From Lachnospiraceae bacterium MA2020 (GTDB taxonomy: Bacteria; Bacillota; Clostridia; Lachnospirales; Lachnospiraceae): a DNA stretch of 64,000 nucleotides. Of this stretch, positions 1-64,000 are shown piece by piece (positions within the stretch are counted from its first letter, which is position 1; every line of letters begins with the position of its first letter). The notes beneath the pieces are model-generated. The model did not search any database and was not told the DNA's origin. It saw only the letters and a program-made list of their open reading frames with translations. The position numbers and the translations under genes were made by a program. The stretch is from positions 178,675 through 242,674 of the forward strand of contig KN050797.1 of assembly GCA_000746015.1 (NCBI GenBank), read 5' to 3'.

Positions 1-1
1 T

Positions 2-409
2 AAGGATAAATTAAATATAAAGGCAGAGTCGGGGAATGATCTTATCACTTCGCTCAGCGGAGGAAATCAGCAGAAGGTATTTATTGCAAGATGGCTCAAT
101 ACCAATTCTGACATACTTCTCTTTGACAATCCGACACAGGGAATCGATGTAGGAGCAAAAGAGGAGATTTATAGGCTCATCCTCCGTCTGGCTGAAGAGG
201 GCAAGACTATACTTGTAAATACACTCGAGATACCTGAGCTTCAGCAGGTAGCAGACTCATGCATGATTTTTTACAATGGAGAGATTATAAAAGTGCTTTC
301 TCACGATGAGATAGAAGAACATCGCGTAATGATGTATTCGACCAATTCTGTAGGAGCACAGGAAGGAAACACCAATGGAAACAGCGATGAAGATGAAAAA
401 GGAAAATAA
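2..409 (+). CDS. Sugar ABC transporter ATP-binding protein, C-terminal part (partial)
   Basis: This is the end of an RbsA/MglA-type ATPase that powers uptake of a monosaccharide or related solute; the start lies outside the window. The reading frame shows the ABC signature LSGGNQQK, then a Walker B stretch ILLFDNPTQGIDVGAK and the switch region, so what remains is the second nucleotide-binding domain. LSGGNQQK and the GIDVGAK sequence are characteristic of the double-domain ATPases of the CUT2 sugar family. The usual catalytic glutamate after the Walker B aspartate (DEPT) is replaced by asparagine (DNPT), so this second site may be weak or inactive. The last 35 bases overlap the predicted start of the permease gene that follows, which fits translational coupling. 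Confidence 0.9.
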   Translation, partial: KDKLNIKAESGNDLITSLSGGNQQKVFIARWLNTNSDILLFDNPTQGIDVGAKEEIYRLILRLAEEGKTILVNTLEIPELQQVADSCMIFYNGEIIKVLSHDEIEEHRVMMYSTNSVGAQEGNTNGNSDEDEKGK

Positions 410-1403
410 TATGATCGGGAAGATCTGGAAGGGATACAGCTTCATATTTGTATTTTTTATAATATTCTTAGTATATGCGCTTTCAAGCAGCACGATGACC
501 TGGAGCGCTACGATGAACATATTGAGACATTCAGCAGTTATCGGTATCATTTCACTTGGAATGGGACTTGTGTGCCTTACGGGTGAGATCGATCTGTCAG
601 CAGGTTCAACACTTGCGCTTGTGAGCGGCTTTTCTGTAATTGTATTTAATGCTACAAGTGGAAATATAGTGCTGACAGCACTTTTTGCAATTGTTTTTGG
701 CGCAATTCTTGGACTTGTAAACGGAGCGTTGGTCGGCGTAGTAAAGATGCCTTCCTTCATAGTTACACTTGCAACGATGCTTATCTACCGTTCGTTTTCA
801 CAGTACTTCTGCCAGCATATGCAAAAGGCACTTATAGGTGGTGGTAGCTCAGTTTACAGGATGTCTAATTCGTTTGATGGCTATCAGGTAATGTACAGCC
901 TTGGTAATAACAAACTTGCAACTATTCCTATCGTTGGAATTTTGCTTATATTATTTACAGCTGTATTTGTTTATATTACAGAGGATACAAAGTTTGGTAA
1001 AAAAGTATATGCGATCGGCTCAAGTGAGAAGGGCGCATTCATGACAGGTATCAATGTACGCCTTATGAAGATGATGGTTTTTGTGATAATGGGAATCATG
1101 GTAGGTATCGCTTCATATCTTTGGATATGCATGAATGCTTCATCTGATCCGGCTACCACCGGTTCAAGCTATGAGATGTATGCAATCGCAGCTGTTGTAC
1201 TTGGCGGAGTTGCAATGAGCGGCGGCAGAGGTAAGATGCTCGGAGTACTTTTCGGTTCACTTTCATATACCGTTATAGACAAGATCATTATTGCACTTAA
1301 GATGGATTCACTTATTAACAATGCGATAAAGGGAATCATCCTGATAATTGTAATTCTTATCCAGGTAGCAGGCCCCGAGATCAAGGAGAAGATAAAAAGG
1401 TGA
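375..1403 (+). CDS. Sugar ABC transporter permease (RbsC family)
   Basis: The protein is about 342 residues with 8 to 10 hydrophobic segments and matches the RbsC/AraH/MglC-type permeases that form the membrane channel of CUT2 sugar importers. A family-typical segment GLVCLTGEIDLSAGS sits near residues 65-80, and the C-terminal half has the AAVVLGGVAMSGGRGKMLG region. Two starts are possible: ATG at 375 behind AGGAAGGA, or ATG at 411 behind AAGGA immediately after the ATPase stop codon. The later start would give 330 residues and no large overlap. It is transcribed with the ATPase upstream and the dehydrogenase downstream, whose start overlaps its stop. No substrate-binding protein is inside the window, so the substrate cannot be named. 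Confidence 0.92.
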   Translation: METAMKMKKENNMIGKIWKGYSFIFVFFIIFLVYALSSSTMTWSATMNILRHSAVIGIISLGMGLVCLTGEIDLSAGSTLALVSGFSVIVFNATSGNIVLTALFAIVFGAILGLVNGALVGVVKMPSFIVTLATMLIYRSFSQYFCQHMQKALIGGGSSVYRMSNSFDGYQVMYSLGNNKLATIPIVGILLILFTAVFVYITEDTKFGKKVYAIGSSEKGAFMTGINVRLMKMMVFVIMGIMVGIASYLWICMNASSDPATTGSSYEMYAIAAVVLGGVAMSGGRGKMLGVLFGSLSYTVIDKIIIALKMDSLINNAIKGIILIIVILIQVAGPEIKEKIKR

Positions 1404-2461
1404 GAAAACTAAAAATAGGAGTTATCGGTTGCGGTGCGATATCCGTAAGAAGGCATCTGCCTGAGTATGCAGGACGTGATGATGTCGAAATTGCAGCGCT
1501 CTATAATCGTACAAGGAGCAAGGCGGAAGAGGCTCAGAAGAAGTATGGCGGAGTCGTGTGTGACAGTGTTGAGGAACTTGTAGCCATGGATCTTGATGCT
1601 GTAAGTGTGTGTACTGCAAATGCAAGTCATGCGCATGATGCTATACTTGCGCTGCAGTCAGGAAAGCATGTTTTATGCGAAAAGCCAATGGATGTTACTT
1701 TATATAAGTGCATTGCGATGGTTGAGGAAGCAAAGAAAGCAGGCAAGCTTCTTATGATCGCCCAAAATCAGAGGTTTTCGGCAGCGCATGTAAAAGCACG
1801 CGATCTGATCAAAGCGGGTGAGATTGGAAAAATCCTGTCTTTTGAGACAAAATTCGGACATTCCGGTCCTGAAAGATGGACAGGCTCTGACGATACATGG
1901 TTCTTTAAGAAAACAGATGCGGGAATGGGAGCACTTGCAGACTTAGGGATACATAAGACAGATCTTATACATTATCTTACAGGTGAAGCCGTTACTGAGG
2001 TTTATGCGCACACGGCAACACTTGATAAGAAGTATCCGGATGGCAATCTTATAGATGTTGAGGATAATGCATGGTGCATTTACCGCTTAAATAATAACGC
2101 TACAGGTACCATGCATGTAAGCTGGACAGATTATGGACGAGAGTATAATTCCATCGTAGTTCATGGTACTGAGGGCACCATAAGATGCTATGATGACAGA
2201 GAGTACAGTCTGATACTTGAAAATATGGATGGAAAGCAGAAGTTCCTTTCAACAGAGCATATGCTTTCGAATACAGATCAGACTATAGGAACAGGTGAAA
2301 ATCATCATTCCGGCGTTATTGATGAATTTGTGGAATGCATTCAGACCGGAAAAGAGTGCAGATGCAGCGGAGAAGAAGCACTTAAGTCTATGAGAGTGAT
2401 ATTTGCGGCAATGGCATCTTCTGATATAGGTAGAATGGTAACAATACCGGAAAACAGATAA
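1400..2461 (+). CDS. GFO/IDH/MocA family NAD(P)-dependent oxidoreductase
   Basis: The 353-residue protein starts with a Rossmann nucleotide-binding motif (GVIGCGAISVRRH) and carries the family CEKPMD motif near residue 93, where the lysine helps catalysis. A DLGIHKTDLIHYL segment in the C-terminal domain supplies the conserved aspartate and histidine. Members oxidise or reduce sugars, inositols and related polyols. The GTG start overlaps the permease stop by four bases (GTGA) and has an AAGGAG site at 1384-1389. Being the last gene of a sugar uptake operon, it probably acts on the imported sugar, but the substrate is unknown. A hairpin terminator follows at 2475. Confidence 0.93.
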   Translation: MRKLKIGVIGCGAISVRRHLPEYAGRDDVEIAALYNRTRSKAEEAQKKYGGVVCDSVEELVAMDLDAVSVCTANASHAHDAILALQSGKHVLCEKPMDVTLYKCIAMVEEAKKAGKLLMIAQNQRFSAAHVKARDLIKAGEIGKILSFETKFGHSGPERWTGSDDTWFFKKTDAGMGALADLGIHKTDLIHYLTGEAVTEVYAHTATLDKKYPDGNLIDVEDNAWCIYRLNNNATGTMHVSWTDYGREYNSIVVHGTEGTIRCYDDREYSLILENMDGKQKFLSTEHMLSNTDQTIGTGENHHSGVIDEFVECIQTGKECRCSGEEALKSMRVIFAAMASSDIGRMVTIPENR

Positions 2462-2474
2462 TAATGATAGAATA

Positions 2475-2513
2475 AACTACTTGATCATTTATTGGTCAGG
2501 TAGTTTTCTTTTT
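2475..2513 (+). terminator. Rho-independent terminator of the sugar uptake operon
   Basis: A 13-base-pair stem (left arm AACTACTTGATCA at 2475-2487, right arm TGGTCAGGTAGTT at 2493-2505, including G-T pairs) with a 5-base loop is followed by a T-rich run. Confidence 0.85.
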
Positions 2514-2514
2514 A

Positions 2515-2543
2515 TTGGAAATTTTCTGTTAATGTCGTATAAT
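2515..2543 (+). promoter_or_regulatory. Candidate promoter for the 2611 gene
   Basis: TTGGAA at 2515-2520 and a perfect TATAAT at 2538-2543 are separated by 17 bases, placing a start site near 2550, about 60 bases before the next gene. It lies directly behind the terminator. Confidence 0.6.
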
Positions 2544-2610
2544 CATAATTTGAGCGCATTTGTAACCTTTTTGTACAGATACGCACATTTTTTGGCGAGG
2601 TATATAGATA

Positions 2611-3312
2611 ATGAAGAAAGACAGCGAATGGAACAGCAGGGATACATGGAAAACACTTGACAGAAAAGGGAAGATCCAATTCTTTAAGGACTATTATCTT
2701 TGGCCGTGCGTAGGTATTGTGGTAGTGGCAGCTGTGCTTATCAATCTGATCTGGCACATGTTATTTCCGAAGCCGGGCGCTGAACTATATGTAGCGGTAT
2801 ATGATATCACACTTGATCAGACCGAAGTTGAGTCGCTTAAAGAGCAGATGGCAGCCGAGATAGGTAATGGTGTTAAGCCTGATCAGATAGTAATAGATGA
2901 TACATACAGATCCGGAAATATCAATGATGAACAAAGACTGCAGGTATTTGTGGCAAATCACAGCGTTGATGTGATAATCGCTGATGACGAAAGGACAGCT
3001 GAGCTTGCCGGATTTGGATATTTTGCAGATGTGAATGAGCTTCTTGATGCTGATCTTGTAAAATCGCTTGACGGTAATGGGAAGCTTCTTATGAATCCGG
3101 GATTTGACTCTGAGTATGAGGGCATTTCCATCGATGACAATGGAAACGGCAGAGGAGAGAAGCTTCCATATTCAGTAATTATCGATGACAGCAAAGAGTG
3201 GAAAGCTCTGGCAGGTGAATTTAGTTCTAATTACTGTGATTTTTCGGTAGTTGCAGGCTGTGATCATCCTGAAAATGCAAAAAGATTTTTAGAAAAATTG
3301 ATTTTGAAATAA
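2611..3312 (+). CDS. Membrane-anchored protein of unknown function
   Basis: I do not recognise this 233-residue protein. It has a charged N-terminus with tryptophans (residues 1-30), one transmembrane helix at about 32-52 (WPCVGIVVVAAVLINLIWHM) and a long acidic domain predicted to face outside. The arrangement, a cytosolic tail followed by one helix and an extracytoplasmic domain rich in DD and NGNG stretches, suggests a sensor or an envelope assembly factor rather than an enzyme. The C-terminal half has features reminiscent of solute-binding folds (NHSVDVIIADDERT, ENAKRFLEKL), but this is weak. It stands alone between the sugar operon and the infC leader. Confidence 0.65.
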   Translation: MKKDSEWNSRDTWKTLDRKGKIQFFKDYYLWPCVGIVVVAAVLINLIWHMLFPKPGAELYVAVYDITLDQTEVESLKEQMAAEIGNGVKPDQIVIDDTYRSGNINDEQRLQVFVANHSVDVIIADDERTAELAGFGYFADVNELLDADLVKSLDGNGKLLMNPGFDSEYEGISIDDNGNGRGEKLPYSVIIDDSKEWKALAGEFSSNYCDFSVVAGCDHPENAKRFLEKLILK

Positions 3313-3328
3313 AAATTTAGAAAAACTA

Positions 3329-3357
3329 TTGACATGAGAGTTTAGAGGTGGTATTGT
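3329..3357 (+). promoter_or_regulatory. Promoter of infC-rpmI-rplT
   Basis: Consensus TTGACA (3329-3334), a 17-base spacer and TATTGT (3352-3357) precede a leader of roughly 165 bases in front of infC. Confidence 0.7.
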
Positions 3358-3363
3358 ATTTGA

Positions 3364-3480
3364 GTACGACAACAAAGCAGAGCTTCCACTCTCACCCTGC
3401 GGTACTTAAGCTTGCAGGCGTTAATACAAAAATGGTATTTAATGTGGACAGTATAACTTTGTGTGTACTGTCCATTTTTT
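3364..3480 (+). promoter_or_regulatory. infC leader with transcription attenuator
   Basis: The leader includes a stretch with AGAGCTTCCACTCTCACC, which I associate with leaders of IF3 operons in Clostridia, and a pairing CCTGC/GCAGG around 3400-3420. It ends in a 9-base-pair terminator hairpin (TGGACAGTA at 3445-3453, TACTGTCCA at 3466-3474) followed by six T residues at 3475-3480. A terminator inside the leader before the first gene points to control by premature termination, as known for L20/IF3 autoregulated operons in Firmicutes. Which ligand operates here is inferred. Confidence 0.7.
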
Positions 3481-3528
3481 GATGGATGCAGGATTTTTTT
3501 TGCCACAACGGCAGGGAGGTATAAGGCT

Positions 3529-4035
3529 ATTAGCGACTTATATATCAATGAACAGATCAGAGACAGAGAAGTAAGACTGATTGGAGAAGACGGCGAACAG
3601 CTTGGAGTTATGCCTATACGTGAGGCTTTGGACAGAGCTATTGAGGCTGATCTTGACCTTGTTAAGATTGCGCCAAATGCAAAGCCACCAGTTTGCAAAA
3701 TTGTAGACTATGGTAAGTATAAGTATGAGCAGGCTCGTCGCGAGAAGGATGCACGTAAAAAGCAGAGAACAATTGAAGTAAAGGAAATCAGGCTTTCACC
3801 TAATATCGATACAAATGATCTGAACACGAAAGCCAATGCAGCAAGAAAGTTCCTTTCAAAAGGTGACAGGGTTAAGGTTACATTACGTTTCAGAGGTCGT
3901 GAGATGGCACACATGAGCGCCAGCAAGCACATTCTGGACGATTTTGCGGCAAGTCTTGCGGATGTTGCAGTTATCGAGAAGCCTGCAAAGGTTGAAGGTA
4001 GAAATATGACAATCCAGCTTGCTGAGAAAAAATAA
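3529..4035 (+). CDS. infC: Translation initiation factor IF-3 (ATT start)
   Basis: IF-3 binds the 30S subunit and checks start codon and initiator tRNA. The 168-residue protein from [17 protein letters not shown] onwards covers both IF-3 domains and ends with the typical [10 protein letters not shown] tail. The open frame extends back to a GTG at 3463, but that codon lies inside the leader terminator hairpin. The correct start is ATT at 3529, with GGGAGG at 3514-3519 nine bases ahead. Non-canonical ATT starts on infC are known and let IF-3 repress its own synthesis. The gene leads an operon with rpmI (17-base gap) and rplT. Confidence 0.95.
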
Positions 4036-4052
4036 CAGGAGGATTTTTAATC

Positions 4053-4250
4053 ATGCCAAAGATGAAGACTAACAGGTCAGCAGCAAAACGTTTTAAGGTT
4101 ACAGGAACAGGAAAGCTCAAGAGATTTAAGGCTTATAAGCGTCATATCCTTACAAAGAAGTCTGCAAAGACTAAGAGAAATCTTAGACATGCAGCAATGA
4201 CAGATTCTACAAACGTAAAGACAATGAAGAAGATCATGCCTTATCTTTGA
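4053..4250 (+). CDS. rpmI: 50S ribosomal protein L35
   Basis: The product is a 65-residue, lysine- and arginine-rich protein beginning [20 protein letters not shown] and containing [19 protein letters not shown], which identifies L35. The length is normal for the family. A strong AGGAGG at 4037-4042 precedes the ATG. It sits between infC and rplT in the universal order and is presumably controlled by the same leader. Confidence 0.98.
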
Positions 4251-4283
4251 TTTAAGGTTTACGACGTAAGGAGGAAATAGACA

Positions 4284-4637
4284 ATGGCAAGAATTAAGGG
4301 CGGAATGGCCGCAAAGAAGAAGCACAATAGAGTACTTAAGCTCGCTAAGGGTTATAGAGGAGCAAGATCAAAGCAGTACAGAGTTGCTAAGCAGTCTGTA
4401 ATGCGTGCACTTACTTCATCATTCGCAGGACGTAAGCAGAAGAAGAGAGATTTCAGATCACTCTGGATCACTCGTATCAACGCTGCAGCTCGTGCTAATG
4501 GTCTTACATACAGCACACTTATGCACGGTCTTAAGGTTGCTGGTATCGACATCAACAGAAAGATGCTTGCTGAGATGGCTGTTAACGATGCAGCTGGATT
4601 TGCAACACTTGCTGAGCTTGCAAAAGCTAACGCATAA
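4284..4637 (+). CDS. rplT: 50S ribosomal protein L20
   Basis: The 117-residue product is L20, recognised from [20 protein letters not shown], the [17 protein letters not shown] region and the [17 protein letters not shown] segment. L20 is needed early in 50S assembly and in many Firmicutes represses this operon by binding its leader RNA. An AAGGAGG site precedes the ATG. The gene ends only three bases before the -35 box of the tRNA promoter, so any terminator for this operon must overlap the tRNA leader (see the hairpin at 4671). Confidence 0.98.
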
Positions 4638-4640
4638 GTA

Positions 4641-4669
4641 TTGACAAAAATACAATTTATGCATATAAT
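4641..4669 (+). promoter_or_regulatory. Perfect consensus promoter of tRNA-Leu
   Basis: TTGACA at 4641-4646 and TATAAT at 4664-4669 with a 17-base spacer match the sigma-A consensus exactly. The expected start site is near 4676. Confidence 0.9.
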
Positions 4670-4670
4670 G

Positions 4671-4698
4671 TTATCTGTTGCGGCAACGCAACAGATAA
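4671..4698 (+). other. Perfect 12-bp hairpin with GCAA tetraloop at the tRNA start site
   Basis: Left arm TTATCTGTTGCG (4671-4682), loop GCAA (4683-4686) and right arm CGCAACAGATAA (4687-4698) pair without mismatch. It follows rplT by 33 bases and could be the operon's terminator, although only TTTAAT follows, or a leader structure removed from the pre-tRNA. It begins one base after the -10 box of the tRNA promoter. Confidence 0.75.
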
Positions 4699-4704
4699 TT
4701 TAAT

Positions 4705-4788
4705 GCAGGAGTGGCGGAATTGGCAGACGCGCAGGCTTCAGGTGCCTGTGGTAGCAATATCGTGTGGGTTCAAGTCCCATCTCCTGCA
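4705..4788 (+). tRNA. tRNA-Leu (CAG anticodon)
   Basis: The 84-base gene folds as a class II tRNA: acceptor arms GCAGGAG (4705-4711) and CTCCTGC (4781-4787), discriminator A at 4788, anticodon stem CAGGC/GCCTG with loop TTCAGGT (4737-4743), giving anticodon CAG for CUG codons, a long variable arm and a GGTTCAAGTCC T-arm region. The 3' CCA is not encoded, so it must be added by the CCA enzyme. Confidence 0.95.
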
Positions 4789-4791
4789 CGC

Positions 4792-4836
4792 TAAAATAAA
4801 AGATACACTAGCATTGCTAGTGTATCTTTTATTTTA
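4792..4836 (+). terminator. Terminator after tRNA-Leu
   Basis: A near-perfect palindrome of two 22-base arms (4792-4813 and 4815-4836) flanks a single central base. The right arm ends in TCTTTTATTTTA, which would serve as a terminator. Its symmetry makes it usable from both strands. Confidence 0.85.
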
Positions 4837-4839
4837 GGA

Positions 4840-5021
4840 GCAGAGCTCCGGTCGGCGCTGCTAGAAGTACAGAAATCTTTGATTTCGTTGTACTTCTGTA
4901 CACAGAGTGAAGACCGGTGTCCACTGGACACCGTGCGCCCCATCTCCTGCATTATTGGCAATGCGCTCCGGTCGGCTCAGGGCCGATGTCCACTGGATAT
5001 CGTGCGCCCTATTTCATGCAT
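4840..5021 (+). repeat. Degenerate tandem repeat carrying copies of the tRNA-Leu 3' end
   Basis: Two copies of GCTCCGGTCGGC (4845-4856 and 4965-4976) are each followed by a dyad around TGTCCACTGGA (4918-4928 and 4987-4997), then GTGCGCCC and a stretch ending in TGCAT (4933-4952 and 5002-5021). In the first copy CCCATCTCCTGCA (4939-4951) is identical to the tRNA-Leu 3' end at 4776-4788; the second is a decayed version. The first copy also holds about 50 extra bases with a hairpin whose arms are AGAAGTACA and TGTACTTCT (about 4863-4896). No protein is expected here. The rest of the gene-free stretch up to 5123 holds only a small hairpin (5027-5048) and a candidate promoter. Confidence 0.75.
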
Positions 5022-5046
5022 AAAAAAATACATTGGCAGAAATGTA

Positions 5047-5075
5047 TTGAAAAATGAATTGATATGTGTTAGAGT
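5047..5075 (+). promoter_or_regulatory. Candidate promoter for the 5124 gene
   Basis: TTGAAA (5047-5052), a 17-base spacer and TAGAGT (5070-5075) lie about 50 bases before the gene start. Confidence 0.45.
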
Positions 5076-5123
5076 AATTTCTTGTGAGATGAAAACAAAC
5101 AGGTGTTTTGTAAATAGGAGTAT

Positions 5124-5534
5124 ATGATGTTAAAAGTTCCAAAGTTAAGCGGAAATTTTGTTTGTGGACCATGTAATGATGGGTCAGCGAGATATATTGT
5201 TGAGGAGCGTAGGATTTCTTACCTGCTTCCTCGTAAGGAAAATACTGTTACTATTAATGGTCTGTTTGCACACTGTGAGAAGTGCGGCAAGTATGCGCGT
5301 ATAGCTGATATAGAAGAGTATAATGCAGCTCTTGCAGCAGAAGCTTATGAGAATCCTGCATTAAATCTTAGTATTGAAGCAGAAGCTGAGCAGAATGATG
5401 ATGTAGCGGTTGCTGAAGCAGTTAATGCTCCGGAAGCAGATATTGAGATTGGAGATATCAGTCTTACGACAACATCTGATACATTTGTTGAGGACGCTGA
5501 CGGACAGCTTGAGCTTAGCAGTTTCATAATCTAA
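5124..5534 (+). CDS. Small cysteine-motif protein of unknown function
   Basis: I do not recognise this 136-residue protein. It has CGPC near residues 14-17 and CEKC near 51-54, two CxxC pairs that probably bind zinc, in an N-terminal half of about 65 residues. The C-terminal half is very acidic and alanine-rich (EAEAEQNDDVAVAEAV and similar) and probably disordered. There is no signal peptide. A TAGGAG site lies 5 to 10 bases upstream; ATG at 5127 is an equally good start. A terminator follows directly, so it is a single-gene unit. Confidence 0.7.
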   Translation: MMLKVPKLSGNFVCGPCNDGSARYIVEERRISYLLPRKENTVTINGLFAHCEKCGKYARIADIEEYNAALAAEAYENPALNLSIEAEAEQNDDVAVAEAVNAPEADIEIGDISLTTTSDTFVEDADGQLELSSFII

Positions 5535-5546
5535 TTATTGTAAAAG

Positions 5547-5592
5547 AAAGCCGATATGATGTATAGTTAATATACGTTATGTCGGCTTTTTT
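5547..5592 (+). terminator. Rho-independent terminator
   Basis: AAAGCCGATAT (from 5547) pairs with ATGTCGGCTTT, followed by a run of T residues. It closes the 5124 gene. Confidence 0.85.
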
Positions 5593-5644
5593 GACTATAT
5601 AGGATATTTATGCGCAAAGAGCCACGAAGTCAGAGGAGGGAAAG

Positions 5645-5860
5645 ATGAGGAAGAAGAAAAAGTATGCCTGCGCCTGCTGCGGCAATAAGGTATTTAATAA
5701 GCCACCTGAGAATTACGAGATATGCCCGGTGTGTGGTTGGGAAAAGGATCCTGTGCAGGAAGCAGAGCCTGATTTTGCAGGTGGAGCCAATAAGCTGTCT
5801 TTGAACGAGACAAGGAAAAACTATATTGAGATGGAGATAAATAATGAGCAGGAAGAGTAA
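5645..5860 (+). CDS. Cysteine-rich CPCC family protein
   Basis: The 71-residue protein has two cysteine clusters, CACCG at about residues 9-13 and CPVCGW at about 27-32, followed by DPVQEAEPDFAGGANKLSLN and ARKNY-like sequence. This layout is that of the small Cys_rich_CPCC domain proteins, which are thought to bind zinc and have no established function. Here the first cluster reads CACC rather than the usual CPCC. GAGGAGGGAAAG precedes the ATG. The stop overlaps the next gene's start by 17 bases, so the two are translated as a pair. Confidence 0.85.
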   Translation: MRKKKKYACACCGNKVFNKPPENYEICPVCGWEKDPVQEAEPDFAGGANKLSLNETRKNYIEMEINNEQEE

Positions 5861-6407
5861 AAGTGAAAATAATATTCGTAAAGCTGCGGGAGCGATAATT
5901 ACAGCGGCAGTATTGCTTTTTGGCGGAAGTCAGGCATTGCCGGCATTGCAGCATTCCGGGACGCCTGATAAGACTTATACGACAGAAGCGGCGACGGAAA
6001 TAAGTGATGAATATGCGTCTGATGGATCAACTGAAACTGGCATTACTTATACGTCGGATGAATCATCGGAAGTAAATGATGAATATTCGACAGAAACAGC
6101 ATCGAATGTTAAAAAAGTAAATAATGATGCAATCCAGACGGGACTTAGATTCAGAAACAAAAAGCTCTTAAATCAGCATTATGAAAAGCATGGCATAGAG
6201 ATGGGTTTTTCTTCGGCAAAAGCTTATGAAAATGCGGCATCAGAGGTTCCGGCCAGTGAAGAGGCGCTGCACAAAACAGAAAAAGAAGATGGTGATGATG
6301 TGTATTATATTGAGGAAACCAATGAATTTGTTGTTGTTTCTACAGATGGATATATCAGAACCTATTTTAATCCAAACAGCGGCATCAAATACTTCAATAA
6401 ACAGTGA
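5844..6407 (+). CDS. Exported protein with a toxin-like C-terminal domain
   Basis: This 187-residue protein has a basic N-terminus and a hydrophobic segment at about residues 13-33, consistent with a signal peptide or membrane anchor. A Ser/Thr/Glu-rich linker follows (about 36-92), then a compact C-terminal domain of about 85 residues. That domain reads LNQHYEKHGIEMGFSSAKAY, then HKTEKEDGDDVYY, then VVVSTDGYIRTYFNP. I recall similar domains at the ends of polymorphic toxins and as stand-alone hypothetical proteins in Lachnospiraceae; the assignment is from memory and needs a profile search. It overlaps the CPCC gene by 17 bases and precedes the AlaX gene by 17. Confidence 0.6.
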   Translation: MSRKSKSENNIRKAAGAIITAAVLLFGGSQALPALQHSGTPDKTYTTEAATEISDEYASDGSTETGITYTSDESSEVNDEYSTETASNVKKVNNDAIQTGLRFRNKKLLNQHYEKHGIEMGFSSAKAYENAASEVPASEEALHKTEKEDGDDVYYIEETNEFVVVSTDGYIRTYFNPNSGIKYFNKQ

Positions 6408-6424
6408 GGCATTTAGGAGAGACT

Positions 6425-7582
6425 ATGACTAAAAAATTATATGATCTGGACGCATATGCGGTAGAATTCAGCGCAAAGGTATTGTCCTCAGAGAAGTCTG
6501 ATGATGACACATATATTATAACATTGGATCAGACTTTGTTTTTTCCGGAAGAAGGTGGGCAGACACCGGACAAGGGTATCATTTGGAATGAAGATAAAAA
6601 AGTAGAAGTTCTTGATGTACAGATTAAGGACAATATTATTTTTCATAAAGTATCAGGCAAGATGGACGCAGGTATGCCTGTTAATGGAAAGATTGATTTT
6701 ACGCATAGATACAATAATATGCAGCAGCATACAGGTGAGCATATTTTTTCAGGCTTTGCGCATAGCTTATATGGCTGTACGAACGTTGGATTTCATTTGA
6801 GTGATTCTATTGTTACGATGGATTATGATGTGCAGCTTGAAAAAGAGCAGATAGAGGACATTGAACGCAAAGTAAATGAAGCTATCGCAAAAAATATTGA
6901 AGTGATATGTGAATATCCGTCAAAAGAACGATTAGCAGAAATGGATTATCGGAGCAAGATTGAGCTTACTGGTGATGTAAGGATAGTGACGATCCCGGGG
7001 GTAGATGTCTGCGCCTGCTGTGCACCTCATGTCAGGACTACTGGCGAAGTTGGTATATTAAAGGTACAGTTTGCGCAGAATTATAAGGGCGGCACGAGGA
7101 TTTCTATACTGTGTGGACTGAGAGCGTTTGATAATTATAAGCTTGTGCATGACCAGATAGCGTCTACGGCGCATTTTCTGAGTGTGAAGCATGAAGAAGT
7201 ATATGATACGGTATGCAAGCTCTTAAATGAGCGCAATGAGCTTTTAGGAAGGCTTAAAGACGCACAGGCAGAAGTCATGAATATGCAGATAGAAGCAATT
7301 GACAGCGATGCTGAGAATGCATGTATTTTTGTTGATGGAATCGACAATATAGTTGCAAGAAATGCTGTTAATTCAATGACGCTAGTGCATAGCGGCTTTT
7401 CTGCTGTATTTATTGGGAATGATAATGAGGGATACGCTTTCATTATAGGCTCAAAAAATGCTGATTGTCGTGAAGTGTTAAAGAGAATGCAGGAGAGCAT
7501 ATCATGCCGTGGTGGCGGAAAACCGGAAATGGTACAAGGGTCTGTGAAGGGCAGTAAAAAAGATATAAAGAAATTCTTCTAA
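6425..7582 (+). CDS. Alanyl-tRNA editing protein (AlaX family, with DHHA1-like domain)
   Basis: The protein deacylates mischarged Ser- or Gly-tRNA(Ala) in trans. The N-terminal part matches the editing core of alanyl-tRNA synthetase, including FFPEEGGQTPD. The zinc ligands are visible as H102-x3-H106 in QQHTGEHIFS and C198-x3-H202 in CCAPH. The C-terminal part has GGTRISILCG, a coiled region and an end SCRGGGKPEMVQGSVKG, typical of the DHHA1 domain, so this is the long form (385 residues). The frame extends to a GTG at 6404, but ATG at 6425 with AGGAGA upstream is the better start. It follows the exported protein by 17 bases. Confidence 0.92.
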   Translation: MTKKLYDLDAYAVEFSAKVLSSEKSDDDTYIITLDQTLFFPEEGGQTPDKGIIWNEDKKVEVLDVQIKDNIIFHKVSGKMDAGMPVNGKIDFTHRYNNMQQHTGEHIFSGFAHSLYGCTNVGFHLSDSIVTMDYDVQLEKEQIEDIERKVNEAIAKNIEVICEYPSKERLAEMDYRSKIELTGDVRIVTIPGVDVCACCAPHVRTTGEVGILKVQFAQNYKGGTRISILCGLRAFDNYKLVHDQIASTAHFLSVKHEEVYDTVCKLLNERNELLGRLKDAQAEVMNMQIEAIDSDAENACIFVDGIDNIVARNAVNSMTLVHSGFSAVFIGNDNEGYAFIIGSKNADCREVLKRMQESISCRGGGKPEMVQGSVKGSKKDIKKFF

Positions 7583-7642
7583 TATGCCGATAAACATTAT
7601 GGTAGTTTATCAAAGATAGATTAGTATGATGAGGTAGGGCTT

Positions 7643-9883
7643 ATGAGAAAGAGGAAACTTTATATTTGTCTGATATTAATGATCGCGCTGATTGTGTCAA
7701 ATATGTCTTTTACTGTGGCAGAAGAATTTACTGATACTGCTGATGTGCAGCATAGGTATGTCACGTCTGAGAATGCTAAAAGAGGCTTAAAAGTACGTGA
7801 CAGGGGCTATGAAGCAGGACATCATAGAGAGTCCGGTATAAGACTTAAGAGTGCGCTCCCGTCAAAATACATGAATCTGGAAGCATTACCGGAGCTCAGG
7901 GCGCAGTCCCATGGAATGTGTTGGGCATATTCTGCGGTTTTTGCAGCAGAGGCGGATCTTATAAAGAAAGGGCTGCTGACAGCAGAGAATGCTGATCTTT
8001 CTGAAGTGCATACGGCATATTTTACAAATCATTTTAATCTTGGCGTTGCTGATCCTCTTGGGGGAACGGCAGGGGACAGCGTAGAGTCTAAGGGAGATTA
8101 TCTGAATGCCGGAGGATTCTATACTAATGCTTTTCAGATATTTGCTTCATGGACCGGTGTTGCCAATGAAAAAGACATGATGTCAGATGGGGACGCTGGT
8201 TTTAATAGTGATACAGAGTTTGATAGTGGGCTGCAGTATGGTCTGAGCCGGTACCATCTTCAGGGAATGTATGAGATTGCCGTAGATGACATAGAGGACG
8301 TCAAGCAGGCAATACTTGATCATGGTGCGGTTGCACTTGCATATTGTAGTTATGTCAAATACTATAATGCGGACAATAATTCTTTTTATTGCAATGATGA
8401 CTCTGAGTTTCCTGATCATGGTGTGGCTATCGTGGGTTGGGATGATAGCTTTTCAAAGGATAAGTTTAATTCTGCTCCTGAAGGAAATGGCGCCTGGCTG
8501 GTAAGAAACAGTTGGGTAAAAGGTGGCAGGGAGGAGAGTTACAACGGCTATTTCTGGCTTTCATATTACAACAAGGGAGGTTATGACACAGTAACCGCAG
8601 TTGATATGGAGGCTGCAGATAATTATGACAATAATTATCAGTATGATGGTGGAATAAATTATGGGACAACGGGATTCGGTTTTGACGAACAAAGTGTTGC
8701 TGCAAATGTATTTGAAGTAACTGCGAATAGTGATAAACAGGAGTATCTCCGAGCTGTTTCTTTTGAAACATATGGAACATGGGATGCTGATTATAAAATT
8801 GAGATATATAAAGATCTTACGGATCCGTCTGATCCTACAAGTGGTAAACTTGCTGATACAGTAAACGATAGAATAGCATATAATGGCTATTACACAGTAT
8901 CACTTAATAAGCCTGTTTCATTAAAACCATCATCAAAATTTTCAGTAGTACTGACTCTTGAAGGCGAGAATACAGCTATAGCATATGAGACAGAATACAA
9001 ATCACCTATAGGGGATCTTTTTATCACAGCTAATATTGATAGTGGTCAAAGCTTTATCAAGAATGGTAGATGGATTGATGTGAAAGGAATGAATTTTGGA
9101 GGAAACGCCAGGATTAAAGCATTTACTGATAATGAACTAAAAGATGGTGAGACATCTGATGACAGTATATCTGATGATGAAACTCCATCAGAAAATAAGA
9201 CACCTTCAGAAGATAAAACGCCATCGGAAGACAATACACCGTCAGAAGATAATACACCATCGGAAGACAATACACCGTCAGAAGATAATACACCGTCCGA
9301 AGATAAAACTCCATCGGAAGATAGGGCTCCTTCAGAAAATAAAACACCTTCAGAAAACAATACACCGTCAGAAAATAAAAGCACTGAAACAGTATCCAAT
9401 AATAAATACGATGGCAGTGATCTTTCTTACTGTGTAGCTTTCTCAAAGATAGATGTATCGTCTGTCCTTGGAACACCATCCGGAAAATACAGATACAGGT
9501 CATCTGATAAACGTACAGCTAAGGTAAATAAAAGAGGAATAGTGACAGGAAAGAATTCAGGTGAGGTTGTGATATCGCTCGAACAGAAGGAATCAGGAGG
9601 CTGGAAGGCTGTCAGTCAGTGTAGTATCACTATAGAAAAGCCCACAATGGTTAAATCCAAGCAGGTTACAGTTGGGACAAAATTTAATGCTTTTGATGAA
9701 CTGATAAGTGGTACAAAATATAAACCATCCTCATGGATGTCATCGAAGAGTTCTGTTGCAACAGTAGATGATGATGGAAATGTGGTAGCAATTGGAAGCG
9801 GCAAAACAAAGATATATGCAGTGTACACAACATCATCGGGTACAAGTAAGAAAAAATACAAGGCTACAGTTAAGGTAAATTAA
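7643..9883 (+). CDS. Secreted papain-family (C1A) cysteine protease with lectin-like and Ig-like domains
   Basis: This 746-residue protein has a signal peptide (about residues 1-26). The papain-type catalytic domain shows Cys93 in AQSHGMCWAYSA, His259 in DHGVAIVGWDD and Asn289 in NSWVKGG. A beta-rich region at about 330-490 matches the lectin-like domain that follows the protease in related clostridial proteins. Next comes a linker of 11 hexapeptide repeats of the TPSEDN type (bases 9182-9379). The C-terminus holds two Big2/Ig-like segments ending in VTGKNSGEVVIS and VVAIGSGKTKIYAVY. It probably degrades proteins or peptides outside the cell. No cell-wall sorting signal is seen. A terminator follows. 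Confidence 0.92.
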   Translation: MRKRKLYICLILMIALIVSNMSFTVAEEFTDTADVQHRYVTSENAKRGLKVRDRGYEAGHHRESGIRLKSALPSKYMNLEALPELRAQSHGMCWAYSAVFAAEADLIKKGLLTAENADLSEVHTAYFTNHFNLGVADPLGGTAGDSVESKGDYLNAGGFYTNAFQIFASWTGVANEKDMMSDGDAGFNSDTEFDSGLQYGLSRYHLQGMYEIAVDDIEDVKQAILDHGAVALAYCSYVKYYNADNNSFYCNDDSEFPDHGVAIVGWDDSFSKDKFNSAPEGNGAWLVRNSWVKGGREESYNGYFWLSYYNKGGYDTVTAVDMEAADNYDNNYQYDGGINYGTTGFGFDEQSVAANVFEVTANSDKQEYLRAVSFETYGTWDADYKIEIYKDLTDPSDPTSGKLADTVNDRIAYNGYYTVSLNKPVSLKPSSKFSVVLTLEGENTAIAYETEYKSPIGDLFITANIDSGQSFIKNGRWIDVKGMNFGGNARIKAFTDNELKDGETSDDSISDDETPSENKTPSEDKTPSEDNTPSEDNTPSEDNTPSEDNTPSEDKTPSEDRAPSENKTPSENNTPSENKSTETVSNNKYDGSDLSYCVAFSKIDVSSVLGTPSGKYRYRSSDKRTAKVNKRGIVTGKNSGEVVISLEQKESGGWKAVSQCSITIEKPTMVKSKQVTVGTKFNAFDELISGTKYKPSSWMSSKSSVATVDDDGNVVAIGSGKTKIYAVYTTSSGTSKKKYKATVKVN
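9182..9379 (+). repeat. 11 tandem 18-base repeats within the protease gene
   Basis: Eleven in-frame 18-base units encode T-P-S-E-(D/N)-(N/K/R) with few amino-acid changes but many silent ones, making an acidic, flexible linker between the lectin-like and Ig-like domains. One unit begins APSEN. Confidence 0.9.
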
Positions 9884-9894
9884 GGGTTTTTGAG

Positions 9895-9930
9895 CGGACA
9901 GGAAAAAATATGATTTCCTGTCCGTTTTTT
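9895..9930 (+). terminator. Terminator after the protease gene
   Basis: CGGACAGGAAA (9895-9905) pairs with TTTCCTGTCCG (9914-9924), followed by six T residues. Confidence 0.92.
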
Positions 9931-9933
9931 CTA

Positions 9934-9962
9934 TTGACATTTTCTGCTTTTATATTCATAAT
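9934..9962 (+). promoter_or_regulatory. Promoter of the uracil permease gene
   Basis: TTGACA (9934-9939), a 17-base spacer and CATAAT (9957-9962) place the start near 9969. The roughly 55-base leader has only a 6-bp hairpin (GCTCAT/ATGAGC, 9981-9994). It is too short for a purine riboswitch or a PyrR attenuator. Confidence 0.75.
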
Positions 9963-10023
9963 GTTAGAGATTTTGGTTGGGCTCATTTATGAGCATGACG
10001 TTTTGATTTAAGGAGAGTGTCAT

Positions 10024-11403
10024 ATGGAAGAAAAGAGACAGGCAATTTACGATGCCAGTACCCTTGGTAAGCCGAAAATGATGCTGTTAGGTTTACAGCA
10101 CATGTTCGCGATGTTTGGAGCAACGATTTTAGTTCCTATTTTGGTCAACAGTTATTTTAATGGTGAAGGTCTTTCGGTACAGGTAACCCTTTTCTTTGCG
10201 GGTATAGGTACCTTACTTTTTCACCTCTGTTCTAAGTTCAAAGTTCCTGCATTCTTGGGTTCATCATTTGCTTTCTTGGGTGGTTTTGCCACTGTCGCTG
10301 AGTTAAATTCTGGAAAATTCGCAAATATGTCGTATGGAGAGAAACTTCCTTACGCTTGTGGCGGCATTGTCGTTGCCGGTCTTTTGTATTTGATCCTCGC
10401 TGTTATAATTAAAGCTGTTGGAGTAAAAAGGGTAATGCATTTCCTTCCTCCGGTTGTTACAGGTCCTATGATCATCTGTATAGGTCTTTCGCTTGCACCA
10501 TCTGCAGTGGCAAATGCTTCAGCAAACTGGATTCTTGCATTTATCGCTTTTGCAGTGGTTGTTATCTTCAATATCTGGGGAAAAGGAATGTGGAAGATCA
10601 TACCTATCCTCATGGGTGTTGTTATTTCCTATGCTGCAGCGGTTATTATGCAGACAGCAGGCTTTACAAATGCTGATGGAAGTGCAATTATAAATTATGG
10701 CTCTATCGCAGCTGCAAAGTTTGTAGGACTTCCACCTTTTATAGTTGCAAAGTTTGATATCACAGCTGTACTTGTTATGGCGCCTATAGCTATAGCAACC
10801 ATGATGGAGCATGTTGGTGATATTTCAGCAATCTCAGCAACAACAGGTAAATACTTTATTGAGGAGCCTGGTCTTCACAGAACTCTTCTCGGAGATGGTC
10901 TTGCAACAGCTTTGGCAGGAATGTTTGGCGGTCCTGCAAACACAACTTATGGTGAAAATACAGGAGTTCTTGAGCTTTCAAAGGTATATGATCCAAAGGT
11001 TGTAAGAATTGCAGCTTTATATGCGATAGTTATCAGCTTTGTTCCAAAAATCGCTGAAGTCATCGGAACAATGCCTACAGCGATCATCGGCGGTATCAGT
11101 TTTGTATTATATGGAATGATCTCTGCGATCGGAGTTAGAAATGTCGTAGAAAATAAAGTAGATTTTACAAAATCTAGAAACCTCATCGTGGCAGCGGTTA
11201 TCCTTGTATCGGGTCTTGGTTTTTCTGACGGATTAACATTTACTATAGCAGGTACACCTATAACACTTACATCTCTTGCTATAGCTGCAATCATGGGTAT
11301 CACACTTAATGCAGTACTTCCGGGCAATGATTATACTTTCGAAAAGAATCATCAGGGAGATATCAACAGAGGCGTAAGCTTTAATAATTACGCAGAAGGG
11401 TAA
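10024..11403 (+). CDS. uraA: Uracil permease (NCS2 family)
   Basis: The 459-residue polytopic protein belongs to the nucleobase:cation symporter-2 family. The segment GGPANTTYGENTGVLELSKV, with the glutamate of the substrate site, is typical of the uracil carriers UraA/PyrP rather than the xanthine or guanine carriers. The N-terminal LLGLQHMFAMFGATILVP is the family start motif. A strong AAGGAGAG site lies before the ATG. It imports uracil for pyrimidine salvage. It is a single-gene unit with its own promoter and terminator, and no pyrimidine gene is adjacent. Confidence 0.93.
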   Translation: MEEKRQAIYDASTLGKPKMMLLGLQHMFAMFGATILVPILVNSYFNGEGLSVQVTLFFAGIGTLLFHLCSKFKVPAFLGSSFAFLGGFATVAELNSGKFANMSYGEKLPYACGGIVVAGLLYLILAVIIKAVGVKRVMHFLPPVVTGPMIICIGLSLAPSAVANASANWILAFIAFAVVVIFNIWGKGMWKIIPILMGVVISYAAAVIMQTAGFTNADGSAIINYGSIAAAKFVGLPPFIVAKFDITAVLVMAPIAIATMMEHVGDISAISATTGKYFIEEPGLHRTLLGDGLATALAGMFGGPANTTYGENTGVLELSKVYDPKVVRIAALYAIVISFVPKIAEVIGTMPTAIIGGISFVLYGMISAIGVRNVVENKVDFTKSRNLIVAAVILVSGLGFSDGLTFTIAGTPITLTSLAIAAIMGITLNAVLPGNDYTFEKNHQGDINRGVSFNNYAEG

Positions 11404-11452
11404 AAAAAGATTCTTCGCTTCGTCATTCTGAACGAAGTGAAGAATCTTTTTT
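11403..11452. terminator. Bidirectional terminator between convergent genes
   Basis: A long stem pairs AAAAAGATTCTTCGCTTCGT with ACGAAGTGAAGAATCTTTTT (one mismatch), with A residues on one side and T residues on the other. It can end both the permease transcript and the opposite TSCPD gene. Confidence 0.9.
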
Positions 11453-11455
11453 GCT

Positions 11456-11704
11456 TTATGCGCCTACGGCTTCTCTAAGTGCCTTAGAAAGCTGGTCTGC
11501 ACATGAAGTACTCTTAAAACCGCAAGTGTTGCCTTCAAGTATGGAAGCTACTTCTAAAGCATCTTTGCCTTCGCAAAGCTTTGAAATGGCCTTGAGGTTT
11601 CCATTGCATCCGCCTGTAAACTGGATGTTTGAAACTTTGCCATCATTAAGATCAAATGTAATGTTTGTGGCACAAGTGCCTTTTGTTTTATAACTGTGCT
11701 GCAT
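11456..11704 (-). CDS. TSCPD domain protein
   Basis: The 82-residue protein matches the small TIGR03905-type TSCPD family, with FTGGCNGNLKAISKL in the middle and GFKSTSCADQLSKAL near the end. The name-giving motif reads TSCAD here. Related domains occur in vitamin B12-dependent ribonucleotide reductases and in small stand-alone proteins whose role is not established. Cysteines in GGCNG, NTCG and TSCAD could bind a metal. On the - strand an AGGAGG lies 7 bases before the ATG. It converges with uraA and shares its terminator. Confidence 0.88.
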   Translation of the reverse strand: MQHSYKTKGTCATNITFDLNDGKVSNIQFTGGCNGNLKAISKLCEGKDALEVASILEGNTCGFKSTSCADQLSKALREAVGA

Positions 11705-11906
11705 ACAAAATCCTCCTATGTAATATTAAAATATATCATATAGATAAATTTTAAGCAATTAGGGAGAATGAGATTTATCTGATGTTCAAGATAAATGTTC
11801 TGAATTTAGCACTTTTTATAATGAATTGTGTATGGACTTTTCATATATAATTGCCGATAATTAGAATATATAGCATTTGGAAATGGTAAAACTTTGGGGG
11901 TGTTAT

Positions 11907-13505
11907 ATGTTTGAAGGACAGTGTAAATGGAATGTCAGTTCTTTTGAACCTGGTCAGATACTGGATATGATGCCGGGAGGATTGTGCATATATCATGTAG
12001 ATGATGATCAGTTTACATATGTCAGCAAAAATATGCTGAATATGCTGGGTTATACAGAAGAGACATTCCGGGAAAAGTTTGATAACAGGTTTTCTGAGCT
12101 TGTTTATATTGAGGATCGTGAGGCAACACTTTCTACGATAGTTGATCAGATTACGGGAAATGAGTATGATACCTGCATATACCGTATAGAAAAGAGTGAT
12201 GGATCACTTATGTGGGTAAAGGATGAGGGTCATCTTGTGACAGATCCGGAGGGGAGAGAGTGTTTCTGTGTGACATTAGTTGATGTTACAGCACTTAAGG
12301 AGCGGCAGGAAAACAATCTTGAACAGCAGGAAAGTAATTATAATGATACAATTCAGGAACTTCTTGTAGCAAACCCGAATGCAAGAAGTGCATATAAGCT
12401 CAATCTCACTCAAAATACATGCTCTGACTGTCATGGAGCGACTGAGTATATACAAAATCTTGTAGATGCAGCCACAGTAGATGATATGCTGAGGCGGGTG
12501 ACATCGGTAATGATGGATGATTACAGCATCAGATGGTATATTGCGAATGTTTCTCGAGAGCAGCTTTTAGCAAAGTATCAGCGAGGTGAAAGAAGGTTTA
12601 CCATATCATACAGGCATTTGAGAGATAATGGTGGTCCAGTATGGGTAAAGACTTTCTACCACATGATAGAAAATCCAAAGACACATGATATTGAAGTTGT
12701 TGTATATACTATTGATGTTGATAGAGAGTATAAGGAAGAGAAGATCCTCACAAAGATAGTAGAGCAATCTTATGATTGTTTTGGCCTGTTGGATGTAAAT
12801 ACGGATGAAGTCGAGTATTTTTACGGAAATAATGAAGTAGATAGCTTTGATAAAGAAAAAATTGTCAAGAAACTAGAAGGACAGGCTGTTTATTCGTACT
12901 CTAAAACAGAGGGAAAAAAGAAGAAACAGGTCAACTTTTTCTATTTTGATGAGACAAGAGAGCAAATTGTATTTTCACAGGTTGATGTGACGGAAACGCA
13001 TCTTAGAGACAGTGAGAATAAGTATCTGAGGGTACGCGAGACAGTATCGGATATTTTGGGAAGAGATGAAGGCGAAGACAAGGTCAAGAACCTCATGAAG
13101 ATCGGAAAGACAGGAACTTTCTTCCTATTCGATATCGATGATTTTAAGATACTCAATGATACCTTTGGATCAAGGACAAGTGACAGGATACTTCAGAATT
13201 TTGCCAATTATATCGAAGGCCAGTTCAGAACAAACGATATAGTTTTTAGAGTCATCAAAGATAAATTTGCTGTTTTTGCAATGGGTATTGAAAAACAGAG
13301 TAAGATAATTAAAAAAGTTGAACAGATATATGAAGGTTTAGGTGAGGTATGTCTTGAAGACCAGCCGGATCTTATGATAACGATCTCTATAGGTATCCAT
13401 ATTCATCAGGATCCGGAGGAGATTTATGATGATATGTATCAGGCGGCTGATGAGCAGCTTCATATTGCAAAGAAAGATGGTAAGGATACCTTCTGTATAG
13501 GATGA
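11907..13505 (+). CDS. PAS-domain sensor protein with degenerate GGDEF domain
   Basis: The 532-residue protein has no membrane segment. A PAS domain covers about residues 10-125 (GGLCIYHVDDDQFTYVSKNM, then VTLVDVTALKERQ), and a second PAS-like region lies at about 150-270. A C-terminal GGDEF fold covers about 365-530, with FFLFDIDDFKILNDTFG conserved. The catalytic signature that should read RxGGDEF is R-V-I-K-D-K-F (448-454), so it is unlikely to make cyclic di-GMP and may bind a nucleotide or act as a scaffold. I chose ATG 11907 behind GGGGG; ATG 11883 and TTG 11877 are also in frame. A terminator follows. Confidence 0.85.
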   Translation: MFEGQCKWNVSSFEPGQILDMMPGGLCIYHVDDDQFTYVSKNMLNMLGYTEETFREKFDNRFSELVYIEDREATLSTIVDQITGNEYDTCIYRIEKSDGSLMWVKDEGHLVTDPEGRECFCVTLVDVTALKERQENNLEQQESNYNDTIQELLVANPNARSAYKLNLTQNTCSDCHGATEYIQNLVDAATVDDMLRRVTSVMMDDYSIRWYIANVSREQLLAKYQRGERRFTISYRHLRDNGGPVWVKTFYHMIENPKTHDIEVVVYTIDVDREYKEEKILTKIVEQSYDCFGLLDVNTDEVEYFYGNNEVDSFDKEKIVKKLEGQAVYSYSKTEGKKKKQVNFFYFDETREQIVFSQVDVTETHLRDSENKYLRVRETVSDILGRDEGEDKVKNLMKIGKTGTFFLFDIDDFKILNDTFGSRTSDRILQNFANYIEGQFRTNDIVFRVIKDKFAVFAMGIEKQSKIIKKVEQIYEGLGEVCLEDQPDLMITISIGIHIHQDPEEIYDDMYQAADEQLHIAKKDGKDTFCIG

Positions 13506-13510
13506 ATATA

Positions 13511-13560
13511 ATAGCATCTTCGCCATAATGTCATTTTGATTTTGGCGAAGATACTATTTT
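13511..13560 (+). terminator. Terminator of the PAS/GGDEF gene
   Basis: ATCTTCGCCA (13516-13525) pairs with TGGCGAAGAT (13543-13552), extended by ATAG/CTAT, and is followed by TTTT. Confidence 0.85.
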
Positions 13561-13569
13561 AAATAATAA

Positions 13570-13596
13570 TTAGCACTCACCTATTGCAAGTGCTAA
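13570..13596 (+). promoter_or_regulatory. CIRCE operator (HrcA binding site)
   Basis: TTAGCACTC (13570-13578), a 9-base spacer and AAGTGCTAA (13588-13596) match the CIRCE inverted repeat with one change (GAGTGCTAA expected on the right). It marks repression by HrcA and heat induction. The right arm overlaps the -35 region of the clpB promoter. Confidence 0.93.
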
Positions 13597-13612
13597 CAAA
13601 TGGTGTTATACT
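13584..13612 (+). promoter_or_regulatory. Promoter of clpB
   Basis: TTGCAA (13584-13589), a 17-base spacer and TATACT (13607-13612) overlap the CIRCE element, so HrcA would block RNA polymerase directly. Confidence 0.75.
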
Positions 13613-13654
13613 TTTTTCAACAAAAGAAAAATGTTGAGAAGAGAGGTGACTTAA

Positions 13655-16243
13655 ATGAACATTAGTAAATTTACACAAAATTCAATTGCAGCCGTAAATG
13701 GCTGTGAAAAAGTAGCTATCGAGTATGGCAATCAAGAGATCAAAGAAGTTCATCTGCTTGAGTCACTTATTACCATAGATGATTCACTTATAGCGAAGCT
13801 CATAGAAAAGATGGGTGTCGATCTTGCAAGCTTCAGGGTAAGAGTTGAAGAAGGACTTAGAAAATGTGTTAAAGTGCAGGGCGGGAGCATGCATCTTGAC
13901 AGAGAAGTAAATGAGGTTCTTCTTTCTGCTGAGGATGAAGCAAAGGCAATGGGTGATGAGTATGTTTCAGTTGAGCATCTGATGCTTTCACTCTTGAAGA
14001 AACCTGATAAAGAGGTTAAGGATATTTTTAATTCTTTTGGAATTACAAAAGATCGCTTTTTACAGGCACTTTCTACAGTAAGGGGTAATCAGAGAGTCAC
14101 AAGTGACAATCCGGAGGCTACTTATGACACACTTGCTAAATACGGAACAAACCTTGTTGAACGTGCCCGTGATCAGAAACTTGATCCGGTCATTGGTCGT
14201 GACAGTGAGATAAGAAATGTAATCCGTATTCTTTCCAGAAAGACAAAGAACAATCCGGTGCTGATAGGTGAACCGGGTGTAGGTAAGACAGCGGCTGTTG
14301 AAGGACTTGCTCAGAGGATTGTTAGGGGCGATGTTCCGGAAGCACTTAAGGATAAAGAAATATTTGCACTTGATATGGGAGCTTTAGTTGCCGGTGCGAA
14401 GTACAGAGGAGAATTTGAGGAACGACTAAAGGCAGTACTTGAGGAAGTCAAGAAATCAGATGGAAAGATCATTCTCTTCATAGATGAGCTTCATACTATC
14501 GTCGGAGCCGGTAAGTCTGAAGGAGCAATGGATGCAGGCAACATGCTCAAACCTATGCTTGCGAGAGGTGAGCTTCACTGCATTGGCGCGACTACACTTG
14601 ATGAATATAGGAAATATATAGAAAAAGATGCAGCGCTTGAAAGACGTTTCCAACCAGTTATGATAGATGAGCCAACAGTTGAAGATACTATTTCAATACT
14701 TCGTGGCTTAAAGGACAGATATGAGGTTTTCCATGGCGTAAGGATAACCGACTCAGCGCTTGTTTCTGCAGCGGTATTGTCACATAGGTACATTTCAGAC
14801 AGATTTTTGCCGGATAAGGCAATCGACCTTGTAGATGAGGCGTGCGCTTCGATAAAGACAGAGCTTGATTCCATGCCGGCAGAGCTTGATGAGATGAATC
14901 GCAAGATCATGCAGATGCAGATCGAAGAAAATGCGCTTAAGAAAGAAGAGGACTCCAAGAGCAAGGAAAGGCTTGAAGAACTGAGACGCGAGCTTGCTGA
15001 GATCCAGGACAGTTTTGCAAGAGCAAAAGCGCAGTGGGACAACGAAAAGGCAGCGGTTAATAAGCTTACAGAGCTTAGAGAAAATATTGAATCGCTTAAT
15101 AATGAGATAGAGATCGCAAAGCGAAACGGGGACCTAAATAGAGCCTCAGAGCTTCAGTACGGTCAGCTTCCTGCTTTGAGAAGTCAGCTTGCGCAGGAAG
15201 AAGCAAAGGAAAGAGATAAAGACCTTTCGATGGTACATGAGGCGGTTACGGATGATGAGATTGCCACAATAGTTTCAAGATGGACAGGTATTCCGGTTGC
15301 AAAGCTTACAGAGGGAGAGAAGTCAAAGACGCTTCATCTTGATACAGAGCTCCATAAGAGGGTGATAGGACAGGATGATGCTGTAAGCCGGGTAACAGAC
15401 GCAATAATAAGAGCTAAGGCAGGGATAAAGGATCCGACAAAACCTATTGGCAGCTTCCTTTTCCTTGGACCTACCGGTGTAGGTAAAACTGAGCTTGCAA
15501 AGGCGCTTGCCGAGGCACTTTTTGACGATGAGACCAATATGGTCAGGATAGATATGAGTGAGTATATGGAGAAATACTCCGTATCAAGGCTTATCGGAGC
15601 GCCTCCGGGATATGTTGGATATGACGAAGGCGGACAGCTTACAGAGGCAGTGCGCAGAAAGCCATACTCAGTCGTGCTTTTTGATGAAGTAGAAAAGGCA
15701 CATCCTGATGTATTTAATGTTTTGCTGCAGGTTCTTGACGATGGCAGGATCACTGATTCACAGGGACATACAGTTGATTTTAAGAACACTATCCTTATCA
15801 TGACTTCCAATATAGGTTCAGCAGATCTTCTTGATGGAATCGACGAAAACGGAGAAATCTCTGAAGAAGCTGAGGAAAGCGTTAGTGCAGCGCTTAAGGC
15901 ATCTTTCAGACCTGAATTTTTGAACAGGCTTGATGAGATAATTATGTTTAAGCCGCTCAGTGAAGATAATATCGGACATATCATAGATCTGATACTTGAG
16001 GATACAAATAGAAGGATTGAGGATAAGAACTTAAAGATAGAGATCACAGATCCTGCTAAAAAATTCATAGTAGAAAGTGCTTATGATCCGGCGTATGGCG
16101 CGCGTCCGCTTAAGAGGTACATGCAGAAGAATGTTGAGACACTTTCAGCGAAGCTTATACTTAAAGGTGAGGCAGGTGAAGGTGATACTATTGTAATTGA
16201 CAGCGACGGCACGGCGCTTAGTGCGGGAATAAAAGAATCATAA
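13655..16243 (+). CDS. clpB: ATP-dependent disaggregase ClpB
   Basis: ClpB threads aggregated proteins through a hexameric ring together with DnaK. The 862-residue protein has the Clp N-domain (about 1-145), a first AAA+ domain with Walker [11 protein letters not shown] near 207, a coiled-coil middle domain at about 400-520 rich in E, K and L heptads, and a second AAA+ domain with [19 protein letters not shown] near 606. The middle domain and the length mark it as ClpB and not ClpA or ClpC. GAGAGG precedes the ATG. It is controlled by CIRCE and followed by a terminator, so it is expressed alone. Confidence 0.97.
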
Positions 16244-16246
16244 TAT

Positions 16247-16300
16247 AAAAGAGTCTATGATTTATGCAACATGTATAGTCATAGACTCTTTTATTATTTT
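16247..16300 (+). terminator. Terminator of clpB
   Basis: AAAAGAGTCTATGA (16247-16260) pairs with TCATAGACTCTTTT (16279-16292), followed by ATTATTTT. Confidence 0.9.
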
Positions 16301-16472
16301 AAAAATGTAGTTTTATGAAAAATTTATAATATTGATGAATTTTACTTTAAATACATAGTGTAGTGTGGTACAATGACATATGTACTTGGAGGACGGACAG
16401 AGTATTGCATGAGATTTACATGTGTCTTTGTACGACGGAATAAGTATAAATAATTATTCTTAGGAGAATACT

Positions 16473-17735
16473 ATGAAAGCAGTAGTAAAGAAGTACCTCG
16501 AAGTCAGCCTTATAGGAAGAATCCTGATCGGTCTTATTTGCGGAGCAGTTTTAGGTCTTACAGTTCCGGGCGCAGCAGTTATAGGACTCCTCGGAGATCT
16601 GTTTGTTGGAGCACTTAAGGCTATTGCACCTATTTTGGTGTTTGTACTTGTTCTTTCAGCTCTTGCACAGTCAAGAAATGGTATGGACAAGAGATTTGGC
16701 AGAGTTATTTTTTTATATCTTTTTACGACACTTGTTGCTGCACTGGTAGCCGTAGTCGGAAGTTTTATGTTTCCTCAGACACTCGTGCTTGTTGAGAGCA
16801 CAGCTGAGCAGACACCTCCAAGCGGTATTATTGAGGTATTGCAGAATCTGCTTATGAATATAGTTTCCAATCCTGTCGCTTCACTTGTAAATGCCAACTA
16901 CATCGGTATCCTTGCATGGGCTGTTGTACTTGGACTTGCAATGAAGAAAGCAAGTGATACAACAAAGAAGCTCTTAAATGATGTTTCTGATGCTGTATCA
17001 AAGGCAGTAAGATGGATAATCAATTTTGCCCCATTTGGTATCATGGGACTTGTATTTACAAACGTATCTACAAATGGTCTTGATATATTTACAACTTATG
17101 GAAAGCTTTTACTTCTCCTTGTTGGATGTATGTTCTTTGTATCATTCATCATTAACCCGGTAGTAGCAAGCGTTACACTCAGAAGGAATGCATTCCCACT
17201 TATGTGGAGATGTGTGAAGGAGAGCGGAGTGACAGCTTTCTTTACAAGAAGCTCTGCTGCAAATATTCCGGTTAATATGGAGCTTTGCGAAAAGCTTGGT
17301 CTTGATAAGGAGATGTACTCTGTTTCAATTCCTCTCGGAGCTACTATCAATATGGATGGCGCTGCAATCACTATTTCAGTAATGACACTTGCAGCAGCAC
17401 ATACACTTGGTATTACAGTTGATGTTCCTACAGCACTTGTACTTTGCGTACTTTCTGCTCTTGCAGCATGCGGCGCATCAGGTGTAGCAGGCGGTTCACT
17501 CCTTCTTATCCCTATGGCATGCTCAATGTTTGGTATTTCAAACGACATCGCCATGCAGGTGGTAGGTGTAGGTTTTATCATTGGCGTAGTGCAGGATAGC
17601 GTAGAGACAGCTCTTAATTCATCAGGTGATGTACTTTTTGCAGCTACAGCAGAGTACCGCCAATGGATAGATGAAGGCAGAGAGCTTCCTGAGTTTCTTG
17701 GGGGCAAAAGGTCCTCTAAAAAGCAGACAGCTTAA
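16473..17735 (+). CDS. sstT: Serine/threonine:sodium symporter
   Basis: The 420-residue membrane protein belongs to the dicarboxylate/amino acid:cation symporter family. [19 protein letters not shown] and [20 protein letters not shown] cover the hairpin and the NMDG sodium and substrate motif. The short length, the start region [20 protein letters not shown] and the RSSAANIP sequence are typical of SstT rather than of glutamate carriers. It takes up serine and threonine. AGGAG lies 6 bases before the ATG. The 170-base leader behind clpB has a TACAAT box near 16369 but no clear -35 box, and I could not assign it to a known riboswitch. Confidence 0.92.
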
Positions 17736-17795
17736 GTTTCGCCCTACCCCTTATTGTTAAATTGTGATACAATTCTGCATAAGGAGGAAATGCTT

Positions 17796-19103
17796 ATGTG
17801 GGCTTATGAAAGTGTATTTTATCAGATTTATCCTTTGGGCTTTTGTGGGGCACCGTTTGAAAATGATGGTAAGCCGGAAAGCCGTATCTTAAAGGTGATC
17901 GACTGGATACCGCATATTGAGAAACTTGGCTGCAATGCGATCTATTTCTCGCCGGTGTTTGAGTCAGATACTCATGGGTACAATACAAGGGATTACACAA
18001 AAATTGATACTCGCCTTGGCAGCAATGCGGATTTCAAAGAAGTTTGCGACAAGTTGCACAAGAAAGGTATAAAAGTTGTTCTTGATGGAGTTTTTAACCA
18101 CGTTGGTCGAGGATTTTGGGCTTTTAAGGATGTCCTTGAGAAACGATGGGATTCTCCATATAAGGATTGGTTTCATATTAATTTTGATGGCAATTCCGGA
18201 TACAATGACGGACTTTGGTATGAGGGATGGGAAGGCAACTATGATCTCGTAAAGCTGAATTTGCGAAACGAGGAAGTCATTCAGCACCTTTTCTCATGTA
18301 TCAAAGGCTGGGTTGAGGAGTTTGATATTGATGGCTTGAGACTAGATGTTGCCTACTGTCTTGACAGAGATTTTCTGAGGCGCCTCAGAGAGTTTACAGA
18401 TAGCCTAAAGCCGGATTTCTTCCTTGTGGGAGAAACACTTCATGGTGATTATAATCAGTGGATGAATGATAATGCATGTCATTCGGTTACCAATTATGAG
18501 TGCTACAAGGGGTTACATTCAAGCTTCAATAGCATGAACATGTTTGAGATAGTTCATTCACTTCTCAGACAGTTCGGCCCTGAAAACTGGACATTGTATA
18601 AGGGCAAGCATCTGTTGTCATTTGTTGATAATCACGATGTTTCAAGGATAGCCAGTGTACTTAATAATGAAAAGCACCTTCCGCTTATATATGCGCTTAT
18701 GTATGGAATGCCTGGTATTCCTATAGTATATTATGGAAGTGAGTGGGGAACTAAGGCAAATAAGTCTGAGGGAGATCCTGCACTCAGGGTATCTTTCGAA
18801 AAGCCGGAGTGGAATGAGCTGACTGATAGTATAGCAGCTCTTTCAAAGGCAAAGAAAGAGTCTAAGGCACTTCAGTATGGTGCATTTAAGAGTTTGGTGC
18901 TCACAAATAAACAATGCGTTTTCGAGCGTGAGACAGATGGGGACAGGGTAATGGTTGCCATCAACGCGGAAGAAAATGAATTTGTTGCACATTTCGACGC
19001 AAGAGCGGGACGTGCAAAGAACTTACTTACAGGAAATACTATTGATTTTGGAGGCGGCTTGAGAATACTGGGTTATACGGCATTGATACTTGAGCCATAT
19101 TGA
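17796..19103 (+). CDS. GH13 alpha-amylase family enzyme (cytosolic)
   Basis: The 435-residue protein carries the four GH13 regions: DGVFNHVG (about 97-104), GLRLDVAY with the nucleophile D184, VGETLHGD with the acid E213, and FVDNHDVSR with D281. There is no signal peptide, so it acts on imported or stored alpha-glucans such as maltodextrins or cyclodextrins. The neopullulanase/cyclomaltodextrinase group is the closest match I can name. The frame runs upstream to a TTG at 17754. AAGGAGG at 17781-17787 fits ATG 17796 (8-base gap) better than ATG 17790 (2-base gap). It is followed by thiN after six bases, an apparently unrelated partner. Confidence 0.9.
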   Translation: MWAYESVFYQIYPLGFCGAPFENDGKPESRILKVIDWIPHIEKLGCNAIYFSPVFESDTHGYNTRDYTKIDTRLGSNADFKEVCDKLHKKGIKVVLDGVFNHVGRGFWAFKDVLEKRWDSPYKDWFHINFDGNSGYNDGLWYEGWEGNYDLVKLNLRNEEVIQHLFSCIKGWVEEFDIDGLRLDVAYCLDRDFLRRLREFTDSLKPDFFLVGETLHGDYNQWMNDNACHSVTNYECYKGLHSSFNSMNMFEIVHSLLRQFGPENWTLYKGKHLLSFVDNHDVSRIASVLNNEKHLPLIYALMYGMPGIPIVYYGSEWGTKANKSEGDPALRVSFEKPEWNELTDSIAALSKAKKESKALQYGAFKSLVLTNKQCVFERETDGDRVMVAINAEENEFVAHFDARAGRAKNLLTGNTIDFGGGLRILGYTALILEPY

Positions 19104-19109
19104 TGATCT

Positions 19110-19733
19110 ATGAATAAGTGTTTTATTGTAGGGGCCGGAGATTTCTTCGGCCTTGACGTTTTACCAGATGGAGATGACTATATAATTGCAGCTGACGGAG
19201 GGTATGATTACCTCGAGAGACTGGGCATTCACCCAGATCTTGTAATAGGTGATTTTGACTCACGTTCAGGAGAGATACCGGAGCACGAAAACATTCTTGA
19301 GCTTCCGGTCATGAAAGATGATACAGATCTTGGAGCTGCTGTGTGTGCCGGATTTGAGAAGGGATATACAGAGTTTCATATTTACGGAGGCACCGGAGGA
19401 TCAAGATTTTCACATACTATGGCAAATATCCAGCTCCTTGCAAATATTGCTGAGCAGGGCGGAAGAGGATTTTTGTATGGACAAACTGAGATTTCAACAG
19501 TAATATTAGATAGTGAATTTGTATACCCGGCTCAGGATAAAGGCTATATATCGGTATTTTCACTTTCTGATGCGTCAGAGGGCGTAAGTATTAAAGGTTT
19601 GAAATATGAGCTGGAGGATGCGACTCTTAAAAATACCTTTGCTCTTGGGGTAAGTAATGAATTCAAGGGTGAGGAAGTGAGCATTAAGGTTGATACCGGC
19701 ACGCTCCTCATAGTTTATGAAAAGGAATTATAA
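19110..19733 (+). CDS. thiN: Thiamine pyrophosphokinase
   Basis: The enzyme converts thiamine and ATP into thiamine pyrophosphate and AMP. The 207-residue length and three motifs support this: AADGG at 28-31, GDFDS at 47-51 and KDDTD at 69-73, which bind magnesium and the diphosphate. GGTGGSRFSHTMANIQLL in the middle is also typical. It lies six bases after the GH13 gene and six bases before hemZ, so all three are probably co-transcribed although they belong to different pathways. Confidence 0.95.
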   Translation: MNKCFIVGAGDFFGLDVLPDGDDYIIAADGGYDYLERLGIHPDLVIGDFDSRSGEIPEHENILELPVMKDDTDLGAAVCAGFEKGYTEFHIYGGTGGSRFSHTMANIQLLANIAEQGGRGFLYGQTEISTVILDSEFVYPAQDKGYISVFSLSDASEGVSIKGLKYELEDATLKNTFALGVSNEFKGEEVSIKVDTGTLLIVYEKEL

Positions 19734-19739
19734 GAAAAT

Positions 19740-21149
19740 ATGATAACAGCACAGCTTTCAAGGCCGAACCTACAGTATGACATGAATGCACTTTTGAAGT
19801 CATTCTATCCGCCGGAAGACATTGAGATGGCAGATGCACCTTGTGAAAACGGTATTTTTGTCGCAAGGATACTCAAAGATGGTGAAGAGATCATCAATCT
19901 TGAGATGCCCGATACAATGGATGAGGATAAGAGTGGTTTCAAAAATGAGCTCAGGCGAAGAGTTTACCGGGAACTTAAACGTATTACCGGTAAAGAGCTT
20001 CCATGGGGCATACTGAATGGTATAAGGCCGACAAAGCTTGTGAGAGAGAAGCTTATGAGTGGCGCAAGTCATGAAGAAGCTTCTTTTTATATGAAAGATG
20101 TTTATCTTGCAAGTGATGAAAAATCTGAGCTTGCAGTAGATATTGCCGAGCGTGAGATAAAGATACTGTCAAAGCTGCATACAGACAATGGCTACAGCTT
20201 ATATATAGGCATACCTTTTTGCCCTACGACATGTCTTTACTGCTCGTTTACTTCATATCCTATAGGCATGTGGAAAAAGAGAGTGCAGGAGTATCTTGAG
20301 GCGCTTTTCAAAGAAATTGATTTCACAGCGGAATTGATGAAAGATAAGGTGCTTGATACTATTTATATTGGTGGAGGAACACCAACTACACTGGAGCCGG
20401 AAGAATTCAGGCAGCTTTTTGAGAGAATCTATGCTAAATTTGATACAAGTAGTTTGATCGAATTTACTGTGGAGTCCGGAAGAGCTGATTCTATCACGGA
20501 AGAAAAGCTTAAGGTCATGAAAGAGTACGGAGTTACAAGGATATCAGTAAATCCTCAGACCATGAATGATAAAACGCTTAAGCTCATAGGCCGTCAGCAT
20601 AATGTCGAGCAGGTCAAGGAAGCTTTCGCTATGGCAAGGCGCGTAGGCTTTGATAATATCAATATGGACTTGATACTTGGTCTTCCGGGAGAGATGGATG
20701 AGGAAGTGTCATTTACTATGTCTGAGATCGAAAAGCTCGCACCTGACAATCTTACTGTTCATTCACTTGCCATAAAGCGTGCTTCAAAATTAAATCGTGT
20801 AATAGACGAAATGGGCTATAAGGTACTTCATAATACCGACAGCACTATGGCAATTGCGTCAAAATGTGCCTCGGACATGGGTATGAAGCCATATTATCTG
20901 TACAGACAGAAGAATATGACCGGAAACTTTGAAAATACCGGATATGCAAAACCTGGAAAAGAAGGTATTTATAATATCCTTATAAATGAAGAAGTCCAGA
21001 CTATCGTGGCACTGGGAGCAGGTACTGTCACCAAGAGAGTATTTCCTGATAAGTCCATCATGAGGTGCGATACTGCAAAAGATGTAGGACTCTATATTGA
21101 GCAGATAGACGAAATGATAGAGCGCAAAAGGGAATTGTTTGCTTTATAA
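19740..21149 (+). CDS. hemZ: Coproporphyrinogen dehydrogenase-like radical SAM protein HemZ
   Basis: This is a radical S-adenosylmethionine enzyme of 469 residues with the cluster motif C161-x3-C165-x2-C168 (CPTTCLYCSF) and the HemN/HemZ glycine-rich IYIGGGTPTTL that follows. A family-specific N-terminal domain of about 150 residues (LNGIRPTKLVREKL) separates HemZ from HemN and HemW. Members are annotated as oxygen-independent coproporphyrinogen III oxidases, but many clostridia that carry hemZ lack a full heme pathway, so the true substrate is uncertain. It is last in the GH13-thiN-hemZ unit; no terminator was found behind it. Confidence 0.92.
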   Translation: MITAQLSRPNLQYDMNALLKSFYPPEDIEMADAPCENGIFVARILKDGEEIINLEMPDTMDEDKSGFKNELRRRVYRELKRITGKELPWGILNGIRPTKLVREKLMSGASHEEASFYMKDVYLASDEKSELAVDIAEREIKILSKLHTDNGYSLYIGIPFCPTTCLYCSFTSYPIGMWKKRVQEYLEALFKEIDFTAELMKDKVLDTIYIGGGTPTTLEPEEFRQLFERIYAKFDTSSLIEFTVESGRADSITEEKLKVMKEYGVTRISVNPQTMNDKTLKLIGRQHNVEQVKEAFAMARRVGFDNINMDLILGLPGEMDEEVSFTMSEIEKLAPDNLTVHSLAIKRASKLNRVIDEMGYKVLHNTDSTMAIASKCASDMGMKPYYLYRQKNMTGNFENTGYAKPGKEGIYNILINEEVQTIVALGAGTVTKRVFPDKSIMRCDTAKDVGLYIEQIDEMIERKRELFAL

Positions 21150-21255
21150 GCTTATGACATTGAAATAATCTTTATAATGATGTACACTTAACGAGAACGC
21201 AGATTGTATCTATGTGTATACAATTTGTACAAAACATGAAAAGGAGTGTTTCATT

Positions 21256-22167
21256 ATGGGATTTTTAATCGTTTTACTCGTTTTGATCCTTGCTGTGATT
21301 GCAGCAGGAGTAAGAATTGTTCCTCAGGGAAGTGCGTATGTGGTTGAAAGACTTGGACGCTATCATACAACATGGAGCGCTGGTCTTCGTCTGATGATAC
21401 CTTTTGTAGACAGGGTTGCCCGCAGAGTTCTTTTGAAGGAGAGGGTGGCAGATTTTCCACCTCAGCCTGTAATTACAAAAGATAATGTAACAATGCAGAT
21501 CGACTCTGTAGTTTATTACATGGTTGTAGATCCTCGCCTTTACTCATATGGTGTAGAGAATCCTATCCTTGCCATGGAAAATCTTACAGCAACAACATTG
21601 CGTAATATCATCGGTGATATGACACTTGATGAGACGCTTACAAGCCGCGAGGTGATCAATTCACAGATGCTCAGAACAATTGATCTTGCTACAGATCCAT
21701 GGGGCATCAAGGTTACACGTGTAGAGCTTAAGAATATCATGCCTCCTGCAGCTATTCAGGAAGCAATGGAAAAGCAGATGAAGGCTGAGCGTGAAAAGAG
21801 AGCTCAGATCCTTGCATCAGAAGGTCATAAGCAGTCTATGATCCTTGAAGCAGAAGGTGAGAAGGAGTCAGCAGTGCTTCAGGCTGAGGCTAAGAAGCAG
21901 GCTACTATCCTTGCAGCGGAAGCGCAGAAGGAAAAAGAGATCAGAGAGGCAGAAGGTAAGGCTGAGGCTATCCTTAAGGTACAGCAGGCTACGGCTGATG
22001 GCTTAAAGATGATCAAAGAAGCCGGTGCAGATGAGGCTGTTATCAGACTTAAGAGCCTTGAGGCATTTGAAAAGGCAGCTGACGGACAGGCTACAAAGAT
22101 CATTATTCCATCTGAGATACAGAGCTTTGCAGGTCTTGCAAGCGGAGTTAAGGAAGTATTAAAGTAA
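21256..22167 (+). CDS. SPFH/band 7 (stomatin-like) membrane protein
   Basis: A single transmembrane helix (about residues 2-20, LIVLLVLILAVIAAGV) is followed by a band 7 domain starting IVPQGSAYVVERLGRYHTTW, which places it near the stomatin/HflK/QmcA group. A long Ala/Glu/Lys-rich coiled coil (about 175-270, repeats of AEAKKQATILAAEAQKEKE type) follows. These proteins form large ring or cage oligomers on the membrane and help organise it or regulate proteases. AAGGAG at 21241-21246 fits ATG 21256; an upstream GTG-type extension to 21214 is not needed. No NfeD partner or protease gene is adjacent. Confidence 0.93.
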   Translation: MGFLIVLLVLILAVIAAGVRIVPQGSAYVVERLGRYHTTWSAGLRLMIPFVDRVARRVLLKERVADFPPQPVITKDNVTMQIDSVVYYMVVDPRLYSYGVENPILAMENLTATTLRNIIGDMTLDETLTSREVINSQMLRTIDLATDPWGIKVTRVELKNIMPPAAIQEAMEKQMKAEREKRAQILASEGHKQSMILEAEGEKESAVLQAEAKKQATILAAEAQKEKEIREAEGKAEAILKVQQATADGLKMIKEAGADEAVIRLKSLEAFEKAADGQATKIIIPSEIQSFAGLASGVKEVLK

Positions 22168-22170
22168 ACC

Positions 22171-22199
22171 TTGAAGATTGTATTTATATTTGGTATTAT
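22171..22199 (+). promoter_or_regulatory. Promoter of secDF
   Basis: TTGAAG (22171-22176), a 17-base spacer and TATTAT (22194-22199) lie directly after the SPFH gene. The expected start site is about 22206. Confidence 0.65.
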
Positions 22200-22206
22200 A
22201 GAACAC

Positions 22207-22228
22207 GGCGGATGCTTGCGCATCCGCC
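22207..22228 (+). other. GC-rich hairpin at the predicted 5' end of the secDF transcript
   Basis: GGCGGATGC (22207-22215) and GCATCCGCC (22220-22228) form a perfect 9-bp stem with a 4-base loop, starting at the predicted +1. It is followed by TTTC. It may stabilise the secDF message, or serve as a weak terminator for the SPFH gene. Confidence 0.7.
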
Positions 22229-22271
22229 TTTCAAAATGAAAATTTTATTTAAGGAAAGGGTTGAAGGGAAA

Positions 22272-24443
22272 ATGGAATCCAAATCAACAAAGGGCGGCGT
22301 TTTTGTCTTTTTGCTTATAACGCTGCTTCTGGGACTGCTGGCTGCATTTGGCCTCGGCAACCAGATCAAGGGTATCACCGAGATGAGATTCGGTATCGAC
22401 ATCAGAGGTGGAGTTGAGGCTGTATTTAAGCCAGAGACAGAAGAAAAGGTAACATCTGATGAGCTGGAGTCAGCAAGAAGTATCATTGAGACTCGTCTTG
22501 ATGGTGAGAACATCGCTGACAGAGAAGTAACTATTGATAAAGACGGTGGCTATATCATCGTTCGTTTCCCATGGAAGTCTGATGAGACTAACTATGATCC
22601 GGAAGCAGCTATCGCAGAGCTTGGAGAGATGGCTCAGCTTTCATTCCGTGATCCAAACGGAAACATCATGGTTGAAGGTAAGAACGTAACTTCAGCAAAG
22701 CCTGAAGCTCAGACACAGAACGGTGTGACAGAGTACGTTGTTGCCCTTGTATTTGATAATGAAGGCGCTTCATTATTCCAGCAGGCTACAGCAAGCCTTG
22801 TAGGACAGAAGATGGGCATCTACATGGATGACACTCTTATTTCTAATCCTACAGTAAATCAGGAGATTTCTGGCGGCGAAGCTGTTATCACTGGTATGGC
22901 TAATTTTGAGGAGGCAAAGGATCTTGCAAACAAGATCAATGCAGGTGCCCTTCCTTTCTCACTTGAGACACGTTCATTCAGTACAATAAGCCCATCACTT
23001 GGTGCTAATGCACTTAATGTAATGGTTTATGCAGGTCTTATTGCATTTGCTTTTGTATGTGTATTTATGATGGTAGTTTACAGACTTCCTGGTATCCTTG
23101 CATGCTTCATGCTTGTGTTCCAGATGCTCCTGCAGCTTCTTGCAGTATCTATCTCACAGTACACACTTACACTTCCCGGTATCGCAGGTATCATCCTTAC
23201 AGTAGGTATGGCCGTTGATGCTAATGTTATCGTAGCTGAGCGTATCTCTGAGGAGCTTGCTAAGGGTGTAACTATCAGAGGCGCTGTAGTAAGCGGTTAC
23301 AAGAGAGCATTTGTATCAGTCCTTGATGGTAACATCACTACAATGATAGTTGCAATCGTATTGATGGTTGCAGGATCAGGTACAATGATCTCATTCGGTT
23401 TCACACTTCTTATTGGTGTAATCGTTAACTGCTTTGTTGGTGTTCCGGTTTCAAGAGTAGTACTTCAGTCACTCCTTACATTTAAGGGATTAAATAAGGT
23501 TGCTTTCTTCAAGCCTAAGAAAGAGAAGAAGGAGTTTAAGTTCGTCGAGAACCGTAAATGGTGCCTCATCGTTTCAGGTCTCCTCTTCGTTGCAGGTATT
23601 GCAGCTATCTTCGTTAAGGGTATCAAGCTTGATACACAGTTCAAGGGCGGTACAGTTCTTGAGTATTCTGTAAGCGAGAACAACATTGATGACGCAGCAG
23701 TTAAGGCTGCAGTTGATGGCGTACTCAACAGAAATGCTACAATTCAGCTTTCAAAGAGCAATGTAGATGACACTACAGCACTTGTTGTAACAATGACAGG
23801 CAATACAGGTGTTACACCTGAGGAGCAGAAGGCTGTCAGTGAGGCAGTTGGCGCTACTATCGGAAATGATAGCCTTGAGCCAAGCCAGACATATGCAGTT
23901 GAGCCTTACATCGGTGCAAAGGCACTCAGAAAGGCTGTAATCGCTGTTATCGTTTCATTTGCACTTATCATGCTTTACATTGGTATCCGTTTTGCAGCAC
24001 TTTCAGGACTTTCTGCAGGTGCAACAGCTATCGCAGCATTGGTTCACGACGTATGTATCGTACTCTTTGCATTTACAGCATTCGGTATTCCGCTTGGAGA
24101 TTCATTCGTTGCAGTAGTACTTACTATCATCGGTTACTCTATCAACGATACTATCGTTGTATACGATAGAATCCGTGAAAACAGAAATGCTCATCCTTCA
24201 ATGAGCTTTGCTGATTTGATCGATAAGAGTGTTACACAGGTTATCGCGCGTTCTGTTAACACATCAGTAACAACACTTATCTGCGTAGTGATCATTCTTG
24301 TCGCATCAGTAATGTATCGTATTACATCAATATATCAGTTTGCACTTCCAATGACATTTGGTCTTGTCAGCGGCGCATATTCTTCAATCTGCATCGCAGC
24401 AACACTTTGGGGCATTTGGAAGATGAGAGGTTCTAAGAAGTAA
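22272..24443 (+). CDS. secDF: Fused protein-export membrane protein SecDF
   Basis: SecDF uses the proton gradient to pull secreted proteins through the SecYEG channel. The 723-residue protein is a natural SecD-SecF fusion. The SecD half has FGIDIRGGVEA and AGIILTVGMAVDANVIVAER. The SecF half starts near 425 with KGIKLDTQFKGGTVLEY and contains IIGYSINDTIVVYDRIRENR. The fused form is usual in Firmicutes. ATG 22272 with GAAGGG close by is the likely start; ATG 22236 is in frame but lies just behind the hairpin and has no ribosome site. The stop overlaps the next start (TAATG). Confidence 0.95.
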   Translation: MESKSTKGGVFVFLLITLLLGLLAAFGLGNQIKGITEMRFGIDIRGGVEAVFKPETEEKVTSDELESARSIIETRLDGENIADREVTIDKDGGYIIVRFPWKSDETNYDPEAAIAELGEMAQLSFRDPNGNIMVEGKNVTSAKPEAQTQNGVTEYVVALVFDNEGASLFQQATASLVGQKMGIYMDDTLISNPTVNQEISGGEAVITGMANFEEAKDLANKINAGALPFSLETRSFSTISPSLGANALNVMVYAGLIAFAFVCVFMMVVYRLPGILACFMLVFQMLLQLLAVSISQYTLTLPGIAGIILTVGMAVDANVIVAERISEELAKGVTIRGAVVSGYKRAFVSVLDGNITTMIVAIVLMVAGSGTMISFGFTLLIGVIVNCFVGVPVSRVVLQSLLTFKGLNKVAFFKPKKEKKEFKFVENRKWCLIVSGLLFVAGIAAIFVKGIKLDTQFKGGTVLEYSVSENNIDDAAVKAAVDGVLNRNATIQLSKSNVDDTTALVVTMTGNTGVTPEEQKAVSEAVGATIGNDSLEPSQTYAVEPYIGAKALRKAVIAVIVSFALIMLYIGIRFAALSGLSAGATAIAALVHDVCIVLFAFTAFGIPLGDSFVAVVLTIIGYSINDTIVVYDRIRENRNAHPSMSFADLIDKSVTQVIARSVNTSVTTLICVVIILVASVMYRITSIYQFALPMTFGLVSGAYSSICIAATLWGIWKMRGSKK

Positions 24444-24910
24444 TGCTGAAATACTATTTACTTACACTTTTGATTTCAATGGTTCCGCTTGTGGAGCTTA
24501 GAGGAGCCCTTCCTTTTGCTTTGGGCTTTGGGGTACCTACGCTTCAGGCGTATATTCTTTGCATTATTGGAAATATGATACCTATTCCGTTTATCTATCT
24601 TTTTGCAAGAAGATTTCTTGAATGGGCAAAAGATTTTCCTATAATAGGCAGTTTCTGCCGCTTCTGTCTTACAAAGGGCGAGAAGGCGGGAGAAAAGCTC
24701 AAAGAAGGCGGAAATGGTGTTTATATTGCACTTATGCTTTTTGTAGGCATCCCACTTCCGGGTACAGGTGCCTGGACAGGCATGCTTGCGGCAAGCTTCC
24801 TTGATATGGGATTCAAAAAGAGTACTATAGCAGTTCTTTCCGGTGTGCTTCTTGCAGGTGTCATTGTTGGCGCTGTTGCAGCCGGAGCATTTAAAGTGAT
24901 TGGATTGTAA
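24443..24910 (+). CDS. Small multidrug-export family membrane protein
   Basis: The 155-residue protein has four to five hydrophobic segments and the conserved start SMVPLVELRGALPFALGFG and middle GIPLPGTGAWTGMLAASFL, typical of the Sm_multidrug_ex (PF06695) family. Those repeated polar-glycine hairpins resemble DedA/SNARE-associated membrane proteins. The transported compound is unknown and the family name rests on little evidence. It is translationally coupled to secDF by a one-base overlap and followed by a terminator. Confidence 0.88.
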   Translation: MLKYYLLTLLISMVPLVELRGALPFALGFGVPTLQAYILCIIGNMIPIPFIYLFARRFLEWAKDFPIIGSFCRFCLTKGEKAGEKLKEGGNGVYIALMLFVGIPLPGTGAWTGMLAASFLDMGFKKSTIAVLSGVLLAGVIVGAVAAGAFKVIGL

Positions 24911-24914
24911 TTTG

Positions 24915-24957
24915 AAAAAATCGTCATCGATATTCTATATCGGTGACGATTTTTTTG
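24915..24957 (+). terminator. Terminator of the secDF operon
   Basis: AAAAAATCGTCATCGA pairs with TCGGTGACGATTTTTT around a short loop, followed by T residues. Confidence 0.92.
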
Positions 24958-25021
24958 TTGCTAAACACCTGTTTTCGCGTTATCATTATTAGGTATTGAC
25001 AGAAAGAGAGAGAGGCTAATT

Positions 25022-25198
25022 ATGAGTTTACCTGAAGATCCGGTTATGCTTATGAGCGTAGTAAATGTTGCTTTAAGAGACAGATTTCCAACTCTGGAGA
25101 GGTTTTGCAAAGCAAACAGTATTACGGAAGCAGAGCTTAAAGAAAGACTGGCAGCGATTAACTATGAATATGATGAGGAGTTAAACCAGTTTAAGTAA
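25022..25198 (+). CDS. DUF4250 family protein (58 residues)
   Basis: This small gene encodes a protein starting MSLPEDPVMLMSVVNVALRD and ending NYEYDEELNQFK. The PxDPVMLxSxVNxxLRD start and the YEYDEExNQF end are the hallmarks of DUF4250, a family of about 60 residues common in Clostridia with no known function. There is no membrane segment. Its stop codon is one base from the start codon of rarA, so the two are almost certainly co-transcribed and translationally coupled. I translated it by hand; it is below 60 residues. Confidence 0.88.
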   Translation: MSLPEDPVMLMSVVNVALRDRFPTLERFCKANSITEAELKERLAAINYEYDEELNQFK

Positions 25199-25199
25199 A

Positions 25200-26582
25200 A
25201 TGGATATTTTTGATTATATGCGTGCTAATAGCATGAAAAAGGAGTCTCCGCTTGCTGCGAGGATGCGTCCGACTACTCTTGATGAGATAGTAGGACAGCA
25301 GCACATAGTCGGCAAGGATAAGATGCTCTATCGTGCTATCAAAGCTGATAAGTTGTCATCAATTATATTGTATGGACCGCCCGGTACGGGAAAGACCACG
25401 ATAGCAAAGGTTATTGCAAACACTACAAAGGCTGAGTTTGTGCAGCTGAATGCTACCATTGCAGGTAAGAAAGATATGGAAGGCGTGGTTGAGTCTGCCA
25501 AGAATAATCGTGGCATGTATCAGAAGAAAACTATTCTGTTTATCGACGAGATACATAGATTTAATAAGGGCCAGCAGGATTATCTTTTACCATTTGTAGA
25601 GGATGGTACAGTCATTTTGATCGGTGCGACAACGGAGAATCCATATTTTGAAGTAAATGGGGCTTTGATATCGCGTTCTATAATATTTGAGCTTAAATCT
25701 CTCACTAAAGAGGAGTCAAAGCAGCTTATCATGAGGGCTTTGACAGATAATGACAAAGGTTTGGGCTCATACGGAGCAGTGATTGATGATGATGCTCTTG
25801 ATTTCCTTGCAGATGTGTCTAATGGCGATGCGAGATCAGCGTTAAACGCACTTGAGCTTGCGGTAATGACTACAGAGAAGTCTGAAGATGGCAAGATTCA
25901 TATAGATATTGATGTTGCGAGTGAATGTATCCAAAGGCGCGTTGTTAGATATGATAAAGATGGTGACAATCATTATGATACGATTTCGGCATTTATAAAG
26001 AGCCTTAGAGGCTCAGATCCGGATGCAGCTGTATTTTATCTTGCAAAGATGCTTGATGCAGGTGAAGATATTAAGTTTATCGCTCGAAGAATGATGATAG
26101 CAGCGTCTGAAGATGTCGGAAATGCAGACCCAGAGGCTCTGCAGGTCGCAGTTGCAGCCTCTCTTGCAGTAGAGAGGATAGGTATGCCTGAGGCAAGGAT
26201 AATACTTAGCCAGGCGGCAACATATATTGCTACGGCGCCAAAGAGCAACGCATCATATATCGCTATAGATGAGGCTTTAAGGACTGTAAAGGAGGTGGAC
26301 AGGGTGACTATTCCTTCACATTTACAGGATGCTCATTATAAGAGTGCAGAAAAACTTGGTCATGGCGTGGGGTACAAATATGCCCATGACTATCCCAATC
26401 ACTATGTAAAACAGCAGTATCTTCCCTACGAGCTTAATGGCAAGGAGTTTTATTCTCCAACTGGTATGGGATATGAAAAAAAGATTCGCGAACACATGAA
26501 AAAGATCCGCAGTGAAGCGGAGCCAGATACCGTTCGAAGTAGCGAAGCAGCGAGATTACGGGATCGGCCCCGAAAGGATTAA
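25200..26582 (+). CDS. rarA: Replication-associated recombination ATPase RarA
   Basis: RarA (MgsA) is a clamp-loader-like AAA+ ATPase acting at stalled replication forks. The protein shows Walker A GPPGTGKTTIAKVIA, Walker B FIDEIHRFNKGQQD, a sensor region ATTENPYFEVN and the family C-terminal region AHYKSAEKLGHGVGYKYAHD. It is 460 residues, slightly long: after MKKIRSE comes an unusual arginine-rich tail VRSSEAARLRDRPRKD. The bases of that tail (about 26513-26580) are more GC-rich and repeat-like than the gene body, so a repeat may have overrun the original stop. It follows the DUF4250 gene by one base. Confidence 0.95.
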   Translation: MDIFDYMRANSMKKESPLAARMRPTTLDEIVGQQHIVGKDKMLYRAIKADKLSSIILYGPPGTGKTTIAKVIANTTKAEFVQLNATIAGKKDMEGVVESAKNNRGMYQKKTILFIDEIHRFNKGQQDYLLPFVEDGTVILIGATTENPYFEVNGALISRSIIFELKSLTKEESKQLIMRALTDNDKGLGSYGAVIDDDALDFLADVSNGDARSALNALELAVMTTEKSEDGKIHIDIDVASECIQRRVVRYDKDGDNHYDTISAFIKSLRGSDPDAAVFYLAKMLDAGEDIKFIARRMMIAASEDVGNADPEALQVAVAASLAVERIGMPEARIILSQAATYIATAPKSNASYIAIDEALRTVKEVDRVTIPSHLQDAHYKSAEKLGHGVGYKYAHDYPNHYVKQQYLPYELNGKEFYSPTGMGYEKKIREHMKKIRSEAEPDTVRSSEAARLRDRPRKD

Positions 26583-26634
26583 GAAAAATAATAAACCAGC
26601 GATACGCTAGGGACAATGACGGAGGTATTTCAAT

Positions 26635-28203
26635 ATGGCACATGAATGGCTTGATAAGGCGCTTTTTTACGAAATTTATCCTCAATCCTTTATGGATACT
26701 AATGCAGATGGTATAGGTGATTTTCAGGGTATCATAGAAAAGCTAGACTATATACTTGAACTCGGATGTAATGCCATATGGCTTAATCCATGCTTTGATT
26801 CACCGTTTGTAGATGCGGGATACGATGTTCGTAACTATTACAAAGTTGCGCCGAGGTATGGAACAAATGAAGATCTGAAGCGCCTTTTCCGCGAGGCTCA
26901 TATGAGAGGGATGCATGTTCTTCTCGATCTTGTTCCGGGACATACTTCATCTGATTGTGAATGGTTTAAAAAGTCCGGAATGGCTGACAAAAATGAGTAT
27001 ACGGACAGATATGTATGGACTGATAATATCTGGTCAAATACAGAAGCTGTGCATAATACTACCGGATTTATCAGGGGTGGATATGAGAGAAATGGTGCTG
27101 CATTGGTTAATTTCTTTACGGCACAGCCCGCTTTGAACTATGGTTTTGCACGTGTTGATCAGCCGTGGCAGCAAAAATACGATGAGCCGGGTCCTATGGC
27201 AACACGCGAAGCAATGAAAGATGTTATGAGATTCTGGCTCGATATGGGATGCGATGGATTCCGCGTGGATATGGCAGGATCACTGGTTAAAAATGATGAG
27301 GACCAGGCTGCAACTATCAGTCTTTGGCAGGATTTCAGAAAGTTTCTTGATGAAGAGTATCCTAATGCGGTAATGGTTTCTGAGTGGGGAGAGCCGGATA
27401 AGTCACTGGCTGCCGGTTTCCATATGGATTTCCTGCTTCATTTTGGACCGTCTAACTACATGGATCTTTTCAGAGTGGAGCATCCGTTTTTTAGTCGTGA
27501 GGGAAAAGGAGATGCAGCTACATTTTTTGGCAAGTACATGAGAAATAAGCATCTTGCAGACAGAGGTGACGGACTCATCTGTATTCCTTCAGGAAATCAT
27601 GATATGCAGCGTATATCCAAGTATCTTGATGAGTCAGAGCTTAAGATCGCATTTGCATTTTTGCTTTCTATGCCAGGTGTGCCGTTTATCTACTACGGTG
27701 ACGAGATAGGTATGAGATATCTTGAGGGCTTAAAGTCTGTAGAAGGTGGATATGAGCGAACAGGCTCAAGAAGTCCGATGCAGTGGAATAAGAAGGCAAA
27801 TGCCGGATTTTCTGCAGCACCATCAGATGAGCTGTATATTCCGATAGATCCGGACAAGCAGAGACCTGATGTTATGACACAGCGCAGGAATATCAATTCA
27901 CTTTATTCTACCATACAGCAGCTTGCAGAAGTGCGTGCTGAGCACAGTGCTCTTCACAACAGGAGTGGATTTAAGCTTCTTCATTGCGAGAAGTTCAGTT
28001 ATCCGCTTGTATATGAGAGATTTGACGAAAAAGAAGGAACAGTGTTAGTCATAATCAATCCAAGCGGACGTGATACAGAAATTGAATTGACTATTCCTGA
28101 GGGTGGCGAGACGATCTTTACATATGGCGGCAAGGTAGCTGCTCATGGTGACAAGGTCAAGATCCCTGCCGAAAGTGCCAATTTTATTCTTATCAATGTT
28201 TAA
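26635..28203 (+). CDS. GH13 alpha-glucosidase-like enzyme (cytosolic)
   Basis: The 522-residue protein begins LFYEIYPQSFMDTNADGIGD, typical of GH13 oligo-1,6-glucosidase/trehalose-synthase-like enzymes. GH13 residues are visible: LLDLVPGHTS (region I), GFRVDMAG with nucleophile D212, SEWGE with acid E250, and SGNHDM with D323. The region I histidine motif is VPGH rather than VNH, and the region IV histidine is preceded by SGN rather than D, both unusual for classic alpha-glucosidases. A C-terminal beta domain ends in AESANFILINV. There is no signal peptide. It probably cleaves or rearranges imported glucosides. GGAGG precedes the ATG. Confidence 0.88.
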   Translation: MAHEWLDKALFYEIYPQSFMDTNADGIGDFQGIIEKLDYILELGCNAIWLNPCFDSPFVDAGYDVRNYYKVAPRYGTNEDLKRLFREAHMRGMHVLLDLVPGHTSSDCEWFKKSGMADKNEYTDRYVWTDNIWSNTEAVHNTTGFIRGGYERNGAALVNFFTAQPALNYGFARVDQPWQQKYDEPGPMATREAMKDVMRFWLDMGCDGFRVDMAGSLVKNDEDQAATISLWQDFRKFLDEEYPNAVMVSEWGEPDKSLAAGFHMDFLLHFGPSNYMDLFRVEHPFFSREGKGDAATFFGKYMRNKHLADRGDGLICIPSGNHDMQRISKYLDESELKIAFAFLLSMPGVPFIYYGDEIGMRYLEGLKSVEGGYERTGSRSPMQWNKKANAGFSAAPSDELYIPIDPDKQRPDVMTQRRNINSLYSTIQQLAEVRAEHSALHNRSGFKLLHCEKFSYPLVYERFDEKEGTVLVIINPSGRDTEIELTIPEGGETIFTYGGKVAAHGDKVKIPAESANFILINV

Positions 28204-28229
28204 ATAAAAGTTCAAAAAAATCTTATAAA

Positions 28230-28263
28230 ACCGCTTGCATCATCAGTGTGCAAGCGGTATAAT
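28230..28263 (+). promoter_or_regulatory. rho promoter inside an inverted repeat
   Basis: TTGCAT (28235-28240), a 17-base spacer and perfect TATAAT (28258-28263) form a promoter. A 10-bp inverted repeat, ACCGCTTGCA (28230-28239) and TGCAAGCGGT (28249-28258), spans its -35 box and the edge of its -10 box. On the + strand no T run follows, so it is not a + strand terminator. It resembles an operator or cruciform site. Confidence 0.7.
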
Positions 28264-28373
28264 ACCATCGTCTATAAATCTATTTAATCAGAAAAGAGAT
28301 ATATTTTAAAGAAATCCCAATTAATTATTTATAGAGTTAAATACGTGAAAGATGTTTTTGGCGGAGGTTATTA

Positions 28374-30080
28374 ATGCGAGAAAAATTGAAGACACTTACC
28401 CTTGTTGCGCTTAAAGAAATGGGTAAAAATGCCGGCATTAAGGGCTATTCTACTATGAATAAGGAAACCCTTATAGATGCTTTAGTACAGACAAGCGGAG
28501 GCAGTCAGGATTCCATTAATGTAGAAGAGGAAGCTCCAAAGAAGCGCGGCAGAAAGCCTGCAAAAGCTAAGGAAGCAGAAGCTGAAGTGCAGGAAAAGAC
28601 ATATGATGATGTTGCAACCAAGAGCATACAGGATGAAGTCAGAGAAATATCTGAAAGACCTATAAGGCAGGAAAATCAAGCAAGGAAGTCACCTCGTGGC
28701 AGAATTGTAAATGTTCAGGACAGAAATAATCTAGATAGAAATGTTCAGGACAGAAATAATCAGGACAGAAATAATCAGGATAGAAACAATCAAGACAGAA
28801 ATAATCAAGATAGATCATATCAGTCAAGAAATCCACAGGATGGTCAGTCACAGACCGATAGAAATGGGTATACTCCTAAAAAGAATGTAGTTTATACAAA
28901 TAATAACAGCAATAGCAATAAAGATGAGCTCGATGAAAAAGAACGTAAAGAGCTTGATTCCGGTATCACAGTAAGCGGTATTCTTGAAGTAATGCCGGAT
29001 GGATTCGGCTTTATAAGATGCGACAATTATATGCCTGGTGAAAACGATGTATATGTTGCTCCAAGCCAGATCCGCAGATTTAATCTTAAAACCGGAGATA
29101 TAATTTCCGGTAATTTGAGAGTTCGCAATCAGGGAGAAAAATTCCCGGCACTTCTTTATCTCACAAAGGTAAATGACAGAAACCCGGAAGAAGCAATCAA
29201 GAGAATGAATTTTGAGAATATGACTCCGATATTCCCGAATGAGAGAATAATGCTTGAGCCTGGATGCAATTCTGTAGCAATGAGGATGATGGATATTATT
29301 GCTCCTATCGGTAAGGGACAGAGAGGTATGATAGTTGCTCCTCCTAAGGCCGGTAAGACAACCCTTTTGAAGCAGATAGCACAGTCTGTAACAAAAGCAC
29401 ATCCGGAAATTCATCTTATAATACTTCTTATCGATGAACGTCCGGAAGAAGTTACTGACATAAAAGAGTCTATTACAGCAAAGAATGTTGAGGTAATACA
29501 TTCAACATTTGATGAGCTTCCGGATCATCACAAGAGAGTATCTGAGATGGCGATTGAGCGTGCAAGAAGGCTTGTAGAGCTTCACGAAGATGTTATGATC
29601 CTTCTTGATTCTATCACAAGACTTGCAAGAGCATATAACATCACTGTTACAGCTTCAGGACGAACACTTTCTGGCGGTCTTGATCCTGCAGCTCTCCATA
29701 TGCCAAAGAGATTCTTTGGTGCTGCGAGAAATATGCGCGAGGGTGGTTCACTGACAATCCTTGCAACAGCACTTGTTGATACTGGAAGTAAGATGGACGA
29801 TGTAGTCTATGAGGAGTTTAAGGGAACAGGTAATATGGAAATGGTTCTTAACAGAAAACTCCAGGAAAAGCGTGTATTTCCGGCAATAGATCTGCAGAAG
29901 TCAGGTACAAGAAGAGATGATCTTCTTCTTTCAAAAGAAGAAATGACTGCAACAGATATCATACATCGTGCGGTAAATGGTGCTCGCAGTGAAGAAGCTG
30001 TTGAGCGTCTCATAGATACATTCGCACATACTAAGTCAAATAGAGACTTTATATCTTACGTTAAAAAGACCAGGTTTTAA
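28374..30080 (+). CDS. rho: Transcription termination factor Rho with N/Q-rich insertion
   Basis: Rho is a ring helicase that terminates transcription. The 568-residue protein has the Rho N-terminal helical domain (1-36), a long low-complexity insertion (about 50-190), the RNA-binding cold-shock-like domain (about 195-275, [20 protein letters not shown]), and the ATPase domain with P-loop [15 protein letters not shown] near 325, then [11 protein letters not shown] and the Q-loop region [15 protein letters not shown]. The insertion contains seven QDRNN-type repeats. E. coli Rho lacks it and is about 419 residues. Insertions of this kind in other bacteria form prion-like or phase-separating assemblies. 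GGAGG precedes the ATG. Confidence 0.97.
28716..28820 (+). repeat. Seven 15-base tandem repeats in rho
   Basis: Units of the form CAGGACAGAAATAAT run in frame from 28716 to 28820, three identical and four with base changes, encoding Q-D-R-N-N. One unit reads CTAGATAGAAATGTT (LDRNV). Nearly exact copies suggest recent slippage. Confidence 0.9.
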
Positions 30081-30089
30081 CGTTGGTTG

Positions 30090-30278
30090 ATAATAGCCGT
30101 GATTTGTTGTATTATAGTATTTGGTGTTTTTATGCACTTATACTGGTACAATAACACGGCTATTATTATGCCTTGCGGGAAGCATATAGGAGCCTTTTTT
30201 GTTGTCGTGCGTATTTTGCACGACATTACAAAAACGGACATCCGACAACATTTAGTCAGATAATAACAGGCGTTATTA
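30090..30278 (+). promoter_or_regulatory. Intergenic region ahead of the glycan cluster: inverted repeats and candidate promoter
   Basis: A 12-bp inverted repeat, ATAATAGCCGTG (30090-30101) and CACGGCTATTAT (30155-30166), flanks an extended -10 box TGGTACAAT (30144-30152). Further on are a 7-bp hairpin GTCGTGC/GCACGAC (30204-30224) and a 7-bp hairpin TAATAAC/GTTATTA (30261-30278) directly before the GAGGAG site of the first gene. I found no clear terminator for rho. The function of these structures is inferred from position only. Confidence 0.5.
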
Positions 30279-30288
30279 GAGGAGATTC

Positions 30289-31179
30289 ATGAGCCAGATT
30301 AAAATTGCTCATCTGATATTATGTCATACGGATCCGGAAATGGTTAAAAGGACCGCGACACGATTAGCTGAGTTTTCGGATGTTTACATCCATATTGATA
30401 AAAAGGCTGATAAGGAGCCATTTATATTGCAGGATGATCCACGAGTTTTTTATCTGGAGAAACGATATGATGTAGGATGGGGAACGTGGACATCTGTACA
30501 GGCTGAGGTAGAGCTTATACGTGAAGCATTGTCAAAAGGGAAAGAATATGACCGGCTTGTCTTAATGCAAGGACTTGACTATCCTATTAAGTCGGATCAT
30601 GAGATAGAAGCTTTTTTCTATGCCAATAAGGATACTGAGTTCATAAAGGGGTGTATGCCATTAGCATCGCCGCTTGATAAGATACGATACAAGGTTACAG
30701 TGCCTCATTTTTCAGTATGCAGGAATATTTTTACTAAGGCATTGAATGTTCTTTTCAGGAAGCTGAATTTAGAGATCCGAAAAGGTATCATCAGTGAAAA
30801 TGGAAAGAATTATGATCTTTACTGGGGATCTGCGCAGTGGGCTCTGACGGGTAAATGTGCAGGATATATAGTTGATTTTTATGATTCGCATGATAGCTTT
30901 AACCGTTGGTTTTATATGGCTTCTACTGTGGACGAGCTTTATTTTACTACAATAGTGCATAATTCAAGATTTAGGGATAATGTACCAAAAGCACAAGTTA
31001 GATCCGGAGATATCGGTGATTTTATGAATCTTGATTATTTTAAATATCTTCCGGGACATATAAAAGTGTTTGATGAAAAAGACTATGACGAGCTTACCAG
31101 GCTTGATGGATTTTTATATGCAAGGAAAATGAAGAGTGGGGAGTCAGCAAAGCTACTTGATCTGCTGGACATGAAATGA
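30289..31179 (+). CDS. GT14-like beta-1,6-N-acetylglucosaminyltransferase / xylosyltransferase family protein
   Basis: The 296-residue protein resembles the Core-2/I-branching enzyme family. It starts KIAHLILCHTDPEMVKRTA and has VYIHIDKK, VGWGTWTSVQAEVELIREAL and LVLMQGLDYPIKS, then WGSAQWALTG and DELYFTTIVHNS. These are the family's nucleotide and acceptor motifs. Bacterial members are found in capsule and exopolysaccharide loci and add a sugar branch; the donor is not known. GAGGAG lies 5 bases before the ATG. This is the first gene of the glycan cluster and overlaps the next gene by four bases. Confidence 0.85.
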   Translation: MSQIKIAHLILCHTDPEMVKRTATRLAEFSDVYIHIDKKADKEPFILQDDPRVFYLEKRYDVGWGTWTSVQAEVELIREALSKGKEYDRLVLMQGLDYPIKSDHEIEAFFYANKDTEFIKGCMPLASPLDKIRYKVTVPHFSVCRNIFTKALNVLFRKLNLEIRKGIISENGKNYDLYWGSAQWALTGKCAGYIVDFYDSHDSFNRWFYMASTVDELYFTTIVHNSRFRDNVPKAQVRSGDIGDFMNLDYFKYLPGHIKVFDEKDYDELTRLDGFLYARKMKSGESAKLLDLLDMK

Positions 31180-32276
31180 AAAAACTACTGATAATTACAA
31201 ATATTCCATCTCCTTATAGGGTTGATTTTTTTTATTATCTGCAAAAGCATGTGGATGATTTTGAAATTCATATTTTGTTTCAGTCGGATAATGCAAGTTC
31301 ATTTAGGACATGGGATGGTGGAGAGAGCAAATTAAAAAATGTGCATTTCCTTAAGTCAAAAGTGATAAGGGCGACAGGAAATGATATTACGGAAAAATTT
31401 ATACCTACGGGATGCAAGAGGGAGCTGGACAGTATCAGACCTGATGTGGTTGTGTGTATGGAGTATAATCCTACCGCTTTGATCACCAAGCATTGGTGTA
31501 ATGTCCATAAGGTACCATATATCTCATGGTCTGATGGGACGCGGCATGCTGAGAGAAATATAAAGTTTTTCCAAAAATGGTTTAGAAAGTACATTGTAAG
31601 AAATACAGCTGCATTTATAGCAAGTTCAAAAAAGACAAAGGAAAATCAGATTTATCTTGGAGCATCGGCAGATAAGATTTTCCAGAGTACACTTGCTATA
31701 GATATAGATAGATATAAGGATGCAGGTCACGATTATAGACAGTGCAATACTATGATCGTAGTAGGAAGCCTTATAAATCGTAAAGGGATAGATCTTCTTT
31801 TGGATGCGTTGGGGCTCTTAAAGGATTATGACTGGAAACTTGAGCTTGTAGGAGATGGGTCGGAGAAGGAAAATCTCTTAGAACAGGCGAGAAAGCTTGG
31901 AATAGAAGAAAGAATCGTTTTTTGCGGCTATCTGTCGGGAGATGATCTGACAAGAGCTTATGAAAAGTCGGGAATGATGATCTTTCCTACAAGAGAGGAT
32001 TGCTTTGGGCTCGTAACGCTTGAAGCCATGTGCTGTGGTCTGCCGGTAATTAGTTCTAAGTATGCTGACAGTGCTTATGATCTGATAGATGAGGGCACTA
32101 CAGGATTAATTGTTGATCCTTATGACAAAAAAGAAATGGCAGAAGCAATAAAAAGGCTTTTGACGGATAGAGAGTGCTGCATAAGTATGTCTAACGAAGC
32201 AAAAAGGAAGTCTTTGGATTATTCTTTTGAGAAAACTTCAGTTGGATTTATGGAAGCTGTGAGGAGCGTACTTTGA
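31176..32276 (+). CDS. GT4 family glycosyltransferase
   Basis: The 366-residue protein has the two-Rossmann layout of GT-B enzymes. The C-terminal half contains VVGSLINRKGIDLLLDAL, then FPTREDCFGLVTLEAMCCGL with the E-x7-E type donor-binding motif, and DLIDEGTTGLIVDP. It transfers a sugar from a nucleotide donor in the cytosol. It overlaps the previous gene by four bases (ATGA) and its stop is coupled to the TTG start of the next gene. Confidence 0.9.
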   Translation: MKKLLIITNIPSPYRVDFFYYLQKHVDDFEIHILFQSDNASSFRTWDGGESKLKNVHFLKSKVIRATGNDITEKFIPTGCKRELDSIRPDVVVCMEYNPTALITKHWCNVHKVPYISWSDGTRHAERNIKFFQKWFRKYIVRNTAAFIASSKKTKENQIYLGASADKIFQSTLAIDIDRYKDAGHDYRQCNTMIVVGSLINRKGIDLLLDALGLLKDYDWKLELVGDGSEKENLLEQARKLGIEERIVFCGYLSGDDLTRAYEKSGMMIFPTREDCFGLVTLEAMCCGLPVISSKYADSAYDLIDEGTTGLIVDPYDKKEMAEAIKRLLTDRECCISMSNEAKRKSLDYSFEKTSVGFMEAVRSVL

Positions 32277-33496
32277 GAGTAGTTGTGGAAAATATCAAGC
32301 GTACTATATTGATCCTGGCGGGAGCAGGCGTCATAGGTACTTTGTTATTGTTTTTGGTGTTTTGTATTCCGAATGCGGCACTTCAGCACAATGCTGATGG
32401 TGCATGGGAAATATTTAAAAGTGAGGGGATAGAGCATAGCGATATCAAGTATATCACTCACTTTTTTGGAAGCAAACTGATTGCTGACAGTGACATGATG
32501 CGTGCAGTAGTTGCAAATGATGAAAGTCTGACTCCAATAGAAAGAGCAATGGACATAAATGGATATGCAAGATATTGGCATGGATATCTGCTCATTTTAA
32601 GACCTTTATTAGTGTTTTTCAGCTACGGACAGTTCAGATACCTTATGTTTATTTCTTTTGCCATACTTATTTATTTAATGATAAATAAGCTAAATAAAGA
32701 GTTTAATGGCTGTGGTATAGGCTTTGGATTGCTGGTTTCACTTATTTTAGTTCATTTTTCAGCTGTTCCTTTTAGTCTGCATGTAGGAATCACTTTTTTT
32801 GTGGCGTTTCTTGCAGTTTTATATGTGTTAAATAATCAGGAAAAGATGGCTTCAGAGCAGTTTGCGTGGTGTTTTTACCTTATTATAGGTGCGTTGACTT
32901 CATATGTTGACTTTTTGACTACACCTATCGTTACGTTGTGTTTTCCTCTTATGATACAGATATTGCTAGATATTCGCGATGATAAAAAGGATAACAGATA
33001 TATTGCAATCATAAGAAACTCTGTTGCATGGGGCATAGGATATGCGGTTATGTGGGCTGAGAAGTGGTTCATAGGATCAGCTATATTGAGAAAAAACGTG
33101 ATAGCTGATAGTATGAGTGAGGCAAAGCTGTGGCAGACTGTTGGGACGGGACAAAAATATAACTTTGTTTCAGCTCTGGCAAAAAATATCGCATGTATGC
33201 TCCCATTTGGAGAAAGCGCAAGGGAGCTTATTCCTTTTATTGTTGTTGGTGTACTTGCAATAGCTGTGCTTGTAGTGAAGCTATTAAAGCGAACTAATAC
33301 TATTAAAAATAATTTGAAAAAAGCCTTGCCAATATTGTTTATTTCATTATATCCGTTTATATGGATACTTGTTATGTCGAATCATTCCGGAGTACATGCG
33401 ACATTTTGGGTATATAGGATACTTGTAATTACAGTATTTGGAATGATCTGTTTTTATAAATTGATTGTTTCAGAGGAGATAGCTGATGAAAGATAA
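32273..33496 (+). CDS. Polytopic membrane protein of unknown function, glycan cluster
   Basis: The 407-residue protein has one N-terminal helix, a loop of about 80 residues with HNADGAWEIFKSEG and KYITHFFGSKLIADSD, then about 8 to 10 helices. The first large outside loop after helix 1 is the layout of GT-C glycosyltransferases, but I see no DxD or D-E motif that proves it. A polymerase or acyl/sugar transferase role is equally possible. The start is TTG 32273, overlapping the previous stop (TTGA), supported by GAGGAG at 32261-32266; no ATG is near. It overlaps the next gene by 11 bases. Confidence 0.75.
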   Translation: MRVVVENIKRTILILAGAGVIGTLLLFLVFCIPNAALQHNADGAWEIFKSEGIEHSDIKYITHFFGSKLIADSDMMRAVVANDESLTPIERAMDINGYARYWHGYLLILRPLLVFFSYGQFRYLMFISFAILIYLMINKLNKEFNGCGIGFGLLVSLILVHFSAVPFSLHVGITFFVAFLAVLYVLNNQEKMASEQFAWCFYLIIGALTSYVDFLTTPIVTLCFPLMIQILLDIRDDKKDNRYIAIIRNSVAWGIGYAVMWAEKWFIGSAILRKNVIADSMSEAKLWQTVGTGQKYNFVSALAKNIACMLPFGESARELIPFIVVGVLAIAVLVVKLLKRTNTIKNNLKKALPILFISLYPFIWILVMSNHSGVHATFWVYRILVITVFGMICFYKLIVSEEIADER

Positions 33497-34703
33497 GAAA
33501 AGTGTACGTCTTGATCCGATACATCTGATCGCGTATATAATGTTATTTCTTACTTTATATAAATGTGTTTCCATATTGGTGACTAATGGACAAGCCCTTA
33601 GAAACTATATATGGGAGTTTGACACAAGTTTTAGGGATTATGTATATCATGTCAGGACAGCTTTAGAGCCGGGCAACGTATATGATAAGGGCAATGGCTC
33701 GTGTTTTCCGCCATTGGCATATCTCTTTTATAAGGCAATTGCGAGTTTTTGCAGAGTAGATAATACACCGCTGACAGCAGATAAACTGTCCGGATCAACT
33801 TCATATCTATTGTCACTTATACTTGTCGAAGGCATGACTTTAGTTGTTATTGCTATGTCATTTAAGCATGTGCTTGATAGAGAAAAAGTATCAGGCACAA
33901 TTACAAATATAATTGCTTTTATGCTTGTGGCATCAAATGTGGTATTGATGGCTGTTACAAGTGGAAATGTTGCTTTTACGGTTTCTTCATTGCTGCTTAT
34001 AGCTTTTATTATAAGAGAGTCAGACAATAAAATATTGAGGGAGTTAGCTTTAATCCTTATAGCTGTTTCTGCATCATTTAAGATTTATCCATGCGTAATG
34101 GGAGCGTTATATTTAAAAGAACATAGATATAAAGAGGCGATCAGATTAATAATATATGGTATTCTTTTCTTCTTTGTTCCTTTTATATTTTTTGATGGAA
34201 TATATGGGTTTAGGATGTTTCTGAAAAATATTACAGAAGTCAGCGGTATAGTTACCGGGATCACTATAATAGGAATTGCATCCACTATTTTTGAGCATTT
34301 TGTGTCTCCGGGAGCTGCGCTGATACTCGCAAAGGCAGTTGATATAGTTTATTTTTTGATTATTTTGGTACTGATTCTGACTGAGAATAAAAAGACTACA
34401 TGGAAGACAGTACTGTTCATCGGTTCAATGATGGTCATTGTAAATACGGAGTCTGGTTCTTATTGTCTGAGCTATATATTTATACCATTTATTGCATTTT
34501 TGGTTGAAATGGCTAAAAAGGATGACTATTTTTTTATAGACTATGTATATGCAGCTTTGTTTGCATTGTTTTATTGTATGATCCCAATTCCTGCTTTGGG
34601 TGGATCAGCAATGATGCCGACTATCATATTGTATGTACTGATAGCGGTTGCTTTGGTAGATGAAATTAAAAGTATTGTTGTAAATAAAAAATTATTAAGA
34701 TAA
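33486..34703 (+). CDS. GT-C membrane glycosyltransferase, DUF2029/GT87-like
   Basis: The 405-residue protein has about 10 helices. It shows GSCFPPLAYLFYKAIASF in the first large loop, SGNVAFTVSSLLLIAFI, and SASFKIYPCVMGALYLKEHRYKEA, which match the GT87/DUF2029 pattern (tyrosine-proline repeat and K-hydrophobic-YP motif). Known relatives are polyprenyl-phosphate-mannose-dependent mannosyltransferases acting outside the membrane. In this cluster it would use the lipid-linked sugar made by the next gene, a DPM-type GT2. It overlaps the upstream membrane protein by 11 bases. Confidence 0.7.
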   Translation: MKDKKSVRLDPIHLIAYIMLFLTLYKCVSILVTNGQALRNYIWEFDTSFRDYVYHVRTALEPGNVYDKGNGSCFPPLAYLFYKAIASFCRVDNTPLTADKLSGSTSYLLSLILVEGMTLVVIAMSFKHVLDREKVSGTITNIIAFMLVASNVVLMAVTSGNVAFTVSSLLLIAFIIRESDNKILRELALILIAVSASFKIYPCVMGALYLKEHRYKEAIRLIIYGILFFFVPFIFFDGIYGFRMFLKNITEVSGIVTGITIIGIASTIFEHFVSPGAALILAKAVDIVYFLIILVLILTENKKTTWKTVLFIGSMMVIVNTESGSYCLSYIFIPFIAFLVEMAKKDDYFFIDYVYAALFALFYCMIPIPALGGSAMMPTIILYVLIAVALVDEIKSIVVNKKLLR

Positions 34704-34720
34704 GGGTATTGTAAAGGATT

Positions 34721-35656
34721 ATGGATAATATAGCTGTTCTCATACCTTGCTATAATGAAAGTAAAACTATAAAAAAAGTAATATGTGATTGGAAGGCGGT
34801 ATTGCCTGAAGCAGTAATATATGTCTACGATAATAACTCAAATGATGGTACGGCCGAAATTGCAGAAGAGAACGGGGCAATTGTAAGACATGAATATCAT
34901 CAGGGGAAGGGCAATGTTATCAGACGTATGTTTCGTGAGATAGATGCAAATGTCTATATAATGGTTGATGGTGATGATACATATCCTGCCGAGTATGGTC
35001 GTCAGATGGCGGAGCTTGTTCTAAACAAAGGTGCGGATATGGTAGTAGGAGACAGGCTTTCTTCTACTTATTATCAGGAGAATAAAAGACCTTTTCACAA
35101 TTTTGGTAATGATATTGTAAAGAATTCGATAAACTGGCTCTTTAAATCAAATATAAGAGACATTATGACCGGCTACAGGGCATTTAGTTATCAGTTTGTA
35201 AAGACATTCCCTGTTTTGTCACATGGATTTGAAATCGAGACAGAAATGACGATTCATGCCGTAGATAAAAATATGCAGGTCGAAAATGTTGTTATAGAGT
35301 ATCGAGACAGACCGGACGGAAGTGTTTCTAAGCTGAATACATATTCTGACGGATTAAAAGTTTTGATGACTATAGCAAGATTATTCAGAGACTATAAGCC
35401 TATGAGCTTTTTTGGCTTTTTTGCAAGTATTTTATTTATATTTGCTTTTGCTATAGATATTCCTATTATAATTACCTATCTTGAGTCAGGTTTGGTTCCA
35501 AGATTTCCGACTTTAATAGTAAGTGGTTTTATAGCAATGACGGCTTTGCTGCTGTTTTTTGCAGGAGTTATTCTTAATACGATGATTTCGAAAGACAGAC
35601 AGGAATTTGAGTTTAGACTGCACATGGTTGAGCAGTGGAGGAAGAGTGAAGGCTGA
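34721..35656 (+). CDS. Polyprenyl-phosphate glycosyltransferase (GT2, DPM1/GtrB-like)
   Basis: The GT2 catalytic domain (about 1-210) starts AVLIPCYNESKTIKKVI and has YVYDNNSNDGTAEIAEE, MVDGDDTYPAEYG with the DxD, and SVSKLNTYSDGLKVL near its end. Two transmembrane helices follow (about 228-250 and 262-285). This is the architecture of dolichyl-phosphate-mannose synthase and GtrB, which load a sugar onto a polyprenyl phosphate to feed GT-C enzymes. Several GT-C-like proteins lie in the same cluster. It overlaps the next gene by one base (TGATG). Confidence 0.88.
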   Translation: MDNIAVLIPCYNESKTIKKVICDWKAVLPEAVIYVYDNNSNDGTAEIAEENGAIVRHEYHQGKGNVIRRMFREIDANVYIMVDGDDTYPAEYGRQMAELVLNKGADMVVGDRLSSTYYQENKRPFHNFGNDIVKNSINWLFKSNIRDIMTGYRAFSYQFVKTFPVLSHGFEIETEMTIHAVDKNMQVENVVIEYRDRPDGSVSKLNTYSDGLKVLMTIARLFRDYKPMSFFGFFASILFIFAFAIDIPIIITYLESGLVPRFPTLIVSGFIAMTALLLFFAGVILNTMISKDRQEFEFRLHMVEQWRKSEG

Positions 35657-36657
35657 TGTTTAGTGGGGAAAAAGAGCTGCCATTAATAACGGTGATGGTA
35701 CCGGTTTATAATGGAGAGAAATATCTTGAGCGCTGTATTGATTCGATACAGAATCAAAGTTATGAAAAAATTGAGATAATACTTATTGATGACGGCTCAA
35801 CAGATAAAAGTGGCAGTATATGTGATAAATATGCTGATGGTGACTGGAGGATAAAGGTAATTCATCAAAATAATATCGGTCTTGCTTCAACTCGTAACAG
35901 AGCGTTAGAGGAAGCAACCGGAGAATATTTGATGTTTGTTGACGCTGATGACTTCATCCACCCCAATATGGTAGAGATACTATATAAGGATATTCTGAAT
36001 AACAATGCACAGATGGCGATTGGCTCATATATTGAAGGTTCGGGAGAAGAGTTTCCTGAGATAGCTGAGGACGTGAAAGTATCGGTGCTTACTGACAGTG
36101 AAAAATTCAAAGGGCTGTTTGGTGATCAGAAGCTGCAATTCATCGTATCTTGGGGAAGATTGTACTCTAGAGCTCTTTTTGAGGATATCAAGTATCCGGA
36201 TGGAAGAATACATGAGGACGAATATCTTGCACACTATCTTCTTTATAGGGCTGAAAAGATCACGGTAAATGACAGTAAGCTCTATTATTACTATAAGGAA
36301 GATGGAGGAAATGAAAGTATTACACAGTCGGGCTTTTCTTTGAAAAGACTTGATTGTATAAATGCTCTTGAAGATAGACTGAGCTTCTTTAAAGATTATG
36401 GGGATGCTGAGCTTATAGCCTTAATGTATGATGATTTCCTCAAGCGTTTTCAATACTATTATTATGGTGTTCATTATCAGTTTCCGGATGAAGCAGACTT
36501 GGCGCGTAATCTTTTTGATGAGTATAAAAACGTATATGAGGAAGGAAAGACGATGTTAAGCGCAGGCAAAAGACTGCGCTATTCGTTATTTATCATTTTG
36601 CCAACACTAAACTACTATTTAAAAATGATAATGAACTCAAAATCAATTAAAACTTGA
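35656..36657 (+). CDS. GT2 family glycosyltransferase
   Basis: The 333-residue protein is a GT-A fold transferase: VMVPVYNGEKYLERCIDSI at the start, IILIDDGSTDKSGSICDKYA, NRALEEATGEYLMFVDADDF with the DxD, then HEDEYLAHYL as the catalytic base region. It resembles capsule side-chain transferases such as EpsJ/CpsI types. The donor is not known. There are no membrane helices. The ATG overlaps the upstream stop by one base. Confidence 0.9.
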   Translation: MFSGEKELPLITVMVPVYNGEKYLERCIDSIQNQSYEKIEIILIDDGSTDKSGSICDKYADGDWRIKVIHQNNIGLASTRNRALEEATGEYLMFVDADDFIHPNMVEILYKDILNNNAQMAIGSYIEGSGEEFPEIAEDVKVSVLTDSEKFKGLFGDQKLQFIVSWGRLYSRALFEDIKYPDGRIHEDEYLAHYLLYRAEKITVNDSKLYYYYKEDGGNESITQSGFSLKRLDCINALEDRLSFFKDYGDAELIALMYDDFLKRFQYYYYGVHYQFPDEADLARNLFDEYKNVYEEGKTMLSAGKRLRYSLFIILPTLNYYLKMIMNSKSIKT

Positions 36658-36673
36658 GGATATCGATAAGATT

Positions 36674-37723
36674 ATGAATAAATTTTTAGAAAATCTGATT
36701 AAAAATCATCCAAGACTTGCATGTGCATTGTATGCGTATAAGCATAGTACGGATAAAGAATATATTGCAAAGGCACTTCAGACAGATCCGTATGTGTTGA
36801 AGTTTAATAATTTTGGAACGGAGCATACTGACAAGAACATCTATTATATAGAGATTGGAGATGCAAGCGATGGATTTTTTGCTGAGCAGGGAAAGCTCTT
36901 AAAGTTTCTTGTATTTGCCGATAGATTTTCATTGACCCCTGTAGTGAGATATACCGAAAAGTATATATATTCAGAGGAGCAGGAGGTAAATGGAAGCTGC
37001 AATCCATTTGAATATTATTATGTGCAGCCCTGTGGAATTTTTCCTGACGACATTATGAAGTGTAAAAATGTTGCCAGAGCTGAGTACATACATACTCAGA
37101 TAGATGATATTCTTTCCAAAAAGGAGGGGGATTATCAGGTATCTGATGAGTATATCGATATGCTTGCAGCTGTTGAGAGAAAGTATGTCAAGCTCAATCC
37201 TGTAGTGCAAAAGTATATTGATGATTCATTGTCTAAAATGGGAATTGATAATAATACCTTGGCAGTACATTACAGAGGAACTGATTATAAGCAGGAATTT
37301 AACGATCATCCACTTTTCATTGGTGCTAAAGAGTATGTGGAAAAGGCGCGTGAGATATTTGATAAGGGTGGATATGGCAGTGTTTTCCTAGCAACCGATG
37401 ATGCGAAGGCAGTTGAAATATTTAAAGCTGTATTTAATGATAAGTTAAAACTTTATACTGATGTTTTCAGGTCTGAGGGAGATGTTTCGGTCGCATTTAG
37501 TAAAGACTCAAGGGAACTGCATCATTATAAACTTGGACTTGAAGTTATGAGAGACATGTATTCTTTGTCACACTGCGGAGGTCTTGTCGCAGGTGTCTCA
37601 CAGGTGAGTCTGGCAGCAAGGATAAATAAGCGAAGCAGAAATGAAAAGTATAGAGATGTAAGCATAATATTTAAAGGGACGGCCAGCAATTCCAGAGAAT
37701 GCTATGGATTTTATGGGAAATAA
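36674..37723 (+). CDS. Fucosyltransferase-like glycosyltransferase (NodZ/GT23-related)
   Basis: The 349-residue protein has no signal peptide. Its C-terminal half shows LAVHYRGTDYKQEFNDHP near residue 200, followed by SVFLATDDAKAVEIF and LSHCGGLVAGVSQVSLAARI. The HxRGTD and ATDD pair is typical of the GDP-fucose-binding superfamily that includes NodZ and alpha-1,6-fucosyltransferase. GDP-fucose as donor is inferred. The same C-terminal architecture recurs in the 39803 gene of this cluster. It sits 17 bases behind the GT2 gene and three bases ahead of a GT4 gene. Confidence 0.72.
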   Translation: MNKFLENLIKNHPRLACALYAYKHSTDKEYIAKALQTDPYVLKFNNFGTEHTDKNIYYIEIGDASDGFFAEQGKLLKFLVFADRFSLTPVVRYTEKYIYSEEQEVNGSCNPFEYYYVQPCGIFPDDIMKCKNVARAEYIHTQIDDILSKKEGDYQVSDEYIDMLAAVERKYVKLNPVVQKYIDDSLSKMGIDNNTLAVHYRGTDYKQEFNDHPLFIGAKEYVEKAREIFDKGGYGSVFLATDDAKAVEIFKAVFNDKLKLYTDVFRSEGDVSVAFSKDSRELHHYKLGLEVMRDMYSLSHCGGLVAGVSQVSLAARINKRSRNEKYRDVSIIFKGTASNSRECYGFYGK

Positions 37724-37726
37724 AAT

Positions 37727-38947
37727 ATGAAGATAGTACACATTGTAACGCAGGATTCGTATGGCGCAGGAAGAGCAGCAATAAGGATAAGTGAGGCTTT
37801 AAATAATGCAGGCCAAGAGTCAAAGGTTTGTGTTATAGATAAGCAAAGTGATGCAAAGGTAGTATACTTAGGCGACGGCTTTAAGAATAAGTTACAGGTT
37901 AAAATATATAATAAGCTCAACAATTTTAAAAATAGAAAAATAGTTAAAGATGGATATTTTCAAGTAGAAAAATATGGCAGATCTTTTTCTGAAGTATCAG
38001 AGATAAAAGATGCAGATATTATCCATATCCATTGGATAAATGACGGATTTTGGTCAGAAAGTTTTTGGAATCATCTTTTAAAGTTGAAAAAGCCTATAGT
38101 CTGTACTCTTCATGATATGTGGCACTTTACTGGAGGATGTCACTATGATAATTACTGCAATAAATATGTAGAAGGTTGCAATAATTGTCCTATGCTTATA
38201 AGACCTGCTGACAGAGATGCTTCATATAATGCATCGATTCAAAAGATTCATTATTTTGGCAAGAGTAAAATGCTTTTTGTGGGCTGCAGTAGCTGGATAA
38301 CAAATGAATTTAATAAAAGTTATATAGCAAAGCAAAGCAAAAAGTCCTGCATCTGTATACCAAATTCTATATGTGACAGGATCTTTAAGAAAAATGATAA
38401 GTACGCATGCAGGGAAATACTTAACCTGCCTAAAGATAAGAAACTTATACTATTTGGTGCTTTAGCTTCGACATCAGATGCCAGAAAGGGATATGATCAT
38501 ATAAAAGAAGCATTGAAGATACTTGATTCTGAAAAATATGAGTTAGTCCTGTTTGGCAGTGAAGTGGTCAATGATTTTGACGGTTTTACAATTCACAATA
38601 TGGGATACATAAGGGATGATCTGCATTTGGCATTGCTTTATGGTGCATCTGATTGTTTTGTGGCTCCGTCTATACAGGAAAATCTGGCAAATACAGTGAT
38701 GGAGTCATTGTCATGTGGAACACCTGCTGTTGCGTTTAACATAGGTGGGATGCCGGATATGATTAAACATAGAGAAAACGGATATCTTGCAGAGGCTTTT
38801 TCAGAGAAGGATCTCGCATATGGAATCCAATATTGTACTGATAATTGTGATACCCTCGGGGAAGAAGCAGTTTCGTTTGTAAGAAATAGTTTTTCTGAAG
38901 CACGTGTAGCTGATCTGTATATAAAAGCTTATAAAAGTATGCTGTGA
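37727..38947 (+). CDS. GT4 family glycosyltransferase
   Basis: The 406-residue protein begins KIVHIVTQDSYGAGRAAIRI, typical of a GT4 subgroup in capsule loci. It has CTLHDMWHFTGGCHYDNYC with clustered cysteines (CNKYVEGCNNCP), and the C-terminal donor site DCFVAPSIQENLANTVMES then GTPAVAFNIGGMPDMIKH. The cysteine cluster recurs in WcaC-type enzymes. It acts in the cytosol on an unknown donor. Confidence 0.9.
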   Translation: MKIVHIVTQDSYGAGRAAIRISEALNNAGQESKVCVIDKQSDAKVVYLGDGFKNKLQVKIYNKLNNFKNRKIVKDGYFQVEKYGRSFSEVSEIKDADIIHIHWINDGFWSESFWNHLLKLKKPIVCTLHDMWHFTGGCHYDNYCNKYVEGCNNCPMLIRPADRDASYNASIQKIHYFGKSKMLFVGCSSWITNEFNKSYIAKQSKKSCICIPNSICDRIFKKNDKYACREILNLPKDKKLILFGALASTSDARKGYDHIKEALKILDSEKYELVLFGSEVVNDFDGFTIHNMGYIRDDLHLALLYGASDCFVAPSIQENLANTVMESLSCGTPAVAFNIGGMPDMIKHRENGYLAEAFSEKDLAYGIQYCTDNCDTLGEEAVSFVRNSFSEARVADLYIKAYKSML

Positions 38948-38962
38948 AAGGATTTTAGATAA

Positions 38963-39796
38963 ATGTCATCGAAGGCGATAACAGACGAAGAACAGAAGCA
39001 ACTAATATTAGATATGCTTGATCTTATAGATAAAAGATGTCGTGAGAAGGGATACACATATTGGCTTTTCTGGGGAACTTTACTAGGTGTTATAAGACAT
39101 AAAGGTATGATTCCGTGGGATGATGATATCGATATTGCAATGCCTAGAGAGGACTATGAGAAATTCGTAGAAGATATAAAAAAGAATCCTTTGGCGACAA
39201 ATATTCACTTCGTAGATAATGCACATCCTGTAAAGGCTTTTTATCCTAGTGCTTTTGGCAAAGTATGCAGAAGTGATACGGTTATTAAGTATCCGAGTTA
39301 TGGAGAAAAATATGAAATGGAAGTCTCTATTGATGTGTTTCCGATGGATGGTGTTTCAGAGATTGAAAGTGAACGTCTGGAATTATCGAATCGGCTTGAT
39401 AAGCTTTCTGATAATATTAATCGCTGTGTGTATATGCCTGCAAAGGATGGACGAAGCGTATTTCGATACGGGCTTGCGCTGCTTAGGCGAAATTGCAGAC
39501 TTGCATTTTTGTATGAAAAGTGGATAAGAGAAAAGACTAAGCTGATTGAAGGATATAAGAGATTTGCATCTTCAAAGTATTGTGGATTTCCATCTAATAT
39601 AAATATAAGGGGAAGAAGACTTGTATTTGAGAGGCAGTGGTTTGAAACAATATATATGGAATTTGAAGGTAAAATGATGCCTGTTCCTGCAGGATATGAT
39701 GATATCTTAGAAATTGTTTTTCCTAATTACATGGAGCTTCCGCCTGTAGAGGAGCGCGTTTCGCATCACGATTATACATCTGTTGAATGGAGATAA
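38963..39796 (+). CDS. LicD family phosphotransferase
   Basis: The 277-residue protein has the LicD core: LLDLIDKRCREK-like lead-in, YWLFWGTLLGVIRHKGMI, then PWDDDIDIAMPREDYEKF with the metal-binding DDDID. LicD proteins move a phospho-alditol or phosphocholine from a CDP-activated donor to a glycan; fukutin and FKRP do the same with CDP-ribitol. This cluster also encodes an IspD/TarI-type cytidylyltransferase (46650), which could supply such a donor. Start ATG at 38963 lies 15 bases behind the GT4 stop. Confidence 0.93.
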   Translation: MSSKAITDEEQKQLILDMLDLIDKRCREKGYTYWLFWGTLLGVIRHKGMIPWDDDIDIAMPREDYEKFVEDIKKNPLATNIHFVDNAHPVKAFYPSAFGKVCRSDTVIKYPSYGEKYEMEVSIDVFPMDGVSEIESERLELSNRLDKLSDNINRCVYMPAKDGRSVFRYGLALLRRNCRLAFLYEKWIREKTKLIEGYKRFASSKYCGFPSNINIRGRRLVFERQWFETIYMEFEGKMMPVPAGYDDILEIVFPNYMELPPVEERVSHHDYTSVEWR

Positions 39797-39802
39797 GGAT
39801 CA

Positions 39803-41332
39803 ATGAATATTGTAGTTTGGGGCACTGCTGGAAATGCCAGTCGTTTCATAAAAAAGATACTTCCGGTATGTGCTGAAGAAATGGGGATTAATATAGTATC
39901 TGTTGCAGATGATTGTGAAGCTCGCGAAGGCAGTTGTTTTTGCGGATATAAGGTTGTACATCCTAAGAATATAGATAGCAGAACAGGTGTTGATTATATA
40001 GTTCAGCTTGAAACTTTTTCTGGAGTAGGAATTGATGAATCAAAAGCATTACTTCCTTCTGAATTAAGAAATAAGCTTATAGATTTGCCTGATTTCTGCA
40101 AGGTAATCAATTCGAGTGGTTTTTGGAAAGACAAGTCCGTTTTATTCATCGGAGATAAAGATGAATTGGATGGATATGCATATGGTGCAAAGTACATTTT
40201 TAAGCACCATGAGTATTATGAAAATATAGAAAAATTCAGTGGTAATTGCTCTGATTTTGATTATATATTTACCTGTGGAAAGTGGTATACGAGTCAGGAA
40301 CAGTCAGTTAAAGAAGGTAATATTATCAGAAAGGCTGTTCTTGAAAAGTATAAATATGATGAAGACAGGATTTTGGACAGCACTGTTTGGGGCGTATATC
40401 TTCATTCGGGTAACTGTCTTATAAATACAAATGGTGAGTTGAATCCTGACAAAAAGTTTTTGGTGTTAACTTTTGACAGGTATTGCGGGTGGGCTATAAT
40501 TCAATTATTTTTTGCACATCAGATAGAGTTTGCAAGAAATAATGGATATATCCCGGTTATAGATATGAAAAACTATAAAACGCAATATATTTCGGATGAA
40601 GATTTAGGCAAGGTTAATGTCTGGGAAAAGTACTTTGAGCAGGTTTCAGAGTATAGCCTTGAAGAAGTCTATAGCAGTAAGACAGTTTATCTATGTGGAA
40701 AAAGATTTAATAATGATGTTGATAATAATGGGAAAATTAGGTATAACTTTACTTTGAATCAAGAATTTTCCGAATTAAAAAATAGTATTTTTCCAAAGAA
40801 TGGAGAAAAAGTTTTGGGAGTAGTATATCGTGGAACAGATTTTTCTTCAGCCTTTGATCATCCAAAACCAATTGATATCGGAGAGTTTATCGATGGAGTT
40901 GAAGCATATAGAAAGAAAATAGGATACGATCATATTTTCCTGGCAACGGAAGTAGAAGATGTCGTTGAATTGTTTAAGGAAAAGTATGGCGAAAAGGTTT
41001 CATGCGTTTCACAGCAGCGGTTTAAGAAAGATGAAAAAAGATTTCTTGCAAATGTAAAATTTGACAGAAAAGATGATGAACATATAAAAAGTATAGATTA
41101 TTTATCGGTATTATATTTATTAACTTGTTGTGATTCAATATACGGTATTTATTGTGGTTCTACACGTTATGCAAAGGCATTTAGCGATAAATATGAGCAT
41201 TATTATACTTTTTCCGGGGTTAAAAACAAATCATTACACAATAAAATTACCGATATTGAGGATAAAATATTTAGAAAAATAGCCAGAAATTTAAAGATCG
41301 GTGAATACTCTGCGAGAAATAGTATCGGGTAA
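39803..41332 (+). CDS. Two-domain protein: Rossmann-like domain fused to a fucosyltransferase-like domain
   Basis: The 509-residue protein starts NIVVWGTAGNASRFIKKIL, a dinucleotide or CoA-binding-like Rossmann motif, and this N-terminal region (about 1-230) includes a second segment VLFIGDKDELDGYAYGAKYI. From about 245 (KFLVLTFDRYCGWAIIQLFF) the sequence resembles the fucosyltransferase-like gene at 36674: VLGVVYRGTDFSSAFDHPKP, then HIFLATEVEDVVELF and a final CCDSIYGIYCGSTRYAKAF. The fusion is unusual and the role of the N-terminal domain is unknown. It could sense or modify the acceptor. It follows licD by six bases. Confidence 0.65.
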   Translation: MNIVVWGTAGNASRFIKKILPVCAEEMGINIVSVADDCEAREGSCFCGYKVVHPKNIDSRTGVDYIVQLETFSGVGIDESKALLPSELRNKLIDLPDFCKVINSSGFWKDKSVLFIGDKDELDGYAYGAKYIFKHHEYYENIEKFSGNCSDFDYIFTCGKWYTSQEQSVKEGNIIRKAVLEKYKYDEDRILDSTVWGVYLHSGNCLINTNGELNPDKKFLVLTFDRYCGWAIIQLFFAHQIEFARNNGYIPVIDMKNYKTQYISDEDLGKVNVWEKYFEQVSEYSLEEVYSSKTVYLCGKRFNNDVDNNGKIRYNFTLNQEFSELKNSIFPKNGEKVLGVVYRGTDFSSAFDHPKPIDIGEFIDGVEAYRKKIGYDHIFLATEVEDVVELFKEKYGEKVSCVSQQRFKKDEKRFLANVKFDRKDDEHIKSIDYLSVLYLLTCCDSIYGIYCGSTRYAKAFSDKYEHYYTFSGVKNKSLHNKITDIEDKIFRKIARNLKIGEYSARNSIG

Positions 41333-41385
41333 ATTGCTGGAACAAATATTTAATTAGATTTTAATGTATAGAAGGGGAAGTTTTG

Positions 41386-42714
41386 ATGAAAAAAAAATTA
41401 TGTGTATGCATACCTACATATAATAGACCCGATAATATTAGTTGGAAATTATATAATGAGCTGGATGTATATAATAAATACAATATTGATGTTTATATAT
41501 GGGATTCCAGTCCGGATAACCGTACGGAAGAAGTAGTATTAAAGTATAAAGAGAAGATCAATAATCTTCATTATGTGAAGATACCATCATCCGTACATTC
41601 AAATAAAAAGATATACATGATCTTTCAGAATGCAGATCTGATCAGTAAATATGAATATATATGGACATGTACGGATGCATTGTCATGGCAAGAGGTTGTT
41701 TATTCATCTATTTTAGATGCGGCAAATAAAGATAAATATGACTTTATAATACCTGATAACAGAGATGTTGAGAATATTGGCACCAAAGAGTATTCTGATG
41801 CTAATATTCTTTTTCATGATTTTTGCTGGCACATGACATTGTATGGCGCTACAGTTGTTCGTTGCGATACAATACTTAGGAATGTTGACTGGGAATCATT
41901 TGAAAAGAAGTATTTTGTAAAAAATATGATCAATTTTTCTCATTTGGCATTCTATTTTGAGAAGATTGCAGAACTTGATAATTTTAATGCATTGCATATA
42001 TCATACAAAGATGTAGTGGTTATAAGCAGAGCGTTTGTGATCCGATCAGGATGGCACAAGGATGTATTTGATGTCTGGCTGAGATTTTGGCCGGATACCA
42101 TTAAGGCTCTTCCTGATATATATAAAGATAAAGATGAAGTTATACAGAGGGGAAATAAGAACGCAAAGGTATTTTCCAACTCTAATCTTTTAGGCTATAG
42201 ATGTGCTAATGTGCTAAATAGCAGATCGTTTTCAGAATATAGTGATGCGATCAGAAAGTATTCAGGGGCAGATTATAATTATGCTAAAACTCTCGTATCC
42301 AAGCCTGCAGTTTTTTGCAAGAAACCCGAGAATATAATTCGTCTGCTGCTTCATCATATTAATATGGTTTTGCTTTTAAAGAATTTCTGTAAGGAATATA
42401 AAAATCTGTATATTTGCGGATATGGAGAGTATTATGAGCAAATTGAGAAGATGCTCAAATTGTTCAGAGTGAAGCCTGATGGTGTGATCAGATTCCCATT
42501 GGAATTGAAAGGAAGAAATACATTTAATATTGACGAGTACGAAATGGAAGATTTTGAAAAGTTAGATGATAATACGGGGATCATACTTGCGGTAGAATTA
42601 ACATGTCTGAAATATATGCAGGAAATGCATATGCTTGACAGATGGCCGAAGAAAAATGTATTTAGTGAATACTTTTTTAAGAGAAAAGGTTTTAGGACAT
42701 ATAGGGAAGAGTAG
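41386..42714 (+). CDS. GT2-like glycosyltransferase
   Basis: The 443-residue protein starts KLCVCIPTYNRPDNISWKLY, the GT2 nucleotide-binding strand, followed by VYIWDSSPDNRTEEVVLKY. A clear DxD is hard to see (WTCTDALSW may substitute), so activity is inferred from the fold only. The C-terminal part ends with YICGYGEYYEQIEKMLKLF, similar to a small nucleoside-binding or cyclic domain. AAGGGGAAG at 41372-41380 fits ATG 41386; a TTG at 41383 is also in frame. No membrane helices. Confidence 0.7.
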   Translation: MKKKLCVCIPTYNRPDNISWKLYNELDVYNKYNIDVYIWDSSPDNRTEEVVLKYKEKINNLHYVKIPSSVHSNKKIYMIFQNADLISKYEYIWTCTDALSWQEVVYSSILDAANKDKYDFIIPDNRDVENIGTKEYSDANILFHDFCWHMTLYGATVVRCDTILRNVDWESFEKKYFVKNMINFSHLAFYFEKIAELDNFNALHISYKDVVVISRAFVIRSGWHKDVFDVWLRFWPDTIKALPDIYKDKDEVIQRGNKNAKVFSNSNLLGYRCANVLNSRSFSEYSDAIRKYSGADYNYAKTLVSKPAVFCKKPENIIRLLLHHINMVLLLKNFCKEYKNLYICGYGEYYEQIEKMLKLFRVKPDGVIRFPLELKGRNTFNIDEYEMEDFEKLDDNTGIILAVELTCLKYMQEMHMLDRWPKKNVFSEYFFKRKGFRTYREE

Positions 42715-42723
42715 AGAGCGAGA

Positions 42724-43908
42724 ATGAAGTATTTTAAAGATGACAGATCAAGTGTAATTAAGTTTATTATATTTTGTGTCATTTGTTCCAGAGTAGCAAT
42801 GTTACTTTTATATATTGCTATTTTTAAGAATTATAGCATTACTGATTTTATTAATCATGTCAGTCAATGGGATGTAAAGTGGTATGAGAATATAGTAAAT
42901 GCCATAGTACATAATGATTATATGGGTTACTCGCATGTTGATGGGGATATTTATGAGCATGCTGTGTGGGCATTTTTTCCATTATATTCAATTACAATAG
43001 CTCCGTTTTATTATTTTCTATCACCATTCATGTCAATTTACCAAGTTGGTATGATGTTGAATGTTGTTTATTTTTCTTTAGCTATGTATATTGGCCACAA
43101 ATATATAATGCTGACTAGAAATGACATAAAAAGGAGTTACATTTATATTTTTTTAATGTCATTTGGCCCGTGGAATATGTATTTTTTCGTAATGTATACG
43201 GAGTCCTTATTTTTATTATTGCTTACATTATGTTTCTATTATTTAAAAAAGAAAAATTATATTTTAATGGGTGTTTTTGGAGCATTGCTGAGTGCAACGA
43301 GAAATGTCGGTGTGTTATTTGTTTTTGTAGTGCTTTTTGATACTATTAAAAATTTTATTGAAAAAAATCAAAACAAACAGGACAGGTCAGCGTTTTCTTT
43401 AATGGGAGAATACCTTAAAGAAGTTATAGATAATTATAAATTAGTACTTGGCACTTGTATGGTTCCTATGGGTCTTTTCTCTTATATAGCATTTTTGGAG
43501 CATGAGTTAGGAGATGGTTTGGCTTTTGTACATGTTCAGGCCGGTTGGAGCAGAGTTAGCGGTATAAAGTCTTTTATAATTAACATTAAAGAGGCGGCAT
43601 GGAATGTTTTTCCTCCCGATATTTTAGTTACTGCTTTTTTTGTAGCTATCGTTTTTGTAATAGTGCTTATTAAGGATAAAAGATATGAAGAGGCTGTTTT
43701 TCCTGGAATTATTTTGATTGTGGCAGGTATGAGCTCCTTCATGTCTATTCCGAGATTTATGTTGGGATCTTTTACTGTGTGTCTGGCTTTCGTCGATCAG
43801 TTATCCAAGATGTCAACGCTAAAGAAATTAGTTATCGGCTTTTTTCTTATCATATTTTCAATAACCATATATAGAGCATATTTGCTTGGAAATACTGTAT
43901 TATTTTGA
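42724..43908 (+). CDS. PIG-V-like GT-C membrane glycosyltransferase
   Basis: The 394-residue protein has about 9 helices. WDVKWYENIVN, AVWAFFPLYSI and VMYTESLFLLLLTLCFYYL with the downstream LLSATRNVGVLFVFVV match the pattern of PIG-V/GPI-mannosyltransferase-2-like bacterial enzymes. Such enzymes use a polyprenyl-phosphate sugar outside the cytosol. The donor is probably made by the DPM-like gene at 34721. The start ATG follows nine bases behind the previous stop. Codons are strongly AT-rich (ATT, TTT, ATA). Confidence 0.7.
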   Translation: MKYFKDDRSSVIKFIIFCVICSRVAMLLLYIAIFKNYSITDFINHVSQWDVKWYENIVNAIVHNDYMGYSHVDGDIYEHAVWAFFPLYSITIAPFYYFLSPFMSIYQVGMMLNVVYFSLAMYIGHKYIMLTRNDIKRSYIYIFLMSFGPWNMYFFVMYTESLFLLLLTLCFYYLKKKNYILMGVFGALLSATRNVGVLFVFVVLFDTIKNFIEKNQNKQDRSAFSLMGEYLKEVIDNYKLVLGTCMVPMGLFSYIAFLEHELGDGLAFVHVQAGWSRVSGIKSFIINIKEAAWNVFPPDILVTAFFVAIVFVIVLIKDKRYEEAVFPGIILIVAGMSSFMSIPRFMLGSFTVCLAFVDQLSKMSTLKKLVIGFFLIIFSITIYRAYLLGNTVLF

Positions 43909-43917
43909 GGTGTGTTG

Positions 43918-44085
43918 ATGAAAACTTTAAATTATGTATTATCAATTATAATGGTAGCTGTTTATCTTATCATTTTTGTGAAGGCTTTTGATACAAGCAG
44001 AGCAAATGATATATATGAAGCATACTACATTGACAAAACAATCGAAAGTATTCCATATGGGGTGAATTTGGAAAGAAAAAAATGA
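43918..44085 (+). CDS. Small membrane protein (55 residues)
   Basis: A short gene translated by hand gives MKTLNYVLSIIMVAVYLIIF, then VKAFDTSRANDIYEAYYIDK and ending GVNLERKK. It has one N-terminal helix and an outside tail of about 33 residues with several tyrosines. It lies between two GT-C genes, nine bases behind the first, and its TGA overlaps the next ATG (ATGA). The tight coupling on both sides suggests it is a real gene and may be a subunit of one of its neighbours. I do not recognise a family. Confidence 0.65.
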   Translation: MKTLNYVLSIIMVAVYLIIFVKAFDTSRANDIYEAYYIDKTIESIPYGVNLERKK

Positions 44086-45614
44086 GTATAAAACCAGATA
44101 AAACAACGATATATAAATTATTAATCCTTCTTTTTGCAATAGTGATGTCAGCGATTACTATTATTAATTATAAGTCACATTCTTTTATGTATGATGAATT
44201 ATATACGCTATCTTTTGTTAGTAAGAAAATAAGTTTTGCTGATATGATGAAAATATTCATGACAGATGAGGTAACAAATCCGCCACTTTATAATATTTTC
44301 CTGTATTATTGGTATAGGATAGTTCCGGCTAGTGAGATATGGCTGCTTATACCTAATATTATATTTTTTCTTATAGGTATTTTTATTACCGGAAGGCTTA
44401 TAACAAAAGTGAGCGGGCATATAGAGTATTCTTTGTTGATAATGATGATTGCATGGATAAACGGAAATTCATATTTGTATATGCTTTATTATCTTAGGAG
44501 TTATGCAATGCTATTTATGTTTTCTGCGGTTGTTTTATATATGTATCACAAGACAGAGAATAGTGGGAAAATCAGCGATTGTATACTACTTGGAACTTTT
44601 ATGACATGTGTAGCATTGACACATTATTATGGGATTTTTCTGGTTGCTGCATTTGGGATATATTCATTTTGGATTTTTATAATAAAAAGAAGATCATTGA
44701 TATTTTTTATACCATATATTATTTCAGGAGTATTAACCGGTATTTATCTTTTTGCTGCAACCTTAAATCGCACAAAGAGTCTTTCGTCATATTGGGCAGG
44801 TGTGCCTACGTTAAGTAGTATAGTGGATGTTTTTAATGTCTTCTTTGTTGACAAGGATGTTATAGCTATTTTTGCATTTTCAGTAATAGTTGCATTTATT
44901 ATTCGATTCTTGTTAAAGAATTTGAAAATATCAGGAGAGGAACTCAGCCTTTGGCAGATAAGCATTTGGTGCGGCTTTTTCGTGATTCTTATAGTATATA
45001 TTTATGGAAGGTATGTCAATCCAAACGGAAGTATATTCATAAGCAAATATTTTCTGGTCATATATCCTGAAATGCTTTTACTTTACGCGTTTTCACTTGA
45101 TATAATATTAGAGGCTATTTATGGATGCATTGTATCAAAGCTGGATATTCCAGAAGTGATCAGAAACGGCTTTGTGAGTGTATCGTGCTTTGGCATATGC
45201 ATTTTAACCGTTATCTCTATGTTTCGCTGGAATATCGTAGGTCGTGTAGAGGATGTTTTTAATCTTAAGCCACAGAACAGGTTAATGGCTGAATTTATTA
45301 AAGAGAATATAGATGAAAATTCAGCTGTCCTTGTTTATAGAAAAAAAGATAGTCAGTGGGATGTCCCTTATTATCCGGTAAAGGGGTTTAAGGAGTTTTA
45401 TCTTGGTGAAAAATATGAAAATATAAACATTGTATCTGAGCAGAGTGAGATAAATAAATATGATAAAATCTATTTGTGGTATACTATGTTTGCACCAGCA
45501 ATTTATAATAACTCTAAGAATACGGTTGACGAAGAAGTAGTCGCAGATATGAGTGGATTTAAGCTGATTAAAGTGAATCAAGCTGAGGGGCTTATTCAAT
45601 TTGAAAAGGATTAA
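44082..45614 (+). CDS. PMT/ArnT-like GT-C glycosyltransferase
   Basis: The 510-residue protein has about 10 to 12 helices. The first outside loop reads SFMYDELYTLSFVS, with the D-E pair typical of GT39/GT83 family enzymes, followed by EVTNPPLYNIFLYYWYRI. These residues bind a polyprenyl-phosphate sugar donor. It transfers the sugar to an acceptor outside the cytosol, which may be a glycan or protein. It has a C-terminal region of about 100 soluble residues. Its start overlaps the small gene's stop by four bases. The 64 bases after it hold no gene. Confidence 0.75.
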   Translation: MSIKPDKTTIYKLLILLFAIVMSAITIINYKSHSFMYDELYTLSFVSKKISFADMMKIFMTDEVTNPPLYNIFLYYWYRIVPASEIWLLIPNIIFFLIGIFITGRLITKVSGHIEYSLLIMMIAWINGNSYLYMLYYLRSYAMLFMFSAVVLYMYHKTENSGKISDCILLGTFMTCVALTHYYGIFLVAAFGIYSFWIFIIKRRSLIFFIPYIISGVLTGIYLFAATLNRTKSLSSYWAGVPTLSSIVDVFNVFFVDKDVIAIFAFSVIVAFIIRFLLKNLKISGEELSLWQISIWCGFFVILIVYIYGRYVNPNGSIFISKYFLVIYPEMLLLYAFSLDIILEAIYGCIVSKLDIPEVIRNGFVSVSCFGICILTVISMFRWNIVGRVEDVFNLKPQNRLMAEFIKENIDENSAVLVYRKKDSQWDVPYYPVKGFKEFYLGEKYENINIVSEQSEINKYDKIYLWYTMFAPAIYNNSKNTVDEEVVADMSGFKLIKVNQAEGLIQFEKD

Positions 45615-45678
45615 GTGCGAAAGTATGCAATTTAAAGATGCTTTAGATGAAAAGCTAAAATAAAGGAATTTGAGAAAA

Positions 45679-46641
45679 ATGAAATCAAGATATTTAGTAA
45701 CAGGGGCTACAGGTTATGTAGGTTCTATGTTCGTTAAAGATCTTTTAAATAAAGAGGCTGATATAACAGTATTAGTAAGAAATGAAGAAAAAGCAAAGGC
45801 AATGCTGGCTGAAAGTATAAAAATGCTTTTGGGTGATATTACCGATAAAAGCTTTATGGACAGTATTGATGGAGAGTATGACTATATTTTTCATTTTGCT
45901 GCTACAACCAAGTCTGCAACAATGGTATCATGTCCTGTGGAGACAGCTGATGGAATTGTTGAAGGCACAAAATATATACTGGAGCTCGCAAAACGCTGCA
46001 ATGTAAAAAGTATGGTTTATGTATCATCTATGGAAGCTTATGGTGACATTGACTGCTCAGATGGACATAGGGCAAAAGAGGATGAGCTTGGTAATATTGA
46101 TCTGTTTAGCCCACGAAGCTGTTATCCTATGGGAAAGAGAATGGCTGAGCATCTGTGCTTTTTGTATTGGAATGAATATGGAGTTCCGGTTAAGATAGCA
46201 AGACTTGCACAGACTTTTGGAAAAGGGCTATTGCCTGGTGAAAACAGGGTATTTGCGCAGTTTGCTAAATCCGTAATAGATAAAAAAGATATCGTTCTCA
46301 AGACAAGAGGCCTGTCAATGGGAAATTACTGTGAAATCACAGATGTTATACGAGGACTTCATATTTTATTGGAAAAGGGCAGTAATGGAGAAACGTATAA
46401 TCTTGTAAATGAGAATAGTACTATGCGTATCTGCGATATGGCGGAAATGGTCGCAAATGAGATTGCGCATGGTGAAATCAAAGTGGTATACGATCTTGAC
46501 GAAAGCAATGCAAGTGGGTATGCAGCAGACACAGGACTCAGGCTTTCTGGTGAAAAGATGAGAAAACTGGGCTTTGAAGCAAATATAAGCCTAAAGGAAA
46601 CATATCTTGAGATGATTGAAGAGCTCAAAGGAAAGGATTAA
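45679..46641 (+). CDS. NAD-dependent epimerase/dehydratase (extended SDR)
   Basis: The 320-residue protein starts YLVTGATGYVGSMFVKDLL (TGxxGxxG motif). It has FHFAATTKSATMV, the catalytic SSMEAYG and YPMGKRMAE (Y-x3-K), and an extended-SDR C-terminal half with NLVNENSTMRICDMAEMV. Its neighbour is the IspD/TarI-type gene nine bases downstream, so it may make or modify the sugar or alditol that becomes CDP-linked. ATG 45679 is chosen with AAGGAA upstream; TTG 45670 is possible. The 64-base gap before it is gene-free. Confidence 0.85.
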   Translation: MKSRYLVTGATGYVGSMFVKDLLNKEADITVLVRNEEKAKAMLAESIKMLLGDITDKSFMDSIDGEYDYIFHFAATTKSATMVSCPVETADGIVEGTKYILELAKRCNVKSMVYVSSMEAYGDIDCSDGHRAKEDELGNIDLFSPRSCYPMGKRMAEHLCFLYWNEYGVPVKIARLAQTFGKGLLPGENRVFAQFAKSVIDKKDIVLKTRGLSMGNYCEITDVIRGLHILLEKGSNGETYNLVNENSTMRICDMAEMVANEIAHGEIKVVYDLDESNASGYAADTGLRLSGEKMRKLGFEANISLKETYLEMIEELKGKD

Positions 46642-46649
46642 ATCAGCAT

Positions 46650-47381
46650 ATGAATATTGGAGTAATATTTGCCGGAGGCTCCGGCAGACGTATGCATAGT
46701 AAGGATAAGCCAAAGCAGTTTTTGGAGATGTATGGCAAGCCTATTATTATATATACACTTGAGCATTTTGAGAATAGTCCGGATATAGATGCTGTAGTTA
46801 TTTCATGTATCGAGGAATGGATACCGTATCTTGAGAGCCTGATCTATAAGTATAGAATTGAAAAAGTAAAAAAGATCGTTCCCGGTGGAAAGACCGGTCA
46901 GCTGTCGATATACAATGGATTGAATGCGGCTCAAGAGGTCTCTGGTGGAGATAAGTCTATCGTTTTGATCCACGATGGTGTAAGACCTCTTATCAATACG
47001 GGGTTATTATCTGACTGCATTAATTCAGTTAAGAACTATGGTAATGCGATCACTGCCGGAATTGTGACTGAGACAATAGCTGTAGTTGATGAAGAAGGAT
47101 ATGTTACAAATCTTCCTGAAAGGAAAGATTCCAGAGTTGCGAAGGCACCTCAGTGCTTTTGGCTTGATGATATCCTGACTGCTCATAATAACGCTCTGAC
47201 CGAGGGTAGAGACGATTACATCGACAGTTGTTCTATTATGAAGCACTACGGACATAGACTTCACATGATTGTTGGACCAGCGGAGAATATAAAGATTACA
47301 ACTCCGGAAGATTTTTATATAATGCGTGCATTTATTGAAGCTAAGGAAAATGCTCAGATGTATATGCCCGAAGAGCAGTAA
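46650..47381 (+). CDS. IspD/TarI family cytidylyltransferase
   Basis: The 243-residue protein begins GVIFAGGSGRRMHSKDKPKQ (CTP-binding GGxGxR and KPKQ). It also has IHDGVRPLINTGLL and APQCFWLDDILTAH, shared by IspD (MEP cytidylyltransferase) and TarI (ribitol-5-phosphate cytidylyltransferase). In a glycan cluster next to an SDR and with a LicD in the same operon, a TarI-like role making a CDP-alditol is more likely than an isoprenoid role. Family assignment between the two is inferred from context. It follows the SDR by eight bases. Confidence 0.85.
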   Translation: MNIGVIFAGGSGRRMHSKDKPKQFLEMYGKPIIIYTLEHFENSPDIDAVVISCIEEWIPYLESLIYKYRIEKVKKIVPGGKTGQLSIYNGLNAAQEVSGGDKSIVLIHDGVRPLINTGLLSDCINSVKNYGNAITAGIVTETIAVVDEEGYVTNLPERKDSRVAKAPQCFWLDDILTAHNNALTEGRDDYIDSCSIMKHYGHRLHMIVGPAENIKITTPEDFYIMRAFIEAKENAQMYMPEEQ

Positions 47382-47402
47382 AATGGAGGATAAGTATAAT
47401 TA

Positions 47403-49169
47403 ATGGGATTAGTAATGCTGAAAAAAATTAACTATGTCCTTGATAAAGGGCAGAAGTTAAATCTATTGATCTTGATGCTTGTTATCATAGGTGGATCTTT
47501 TCTTGAAACGCTTGGAGTGTCAGCTATTTTGCCGCTGGTTAATATTATTTCCAAGCCTGAGATAATAGAAGATGAAACATCTAAGTACTACTTGATCAAA
47601 AATATGCTGTCAATTCCAGATGCAAAGACATTTGTACTTGTAATGGCTATTGTGCTGATTGCAGTTTATATAATTAAGAACCTATATCTAAGCTTTATGT
47701 ATAATCTTCAATATAGGTATACGTTCAACAATCAGCGTAAAGTATCATACAGGCTTATGCAATGCTATTTAAGTCAGGATTATCTTTTCCATGTGTCTCA
47801 CAATGTAGCTGATCTTCAGCGAAACTGCAGCTCGGATGTAAATGGATTTTTTCAGGTTGTCCTCAATATCATTCAGCTTGTTACAGAAGCGTTTACATGC
47901 TTGTTCCTTGTAACTTTCCTTTTGATGCAGGATGTTGCAACTACTTTGGCAGTAGTAGTTTTGATGTCTGGTTTTATAGTGTTTTTGATCTTCTTTTACA
48001 GAAAGAAGATGACAGCATTGGGACAGAAGGGACGTGAGCTTGGAGCTATTCAGGGCAAATGGTTTTTGCAGGCATTTGGAGGCATTAAGGAGATCAAAGT
48101 TCAGAACAAGGAGCAGTATTTCCTTGATCATTATGACGAGAGCTATAGGAATTCTGTAAAGATTACACGTCAGCAGGCTGTGCTCGGTATTTTGCCAAGA
48201 CCTATCATGGAGACAGTATGTATATGTGGACTTTTAGGTTTTATGGCTGTTCGTATTTACCTTGGTGCGCCTATGACAAACTTTATTCCGATAATGTCTG
48301 TATTTGCGGTTGCTGCAGTGCGTATGCTTCCTTCGTTCAACAGAATAAGTGGATGCATAAGCATGATAATGTACAGCAAGCCTTCTTTAGATGCAGTATA
48401 TGAAGATATCCATGCGATAGAGGGACTTAGGCAGGAAGTAGTAAAGGATAATAATGATACAACAAAGATAGAGCTTGATGATGCTCTCAGATTAAAGGAT
48501 GTAACTTTTGCATATCCTTCAAAGCCGGATAAGATCATTGTTGATAAGGTTTCATTCGATATTCCGAAGAATAAGTCTATAGCACTTATAGGCCCTTCTG
48601 GTGCTGGTAAAACTACACTTGCTGACGTTATCCTTGGTGTGCTTGAGCCGCAGGAAGGTCATATATATGCTGATGATATAGATGTATATGAGCATCTTCA
48701 TTCATGGCACAAGATTGTTGGATATATTCCACAGAGCATTTATATTATTGATGATACGGTCAGAAATAACGTAGCTTTTGGTGTTGATCCATCAGAAATT
48801 GATGATGCTGAGATCTGGAGAGCACTTGAAGAAGCACAGCTTGCTGACTTTGTAAGAGAGCAGCCTCTTGGTCTTGACAGCAATATCGGTGCGGGCGGAG
48901 TGAAGATATCAGGTGGTCAGAGACAGCGTATCGGTATTGCGCGTGCACTCTACCGCAATCCTAAAGTACTCATTTTGGATGAGGCAACATCTGCACTTGA
49001 TAATGAAACAGAGTCTGCTGTTATGGAGTCAATAGAGAAACTTGCTGGTTCAAAGACCATGATCATAATCGCACACAGACTTACTACTATAAGAAATTGT
49101 GATCTTATTTATGAAGTAAAAGATGGAAAAGTCTCACCTAAGACAAAGGATGAGGTGTTTAGTAAGTAA
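47403..49169 (+). CDS. ABC transporter (PglK/WlaB-type lipid-linked glycan flippase)
   Basis: The 588-residue protein joins a six-helix membrane domain (about 1-320) to an ATPase domain. The ATPase has Walker A IGPSGAGKTTLADVIL, signature KISGGQRQRIGIARALY and Walker B LILDEATSALDNE. It starts with GSFLETLGVSAILPLVNI-type helices found in PglK and similar half-transporters that flip lipid-linked oligosaccharides. In a cluster without Wzx or a Wzm/Wzt pair it is the only candidate flippase. TGGAGGA lies 12 bases upstream. The stop overlaps the next ATG by one base. Confidence 0.88.
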   Translation: MGLVMLKKINYVLDKGQKLNLLILMLVIIGGSFLETLGVSAILPLVNIISKPEIIEDETSKYYLIKNMLSIPDAKTFVLVMAIVLIAVYIIKNLYLSFMYNLQYRYTFNNQRKVSYRLMQCYLSQDYLFHVSHNVADLQRNCSSDVNGFFQVVLNIIQLVTEAFTCLFLVTFLLMQDVATTLAVVVLMSGFIVFLIFFYRKKMTALGQKGRELGAIQGKWFLQAFGGIKEIKVQNKEQYFLDHYDESYRNSVKITRQQAVLGILPRPIMETVCICGLLGFMAVRIYLGAPMTNFIPIMSVFAVAAVRMLPSFNRISGCISMIMYSKPSLDAVYEDIHAIEGLRQEVVKDNNDTTKIELDDALRLKDVTFAYPSKPDKIIVDKVSFDIPKNKSIALIGPSGAGKTTLADVILGVLEPQEGHIYADDIDVYEHLHSWHKIVGYIPQSIYIIDDTVRNNVAFGVDPSEIDDAEIWRALEEAQLADFVREQPLGLDSNIGAGGVKISGGQRQRIGIARALYRNPKVLILDEATSALDNETESAVMESIEKLAGSKTMIIIAHRLTTIRNCDLIYEVKDGKVSPKTKDEVFSK

Positions 49170-49639
49170 TGGGTATAAGGCTACGGCATCTAAAAAAAGA
49201 AGATGCACAGTATATGCTTGAGTGGATGAAGGACGCAGATATAACGCAGTATCTTGATGGAAGTTTTGAGGATATATCATTAGACGGTTGCGAGAAGTTT
49301 ATTTTGAGTTCTGCGTTTAGGATTTCACGTCAGGATTTTGCCATTGCTGATGAAATGGATATCTACCAGGGTACAGTAAGTCTCAAAAACATTGATGATG
49401 AAGATATGACAGCGGAGTTGTCAATAGTTTTGAGAAGCTGTGCCATTGGCAGCGGTTATGCCATAGAGGCGATCAGACAGCTCAAACGTATAGCTTTTTC
49501 GGGTATAGGGCTCAAGAAGATTTTTATAAACGTTGACAGACGAAATATGAGAGCAATCCGGTTTTATGAGAAAATAGGCGCAGAAAGGATTAAGGACGAG
49601 GGAGACATCATATGCCTTTTGATAAAAAACGATCTCTGA
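49169..49639 (+). CDS. GNAT acetyltransferase
   Basis: The 156-residue protein matches the GNAT fold: a start LRHLKKEDAQYMLEWMKD, the acetyl-CoA-binding AELSIVLRSCAIGSGYAIEA region and RNMRAIRFYEKIGAERIKDE near the end. Similar enzymes in glycan clusters acetylate 4-amino sugars (PseH, VioB types). A sugar aminotransferase lies three genes downstream (51896). It starts within the ABC transporter's stop codon and overlaps the next gene by 28 bases. Confidence 0.85.
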   Translation: MGIRLRHLKKEDAQYMLEWMKDADITQYLDGSFEDISLDGCEKFILSSAFRISRQDFAIADEMDIYQGTVSLKNIDDEDMTAELSIVLRSCAIGSGYAIEAIRQLKRIAFSGIGLKKIFINVDRRNMRAIRFYEKIGAERIKDEGDIICLLIKNDL

Positions 49640-50451
49640 CAGTTTATATATGTGTTGCCCTGGGGGTTTTTTGTATGATGTATTTCTATATCCCTAGTAT
49701 TATAAGGATAGATTTTACCTCATGCAGTTTTCCTATTTTTCTTGCCGGTGCGATCACTGTTCATTTTTTTAAGGCACTGAGGCTTTATATTATTTTATTG
49801 GGATATGGTATTTCATTCAGGCAGTTCTTGCATATTTATGCGAGAACTACTTTTGTCAATCTGATTTTTCCATTTAAGTCGGGAGAGTTTTTTAGAGGCT
49901 ACTACATTGGGAATCAAGTAAATAGCTACTATAACGGATATATGATAACCATTGCGGACAGATTTGCCGATACATGTGCTTTGATATCGTGTGTTGTAGC
50001 TGCGTGTACATTAGGATATATGAAGTTTTCTAATATCTATGTCTTCTTCACATTGTTTCTTATTCTGATATTGATGGCATATTGGCTCTTTGAGCCACTT
50101 TATGATTATTGGAATCATTTTTTGATCATAAAGAAAGGAACTAAGAAAAGGCTGAATGCATTAAAAGCTCTTGAAATACTAAAAAAAGCTTTTTTGCGAT
50201 TGAAGTCTGTGATTGGTGGACGTTTTATTATTCTATATATCTTGTCTGTATTTGCATGGACAAGTGAAACTGTAATGCTGCATAGCGTGTTTGGAGGACA
50301 GCTTGGCGGCATGAGTATATACTTAAATGAAATAATGACAGATGAAAGTATCACAGAAAATATTGTATATGTTGTTGCAAGTATTACGGTTTTTGCCATT
50401 ATAGAGATTGTTGCTTTGATCATTCCGAAAGTGAAGAGTGTAAACTTATGA
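49612..50451 (+). CDS. LPG-synthase-TM/UPF0104-like membrane protein
   Basis: The 279-residue protein has about 7 helices. The core reads FFKALRLYIILLGYGISFRQ and FVNLIFPFKSGEFFRGYYIGN, which matches the conserved P-F-x-x-G-E-x-x-R region of the lysylphosphatidylglycerol synthase transmembrane family (AglD/UPF0104 type). Some relatives act as flippases or transferases of lipid-linked sugars. Its exact role is unknown. It overlaps the GNAT gene by 28 bases and the next gene by four, so it is firmly part of the operon. Confidence 0.75.
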   Translation: MPFDKKRSLTVYICVALGVFCMMYFYIPSIIRIDFTSCSFPIFLAGAITVHFFKALRLYIILLGYGISFRQFLHIYARTTFVNLIFPFKSGEFFRGYYIGNQVNSYYNGYMITIADRFADTCALISCVVAACTLGYMKFSNIYVFFTLFLILILMAYWLFEPLYDYWNHFLIIKKGTKKRLNALKALEILKKAFLRLKSVIGGRFIILYILSVFAWTSETVMLHSVFGGQLGGMSIYLNEIMTDESITENIVYVVASITVFAIIEIVALIIPKVKSVNL

Positions 50452-51896
50452 AAAGGATCGTTGTATATGACAATTGCATAAAACCAAATGAGATAATAAG
50501 AGAAGTCATTGGCGATAAGGGTTTTGGAGATGTCGTAGTAAAGCGAAGGAAGCTGTCTGATACATATTTTGAAAAGATTGGATTTTTGAGTCCGTATGTT
50601 AAGATCAGCTTTGATAATCCTTACGATATAGAGCAGTTTTTGGAAAAAGCAGAGGCCCCTGAAGACGCTAAAGTCATCCATTGTTTTTCTGATCACATCG
50701 TGCTTGATGAAACTGAGCTTGAATACACTTTTCAAAAGTTGGATTTCATTAACGAAAATGTACGTGCAGTTAAAGATAAGCGCAGTGTTGCTCTGATGTT
50801 TAAGAGTATTTCAGAGTATCTCATTTTTCTGAGAAAGTTATTGCGACATGGCATCGATCAGACAGTAAGTGAATATGAGTTTATTGAAACGCCGGTTGAC
50901 GGAGTTGCTTTTATCGGAGATATTATCAATTTTATACAATGCATTACGGGCAATTTTGATTCCAGATATTTCAATTCACTTAAAGGTGATGAGTTCTGCA
51001 TTAGAAAGTATTCGACCAATAAGGTGAAAATTGAAAGTGAATACCGCTATTGGCAGCTTCTGCCTCAGAATATGAAGCGATGGGTAGTAATGCCATATGA
51101 TTATAAAGATGATGGTGAATGCTCGAGCTATGCAATGGAACGTCTTTACATGACTGATGTTGCAATAAAGTGGGTACATGGCTCAATAGGGATTGATGAA
51201 TTTTCTACACTTTGTGATATGTATTTTGCTTTTTATAATGAAAGAAGCAAAAAAGAGATCACAAAAGAGCAGTACATGAGTAAAAATAGAGAACTCTATG
51301 TAGAAAAAGTCAGGGAAAGGATCGAAGATTTAAAGAAGCTTAAAGAATATGATAAAATTCGTGGGATTATAGCTTCTGATGAGCATCTGGTTGATATTGA
51401 TCTTATTTTTGAAAGATATCTTGATTTAAAAGACAGGATTGAAAAATCTTCCGAATGCAATTATGTTTCTGTCATTGGCCATGGAGATCCTTGTTTTGCA
51501 AATGCGATGTATAATCGTTCTACGCATACATTGAAGTTTATAGATCCAAAGGGTGCACTTACAGAAGAAGAATTATGGACAGATCCATATTATGACATTG
51601 CAAAATTAAGTCATTCGGTTTGTGGCAACTATGATTTCTTTAACAATGCACTTTTTGATATCAATCTTGATGAAACATTTACACATAGAATAAATATTCC
51701 ATTTGACAATTCACCCTATAAAGATGTATTTTGTGAAAAGGTGACAGCAAATGGATATGATTACTTAAGGGTACGCTTATATGAGGCATCTTTATTTTTG
51801 TCGATGCTCCCTTTACACATAGACTATCCTCATAAAGTACTTGGATTTATTATTAATGCTGTGAATATATTAGATGAGATAGGAGCAAACTTATAA
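50448..51896 (+). CDS. APH/choline-kinase-like phosphotransferase with unknown N-terminal domain
   Basis: The 482-residue protein has an N-terminal region (about 1-215) that I do not recognise. The C-terminal region has the kinase motif VIGHGDPCFANAMYN near residue 345 and LKFIDPKGALTEEELWTDPY near 365, the catalytic loop and metal site of the aminoglycoside phosphotransferase/choline kinase superfamily. It probably phosphorylates a small alcohol or sugar that is later activated with CTP. The IspD/TarI-like gene and LicD in this cluster fit that. It overlaps neighbours by four bases upstream and one base downstream. Confidence 0.72.
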   Translation: MKRIVVYDNCIKPNEIIREVIGDKGFGDVVVKRRKLSDTYFEKIGFLSPYVKISFDNPYDIEQFLEKAEAPEDAKVIHCFSDHIVLDETELEYTFQKLDFINENVRAVKDKRSVALMFKSISEYLIFLRKLLRHGIDQTVSEYEFIETPVDGVAFIGDIINFIQCITGNFDSRYFNSLKGDEFCIRKYSTNKVKIESEYRYWQLLPQNMKRWVVMPYDYKDDGECSSYAMERLYMTDVAIKWVHGSIGIDEFSTLCDMYFAFYNERSKKEITKEQYMSKNRELYVEKVRERIEDLKKLKEYDKIRGIIASDEHLVDIDLIFERYLDLKDRIEKSSECNYVSVIGHGDPCFANAMYNRSTHTLKFIDPKGALTEEELWTDPYYDIAKLSHSVCGNYDFFNNALFDINLDETFTHRINIPFDNSPYKDVFCEKVTANGYDYLRVRLYEASLFLSMLPLHIDYPHKVLGFIINAVNILDEIGANL

Positions 51897-52996
51897 TGGA
51901 TAAAATATTTGTAACACGTTCATCTATTCCTTCTTTAGATGAATATATGGAGGAGATTCGTCCGGTATTTGAGAATCACTGGCTTACAAATGCAGGTGCA
52001 AAGCATAATGAGCTCAGAGATAAATTAAAAAAATATCTTGGCGTAGACAATTTAGAGCTTCTTGTTAATGGACACATGGCACTTGAGATTGCACTCGAGA
52101 TGTTTGGTCTCAGATCTGGAGAGGTCATCACAACTCCATTTACATTTGTTTCAACAACTAATGCCATTGTAAGGCAGGGACTTAAGCCTGTTTTTTGTGA
52201 TGTAAATGATGATGATTATACAATTGATGTGAGTAAGATAGAGGAGCTTATAACCCCTGAAACAGTTGCTATAATGCCTGTTCATGTATATGGAAATATC
52301 TGTGATGTGGATGCCATAGAGGCAATAGCAAAGAAACATGGTCTTAAGGTTATTTATGATGCATCACATACTTTTGGCGAAAAGTACAAGGGAAGAGGCG
52401 TTGCTGATCTCGGTGATGCTTCAACATTCAGCTTCCACGCTACAAAGGTTTATAATACTGTCGAAGGTGGTGCTATAGCGTGTCATTCTGATGAGCTTGA
52501 GCAGAGCATACGGGTTATCCGAGATTTTGGAATCGTTGATGAAGAGACTACTACAATGGTGGGTCCTAATGCTAAAATGAACGAGTTTGCTGCAGCTATG
52601 GGACTATGTAATCTGAGACACGTAGACAGCTGGATAGCAGAGCGTAAAGAGGCATATGACTATTACATGGAAAAGCTTGATGGTGTAAAGGGTATCAGAC
52701 TAAATAGATACCATGAAGGCATAGAGCCAAACTACGCATACTTCCCGATAATTGTCGACGAAAACGAGTATGGCGAGTCCAGGGATGAGCTATATGCAAG
52801 ACTTCAGAAGGCTGATATTTATGCAAGAAAGTATTTCTATCCGCTTGTAAGTGAGCTTGACAGTTTTAACAAGGAATATGATGCAAAAGAAACACCGGTA
52901 GCTTTGAGACTTTCTAAAGAAGTAATGACACTTCCAATGTATGCAGGGCTTTCAAAAGAAGATATCGACAGGATTGTCGAAGTGATTATAAAATAA
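51896..52996 (+). CDS. DegT/DnrJ/EryC1/StrS sugar aminotransferase
   Basis: The 366-residue protein is a PLP-dependent aminotransferase of the sugar-nucleotide group. PLP lysine is K184 in TFSFHATKVYNTVEGG, with DASHTFGEKYKG upstream binding PLP. FTFVSTTNAIVRQGLKPVF is also typical. The motif resembles VioA-type dTDP-4-amino-4,6-dideoxyglucose aminotransferases; this is inferred. It starts one base before the previous stop ends and its last base is shared with the next start. Confidence 0.93.
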   Translation: MDKIFVTRSSIPSLDEYMEEIRPVFENHWLTNAGAKHNELRDKLKKYLGVDNLELLVNGHMALEIALEMFGLRSGEVITTPFTFVSTTNAIVRQGLKPVFCDVNDDDYTIDVSKIEELITPETVAIMPVHVYGNICDVDAIEAIAKKHGLKVIYDASHTFGEKYKGRGVADLGDASTFSFHATKVYNTVEGGAIACHSDELEQSIRVIRDFGIVDEETTTMVGPNAKMNEFAAAMGLCNLRHVDSWIAERKEAYDYYMEKLDGVKGIRLNRYHEGIEPNYAYFPIIVDENEYGESRDELYARLQKADIYARKYFYPLVSELDSFNKEYDAKETPVALRLSKEVMTLPMYAGLSKEDIDRIVEVIIK

Positions 52997-54210
52997 TGAG
53001 AATTCTTCTTGTACATAATTTTTATAAGATCACGGGTGGTGAAGATACAGTTTTTAATAATGAAAAGCGCATGCTTGAGAGGCATGGGCACGATGTATTT
53101 ACCTATACCCGTGATAATCATGAACTTGACAGTTTTAATGTATTTAATAAAGCAATGTCACTTTTTGAGGCAGTATACAGCACAAGGACTTATCGTGATA
53201 TCATTAAGCTTATCAAAGACAATGATATCGATCTGATACATGTTCATAATACTCAGATGCTGATAAGTCCATCAATATTTGCTGCTGCCCGTGATGCAGA
53301 TATTCCGGTATTTCAGACAGTTCACAACTTTAGAATGATGTGTCTTAATGCTATTTTTTATCGCGATGGACAAATATGCGAGGATTGTATTGAAAAAGGC
53401 TTGAAATGCGGGGTAGCGCACAAGTGCTATAGAGGCAGTGGTGTGCAGTCGCGTCTGGCAATGCGTATACAGATGGCTGCAAGGACACATGGCCTATACA
53501 AACATGTAAACTTTATCTGCCTTACTGATTTTAATGCTTCAAAACTGCAAAGATTAAATAAAGTCGGTAAAAGAATCGTTGATCCCAAGAGGATATTTGT
53601 TAAGCCAAATTTCATTCCTGAAGAAGAAACAAAAAAGTTGGGCTTCGAAACAAAGAGTATCAAGGATGGAAAGAATTTTATCTATGTCGGAAGGCTTGAT
53701 AAGGCAAAGGGTATAGATACTATTCTTAAGGCATGTAAGTACCTTAAAGATGGTGTAAAGGTACGGATATGCGGCAGCGGGCCGGATGAGGAATGGTGCC
53801 ATACATTTGCAAAAGAAGAAAAACTGGAAAATATAGAATTTCTTGGGAATGTAGAGCATTCAGAAGTATTAAAACTTTTGGCAGAATCTGACGCGTCACT
53901 GTTTATGTCGAAATGGTATGAAGGTTTCCCAATGACTATTATTGAGAGCTTCAGCGTGGGTACCCCAATGATCGGTTTAAGTCTTGGCAATGGTGGTTCT
54001 ATCATATCTGACATATATGGAAGTTCTGATATGCTTATAGAAAACAGCGGAAATATTGAGGAGAAGCTGGCTGAGTGCATGAACGATTTTAACGCTTCAA
54101 AATACAGCTTTGATGCTGATAAACTCAAGAAATATACAGAAGAAGAGAATTATAATATTCTCATGGACATTTACCAAAAAGGAATTGAATCAAATAATGG
54201 GAAAATGTAA
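52996..54210 (+). CDS. GT4 family glycosyltransferase
   Basis: The 404-residue protein begins ILLVHNFYKITGGEDTVFNN, a GT4 subgroup start. It has clustered cysteines (CEDCIEKGLKCGVAHKCYRG), VGRLDKAKGIDTILKACKYL, then SKWYEGFPMTIIESFSVGTP with the donor-binding E-x7-E motif. It acts in the cytosol on an unknown donor. It is the last gene of the glycan cluster, and its end overlaps the radical SAM gene by 14 bases. No terminator follows, so read-through to the housekeeping genes is likely. Confidence 0.9.
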   Translation: MRILLVHNFYKITGGEDTVFNNEKRMLERHGHDVFTYTRDNHELDSFNVFNKAMSLFEAVYSTRTYRDIIKLIKDNDIDLIHVHNTQMLISPSIFAAARDADIPVFQTVHNFRMMCLNAIFYRDGQICEDCIEKGLKCGVAHKCYRGSGVQSRLAMRIQMAARTHGLYKHVNFICLTDFNASKLQRLNKVGKRIVDPKRIFVKPNFIPEEETKKLGFETKSIKDGKNFIYVGRLDKAKGIDTILKACKYLKDGVKVRICGSGPDEEWCHTFAKEEKLENIEFLGNVEHSEVLKLLAESDASLFMSKWYEGFPMTIIESFSVGTPMIGLSLGNGGSIISDIYGSSDMLIENSGNIEEKLAECMNDFNASKYSFDADKLKKYTEEENYNILMDIYQKGIESNNGKM

Positions 54211-55093
54211 TTTATGTCCCCGTCGCTGCAATGTAGACAGGCTTAAAGCAGAGGCGGGGGCTTATTGCTGTTCTGGTGAAGAAGTAAAGATTTCGCGTGC
54301 TGCGCTGCATTTTTGGGAAGAACCCTGTATATCAGGGACAGAAGGCTCAGGAACAGTATTTTTTACGGGATGCAATCTGCAGTGTGTATACTGTCAAAAT
54401 AGAAGCATTGCAAAAAATACAGTTGGAAAGGTTGTTTCTTTGGAGCGGCTTGCCGATATATACTTTGAATTACGTGATAAGGGTGCTAATAACATAAATC
54501 TTGTTACACCAACTCATTATCTTGTGCCTGTGATCAAGTCGATAGAGCTCGCAAAAAAGCGGGGCTTTGATCTGCCGTTTCTATACAATTGTTCCGGATA
54601 TGAGACGGTAGAGAGCATAAAGGCATTGGATGGCCTTATAGATATCTATCTTCCGGATTTTAAGTATATGGAGACAGATATTGCATTGAAGTATTCAAAT
54701 GCACCGGACTATCCGGAAGTCGCTAAAAAGGCGATTTCTGAAATGATTCGTCAACATCCATTCCAAAGACTTGACAGCCGTGGTATAATGACCGATGGCG
54801 TTATTGTCCGGCATTTACTTTTGCCGGGGCATGTACTGAATTCAAAGAAAGTCATCCGCTATCTCTATGAGACATACGGTGACAAGATAACGATCAGCAT
54901 CATGAATCAGTACACCCCAATGCCGGGAGTTGAGAATATATGTCCAGAGCTAGGGCGGCGAACAAAGAAAAGTGAGTATGACAGGCTTATTGATTTTGCC
55001 ATCAGGATAGGTGTGAAAAATGCCTTTATGCAGGATTGTAGTGTCGCTAAGGAAAGTTTTATTCCGGATTTTGATAGTTGTGAGGGCGTATGA
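54197..55093 (+). CDS. PflA-like radical SAM activase (COG1313 type)
   Basis: The 298-residue protein has CNLCPRRCNVDRLKAEAGAY at the start and the cluster motif C59-x3-C63-x2-C66 (GCNLQCVYCQN), followed by NNINLVTPTHYLVPVIKSI. This layout matches putative pyruvate-formate-lyase activating enzyme-like proteins of COG1313. It binds a 4Fe-4S cluster and S-adenosylmethionine, but its target glycyl radical enzyme is not nearby. ATG 54197 is the natural start; an ORF reaching back to 54110 only overlaps the GT4 gene in another frame. Confidence 0.88.
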   Translation: MGKCNLCPRRCNVDRLKAEAGAYCCSGEEVKISRAALHFWEEPCISGTEGSGTVFFTGCNLQCVYCQNRSIAKNTVGKVVSLERLADIYFELRDKGANNINLVTPTHYLVPVIKSIELAKKRGFDLPFLYNCSGYETVESIKALDGLIDIYLPDFKYMETDIALKYSNAPDYPEVAKKAISEMIRQHPFQRLDSRGIMTDGVIVRHLLLPGHVLNSKKVIRYLYETYGDKITISIMNQYTPMPGVENICPELGRRTKKSEYDRLIDFAIRIGVKNAFMQDCSVAKESFIPDFDSCEGV

Positions 55094-55162
55094 ACTTAGC
55101 GTTGTAATGCCTGTTTACAGTGCGACGGTCATTTTGACGAGTCGCTTGATAGAAGTTTTTAT

Positions 55163-56812
55163 TTGAAAGTGAGAAGATTTTTGAGTAACGAAGAAAAGAT
55201 TTTGACAAATGAGACACCTGAAGTTGAGACAATTACCTATGAGGATTCAATGGTAGATGAGCGCATTAAGCGTGCTGTTAAGGAGCTTGGTTTTGAGGCT
55301 ATGACTCCGATCCAGTCACAGGCAATACCTGTTATGATCGAAGGTAAGGATATACTTGGACAGGCACAGACCGGTACAGGTAAGACAGCTGCTTTTTCAA
55401 TCCCACTGCTTATGACAGTAGATCCTGAGAATCCAAATCTTCAGGCTATAGTTCTCTGCCCTACACGTGAGTTGGCTATACAGGCTGCTGAGGAGATGAG
55501 AAAGTACGCAAAGTATATGTCAAGCATCCGTGTCCTTCCGGTTTATGGTGGACAGGATATCATGAAGCAGATACGCTCCCTTAAGGGAAATGTTCAGATA
55601 GTTGTTGGTACACCTGGTCGTGTTATGGATCACATGCGCCGTCATACAATGAAGATGAATGATGTGAAGACTATCGTGCTTGATGAGGCAGATGAGATGC
55701 TTGACATGGGCTTCAGAGAGGATATTGAGACAGTACTTGACTCAATGCCGGAGGAGCATCAGACAGCACTTTTCTCAGCTACAATGCCTAAACCTATATT
55801 AGAGATTACCAGCAAGTATCTTAAAGAAGATGCTGTTTCACTCAAGATGCCTGCAAAGGAGCTTACAATACCACTTGTTAAGCAGTATTACTATGAGGTT
55901 GCCAAGAAGAACAAGGAGGAAGTAGTTGCAAGACTTCTCGACTACTACAATCCAAAGCGTTCACTTATCTTCTGTAACACAAAGAGAATGGTTGATGAGC
56001 TTACAGAAAACCTTGTTGGAAGAGGTTATTTTGCAGCAGGTCTTCATGGAGATCTTTCACAGGTTCAGAGAGACCATGTAATGCAGGGCTTCAGAAATGG
56101 CTCAGTAGAGATCCTTATTGCTACTGACGTTGCAGCAAGAGGTATTGACGTAAGTGGTGTTGAGGCAGTATTCAATTATGATATTCCTCAGGATACAGAG
56201 TACTATGTACACCGTATCGGCAGAACAGGACGTGCAGGCAAGAAGGGCCGTTCCTTCACACTTGTTGTAGGTCGTGAGATCTATAAGATCCGTGATCTTG
56301 AGCGTATCTGTAAGACAAAGATCAAGCCACGTACAGTTCCTACTGTTGCTGATATTAAGGCTTCAAAGTCTGAAAAGATCCTTTCAGACGTACTTGAGCT
56401 TGTACAGAGCGAGGATCTTTCTGAGATGCAGAGGATCATTGAGGCAAAGCTTGATGATGAGGACTGCACAGCACTTGAGCTTGCAGCAGCTTTCCTTAAG
56501 CAGAAAATGGGAGATGAGCCTTTAGAGGATATCCCAACAGAGGACTATTTTGCTGACAGAAAGAAGCGTAAGAGTTCAAAGAACTGGGGCGATGGCGACA
56601 GGGGAGACAGAAAATCCCGCAAAGGACATGATCGTGATCGCAAAGGTTTCTCAGATCGCAAGGGTCACAAGGGTGACAAGAAGTCGGACAAGGACAAGGT
56701 ACGTGCAAAGGATCTTGATAAAAATGGTAATCTGAAGAAAAAGAAACCAAAGAAAGATAGTTGGTGGGAGAGCTTCACACCAGAAAAAAAGAAGAAGAAA
56801 AAGCATGAATAA
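55163..56812 (+). CDS. DEAD-box RNA helicase
   Basis: The protein has the Q motif AMTPIQSQAIP, motif I AQTGTGKTAAF, PTRELAIQ, DEAD in VLDEADEMLDMGF, SATM, ATDVAARGIDV and HRIGRTGRAGKKG. A C-terminal tail of about 90 residues is rich in Lys, Arg, Asp and Gly and is probably disordered and RNA-binding. It resembles CshA-type RNA helicases that act in ribosome assembly and RNA decay. No ATG lies near the start: TTG 55163, GTG 55169 and TTG 55181 are candidates, and the true one is not decided. It overlaps the kinase gene by eight bases. Confidence 0.93.
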   Translation: MKVRRFLSNEEKILTNETPEVETITYEDSMVDERIKRAVKELGFEAMTPIQSQAIPVMIEGKDILGQAQTGTGKTAAFSIPLLMTVDPENPNLQAIVLCPTRELAIQAAEEMRKYAKYMSSIRVLPVYGGQDIMKQIRSLKGNVQIVVGTPGRVMDHMRRHTMKMNDVKTIVLDEADEMLDMGFREDIETVLDSMPEEHQTALFSATMPKPILEITSKYLKEDAVSLKMPAKELTIPLVKQYYYEVAKKNKEEVVARLLDYYNPKRSLIFCNTKRMVDELTENLVGRGYFAAGLHGDLSQVQRDHVMQGFRNGSVEILIATDVAARGIDVSGVEAVFNYDIPQDTEYYVHRIGRTGRAGKKGRSFTLVVGREIYKIRDLERICKTKIKPRTVPTVADIKASKSEKILSDVLELVQSEDLSEMQRIIEAKLDDEDCTALELAAAFLKQKMGDEPLEDIPTEDYFADRKKRKSSKNWGDGDRGDRKSRKGHDRDRKGFSDRKGHKGDKKSDKDKVRAKDLDKNGNLKKKKPKKDSWWESFTPEKKKKKKHE

Positions 56813-59800
56813 TATGAATGAATTGCAGGAAGAAGTCCAGCGCTATAGATCTATAATGAGCTGGTCACGCGAAGTAATTTATGAGTATGTATATGCTGAA
56901 GATACAGCATATTGCTATGGGAGCTTTCAGGGGATTTCCAAAGAGGAAATCTCCAAGCCCCAAATATTTGCGCACTTTGAGGACAATCTGAAAGATGGAG
57001 GAAAGGTCTATCTGGCAGATGTTCCCAAGGTGCGCTTTTTTTTGGAAGGAAAACTGACAGGGCCTATCGAGATCAGATACAGGTATAAAAACAATGCTTA
57101 TACCTGGCTTTCTGTTTCGGGCCGGATCTATTATGACTCAGATGAGAACCCTATAAAGCTTATAGGAAAAATTGAAGACATTTCTCTTGAAAAGCAGCAG
57201 GAACAGAGTCTTCTTGAAAAAACCGAGCGTGACAAAGTTACAAACTTTAATACCTGGAATGTCGGACTAAAGATGCTCGACAGAGAAACTGACAGTGGCA
57301 ATCCTGATTATCGCCCGACTATTATCTATATTCATATCACTAATCTGGACGTAATAGCGCATGATATGGGTATGATAATTGGTGATGCGGTTATTTCGCG
57401 TATTGCTGCGGCAATAAGGTCTATAACTAAAGATGGAGATGTCAGGATAAGGGTAGCATATTCGTCCTTCGTAATCATGGTAAAAGGTATGAAACAGGGC
57501 GGAAATGAAGAATTTGATAATGAATTTAAAATGCGCCTTAAAAGCATATATAAAGGAATTGGCGAAAAGTTTGAGCTTAACTATACAATTCGCTTCTGCA
57601 GAACTCTTGTTGAGCTTTTTGATGTTATGCCGGCAGAAGAGAAGTTCTCAGGAAATGATGCGATCAGCAGAAGTAATGGTATTTCAGGAAGTGATGAGAT
57701 AACGACATTTACTTTTAATCTTCTCGAAAGGGCTGCTGATTTTGACAGTGCCATACAGCTGGTTCTTGAACGTATATGTGTAGAGTTCAGTGTTGATTCC
57801 ATTCATATTGTATCAAGAGATACAACAACTTCGCAGGAAGTTATTAATTGCATACATGAGGTTGAAATGAAGCCCAGAGAAGGCTTTGGCTCGATACTTG
57901 GAATGAAGTTTCAGTTAGAACATTCAGATGCTGAGGCAACTGCCGGAGCGCTTGGCGAAGATGACTGTGCAGTGCTTACTCCGGAGCTTTATGACAGCTT
58001 TTCTCCAATGCTTCAGAGGTGTACTACCCGTGATGCAAATATGATGTATTCATCGATAAGATCTGAGAATACTATATGGGGCTTTATAATATATGAGCGA
58101 TTTGATTCTACTGACAAGTGGACTAGAGAGGATAAGGATAAGCTTAATGAGATCACAAGTATCATAGGCAGCTATATCTTGAGGGATGTTGCAAACAGAG
58201 CTTCAGCTGCAAAATCAAATTTCCTTTCATCAATGTCTCATGAGATCAGGACTCCTATGAATGCTATCAAAGGTTTTTCGGAGCTCATATTGTCAGATAA
58301 GAATATCAGTGAAAAGACCAAAAAGTATGCATCTGATATCCGGCAGGCATCAAATAATCTGATTTCTATAGTAAATGAAATACTTGATTTTTCAAAGATA
58401 GAGTCTGGTAAATTTGAAATCATCGAAGATAAATATTCAATGTCGTCTCTTCTCTATGATGTTACCGCACTTATTGGAATGAGACTGATAGATACACCAA
58501 TTGCATTTAAGGTAAATATTGATCCGGATCTTCCGGAGGATATGTATGGCGATTCGACCAGAATAAGACAGTTGTTTGTAAATATACTGGGTAATTCCGT
58601 TAAGTATACCGAAAAGGGAGAGATCGAGCTCAAGGTATCATGGGATGCGCCGATGAAGGGCAATGATGACAAGGGCAATCTGTTTGTGTCAGTAAGGGAT
58701 ACCGGTATAGGCATAAGGCAGGAAGATATAGGCAAGCTTTTTGATTCATTTACCCAGGTTGATACAAAACGAAATAAGGGAATTCAGGGAACAGGTTTAG
58801 GACTTGCGGTGTGCAGGAGTCTTTTACAGCTTATGAATGGGCAGATAAATGTTTCCAGCGAATATGGCAAGGGAAGTATGTTCACATTTTGTGTACCACA
58901 AAAGCCTTTGAGTACACAAAAATGTACGTTCATATATGGACAGAGCGGCAAGGAGCATGATGATGGACTTGAAATTCCATTTATTGCACCTTCGGCAAAG
59001 ATCATGGTCGTGGATGATAACAAGGTTAATCTTGAAGTGGCAAAAGGTCTGATAGAGAAGTATGGAATACAGGTAGTTATTGCATCCTCCGGATATGAGG
59101 CATTGGATAAAATTAAAGAAAATCCAAATATGGATGTCATTTTTATGGATCATATGATGCCGATGATGGATGGCATAGAGACCACAAAGGTAATACGAGA
59201 GCTTCCGGATGAATGGACTAAAAAAGTTCCTATTGTTGCACTTACCGCAAATGCTATAAAGGGCGTTGAGACGCAGTTTTATAATGCGGGCATGGATGCA
59301 TTTTTATCAAAGCCGATAGAGATAAAAAAGCTTGAAAGTATTCTAGAGGAATTACTACCAAAGGAAAAGCAGGAAGAAGTACCGCCTGATTACGGAATTG
59401 ATAAAAATGATGATAATGATGAAGGTCCAGATAAGAAAGTAATACTTAGGGGCATACTAAAGGGCATTGATTTTGAAAGTGGAATAGAGAATTGTCAGGG
59501 AGATGTGAAATCATATCTTGGTCTTTTGGATGCGTTTGTAGGGCAGGATCAGCTTGGTACTTCTGATGCCCAGCTGGAAGAAAGAGATATAATGAACTAT
59601 CGTATCACCGTCCATGCACTCAAAAGCTCAGCGAGATATATTGGTGCAGGTGAGCTTTCCGACTGGGCTAAACATCTTGAAGATCTGGCAAAGGATGAAA
59701 AGGTTGATGAGATACTAAAAGATCATGAGAAACTGAGACTGCTTTACAGACCTGTATTTGAATCAGCCAGGGAGGCTTTGGATGTATGTACCGAAAAAAA

Positions 59801-59936
59801 ACCAAACCGAAGTGCTTCATCAGACGCAGATACCCAAAAGCTTATAGATGCGCTTGAAACTATTGCAAAGCAGCTTGATAATTTTGATTATGATGCAGCG
59901 GCAGATACGGCAAGAGATGTTTTGGATAGTCTTTAA
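56805..59936 (+). CDS. Hybrid histidine kinase with PAS, degenerate GGDEF, REC and HPt domains
   Basis: The 1043-residue protein has no membrane helix and is probably cytosolic. Order: a PAS-like domain (about 10-130), a GGDEF-like domain (about 140-275) whose signature reads VAYSSF instead of GGDEF, a GAF-like region (about 300-455), HisKA with H479 in SHEIRTPMNAIKG, a HATPase with NILGNSVKYTEKG and GTGLGLAVC, a REC domain with D782 in FMDHMMPMMDG, and an HPt domain with H937 in VHALKSSARYIG. It is a complete phosphorelay in one chain. The two-REC protein downstream (60011) is the likely partner. The stimulus is unknown. Confidence 0.92.
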   Translation: MNNMNELQEEVQRYRSIMSWSREVIYEYVYAEDTAYCYGSFQGISKEEISKPQIFAHFEDNLKDGGKVYLADVPKVRFFLEGKLTGPIEIRYRYKNNAYTWLSVSGRIYYDSDENPIKLIGKIEDISLEKQQEQSLLEKTERDKVTNFNTWNVGLKMLDRETDSGNPDYRPTIIYIHITNLDVIAHDMGMIIGDAVISRIAAAIRSITKDGDVRIRVAYSSFVIMVKGMKQGGNEEFDNEFKMRLKSIYKGIGEKFELNYTIRFCRTLVELFDVMPAEEKFSGNDAISRSNGISGSDEITTFTFNLLERAADFDSAIQLVLERICVEFSVDSIHIVSRDTTTSQEVINCIHEVEMKPREGFGSILGMKFQLEHSDAEATAGALGEDDCAVLTPELYDSFSPMLQRCTTRDANMMYSSIRSENTIWGFIIYERFDSTDKWTREDKDKLNEITSIIGSYILRDVANRASAAKSNFLSSMSHEIRTPMNAIKGFSELILSDKNISEKTKKYASDIRQASNNLISIVNEILDFSKIESGKFEIIEDKYSMSSLLYDVTALIGMRLIDTPIAFKVNIDPDLPEDMYGDSTRIRQLFVNILGNSVKYTEKGEIELKVSWDAPMKGNDDKGNLFVSVRDTGIGIRQEDIGKLFDSFTQVDTKRNKGIQGTGLGLAVCRSLLQLMNGQINVSSEYGKGSMFTFCVPQKPLSTQKCTFIYGQSGKEHDDGLEIPFIAPSAKIMVVDDNKVNLEVAKGLIEKYGIQVVIASSGYEALDKIKENPNMDVIFMDHMMPMMDGIETTKVIRELPDEWTKKVPIVALTANAIKGVETQFYNAGMDAFLSKPIEIKKLESILEELLPKEKQEEVPPDYGIDKNDDNDEGPDKKVILRGILKGIDFESGIENCQGDVKSYLGLLDAFVGQDQLGTSDAQLEERDIMNYRITVHALKSSARYIGAGELSDWAKHLEDLAKDEKVDEILKDHEKLRLLYRPVFESAREALDVCTEKKPNRSASSDADTQKLIDALETIAKQLDNFDYDAAADTARDVLDSL

Positions 59937-60010
59937 TACTGTTATTTTGCATAATAATATGATAAAATTTTAGTGAAAGTTTATTGTAACTTTTATGAGG
60001 AGGGGATATA

Positions 60011-60742
60011 GTGAACAGAGTCCTTATCATATCAAATAGCTCTAATAAGATGGCTAGTCTTGCTCATGCCTTTGAGGGATTCTATAAGGTAAAGACGGCA
60101 CTGCTTTCAAGTGCGGATATCACTGAGCAGATAGGTCCTTTTGTGCCGGATTGCATGATATTCTGCGCAGAAGGCATCAAAAGGCAGAGACTGTTTCCTA
60201 TAATGGATCTTAAAGAAGATACAAGATATGCACGAGTACCGTTTGTACTTCTTGCAAATGAAGAAGACAGAGAGGTATTCAATGAAAATCTCTTTGTGGA
60301 CCCGGATTATATAGGTGAAGTGACCATAACCGGACCAAAAATCCGTCAGATAGTCGATCGTCTGATAGCTACAATGGGCAGGACAAGAAGGGTGCTTGTA
60401 GTCGATGATGACGTTGTTGTCCTAAGACTTATCAAGAGTTATCTTGAGAAAAACTATCATGTTACATGTGTAAAGTCCGGAAATATGGCTTTGCAGTATA
60501 TGGATAAGCAGATAGCGGATTGCGTATTGCTTGATTGCTTTATGCCGGGAATGGATGGTCCTCAGACTTTGAAAAAAATCCGTGGGACACCAAATGGAAA
60601 AAATGTGCCTGTAATATTCCTTACAGGTAATTCTGAGAAAGATATGGTTATGAGTGCACTTTCTCTCAGACCAAGTGGCTTTTTGGTAAAGCCGGTAAAG
60701 CAGGATGAGCTTATAGAAAAGATTGAAGAAGCAATGGAATAA
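60011..60742 (+). CDS. Response regulator with two receiver domains, no output domain
   Basis: The 243-residue protein starts with GTG behind a strong GAGGAGGGG. Residues 1-115 look like a receiver fold without the phosphoacceptor aspartate (the equivalent region reads PDCMIFCAEGI). Residues 125-243 form a canonical REC domain: VLVVDDDVVVLRLI, D175 in LLDCFMPGMDG, threonine in IFLTGNS and lysine in LVKPVKQDEL. There is no DNA-binding or enzyme domain, so it probably acts as a phosphate shuttle or sink for the hybrid kinase upstream. It converges with coaX. Confidence 0.88.
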   Translation: MNRVLIISNSSNKMASLAHAFEGFYKVKTALLSSADITEQIGPFVPDCMIFCAEGIKRQRLFPIMDLKEDTRYARVPFVLLANEEDREVFNENLFVDPDYIGEVTITGPKIRQIVDRLIATMGRTRRVLVVDDDVVVLRLIKSYLEKNYHVTCVKSGNMALQYMDKQIADCVLLDCFMPGMDGPQTLKKIRGTPNGKNVPVIFLTGNSEKDMVMSALSLRPSGFLVKPVKQDELIEKIEEAME

Positions 60743-60750
60743 AATAAAAG

Positions 60751-60783
60751 AAGGGAGATGATGGATTGCCCATCATTTCCCTT
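60751..60783. terminator. Terminator between the response regulator and coaX
   Basis: A 14-bp stem pairs AAGGGAGATGATGG (60751-60764) with CCATCATTTCCCTT (60770-60783), with one G-T pair. The T-rich run on the - strand side favours the coaX transcript; the stem overlaps the coaX stop codon. Confidence 0.8.
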
Positions 60784-61555
60784 TACTATTGTTTACGTTT
60801 TTGTCGTAGATGTACTTTAAGCCCTTTATCATAAGCATATTGTCCTGAATGATCTCATGACGGCAGTTTGGAATGATAACTTTTGCAAGACCGCCGGTAG
60901 CAACAACTGTTGGTGTGTAGCCAAGTTCATCGATAAAACGGTCGATCATCCCGTCGATACGGGAAGCTTCACCGTAGATGATACCGCTTTTCATGCAGTC
61001 AACAGTGTTTTTGCCGATATACTTCTTAGGAGCACCGAGTGAGATACGTGGAAGCTGAGAAGTCTGGTTTACCAAGGACTCGAGGGATACATTCACACCC
61101 GGTATAATTACGCCGCCTATATAGTCGCCGTTTTTATCAATAACTGTCATAGTAGTTGCTGTACCCATGTCTACTACGATGAGAGGTGCACCATATTCAA
61201 CCAGGCCCGCAACAGAGTCAACGACAAGATCTGCACCTACTGCAGCCGGATTGTCCATTTTTATGTTAAGACCTGTCTTGAGGCCGGCACCTACGACCAA
61301 AGGTGAAATATGGAGGACCATACGTATCGCCTGCTTGATAATGTGAGTGAGCGGAGGCACAACAGAAGAAATGATCGCACCGTCTATGCTTTTTTTATCT
61401 ATCTTATGAATCTCAAATATAGTCTTAAGAAGAACTGCATACTCAAGCTCTGTCTTGCGTATATCTGTAGATATTCTCTCAGTGAAGTGTATTTTATTGT
61501 CATCTACACATCCAACTTCTATGTTGGTATTTCCCATATCGATTGCCAGAATCAT
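60773..61555 (-). CDS. coaX: Type III pantothenate kinase
   Basis: The enzyme phosphorylates pantothenate in coenzyme A biosynthesis. The 260-residue protein starts ILAIDMGNTNIEVGCV, the ASKHA-fold ATP site, and has the NPAAVGADLVVDSVAG segment and VDMGTATTMTVID that distinguish type III from type I and II. The gene is alone on the - strand; AGGAG precedes its ATG. It converges with the response regulator gene and shares its terminator. Confidence 0.95.
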   Translation of the reverse strand: MILAIDMGNTNIEVGCVDDNKIHFTERISTDIRKTELEYAVLLKTIFEIHKIDKKSIDGAIISSVVPPLTHIIKQAIRMVLHISPLVVGAGLKTGLNIKMDNPAAVGADLVVDSVAGLVEYGAPLIVVDMGTATTMTVIDKNGDYIGGVIIPGVNVSLESLVNQTSQLPRISLGAPKKYIGKNTVDCMKSGIIYGEASRIDGMIDRFIDELGYTPTVVATGGLAKVIIPNCRHEIIQDNMLMIKGLKYIYDKNVNNSKGK

Positions 61556-61741
61556 GTTAAAAACTCCTATATAATAATTATTACTCTGATAAAATATAAC
61601 ATCAATTCTTTGTTAAAGAATTGACATCAATCAACATAGCACATAGTTATTCAAAAAACAATCTGTATATTGAAAAAAAATGATATAGGTGGTAACTTGT
61701 TTAAAGATTATAATGTATAAAATATAAAGAGGGAGTTTACC

Positions 61742-62287
61742 ATGATTGAAAATTTTGAGCTTCTCAAGCGCGAAGAACTTCGCAGATCAAGTATCCTAAC
61801 ATATTGTAATGACACATACAAGCTTCCAAATGACAGTGTTGTAGTCTATGATATGATGCTTCACGGCGGAGCATCAGCAGTTGTACCGGTGATGGAAGAT
61901 GGTAAGATCCTTATGGTGAGGCAGTATCGTCCAACAGTTGAGCGGGCTACAACTGAGATACCTGCTGGCAAGAGAGATCCGGGAGAAGATTTTCTTGAAG
62001 CTGCAAAGAGAGAACTTGAAGAGGAAACAGGATACAAGGCAGGTAAGATGGAACATCTTATTACTGTCATTACAGCTATAGCATACTGCAATGAGAAGAT
62101 AGAAGTATATGTTGCATCTGATCTTACAAAAACAAAGCAGAATCTTGATGATGATGAATTTATTGAGTTTAGATCTTTTGATATAGAAGAACTTGCACAG
62201 ATGATATATCGTGGTGAGATCCAGGACTCAAAAACAATAGCTGCTTTAATGGCATATAAGAATAAAATTGCAGAAAATAATGCATAA
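61742..62287 (+). CDS. Nudix hydrolase, probable ADP-ribose pyrophosphatase
   Basis: The 181-residue protein has a full Nudix box, G-x5-E-x7-REx2EE-x-G, reading GKRDPGEDFLEAAKRELEEE then TGY. The segment ATTEIPAGKRDPGE is typical of the ADP-ribose pyrophosphatase (NudF-like) group. It hydrolyses ADP-ribose to AMP and ribose-5-phosphate. AGAGGGAG precedes the ATG. A terminator follows. It stands alone on the + strand between coaX and xerD. Confidence 0.92.
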   Translation: MIENFELLKREELRRSSILTYCNDTYKLPNDSVVVYDMMLHGGASAVVPVMEDGKILMVRQYRPTVERATTEIPAGKRDPGEDFLEAAKRELEEETGYKAGKMEHLITVITAIAYCNEKIEVYVASDLTKTKQNLDDDEFIEFRSFDIEELAQMIYRGEIQDSKTIAALMAYKNKIAENNA

Positions 62288-62310
62288 TTATAAAAAAATC
62301 AAAGTTTTTT

Positions 62311-62369
62311 TATCACAATATATTGCGAGGTATTTTATGTCTACCTCTGATATATTGTGATTTTTGTTT
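62311..62369 (+). terminator. Terminator of the Nudix gene
   Basis: TATCACAATATAT (from 62311) pairs with ATATATTGTGAT (ending about 62361), with an inner GAGGTA/TACCTC stem, followed by TTTTTGTTT. Confidence 0.85.
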
Positions 62370-62409
62370 CAAAATGGCATAAATGCCCAATTTATCCGAA
62401 AAAAAACGT

Positions 62410-62438
62410 TTGCATTTCGGTGGATTAGCCTATATAAT
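62410..62438 (+). promoter_or_regulatory. Promoter of xerD
   Basis: TTGCAT (62410-62415), a 17-base spacer and a perfect TATAAT (62433-62438). The same TTGCAT-17-TATAAT arrangement occurs at rho. Confidence 0.75.
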
Positions 62439-62493
62439 GTCTTTACCGCGCGATTGGGGAGTCGTGCTTTTTTTAACTCGGAGAGGGCAAGCT

Positions 62494-63378
62494 ATGGAAA
62501 ACACGCTAACAGGATTTATTGGCTACTTACATGATGTAAAAAAAGCCTCTGTAAATACAGAGCTTTCATATAGACGAGATATCGCACGACTTATCAGTTT
62601 TTTATCTTCAAAAGGTTTATCGCATGTAGAAGATGTTACAGAGACAGATCTTTCTTCATACGTACTTGATCTTGAAAGAAAGAATTTTACTGCAGCGACA
62701 GTATCGAGGCATATAGCTTCGATGAAGTCATTTTTCCATTATGCACATAGGATGGGAAAGATCGCATATAGTCCTGCAGAGAATATTAAGGCACCTAAAA
62801 TCGAGAAAAAAGTCCCGACTATCATGACTACCACGGATATAGTCAAGCTGCTCGAGGCGCCGAGCGGGGATGCACCAAAGGATCTTCGTGACAAGGCGAT
62901 GCTTGAGCTTTTGTATGCGACAGGTATTCGTGTAAGTGAGCTTATTTCACTTAAGACAACTGATGTCAATCTTGCAATGGGATACATTGATTGCCATGAT
63001 GATGACAAAGACAGGGTAATACCTTTTGGAGCTGAGGCAAAAACAGCTCTTATAAAGTATCTTGCGGAAGCAAGAAATGCAATGATAATGGATGATAGTG
63101 AGACTTCACTATTTGTAAATTGTTCAGGAGTCCCGATGTCTAGACAGGGCTTTTGGAAACTAATAAAGTACTATGCAAAGAAGGCTGGTATTGAGGTTGA
63201 TATAACACCTCATACTTTAAGACATTCATTTGCAGCTCATCTCGTTGAGAATGGAGCAGATCTGCATGCAGTGCAGGAGATGCTCGGACATTCAGATATT
63301 TCAACTACACAAGTATACGCCAATCTTGTTCAGACACGACTTAAGAAAGTCTATGAACAGGCACATCCAAGAAGATAA
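62494..63378 (+). CDS. xerD: Tyrosine recombinase XerD
   Basis: XerD resolves chromosome dimers at dif with XerC. The 294-residue protein has the N-terminal SAM-like domain (about 1-100) and the catalytic set R146 (ATGIRVSEL), K172, H240 and R243 (HTLRHSFAAHL), H266 (LGHSDIS) and Y275 (TTQVYANL). Length and lack of extra domains fit XerD/XerC rather than a mobile-element integrase. The frame extends to 62383, but ATG 62494 with GGAGAGGG upstream gives the family length. No integrative element borders it. Confidence 0.93.
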   Translation: MENTLTGFIGYLHDVKKASVNTELSYRRDIARLISFLSSKGLSHVEDVTETDLSSYVLDLERKNFTAATVSRHIASMKSFFHYAHRMGKIAYSPAENIKAPKIEKKVPTIMTTTDIVKLLEAPSGDAPKDLRDKAMLELLYATGIRVSELISLKTTDVNLAMGYIDCHDDDKDRVIPFGAEAKTALIKYLAEARNAMIMDDSETSLFVNCSGVPMSRQGFWKLIKYYAKKAGIEVDITPHTLRHSFAAHLVENGADLHAVQEMLGHSDISTTQVYANLVQTRLKKVYEQAHPRR

Positions 63379-63417
63379 AAAGCATTTCGCCATTGTTTTG
63401 GCGAAATGCTTTTTTTC
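63377..63417 (+). terminator. Terminator after xerD
   Basis: AAAAAGCATTTCGCCA (63377-63392) pairs with TGGCGAAATGCTTTTT (from 63399), followed by T residues. Because the DAHP synthase gene ends at 63437 on the other strand, it may serve both. Confidence 0.92.
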
Positions 63418-63436
63418 TATGCTAATACTAAAGTTT

Positions 63437-64000
63437 TTATACAAGATCAGCAATCTGGTAGATAAGTCTTTCAGAATCTTCGAATCCAAGACATGCATCT
63501 GTGATAGACTGGCCATATACCATATGGTCTGATATCTTTTGATTACCTTCGATAAGGTAGCTTTCTATCATGACGCCCTTTACAAGATTCTTTATATCGT
63601 TATTGTGGTTTCTTGAGTGAAGCACTTCTTTAACGATCCTTATCTGTTCCTTAAACTGCTTGCCTGAGTTGGCGTGGTTTGCATCTATCACGCAGGCAGG
63701 ATTTTTAAGATCTCTTTCGTTATACTTTTCAAGAAGCAGCATGAGATCTTCGTAGTGATAATTTGGAAGAGCATTGCCATGCTTATTTACAGATCCTCTT
63801 AAAATTGCGTGTGCAAGAGGATTACCGCTTGTTTCTACTTCGTTTCCGCGATATACGAAAGTGTGTGATTCCTGTGCAGCTACGAGAGAATTAAGCATTA
63901 CTGAAAGATCTCCGGATGTGGGATTTTTCATTCCTGCCGGTGCATCAAAGCCGGATGCGACTATTCTGTGCTGCTGATCCTCGACAGATCTTGCACCTAT
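63437..64000 (-). CDS. DAHP synthase (3-deoxy-7-phosphoheptulonate synthase), partial
   Basis: The gene is on the - strand and continues past the window end, so only the C-terminal 187 residues are seen. Reading upstream of the internal ATG at 63931 continues in frame as IGARSVEDQQHRIVASGFDA and PAGMKNPTSGDLSVML. Later CVIDANHANSGKQFKEQ and VKGVMIESYLIEG appear. These are class I (AroF/G/H type) DAHP synthase motifs: the GARS/PAGMKNPTSG substrate site and the DANH metal site. It starts the shikimate pathway. Regulation by feedback cannot be judged because the N-terminus is missing. Confidence 0.95.
   Translation of the reverse strand: MGARSVEDQQHRIVASGFDAPAGMKNPTSGDLSVMLNSLVAAQESHTFVYRGNEVETSGNPLAHAILRGSVNKHGNALPNYHYEDLMLLLEKYNERDLKNPACVIDANHANSGKQFKEQIRIVKEVLHSRNHNNDIKNLVKGVMIESYLIEGNQKISDHMVYGQSITDACLGFEDSERLIYQIADLV

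Follow-up and report, generated by a model that had tools for sequence, protein, structure and literature searches.

Why does the last stretch of a tRNA-Leu gene occur twice? tRNA genes are usually seen as targets of large integrative elements, and the copy discussed here stands directly behind a palindrome. Working in the window, by which we mean the whole stretch of 64,000 nucleotides of Lachnospiraceae bacterium MA2020 that was analysed, we asked what this palindrome is and how a tRNA end comes to lie beside it.

The tRNA-Leu(CAG) locus carries two palindromic units

The features of the locus, all on the plus strand, are as follows, with the basis of each call in brackets.

4705..4789, plus strand: tRNA-Leu(CAG) gene, from which the end is copied (ARAGORN; Rfam RF00005)
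4776..4788, plus strand: tRNA 3′ end CCCATCTCCTGCA, made up of the T-stem 3′ strand, the acceptor 3′ strand and the discriminator (sequence)
4791..4837, plus strand: 22-bp perfect palindrome directly 3′ of the tRNA, a terminator-like hairpin (fold)
4840..4845, plus strand: GCAGAG, 5′ strand of an outer stem pairing with the copied tRNA end (predicted fold)
4845..4939, plus strand: unit 1, core1 GCTCCGGTCGGCGC...AGACCGGTGTCCACTGGACACCGTGCGCC (sequence, alignment)
4863..4898, plus strand: extra hairpin AGAAGTACAGAAATC / GATTTCGTTGTACTTCT nested in the core1 bulge (sequence, fold, alignment)
4939..4951, plus strand: exact copy of the tRNA 3′ end right behind core1 (sequence match)
4965..5008, plus strand: unit 2, decayed core1 GCTCCGGTCGGC...GATGTCCACTGGATATCGTGCGCC (sequence)
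5008..5020, plus strand: decayed copy of the tRNA 3′ end, CCTATTTCATGCA (3 mismatches)
5028..5047, plus strand: small palindrome ATACAT..ATGTAT past the last copy (sequence only)

The first-pass annotation had noted that the 13-base tRNA end at 4776-4788 recurs exactly at 4939-4951, and these are indeed the only two mismatch-free sites in the window. The first C of the copy doubles as the final base of the palindrome, which we call core1. A decayed second unit had also been described, at 4981-5021; the unit is present, but it spans 4965-5020, because GCTCCGGTCGGC, seen at 4845-4856 in unit 1, recurs at 4965-4976 and TGTCCACTGGA, seen at 4918-4928, recurs at 4987-4997. Before each copy stands the palindrome GGTGTCCACTGGACACC or GATGTCCACTGGATATC, with GCTCCGGTCGGC ahead of it and GTGCGCC closing it. 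The copy at 5008-5020 is one of 25 inexact matches to CCCATCTCCTGCA in the window, and we count it as a tRNA end because it lies directly behind the second core.

The hairpin at 4791-4837, between the tRNA gene and unit 1, has a predicted energy of -28.3 kcal/mol (z -10.0), and the small palindrome at 5028-5047 is, judging from its sequence, possibly the displaced terminator. An open frame at 4879-5127 (82 amino acids) was judged a by-product of the repeat. The genes ahead of the tRNA are presumably infC-rpmI-rplT-like; elsewhere in the window, at 7643-9883, a 746-amino-acid open reading frame has a run of TPSEDN-type repeats and, we assume, resembles a papain-like protease.

The copy in the window is old and degenerate, comprises about two units and belongs to a family of palindromic mini-elements. 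The signs of age are the missing T-arm 5′ half, which better-preserved copies have, the extra hairpin in unit 1 and the decay of unit 2; the T-arm 5′ half being absent here, we infer the T-loop origin of this copy from its relatives. The nested hairpin is absent from the 67 aligned cores described below, a set whose selection would miss such inserts.

Core1 is a patchily distributed palindrome

Core1 is a palindrome of about 55 bp found mostly in Lachnospiraceae, a family of gut bacteria. The first-pass annotation had proposed looking for the unit beyond the window, and further copies were found in the same genome and in relatives; the unit is neither absent elsewhere nor is its tRNA-end match private to this strain, since relatives hold both. 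The genome of MA2020 has four core1 cores, two in the window and two on its contig 19, along with a variant core behind two tRNA-Leu(AAG) genes (L178, L173). A degenerate core1 pattern of 38 bases matched 38 stretches in the genome_contigs collection, most of them from Lachnospiraceae or from genera placed there, including Mobilisporobacter, Herbinix and Oribacterium as well as further genera that we take to belong to the family. The exceptions are one stretch titled Eubacteriales only and one from Clostridium vitabionis, which NCBI taxonomy places in Clostridiaceae. Viral_contigs gave 0 matches to the exact pattern, and on that exact-pattern search we rejected a viral origin. Presence is patchy even among relatives: a looser pattern was found in 14 of 48 genomes of the same genus and the strict pattern in 25 of 298 family genomes, and with these patterns no genome showed more than 9 copies.

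For alignment, 121 palindrome candidates from both strands were filtered to 74, of which 69 were distinct; removal of 2 antisense rows by hand left 67 aligned cores, and the 2 window units bring the set counted below to 69. These cores were fetched by core patterns or around tRNAs and are not a random sample, units of an array are counted separately, and many of the loci lie on the short contigs of metagenome-assembled genomes. Three loci discussed later (L036, L259 and L283) lie outside this set. The consensus hairpin of the 67 cores is GGCGCA-AARC-CGANGTCC-ACT-GGACNTCG-TGCGCC, plus a small 5′ hairpin.

In the 67-core alignment 96.7% of cells are paired; 35 cells are unpaired, and the outermost pair accounts for 28 of them. 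Nine of 16 pairs are altered on both sides (73 doubly changed cells), a covariation score matched by 0 of 500 shuffles, while the count of further pair types was matched by 17 of 500. Such covariation would be expected if the cores were RNA elements serving tRNA biology, for instance as riboregulators or as decoys for the tRNA 3′ end, with the stems under RNA selection; unit 1 and the contig-19 copies also fold better than all of their shuffles, although unit 2 is matched by 18 of 200. Variation in core1 stems is, however, almost only Watson–Crick, with 1 G-U cell in 1,055, and because G-U pairs are almost absent we favour correction at the DNA level over RNA selection. The patchy presence (25 of 298 genomes by the strict pattern) also argues against an RNA role. 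At the Rfam 15 gathering score, window positions 4600-5200 and six further loci (L040, L041, L063, L066, L087 and L089) gave tRNA only, which speaks in the same direction and led us to reject core1 as a known Rfam RNA; weaker hits, such as one to BSnc120 in L089 with 33.6 bits against a cut-off of 114, fell short of that score. We therefore regard an RNA element as very improbable and read the core1 stems, from their pattern of substitution, as probably kept up at the DNA level. Template switching in replication is reported, in passages of one paper (PMC8794818), to create and repair such stems.

The copied end belongs to the neighbouring tRNA

A same-strand tRNA lies within 420 bp upstream of 28 of the 69 core1 copies. 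Behind 25 of these 28 cores, the next 20 nt hold 10-15 consecutive nucleotides of that tRNA's own end; the exceptions are L012 (one mismatch in 13), the decayed unit 2 of the window, and L053, where the end is that of a tRNA-Arg(ACG) gene read by eye and uncalled by ARAGORN. With ends of other isoacceptors, at least 10 nt matched in 9 of 496 comparisons, in which some isoacceptors, such as Leu(AAG) and Leu(CAG), have common ends. At tRNA-Gly(GCC) loci the copy tracks the local variant, GTCTCGCGCT, GTCTATCGCT, GTCTGTCGCT or GTCTCGTGCT, which makes the copied end a local one and not one brought from elsewhere.

Surveys that began from tRNAs gave a similar picture. In MA2020 and the genome of a relative (G023) combined, 4 of 92 tRNAs, the window locus among them, have an exact copy of their own end of at least 10 nt within 400 nt downstream, and the largest match in 460 swapped-tRNA controls is 9 nt; inverted own-end copies of at least 10 nt occur at 5 of 92 tRNAs against 2 of 460 controls. 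We rejected a chance repeat because own-end copies exceed these swapped-tRNA controls. Elements are borne by 6 of 30 tRNA-Gly(GCC) genes (L206, L213, L215, L217, L220 and L226; 28 loci, the best query matches among 294 of the 298 genomes), with copies of 9-17 nt and one mismatch in L206. Within the genus, 5 of 29 tRNA-Leu(CAG) genes (27 loci) bear one, namely L065, which is the window locus, L066, L067, L087 and L089; exact 12-nt matches at L080 and L090 proved to be coding sequence, not elements.

The first-pass annotation had offered as one explanation a proliferating repeat that captured a tRNA end. That explanation comes nearer to what we find than the footprint of an integrative element, but the loci speak against a single capture of an end that then travelled with the repeat: behind 25 of 28 tRNA-linked cores the end is the local tRNA's own.

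Cores sit in T-loops and interrupt tRNA genes

Better-preserved copies follow one order: intact tRNA, terminator hairpin, then a hairpin with the T-arm 5′ half (GGTTCR), the core, the T-arm 3′ half and the acceptor end. A pattern joining GGTTCR to the start of core1 matched at 39 sites, which lie in 27 of the 397 family genomes scanned and represent 26 of 334 genera; its reversed control found 0. Of 32 such sites in 30 fetched loci, 26 have a called upstream tRNA and 16 of these 26 an own-end copy of at least 10 nt, in a set that is T-loop-biased by design and overlaps the earlier one (for example L267 = L039, L277 = L063, L265 = L036). In the aligned set, TTCR or a variant lies within about 30 nt to the left of the core in 24 of 26 tRNA-linked rows, a count that is weak taken alone because 17 of 41 unlinked rows have it too.

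Three complete tRNA genes are interrupted by a core in the T-loop. In-silico removal of core1 from L036 (also L265) yielded a tRNA-Thr(CGT) with 29 of 370 cut pairs in ARAGORN, and removal of an unrelated core, core2, from L259 yielded a tRNA-Glu(CTC) with 18 of 370; these were the only whole genes recovered among 91 cores tested, a third call (L257) being that locus's intact tRNA and left out of the count. A second scan with another expression returned L036 only, and L283, then checked with set cuts, gave a tRNA-Glu(CTC) on removal of core1 with 50 of 120 cut pairs; L287, called from a single cut pair, was left out. At L259 the cut GGGTTC^AAGTCCC is exact and restores a normal T-loop, and the junction shows no target-site duplication of the sort that marks a classical MITE. 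L036 needs three filler bases at the tightest cut, and in L283 the T-stem 3′ strand no longer fully matches. None of the three genes has a replacement tRNA end. All three tRNAs have CNN anticodons, and a tRNA-Glu(TTC) adjoins the interrupted tRNA-Glu(CTC) in both Glu cases; UNN isoacceptors can cover CNN-anticodon tRNAs. L024 (G046) probably contains a further case, a decayed tRNA-Arg(CCT) whose T-loop bears core1, but no cut there gave a tRNA call.

Excision of core2 leaves a perfect T-loop, and the cores, as tiny structured inserts, might be removed from RNA, as a new kind of bacterial tRNA intron spreading between tRNA genes, a reading we consider a distant long shot.

Core2 and a third type, core3, are unrelated to core1 and occupy the same T-loop place. 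In two close relatives, G022 and G023, the tRNA-Leu locus of the window bears a core2-like core instead. The strict core2 pattern, GGACTAGG..CCGTCGCNAGTCC, was found at 7 sites, spread over 3 of 117 genomes. Each site lies in a tRNA or behind one, with the link at L263, a contig end, made by eye. The simplest cases are L257 and L263, in which the tRNA 3′ part is repeated in tandem and the second copy has core2 in its T-loop (break at GTGGGTT(C/T)^AAGTCCC); the L263 duplicate includes flanking DNA. Copies start at AAGTCCC within the loop for core2, and at the loop's 3′ edge, with the T-stem 3′ strand, for core1. Core3 (..TATGAGCACT..GTGCGATGCATA..) lies in the T-loops of tRNA-Gly tail copies at L215, L217 and L242. 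One tRNA-Leu(AAG), at L260 (G024), has core1 plus core2 behind it. The T-loop of tRNA genes is a frequent home of cores in Lachnospiraceae, though not the sole one.

Cores away from tRNAs and the search for an enzyme

No same-strand tRNA lies within 420 bp upstream of 41 of the 69 cores, 5 of which have an opposite-strand tRNA. Core1 therefore also has homes outside tRNA genes, as would be expected of a mobile palindrome. Read by eye, some unlinked cores lie within other hairpin repeats (L101, L103, L117, L127); in Butyrivibrio sp. XPD2002 (L101, L117, L127), core1 is nested at four sites in the hairpin repeat CCCTCATCCGTCAGC..GAGGGAGAAGGC or a variant of it. Others fall within open frames or at their 3′ ends (for instance L005, L057, L109, L114), some of which they extend or interrupt, and at L057 GARCPVDIGSAPTEMKWR falls within a frame of 300 codons. 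On contig 19 of MA2020, two core1 copies (L001:3359-3478 and 9030-9128), each behind the same CAAGCAATRTATGAATACGTCCGTTTTCATACTCGCTTG hairpin, stand on either side of two genes, one relaxase-like, the other large and helicase-like (open reading frames by eye), in what is likely a mobile region.

Searches for a partner enzyme or an empty site gave negative results within their scope. Y1_Tnp was found in 5 of 6 core-bearing genomes but not in G186, with no transposase linked to cores, and five RAYT-like gene loci in four genomes contain no core. The comparison covered one genome per species and found no strain-level empty site. Of 4 genomes from the same genus as G057, 2 matched, the second (L295) showing no tRNA-Glu pair, and no two strains differing by an insertion were found. 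A tyrosine-recombinase motif was found at 2 of 256 loci, one of them beside a core (L250), by a strict motif and in flanks often of 1.5 kb or less. At L250 (G186), positions about 320-430, the motif adjoins a tRNA-Gly element array on the strand opposite the tRNA.

These data bear on the suggestion, made in the first-pass annotation, that the repeat is the footprint of an integrative element. A tyrosine integrase would have acted at the T-loop, bringing a replacement end and leaving the displaced end on the other side, and the unit would be its scar or a minimal form. T-loops are known integrase sites, as described for mycobacteriophage Ms6 (PMC1762012), each end copy has its own terminator-like hairpin at several loci, and the integrase fragment abutting the L250 array is a remaining exception in its favour. 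Yet the units are about 60-160 bp and gene-free, and the three interrupted genes lack a replacement end. One core stands behind many tRNAs of different sequence, each with its own end, and the recombinase motif is as rare as just described. With no integrase and many different tRNAs, the explanation fails for the family; we rejected it there and hold it to be very unlikely overall.

Arrays and local duplication

Units often recur in tandem. L063 repeats a 133-bp unit, and two or more units, the last often partial, occur at L041, L035, L126, L250, L066 and L274. Duplicated stretches extend past the tRNA into flanking DNA at L126 and L263. Terminators have a median of 18.5 bp at 32 element-bearing tRNAs against 14 bp at 95 others, and G-U pairs make up 18 of 583 against 154 of 1,413 of their pairs, in a comparison to which 18 loci were added for bearing elements and in which L217 and L242 show no terminator. 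An antisense copy of the tRNA's own end of at least 8 nt was seen at 14 of 33 loci; swapped comparisons reached that length in 97 of 696 cases, so the tendency is weak and not general. L166 and L199 have an antisense tRNA end and no core, which we read as core loss.

Arrays of two or three units, and repeats that run beyond the tRNA into the flank (L126, L263), are what local tandem duplication without mobility would give: slippage between the T-arm and a downstream hairpin would duplicate the segment of tRNA 3′ end, terminator and hairpin, and the unit would persist because it works as RNA, for example in termination or as the source of a processed small RNA. Escherichia coli offers a parallel in tyrV, whose last 19 nt recur in three exact copies at 178-bp spacing with the same T-loop start, after GGTTCG. 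This account has to contend with the 41 of 69 core1 copies away from same-strand tRNAs, with three unrelated cores at one position and with whole tRNA genes interrupted without a tail copy, and we consider it unlikely.

A proposed explanation

To be explained are the T-loop position, the local-tRNA identity of the copied ends, three interrupted genes, the arrays and near-strict Watson–Crick covariation. The account we favour, and think reasonably probable, is that tRNA T-loops are invaded by hairpin mini-elements, which survive where the host can do without the tRNA in question or has a second copy of its 3′ end. A core (core1, core2 or core3), moving as a discrete unit, would insert into a T-loop. 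Insertion into a needed tRNA would be lethal, and survivors would therefore be those in which the interrupted tRNA can be spared or its 3′ part, the T-arm plus acceptor end and sometimes the terminator, has been duplicated in tandem. The second route would leave the tRNA intact, with the T-arm 5′ half, the core, the T-arm 3′ half and the acceptor end lined up behind it, and further tandem duplication would produce arrays of two or three units. Insertion would come first and rescue by duplication after. Hairpin-templated strand switching in DNA replication may keep the palindromes perfect, and may also have made the antisense tRNA-end copies at some loci.

We infer that L036, L259 and L283 are primary insertions and that tail duplications are the form that survives in needed tRNAs. 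As for the enzyme, our guess is a single-strand (HUH) transposase acting in trans, on account of the hairpins, the lack of target duplication where this can be judged and the T-loop targeting. Very small hairpins, which look like selfish elements, appear to use the universally conserved T-loop, and survival of the host seems tied to a spare tRNA tail. If this is true, a duplicated tRNA 3′ end, usually taken for an integrase scar, can stem from a different process. The interrupted genes for tRNA-Glu(CTC) and tRNA-Thr(CGT) would then be natural experiments in tRNA loss or, if spliced, in bacterial tRNA introns.

Comparison with known systems

Among the papers listed by searches of the open-licence literature, no title or abstract opening describes repeats of this kind. 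Elements with a T-loop attB, such as phage Ms6, resemble the cores in the T-loop breakpoint and the duplicated tRNA 3′ end; unlike them, the cores as a rule have no integrase, no cargo and no single tRNA target. Rickettsia palindromic elements (RPEs), likened here by description and partly from general background, are also palindromic DNA tolerated in genes. Some RPE details come from passages of PMC3733652.

The likeness to REP sequences and their RAYT transposases lies in short, scattered palindromic hairpins, some in open frames. REPs are defined, in passages of the same source (PMC3733652), by a GTAG or CGTC tag at one hairpin end, whereas in core1 GTAG lies near an end in 17 of 67 cores and CGTC in 2 of 67, so the tag is not conserved. 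Cores differ further in their low number (9 or fewer per genome), their absence from the five RAYT-like loci and their residence in tRNA T-loops. Without a conserved tag in core1 or RAYT adjacency at these loci, we rejected a RAYT-linked REP.

The nearest precedent is the tyrT/tyrV repeats of E. coli K-12 (rttR RNA, tpr), tandem units led by the exact 3′ end of the host tRNA. The tyrV copies start in the T-loop, between GGTTCG and AATCC, the same layout and breakpoint as the cores, though what fills the unit is different and the T-arm 5′ half is not repeated ahead of the copies. The E. coli repeats also differ in involving one tRNA and in their 178-bp unit, for which a small RNA and a protamine-like open reading frame are annotated. 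Core units show two traits of the tyrT/rttR repeats, being tandem units led by their own tRNA's 3′ end and having a copy that starts in the T-loop, and the proposed explanation, if true, suggests how the E. coli tyrT repeats could have arisen.
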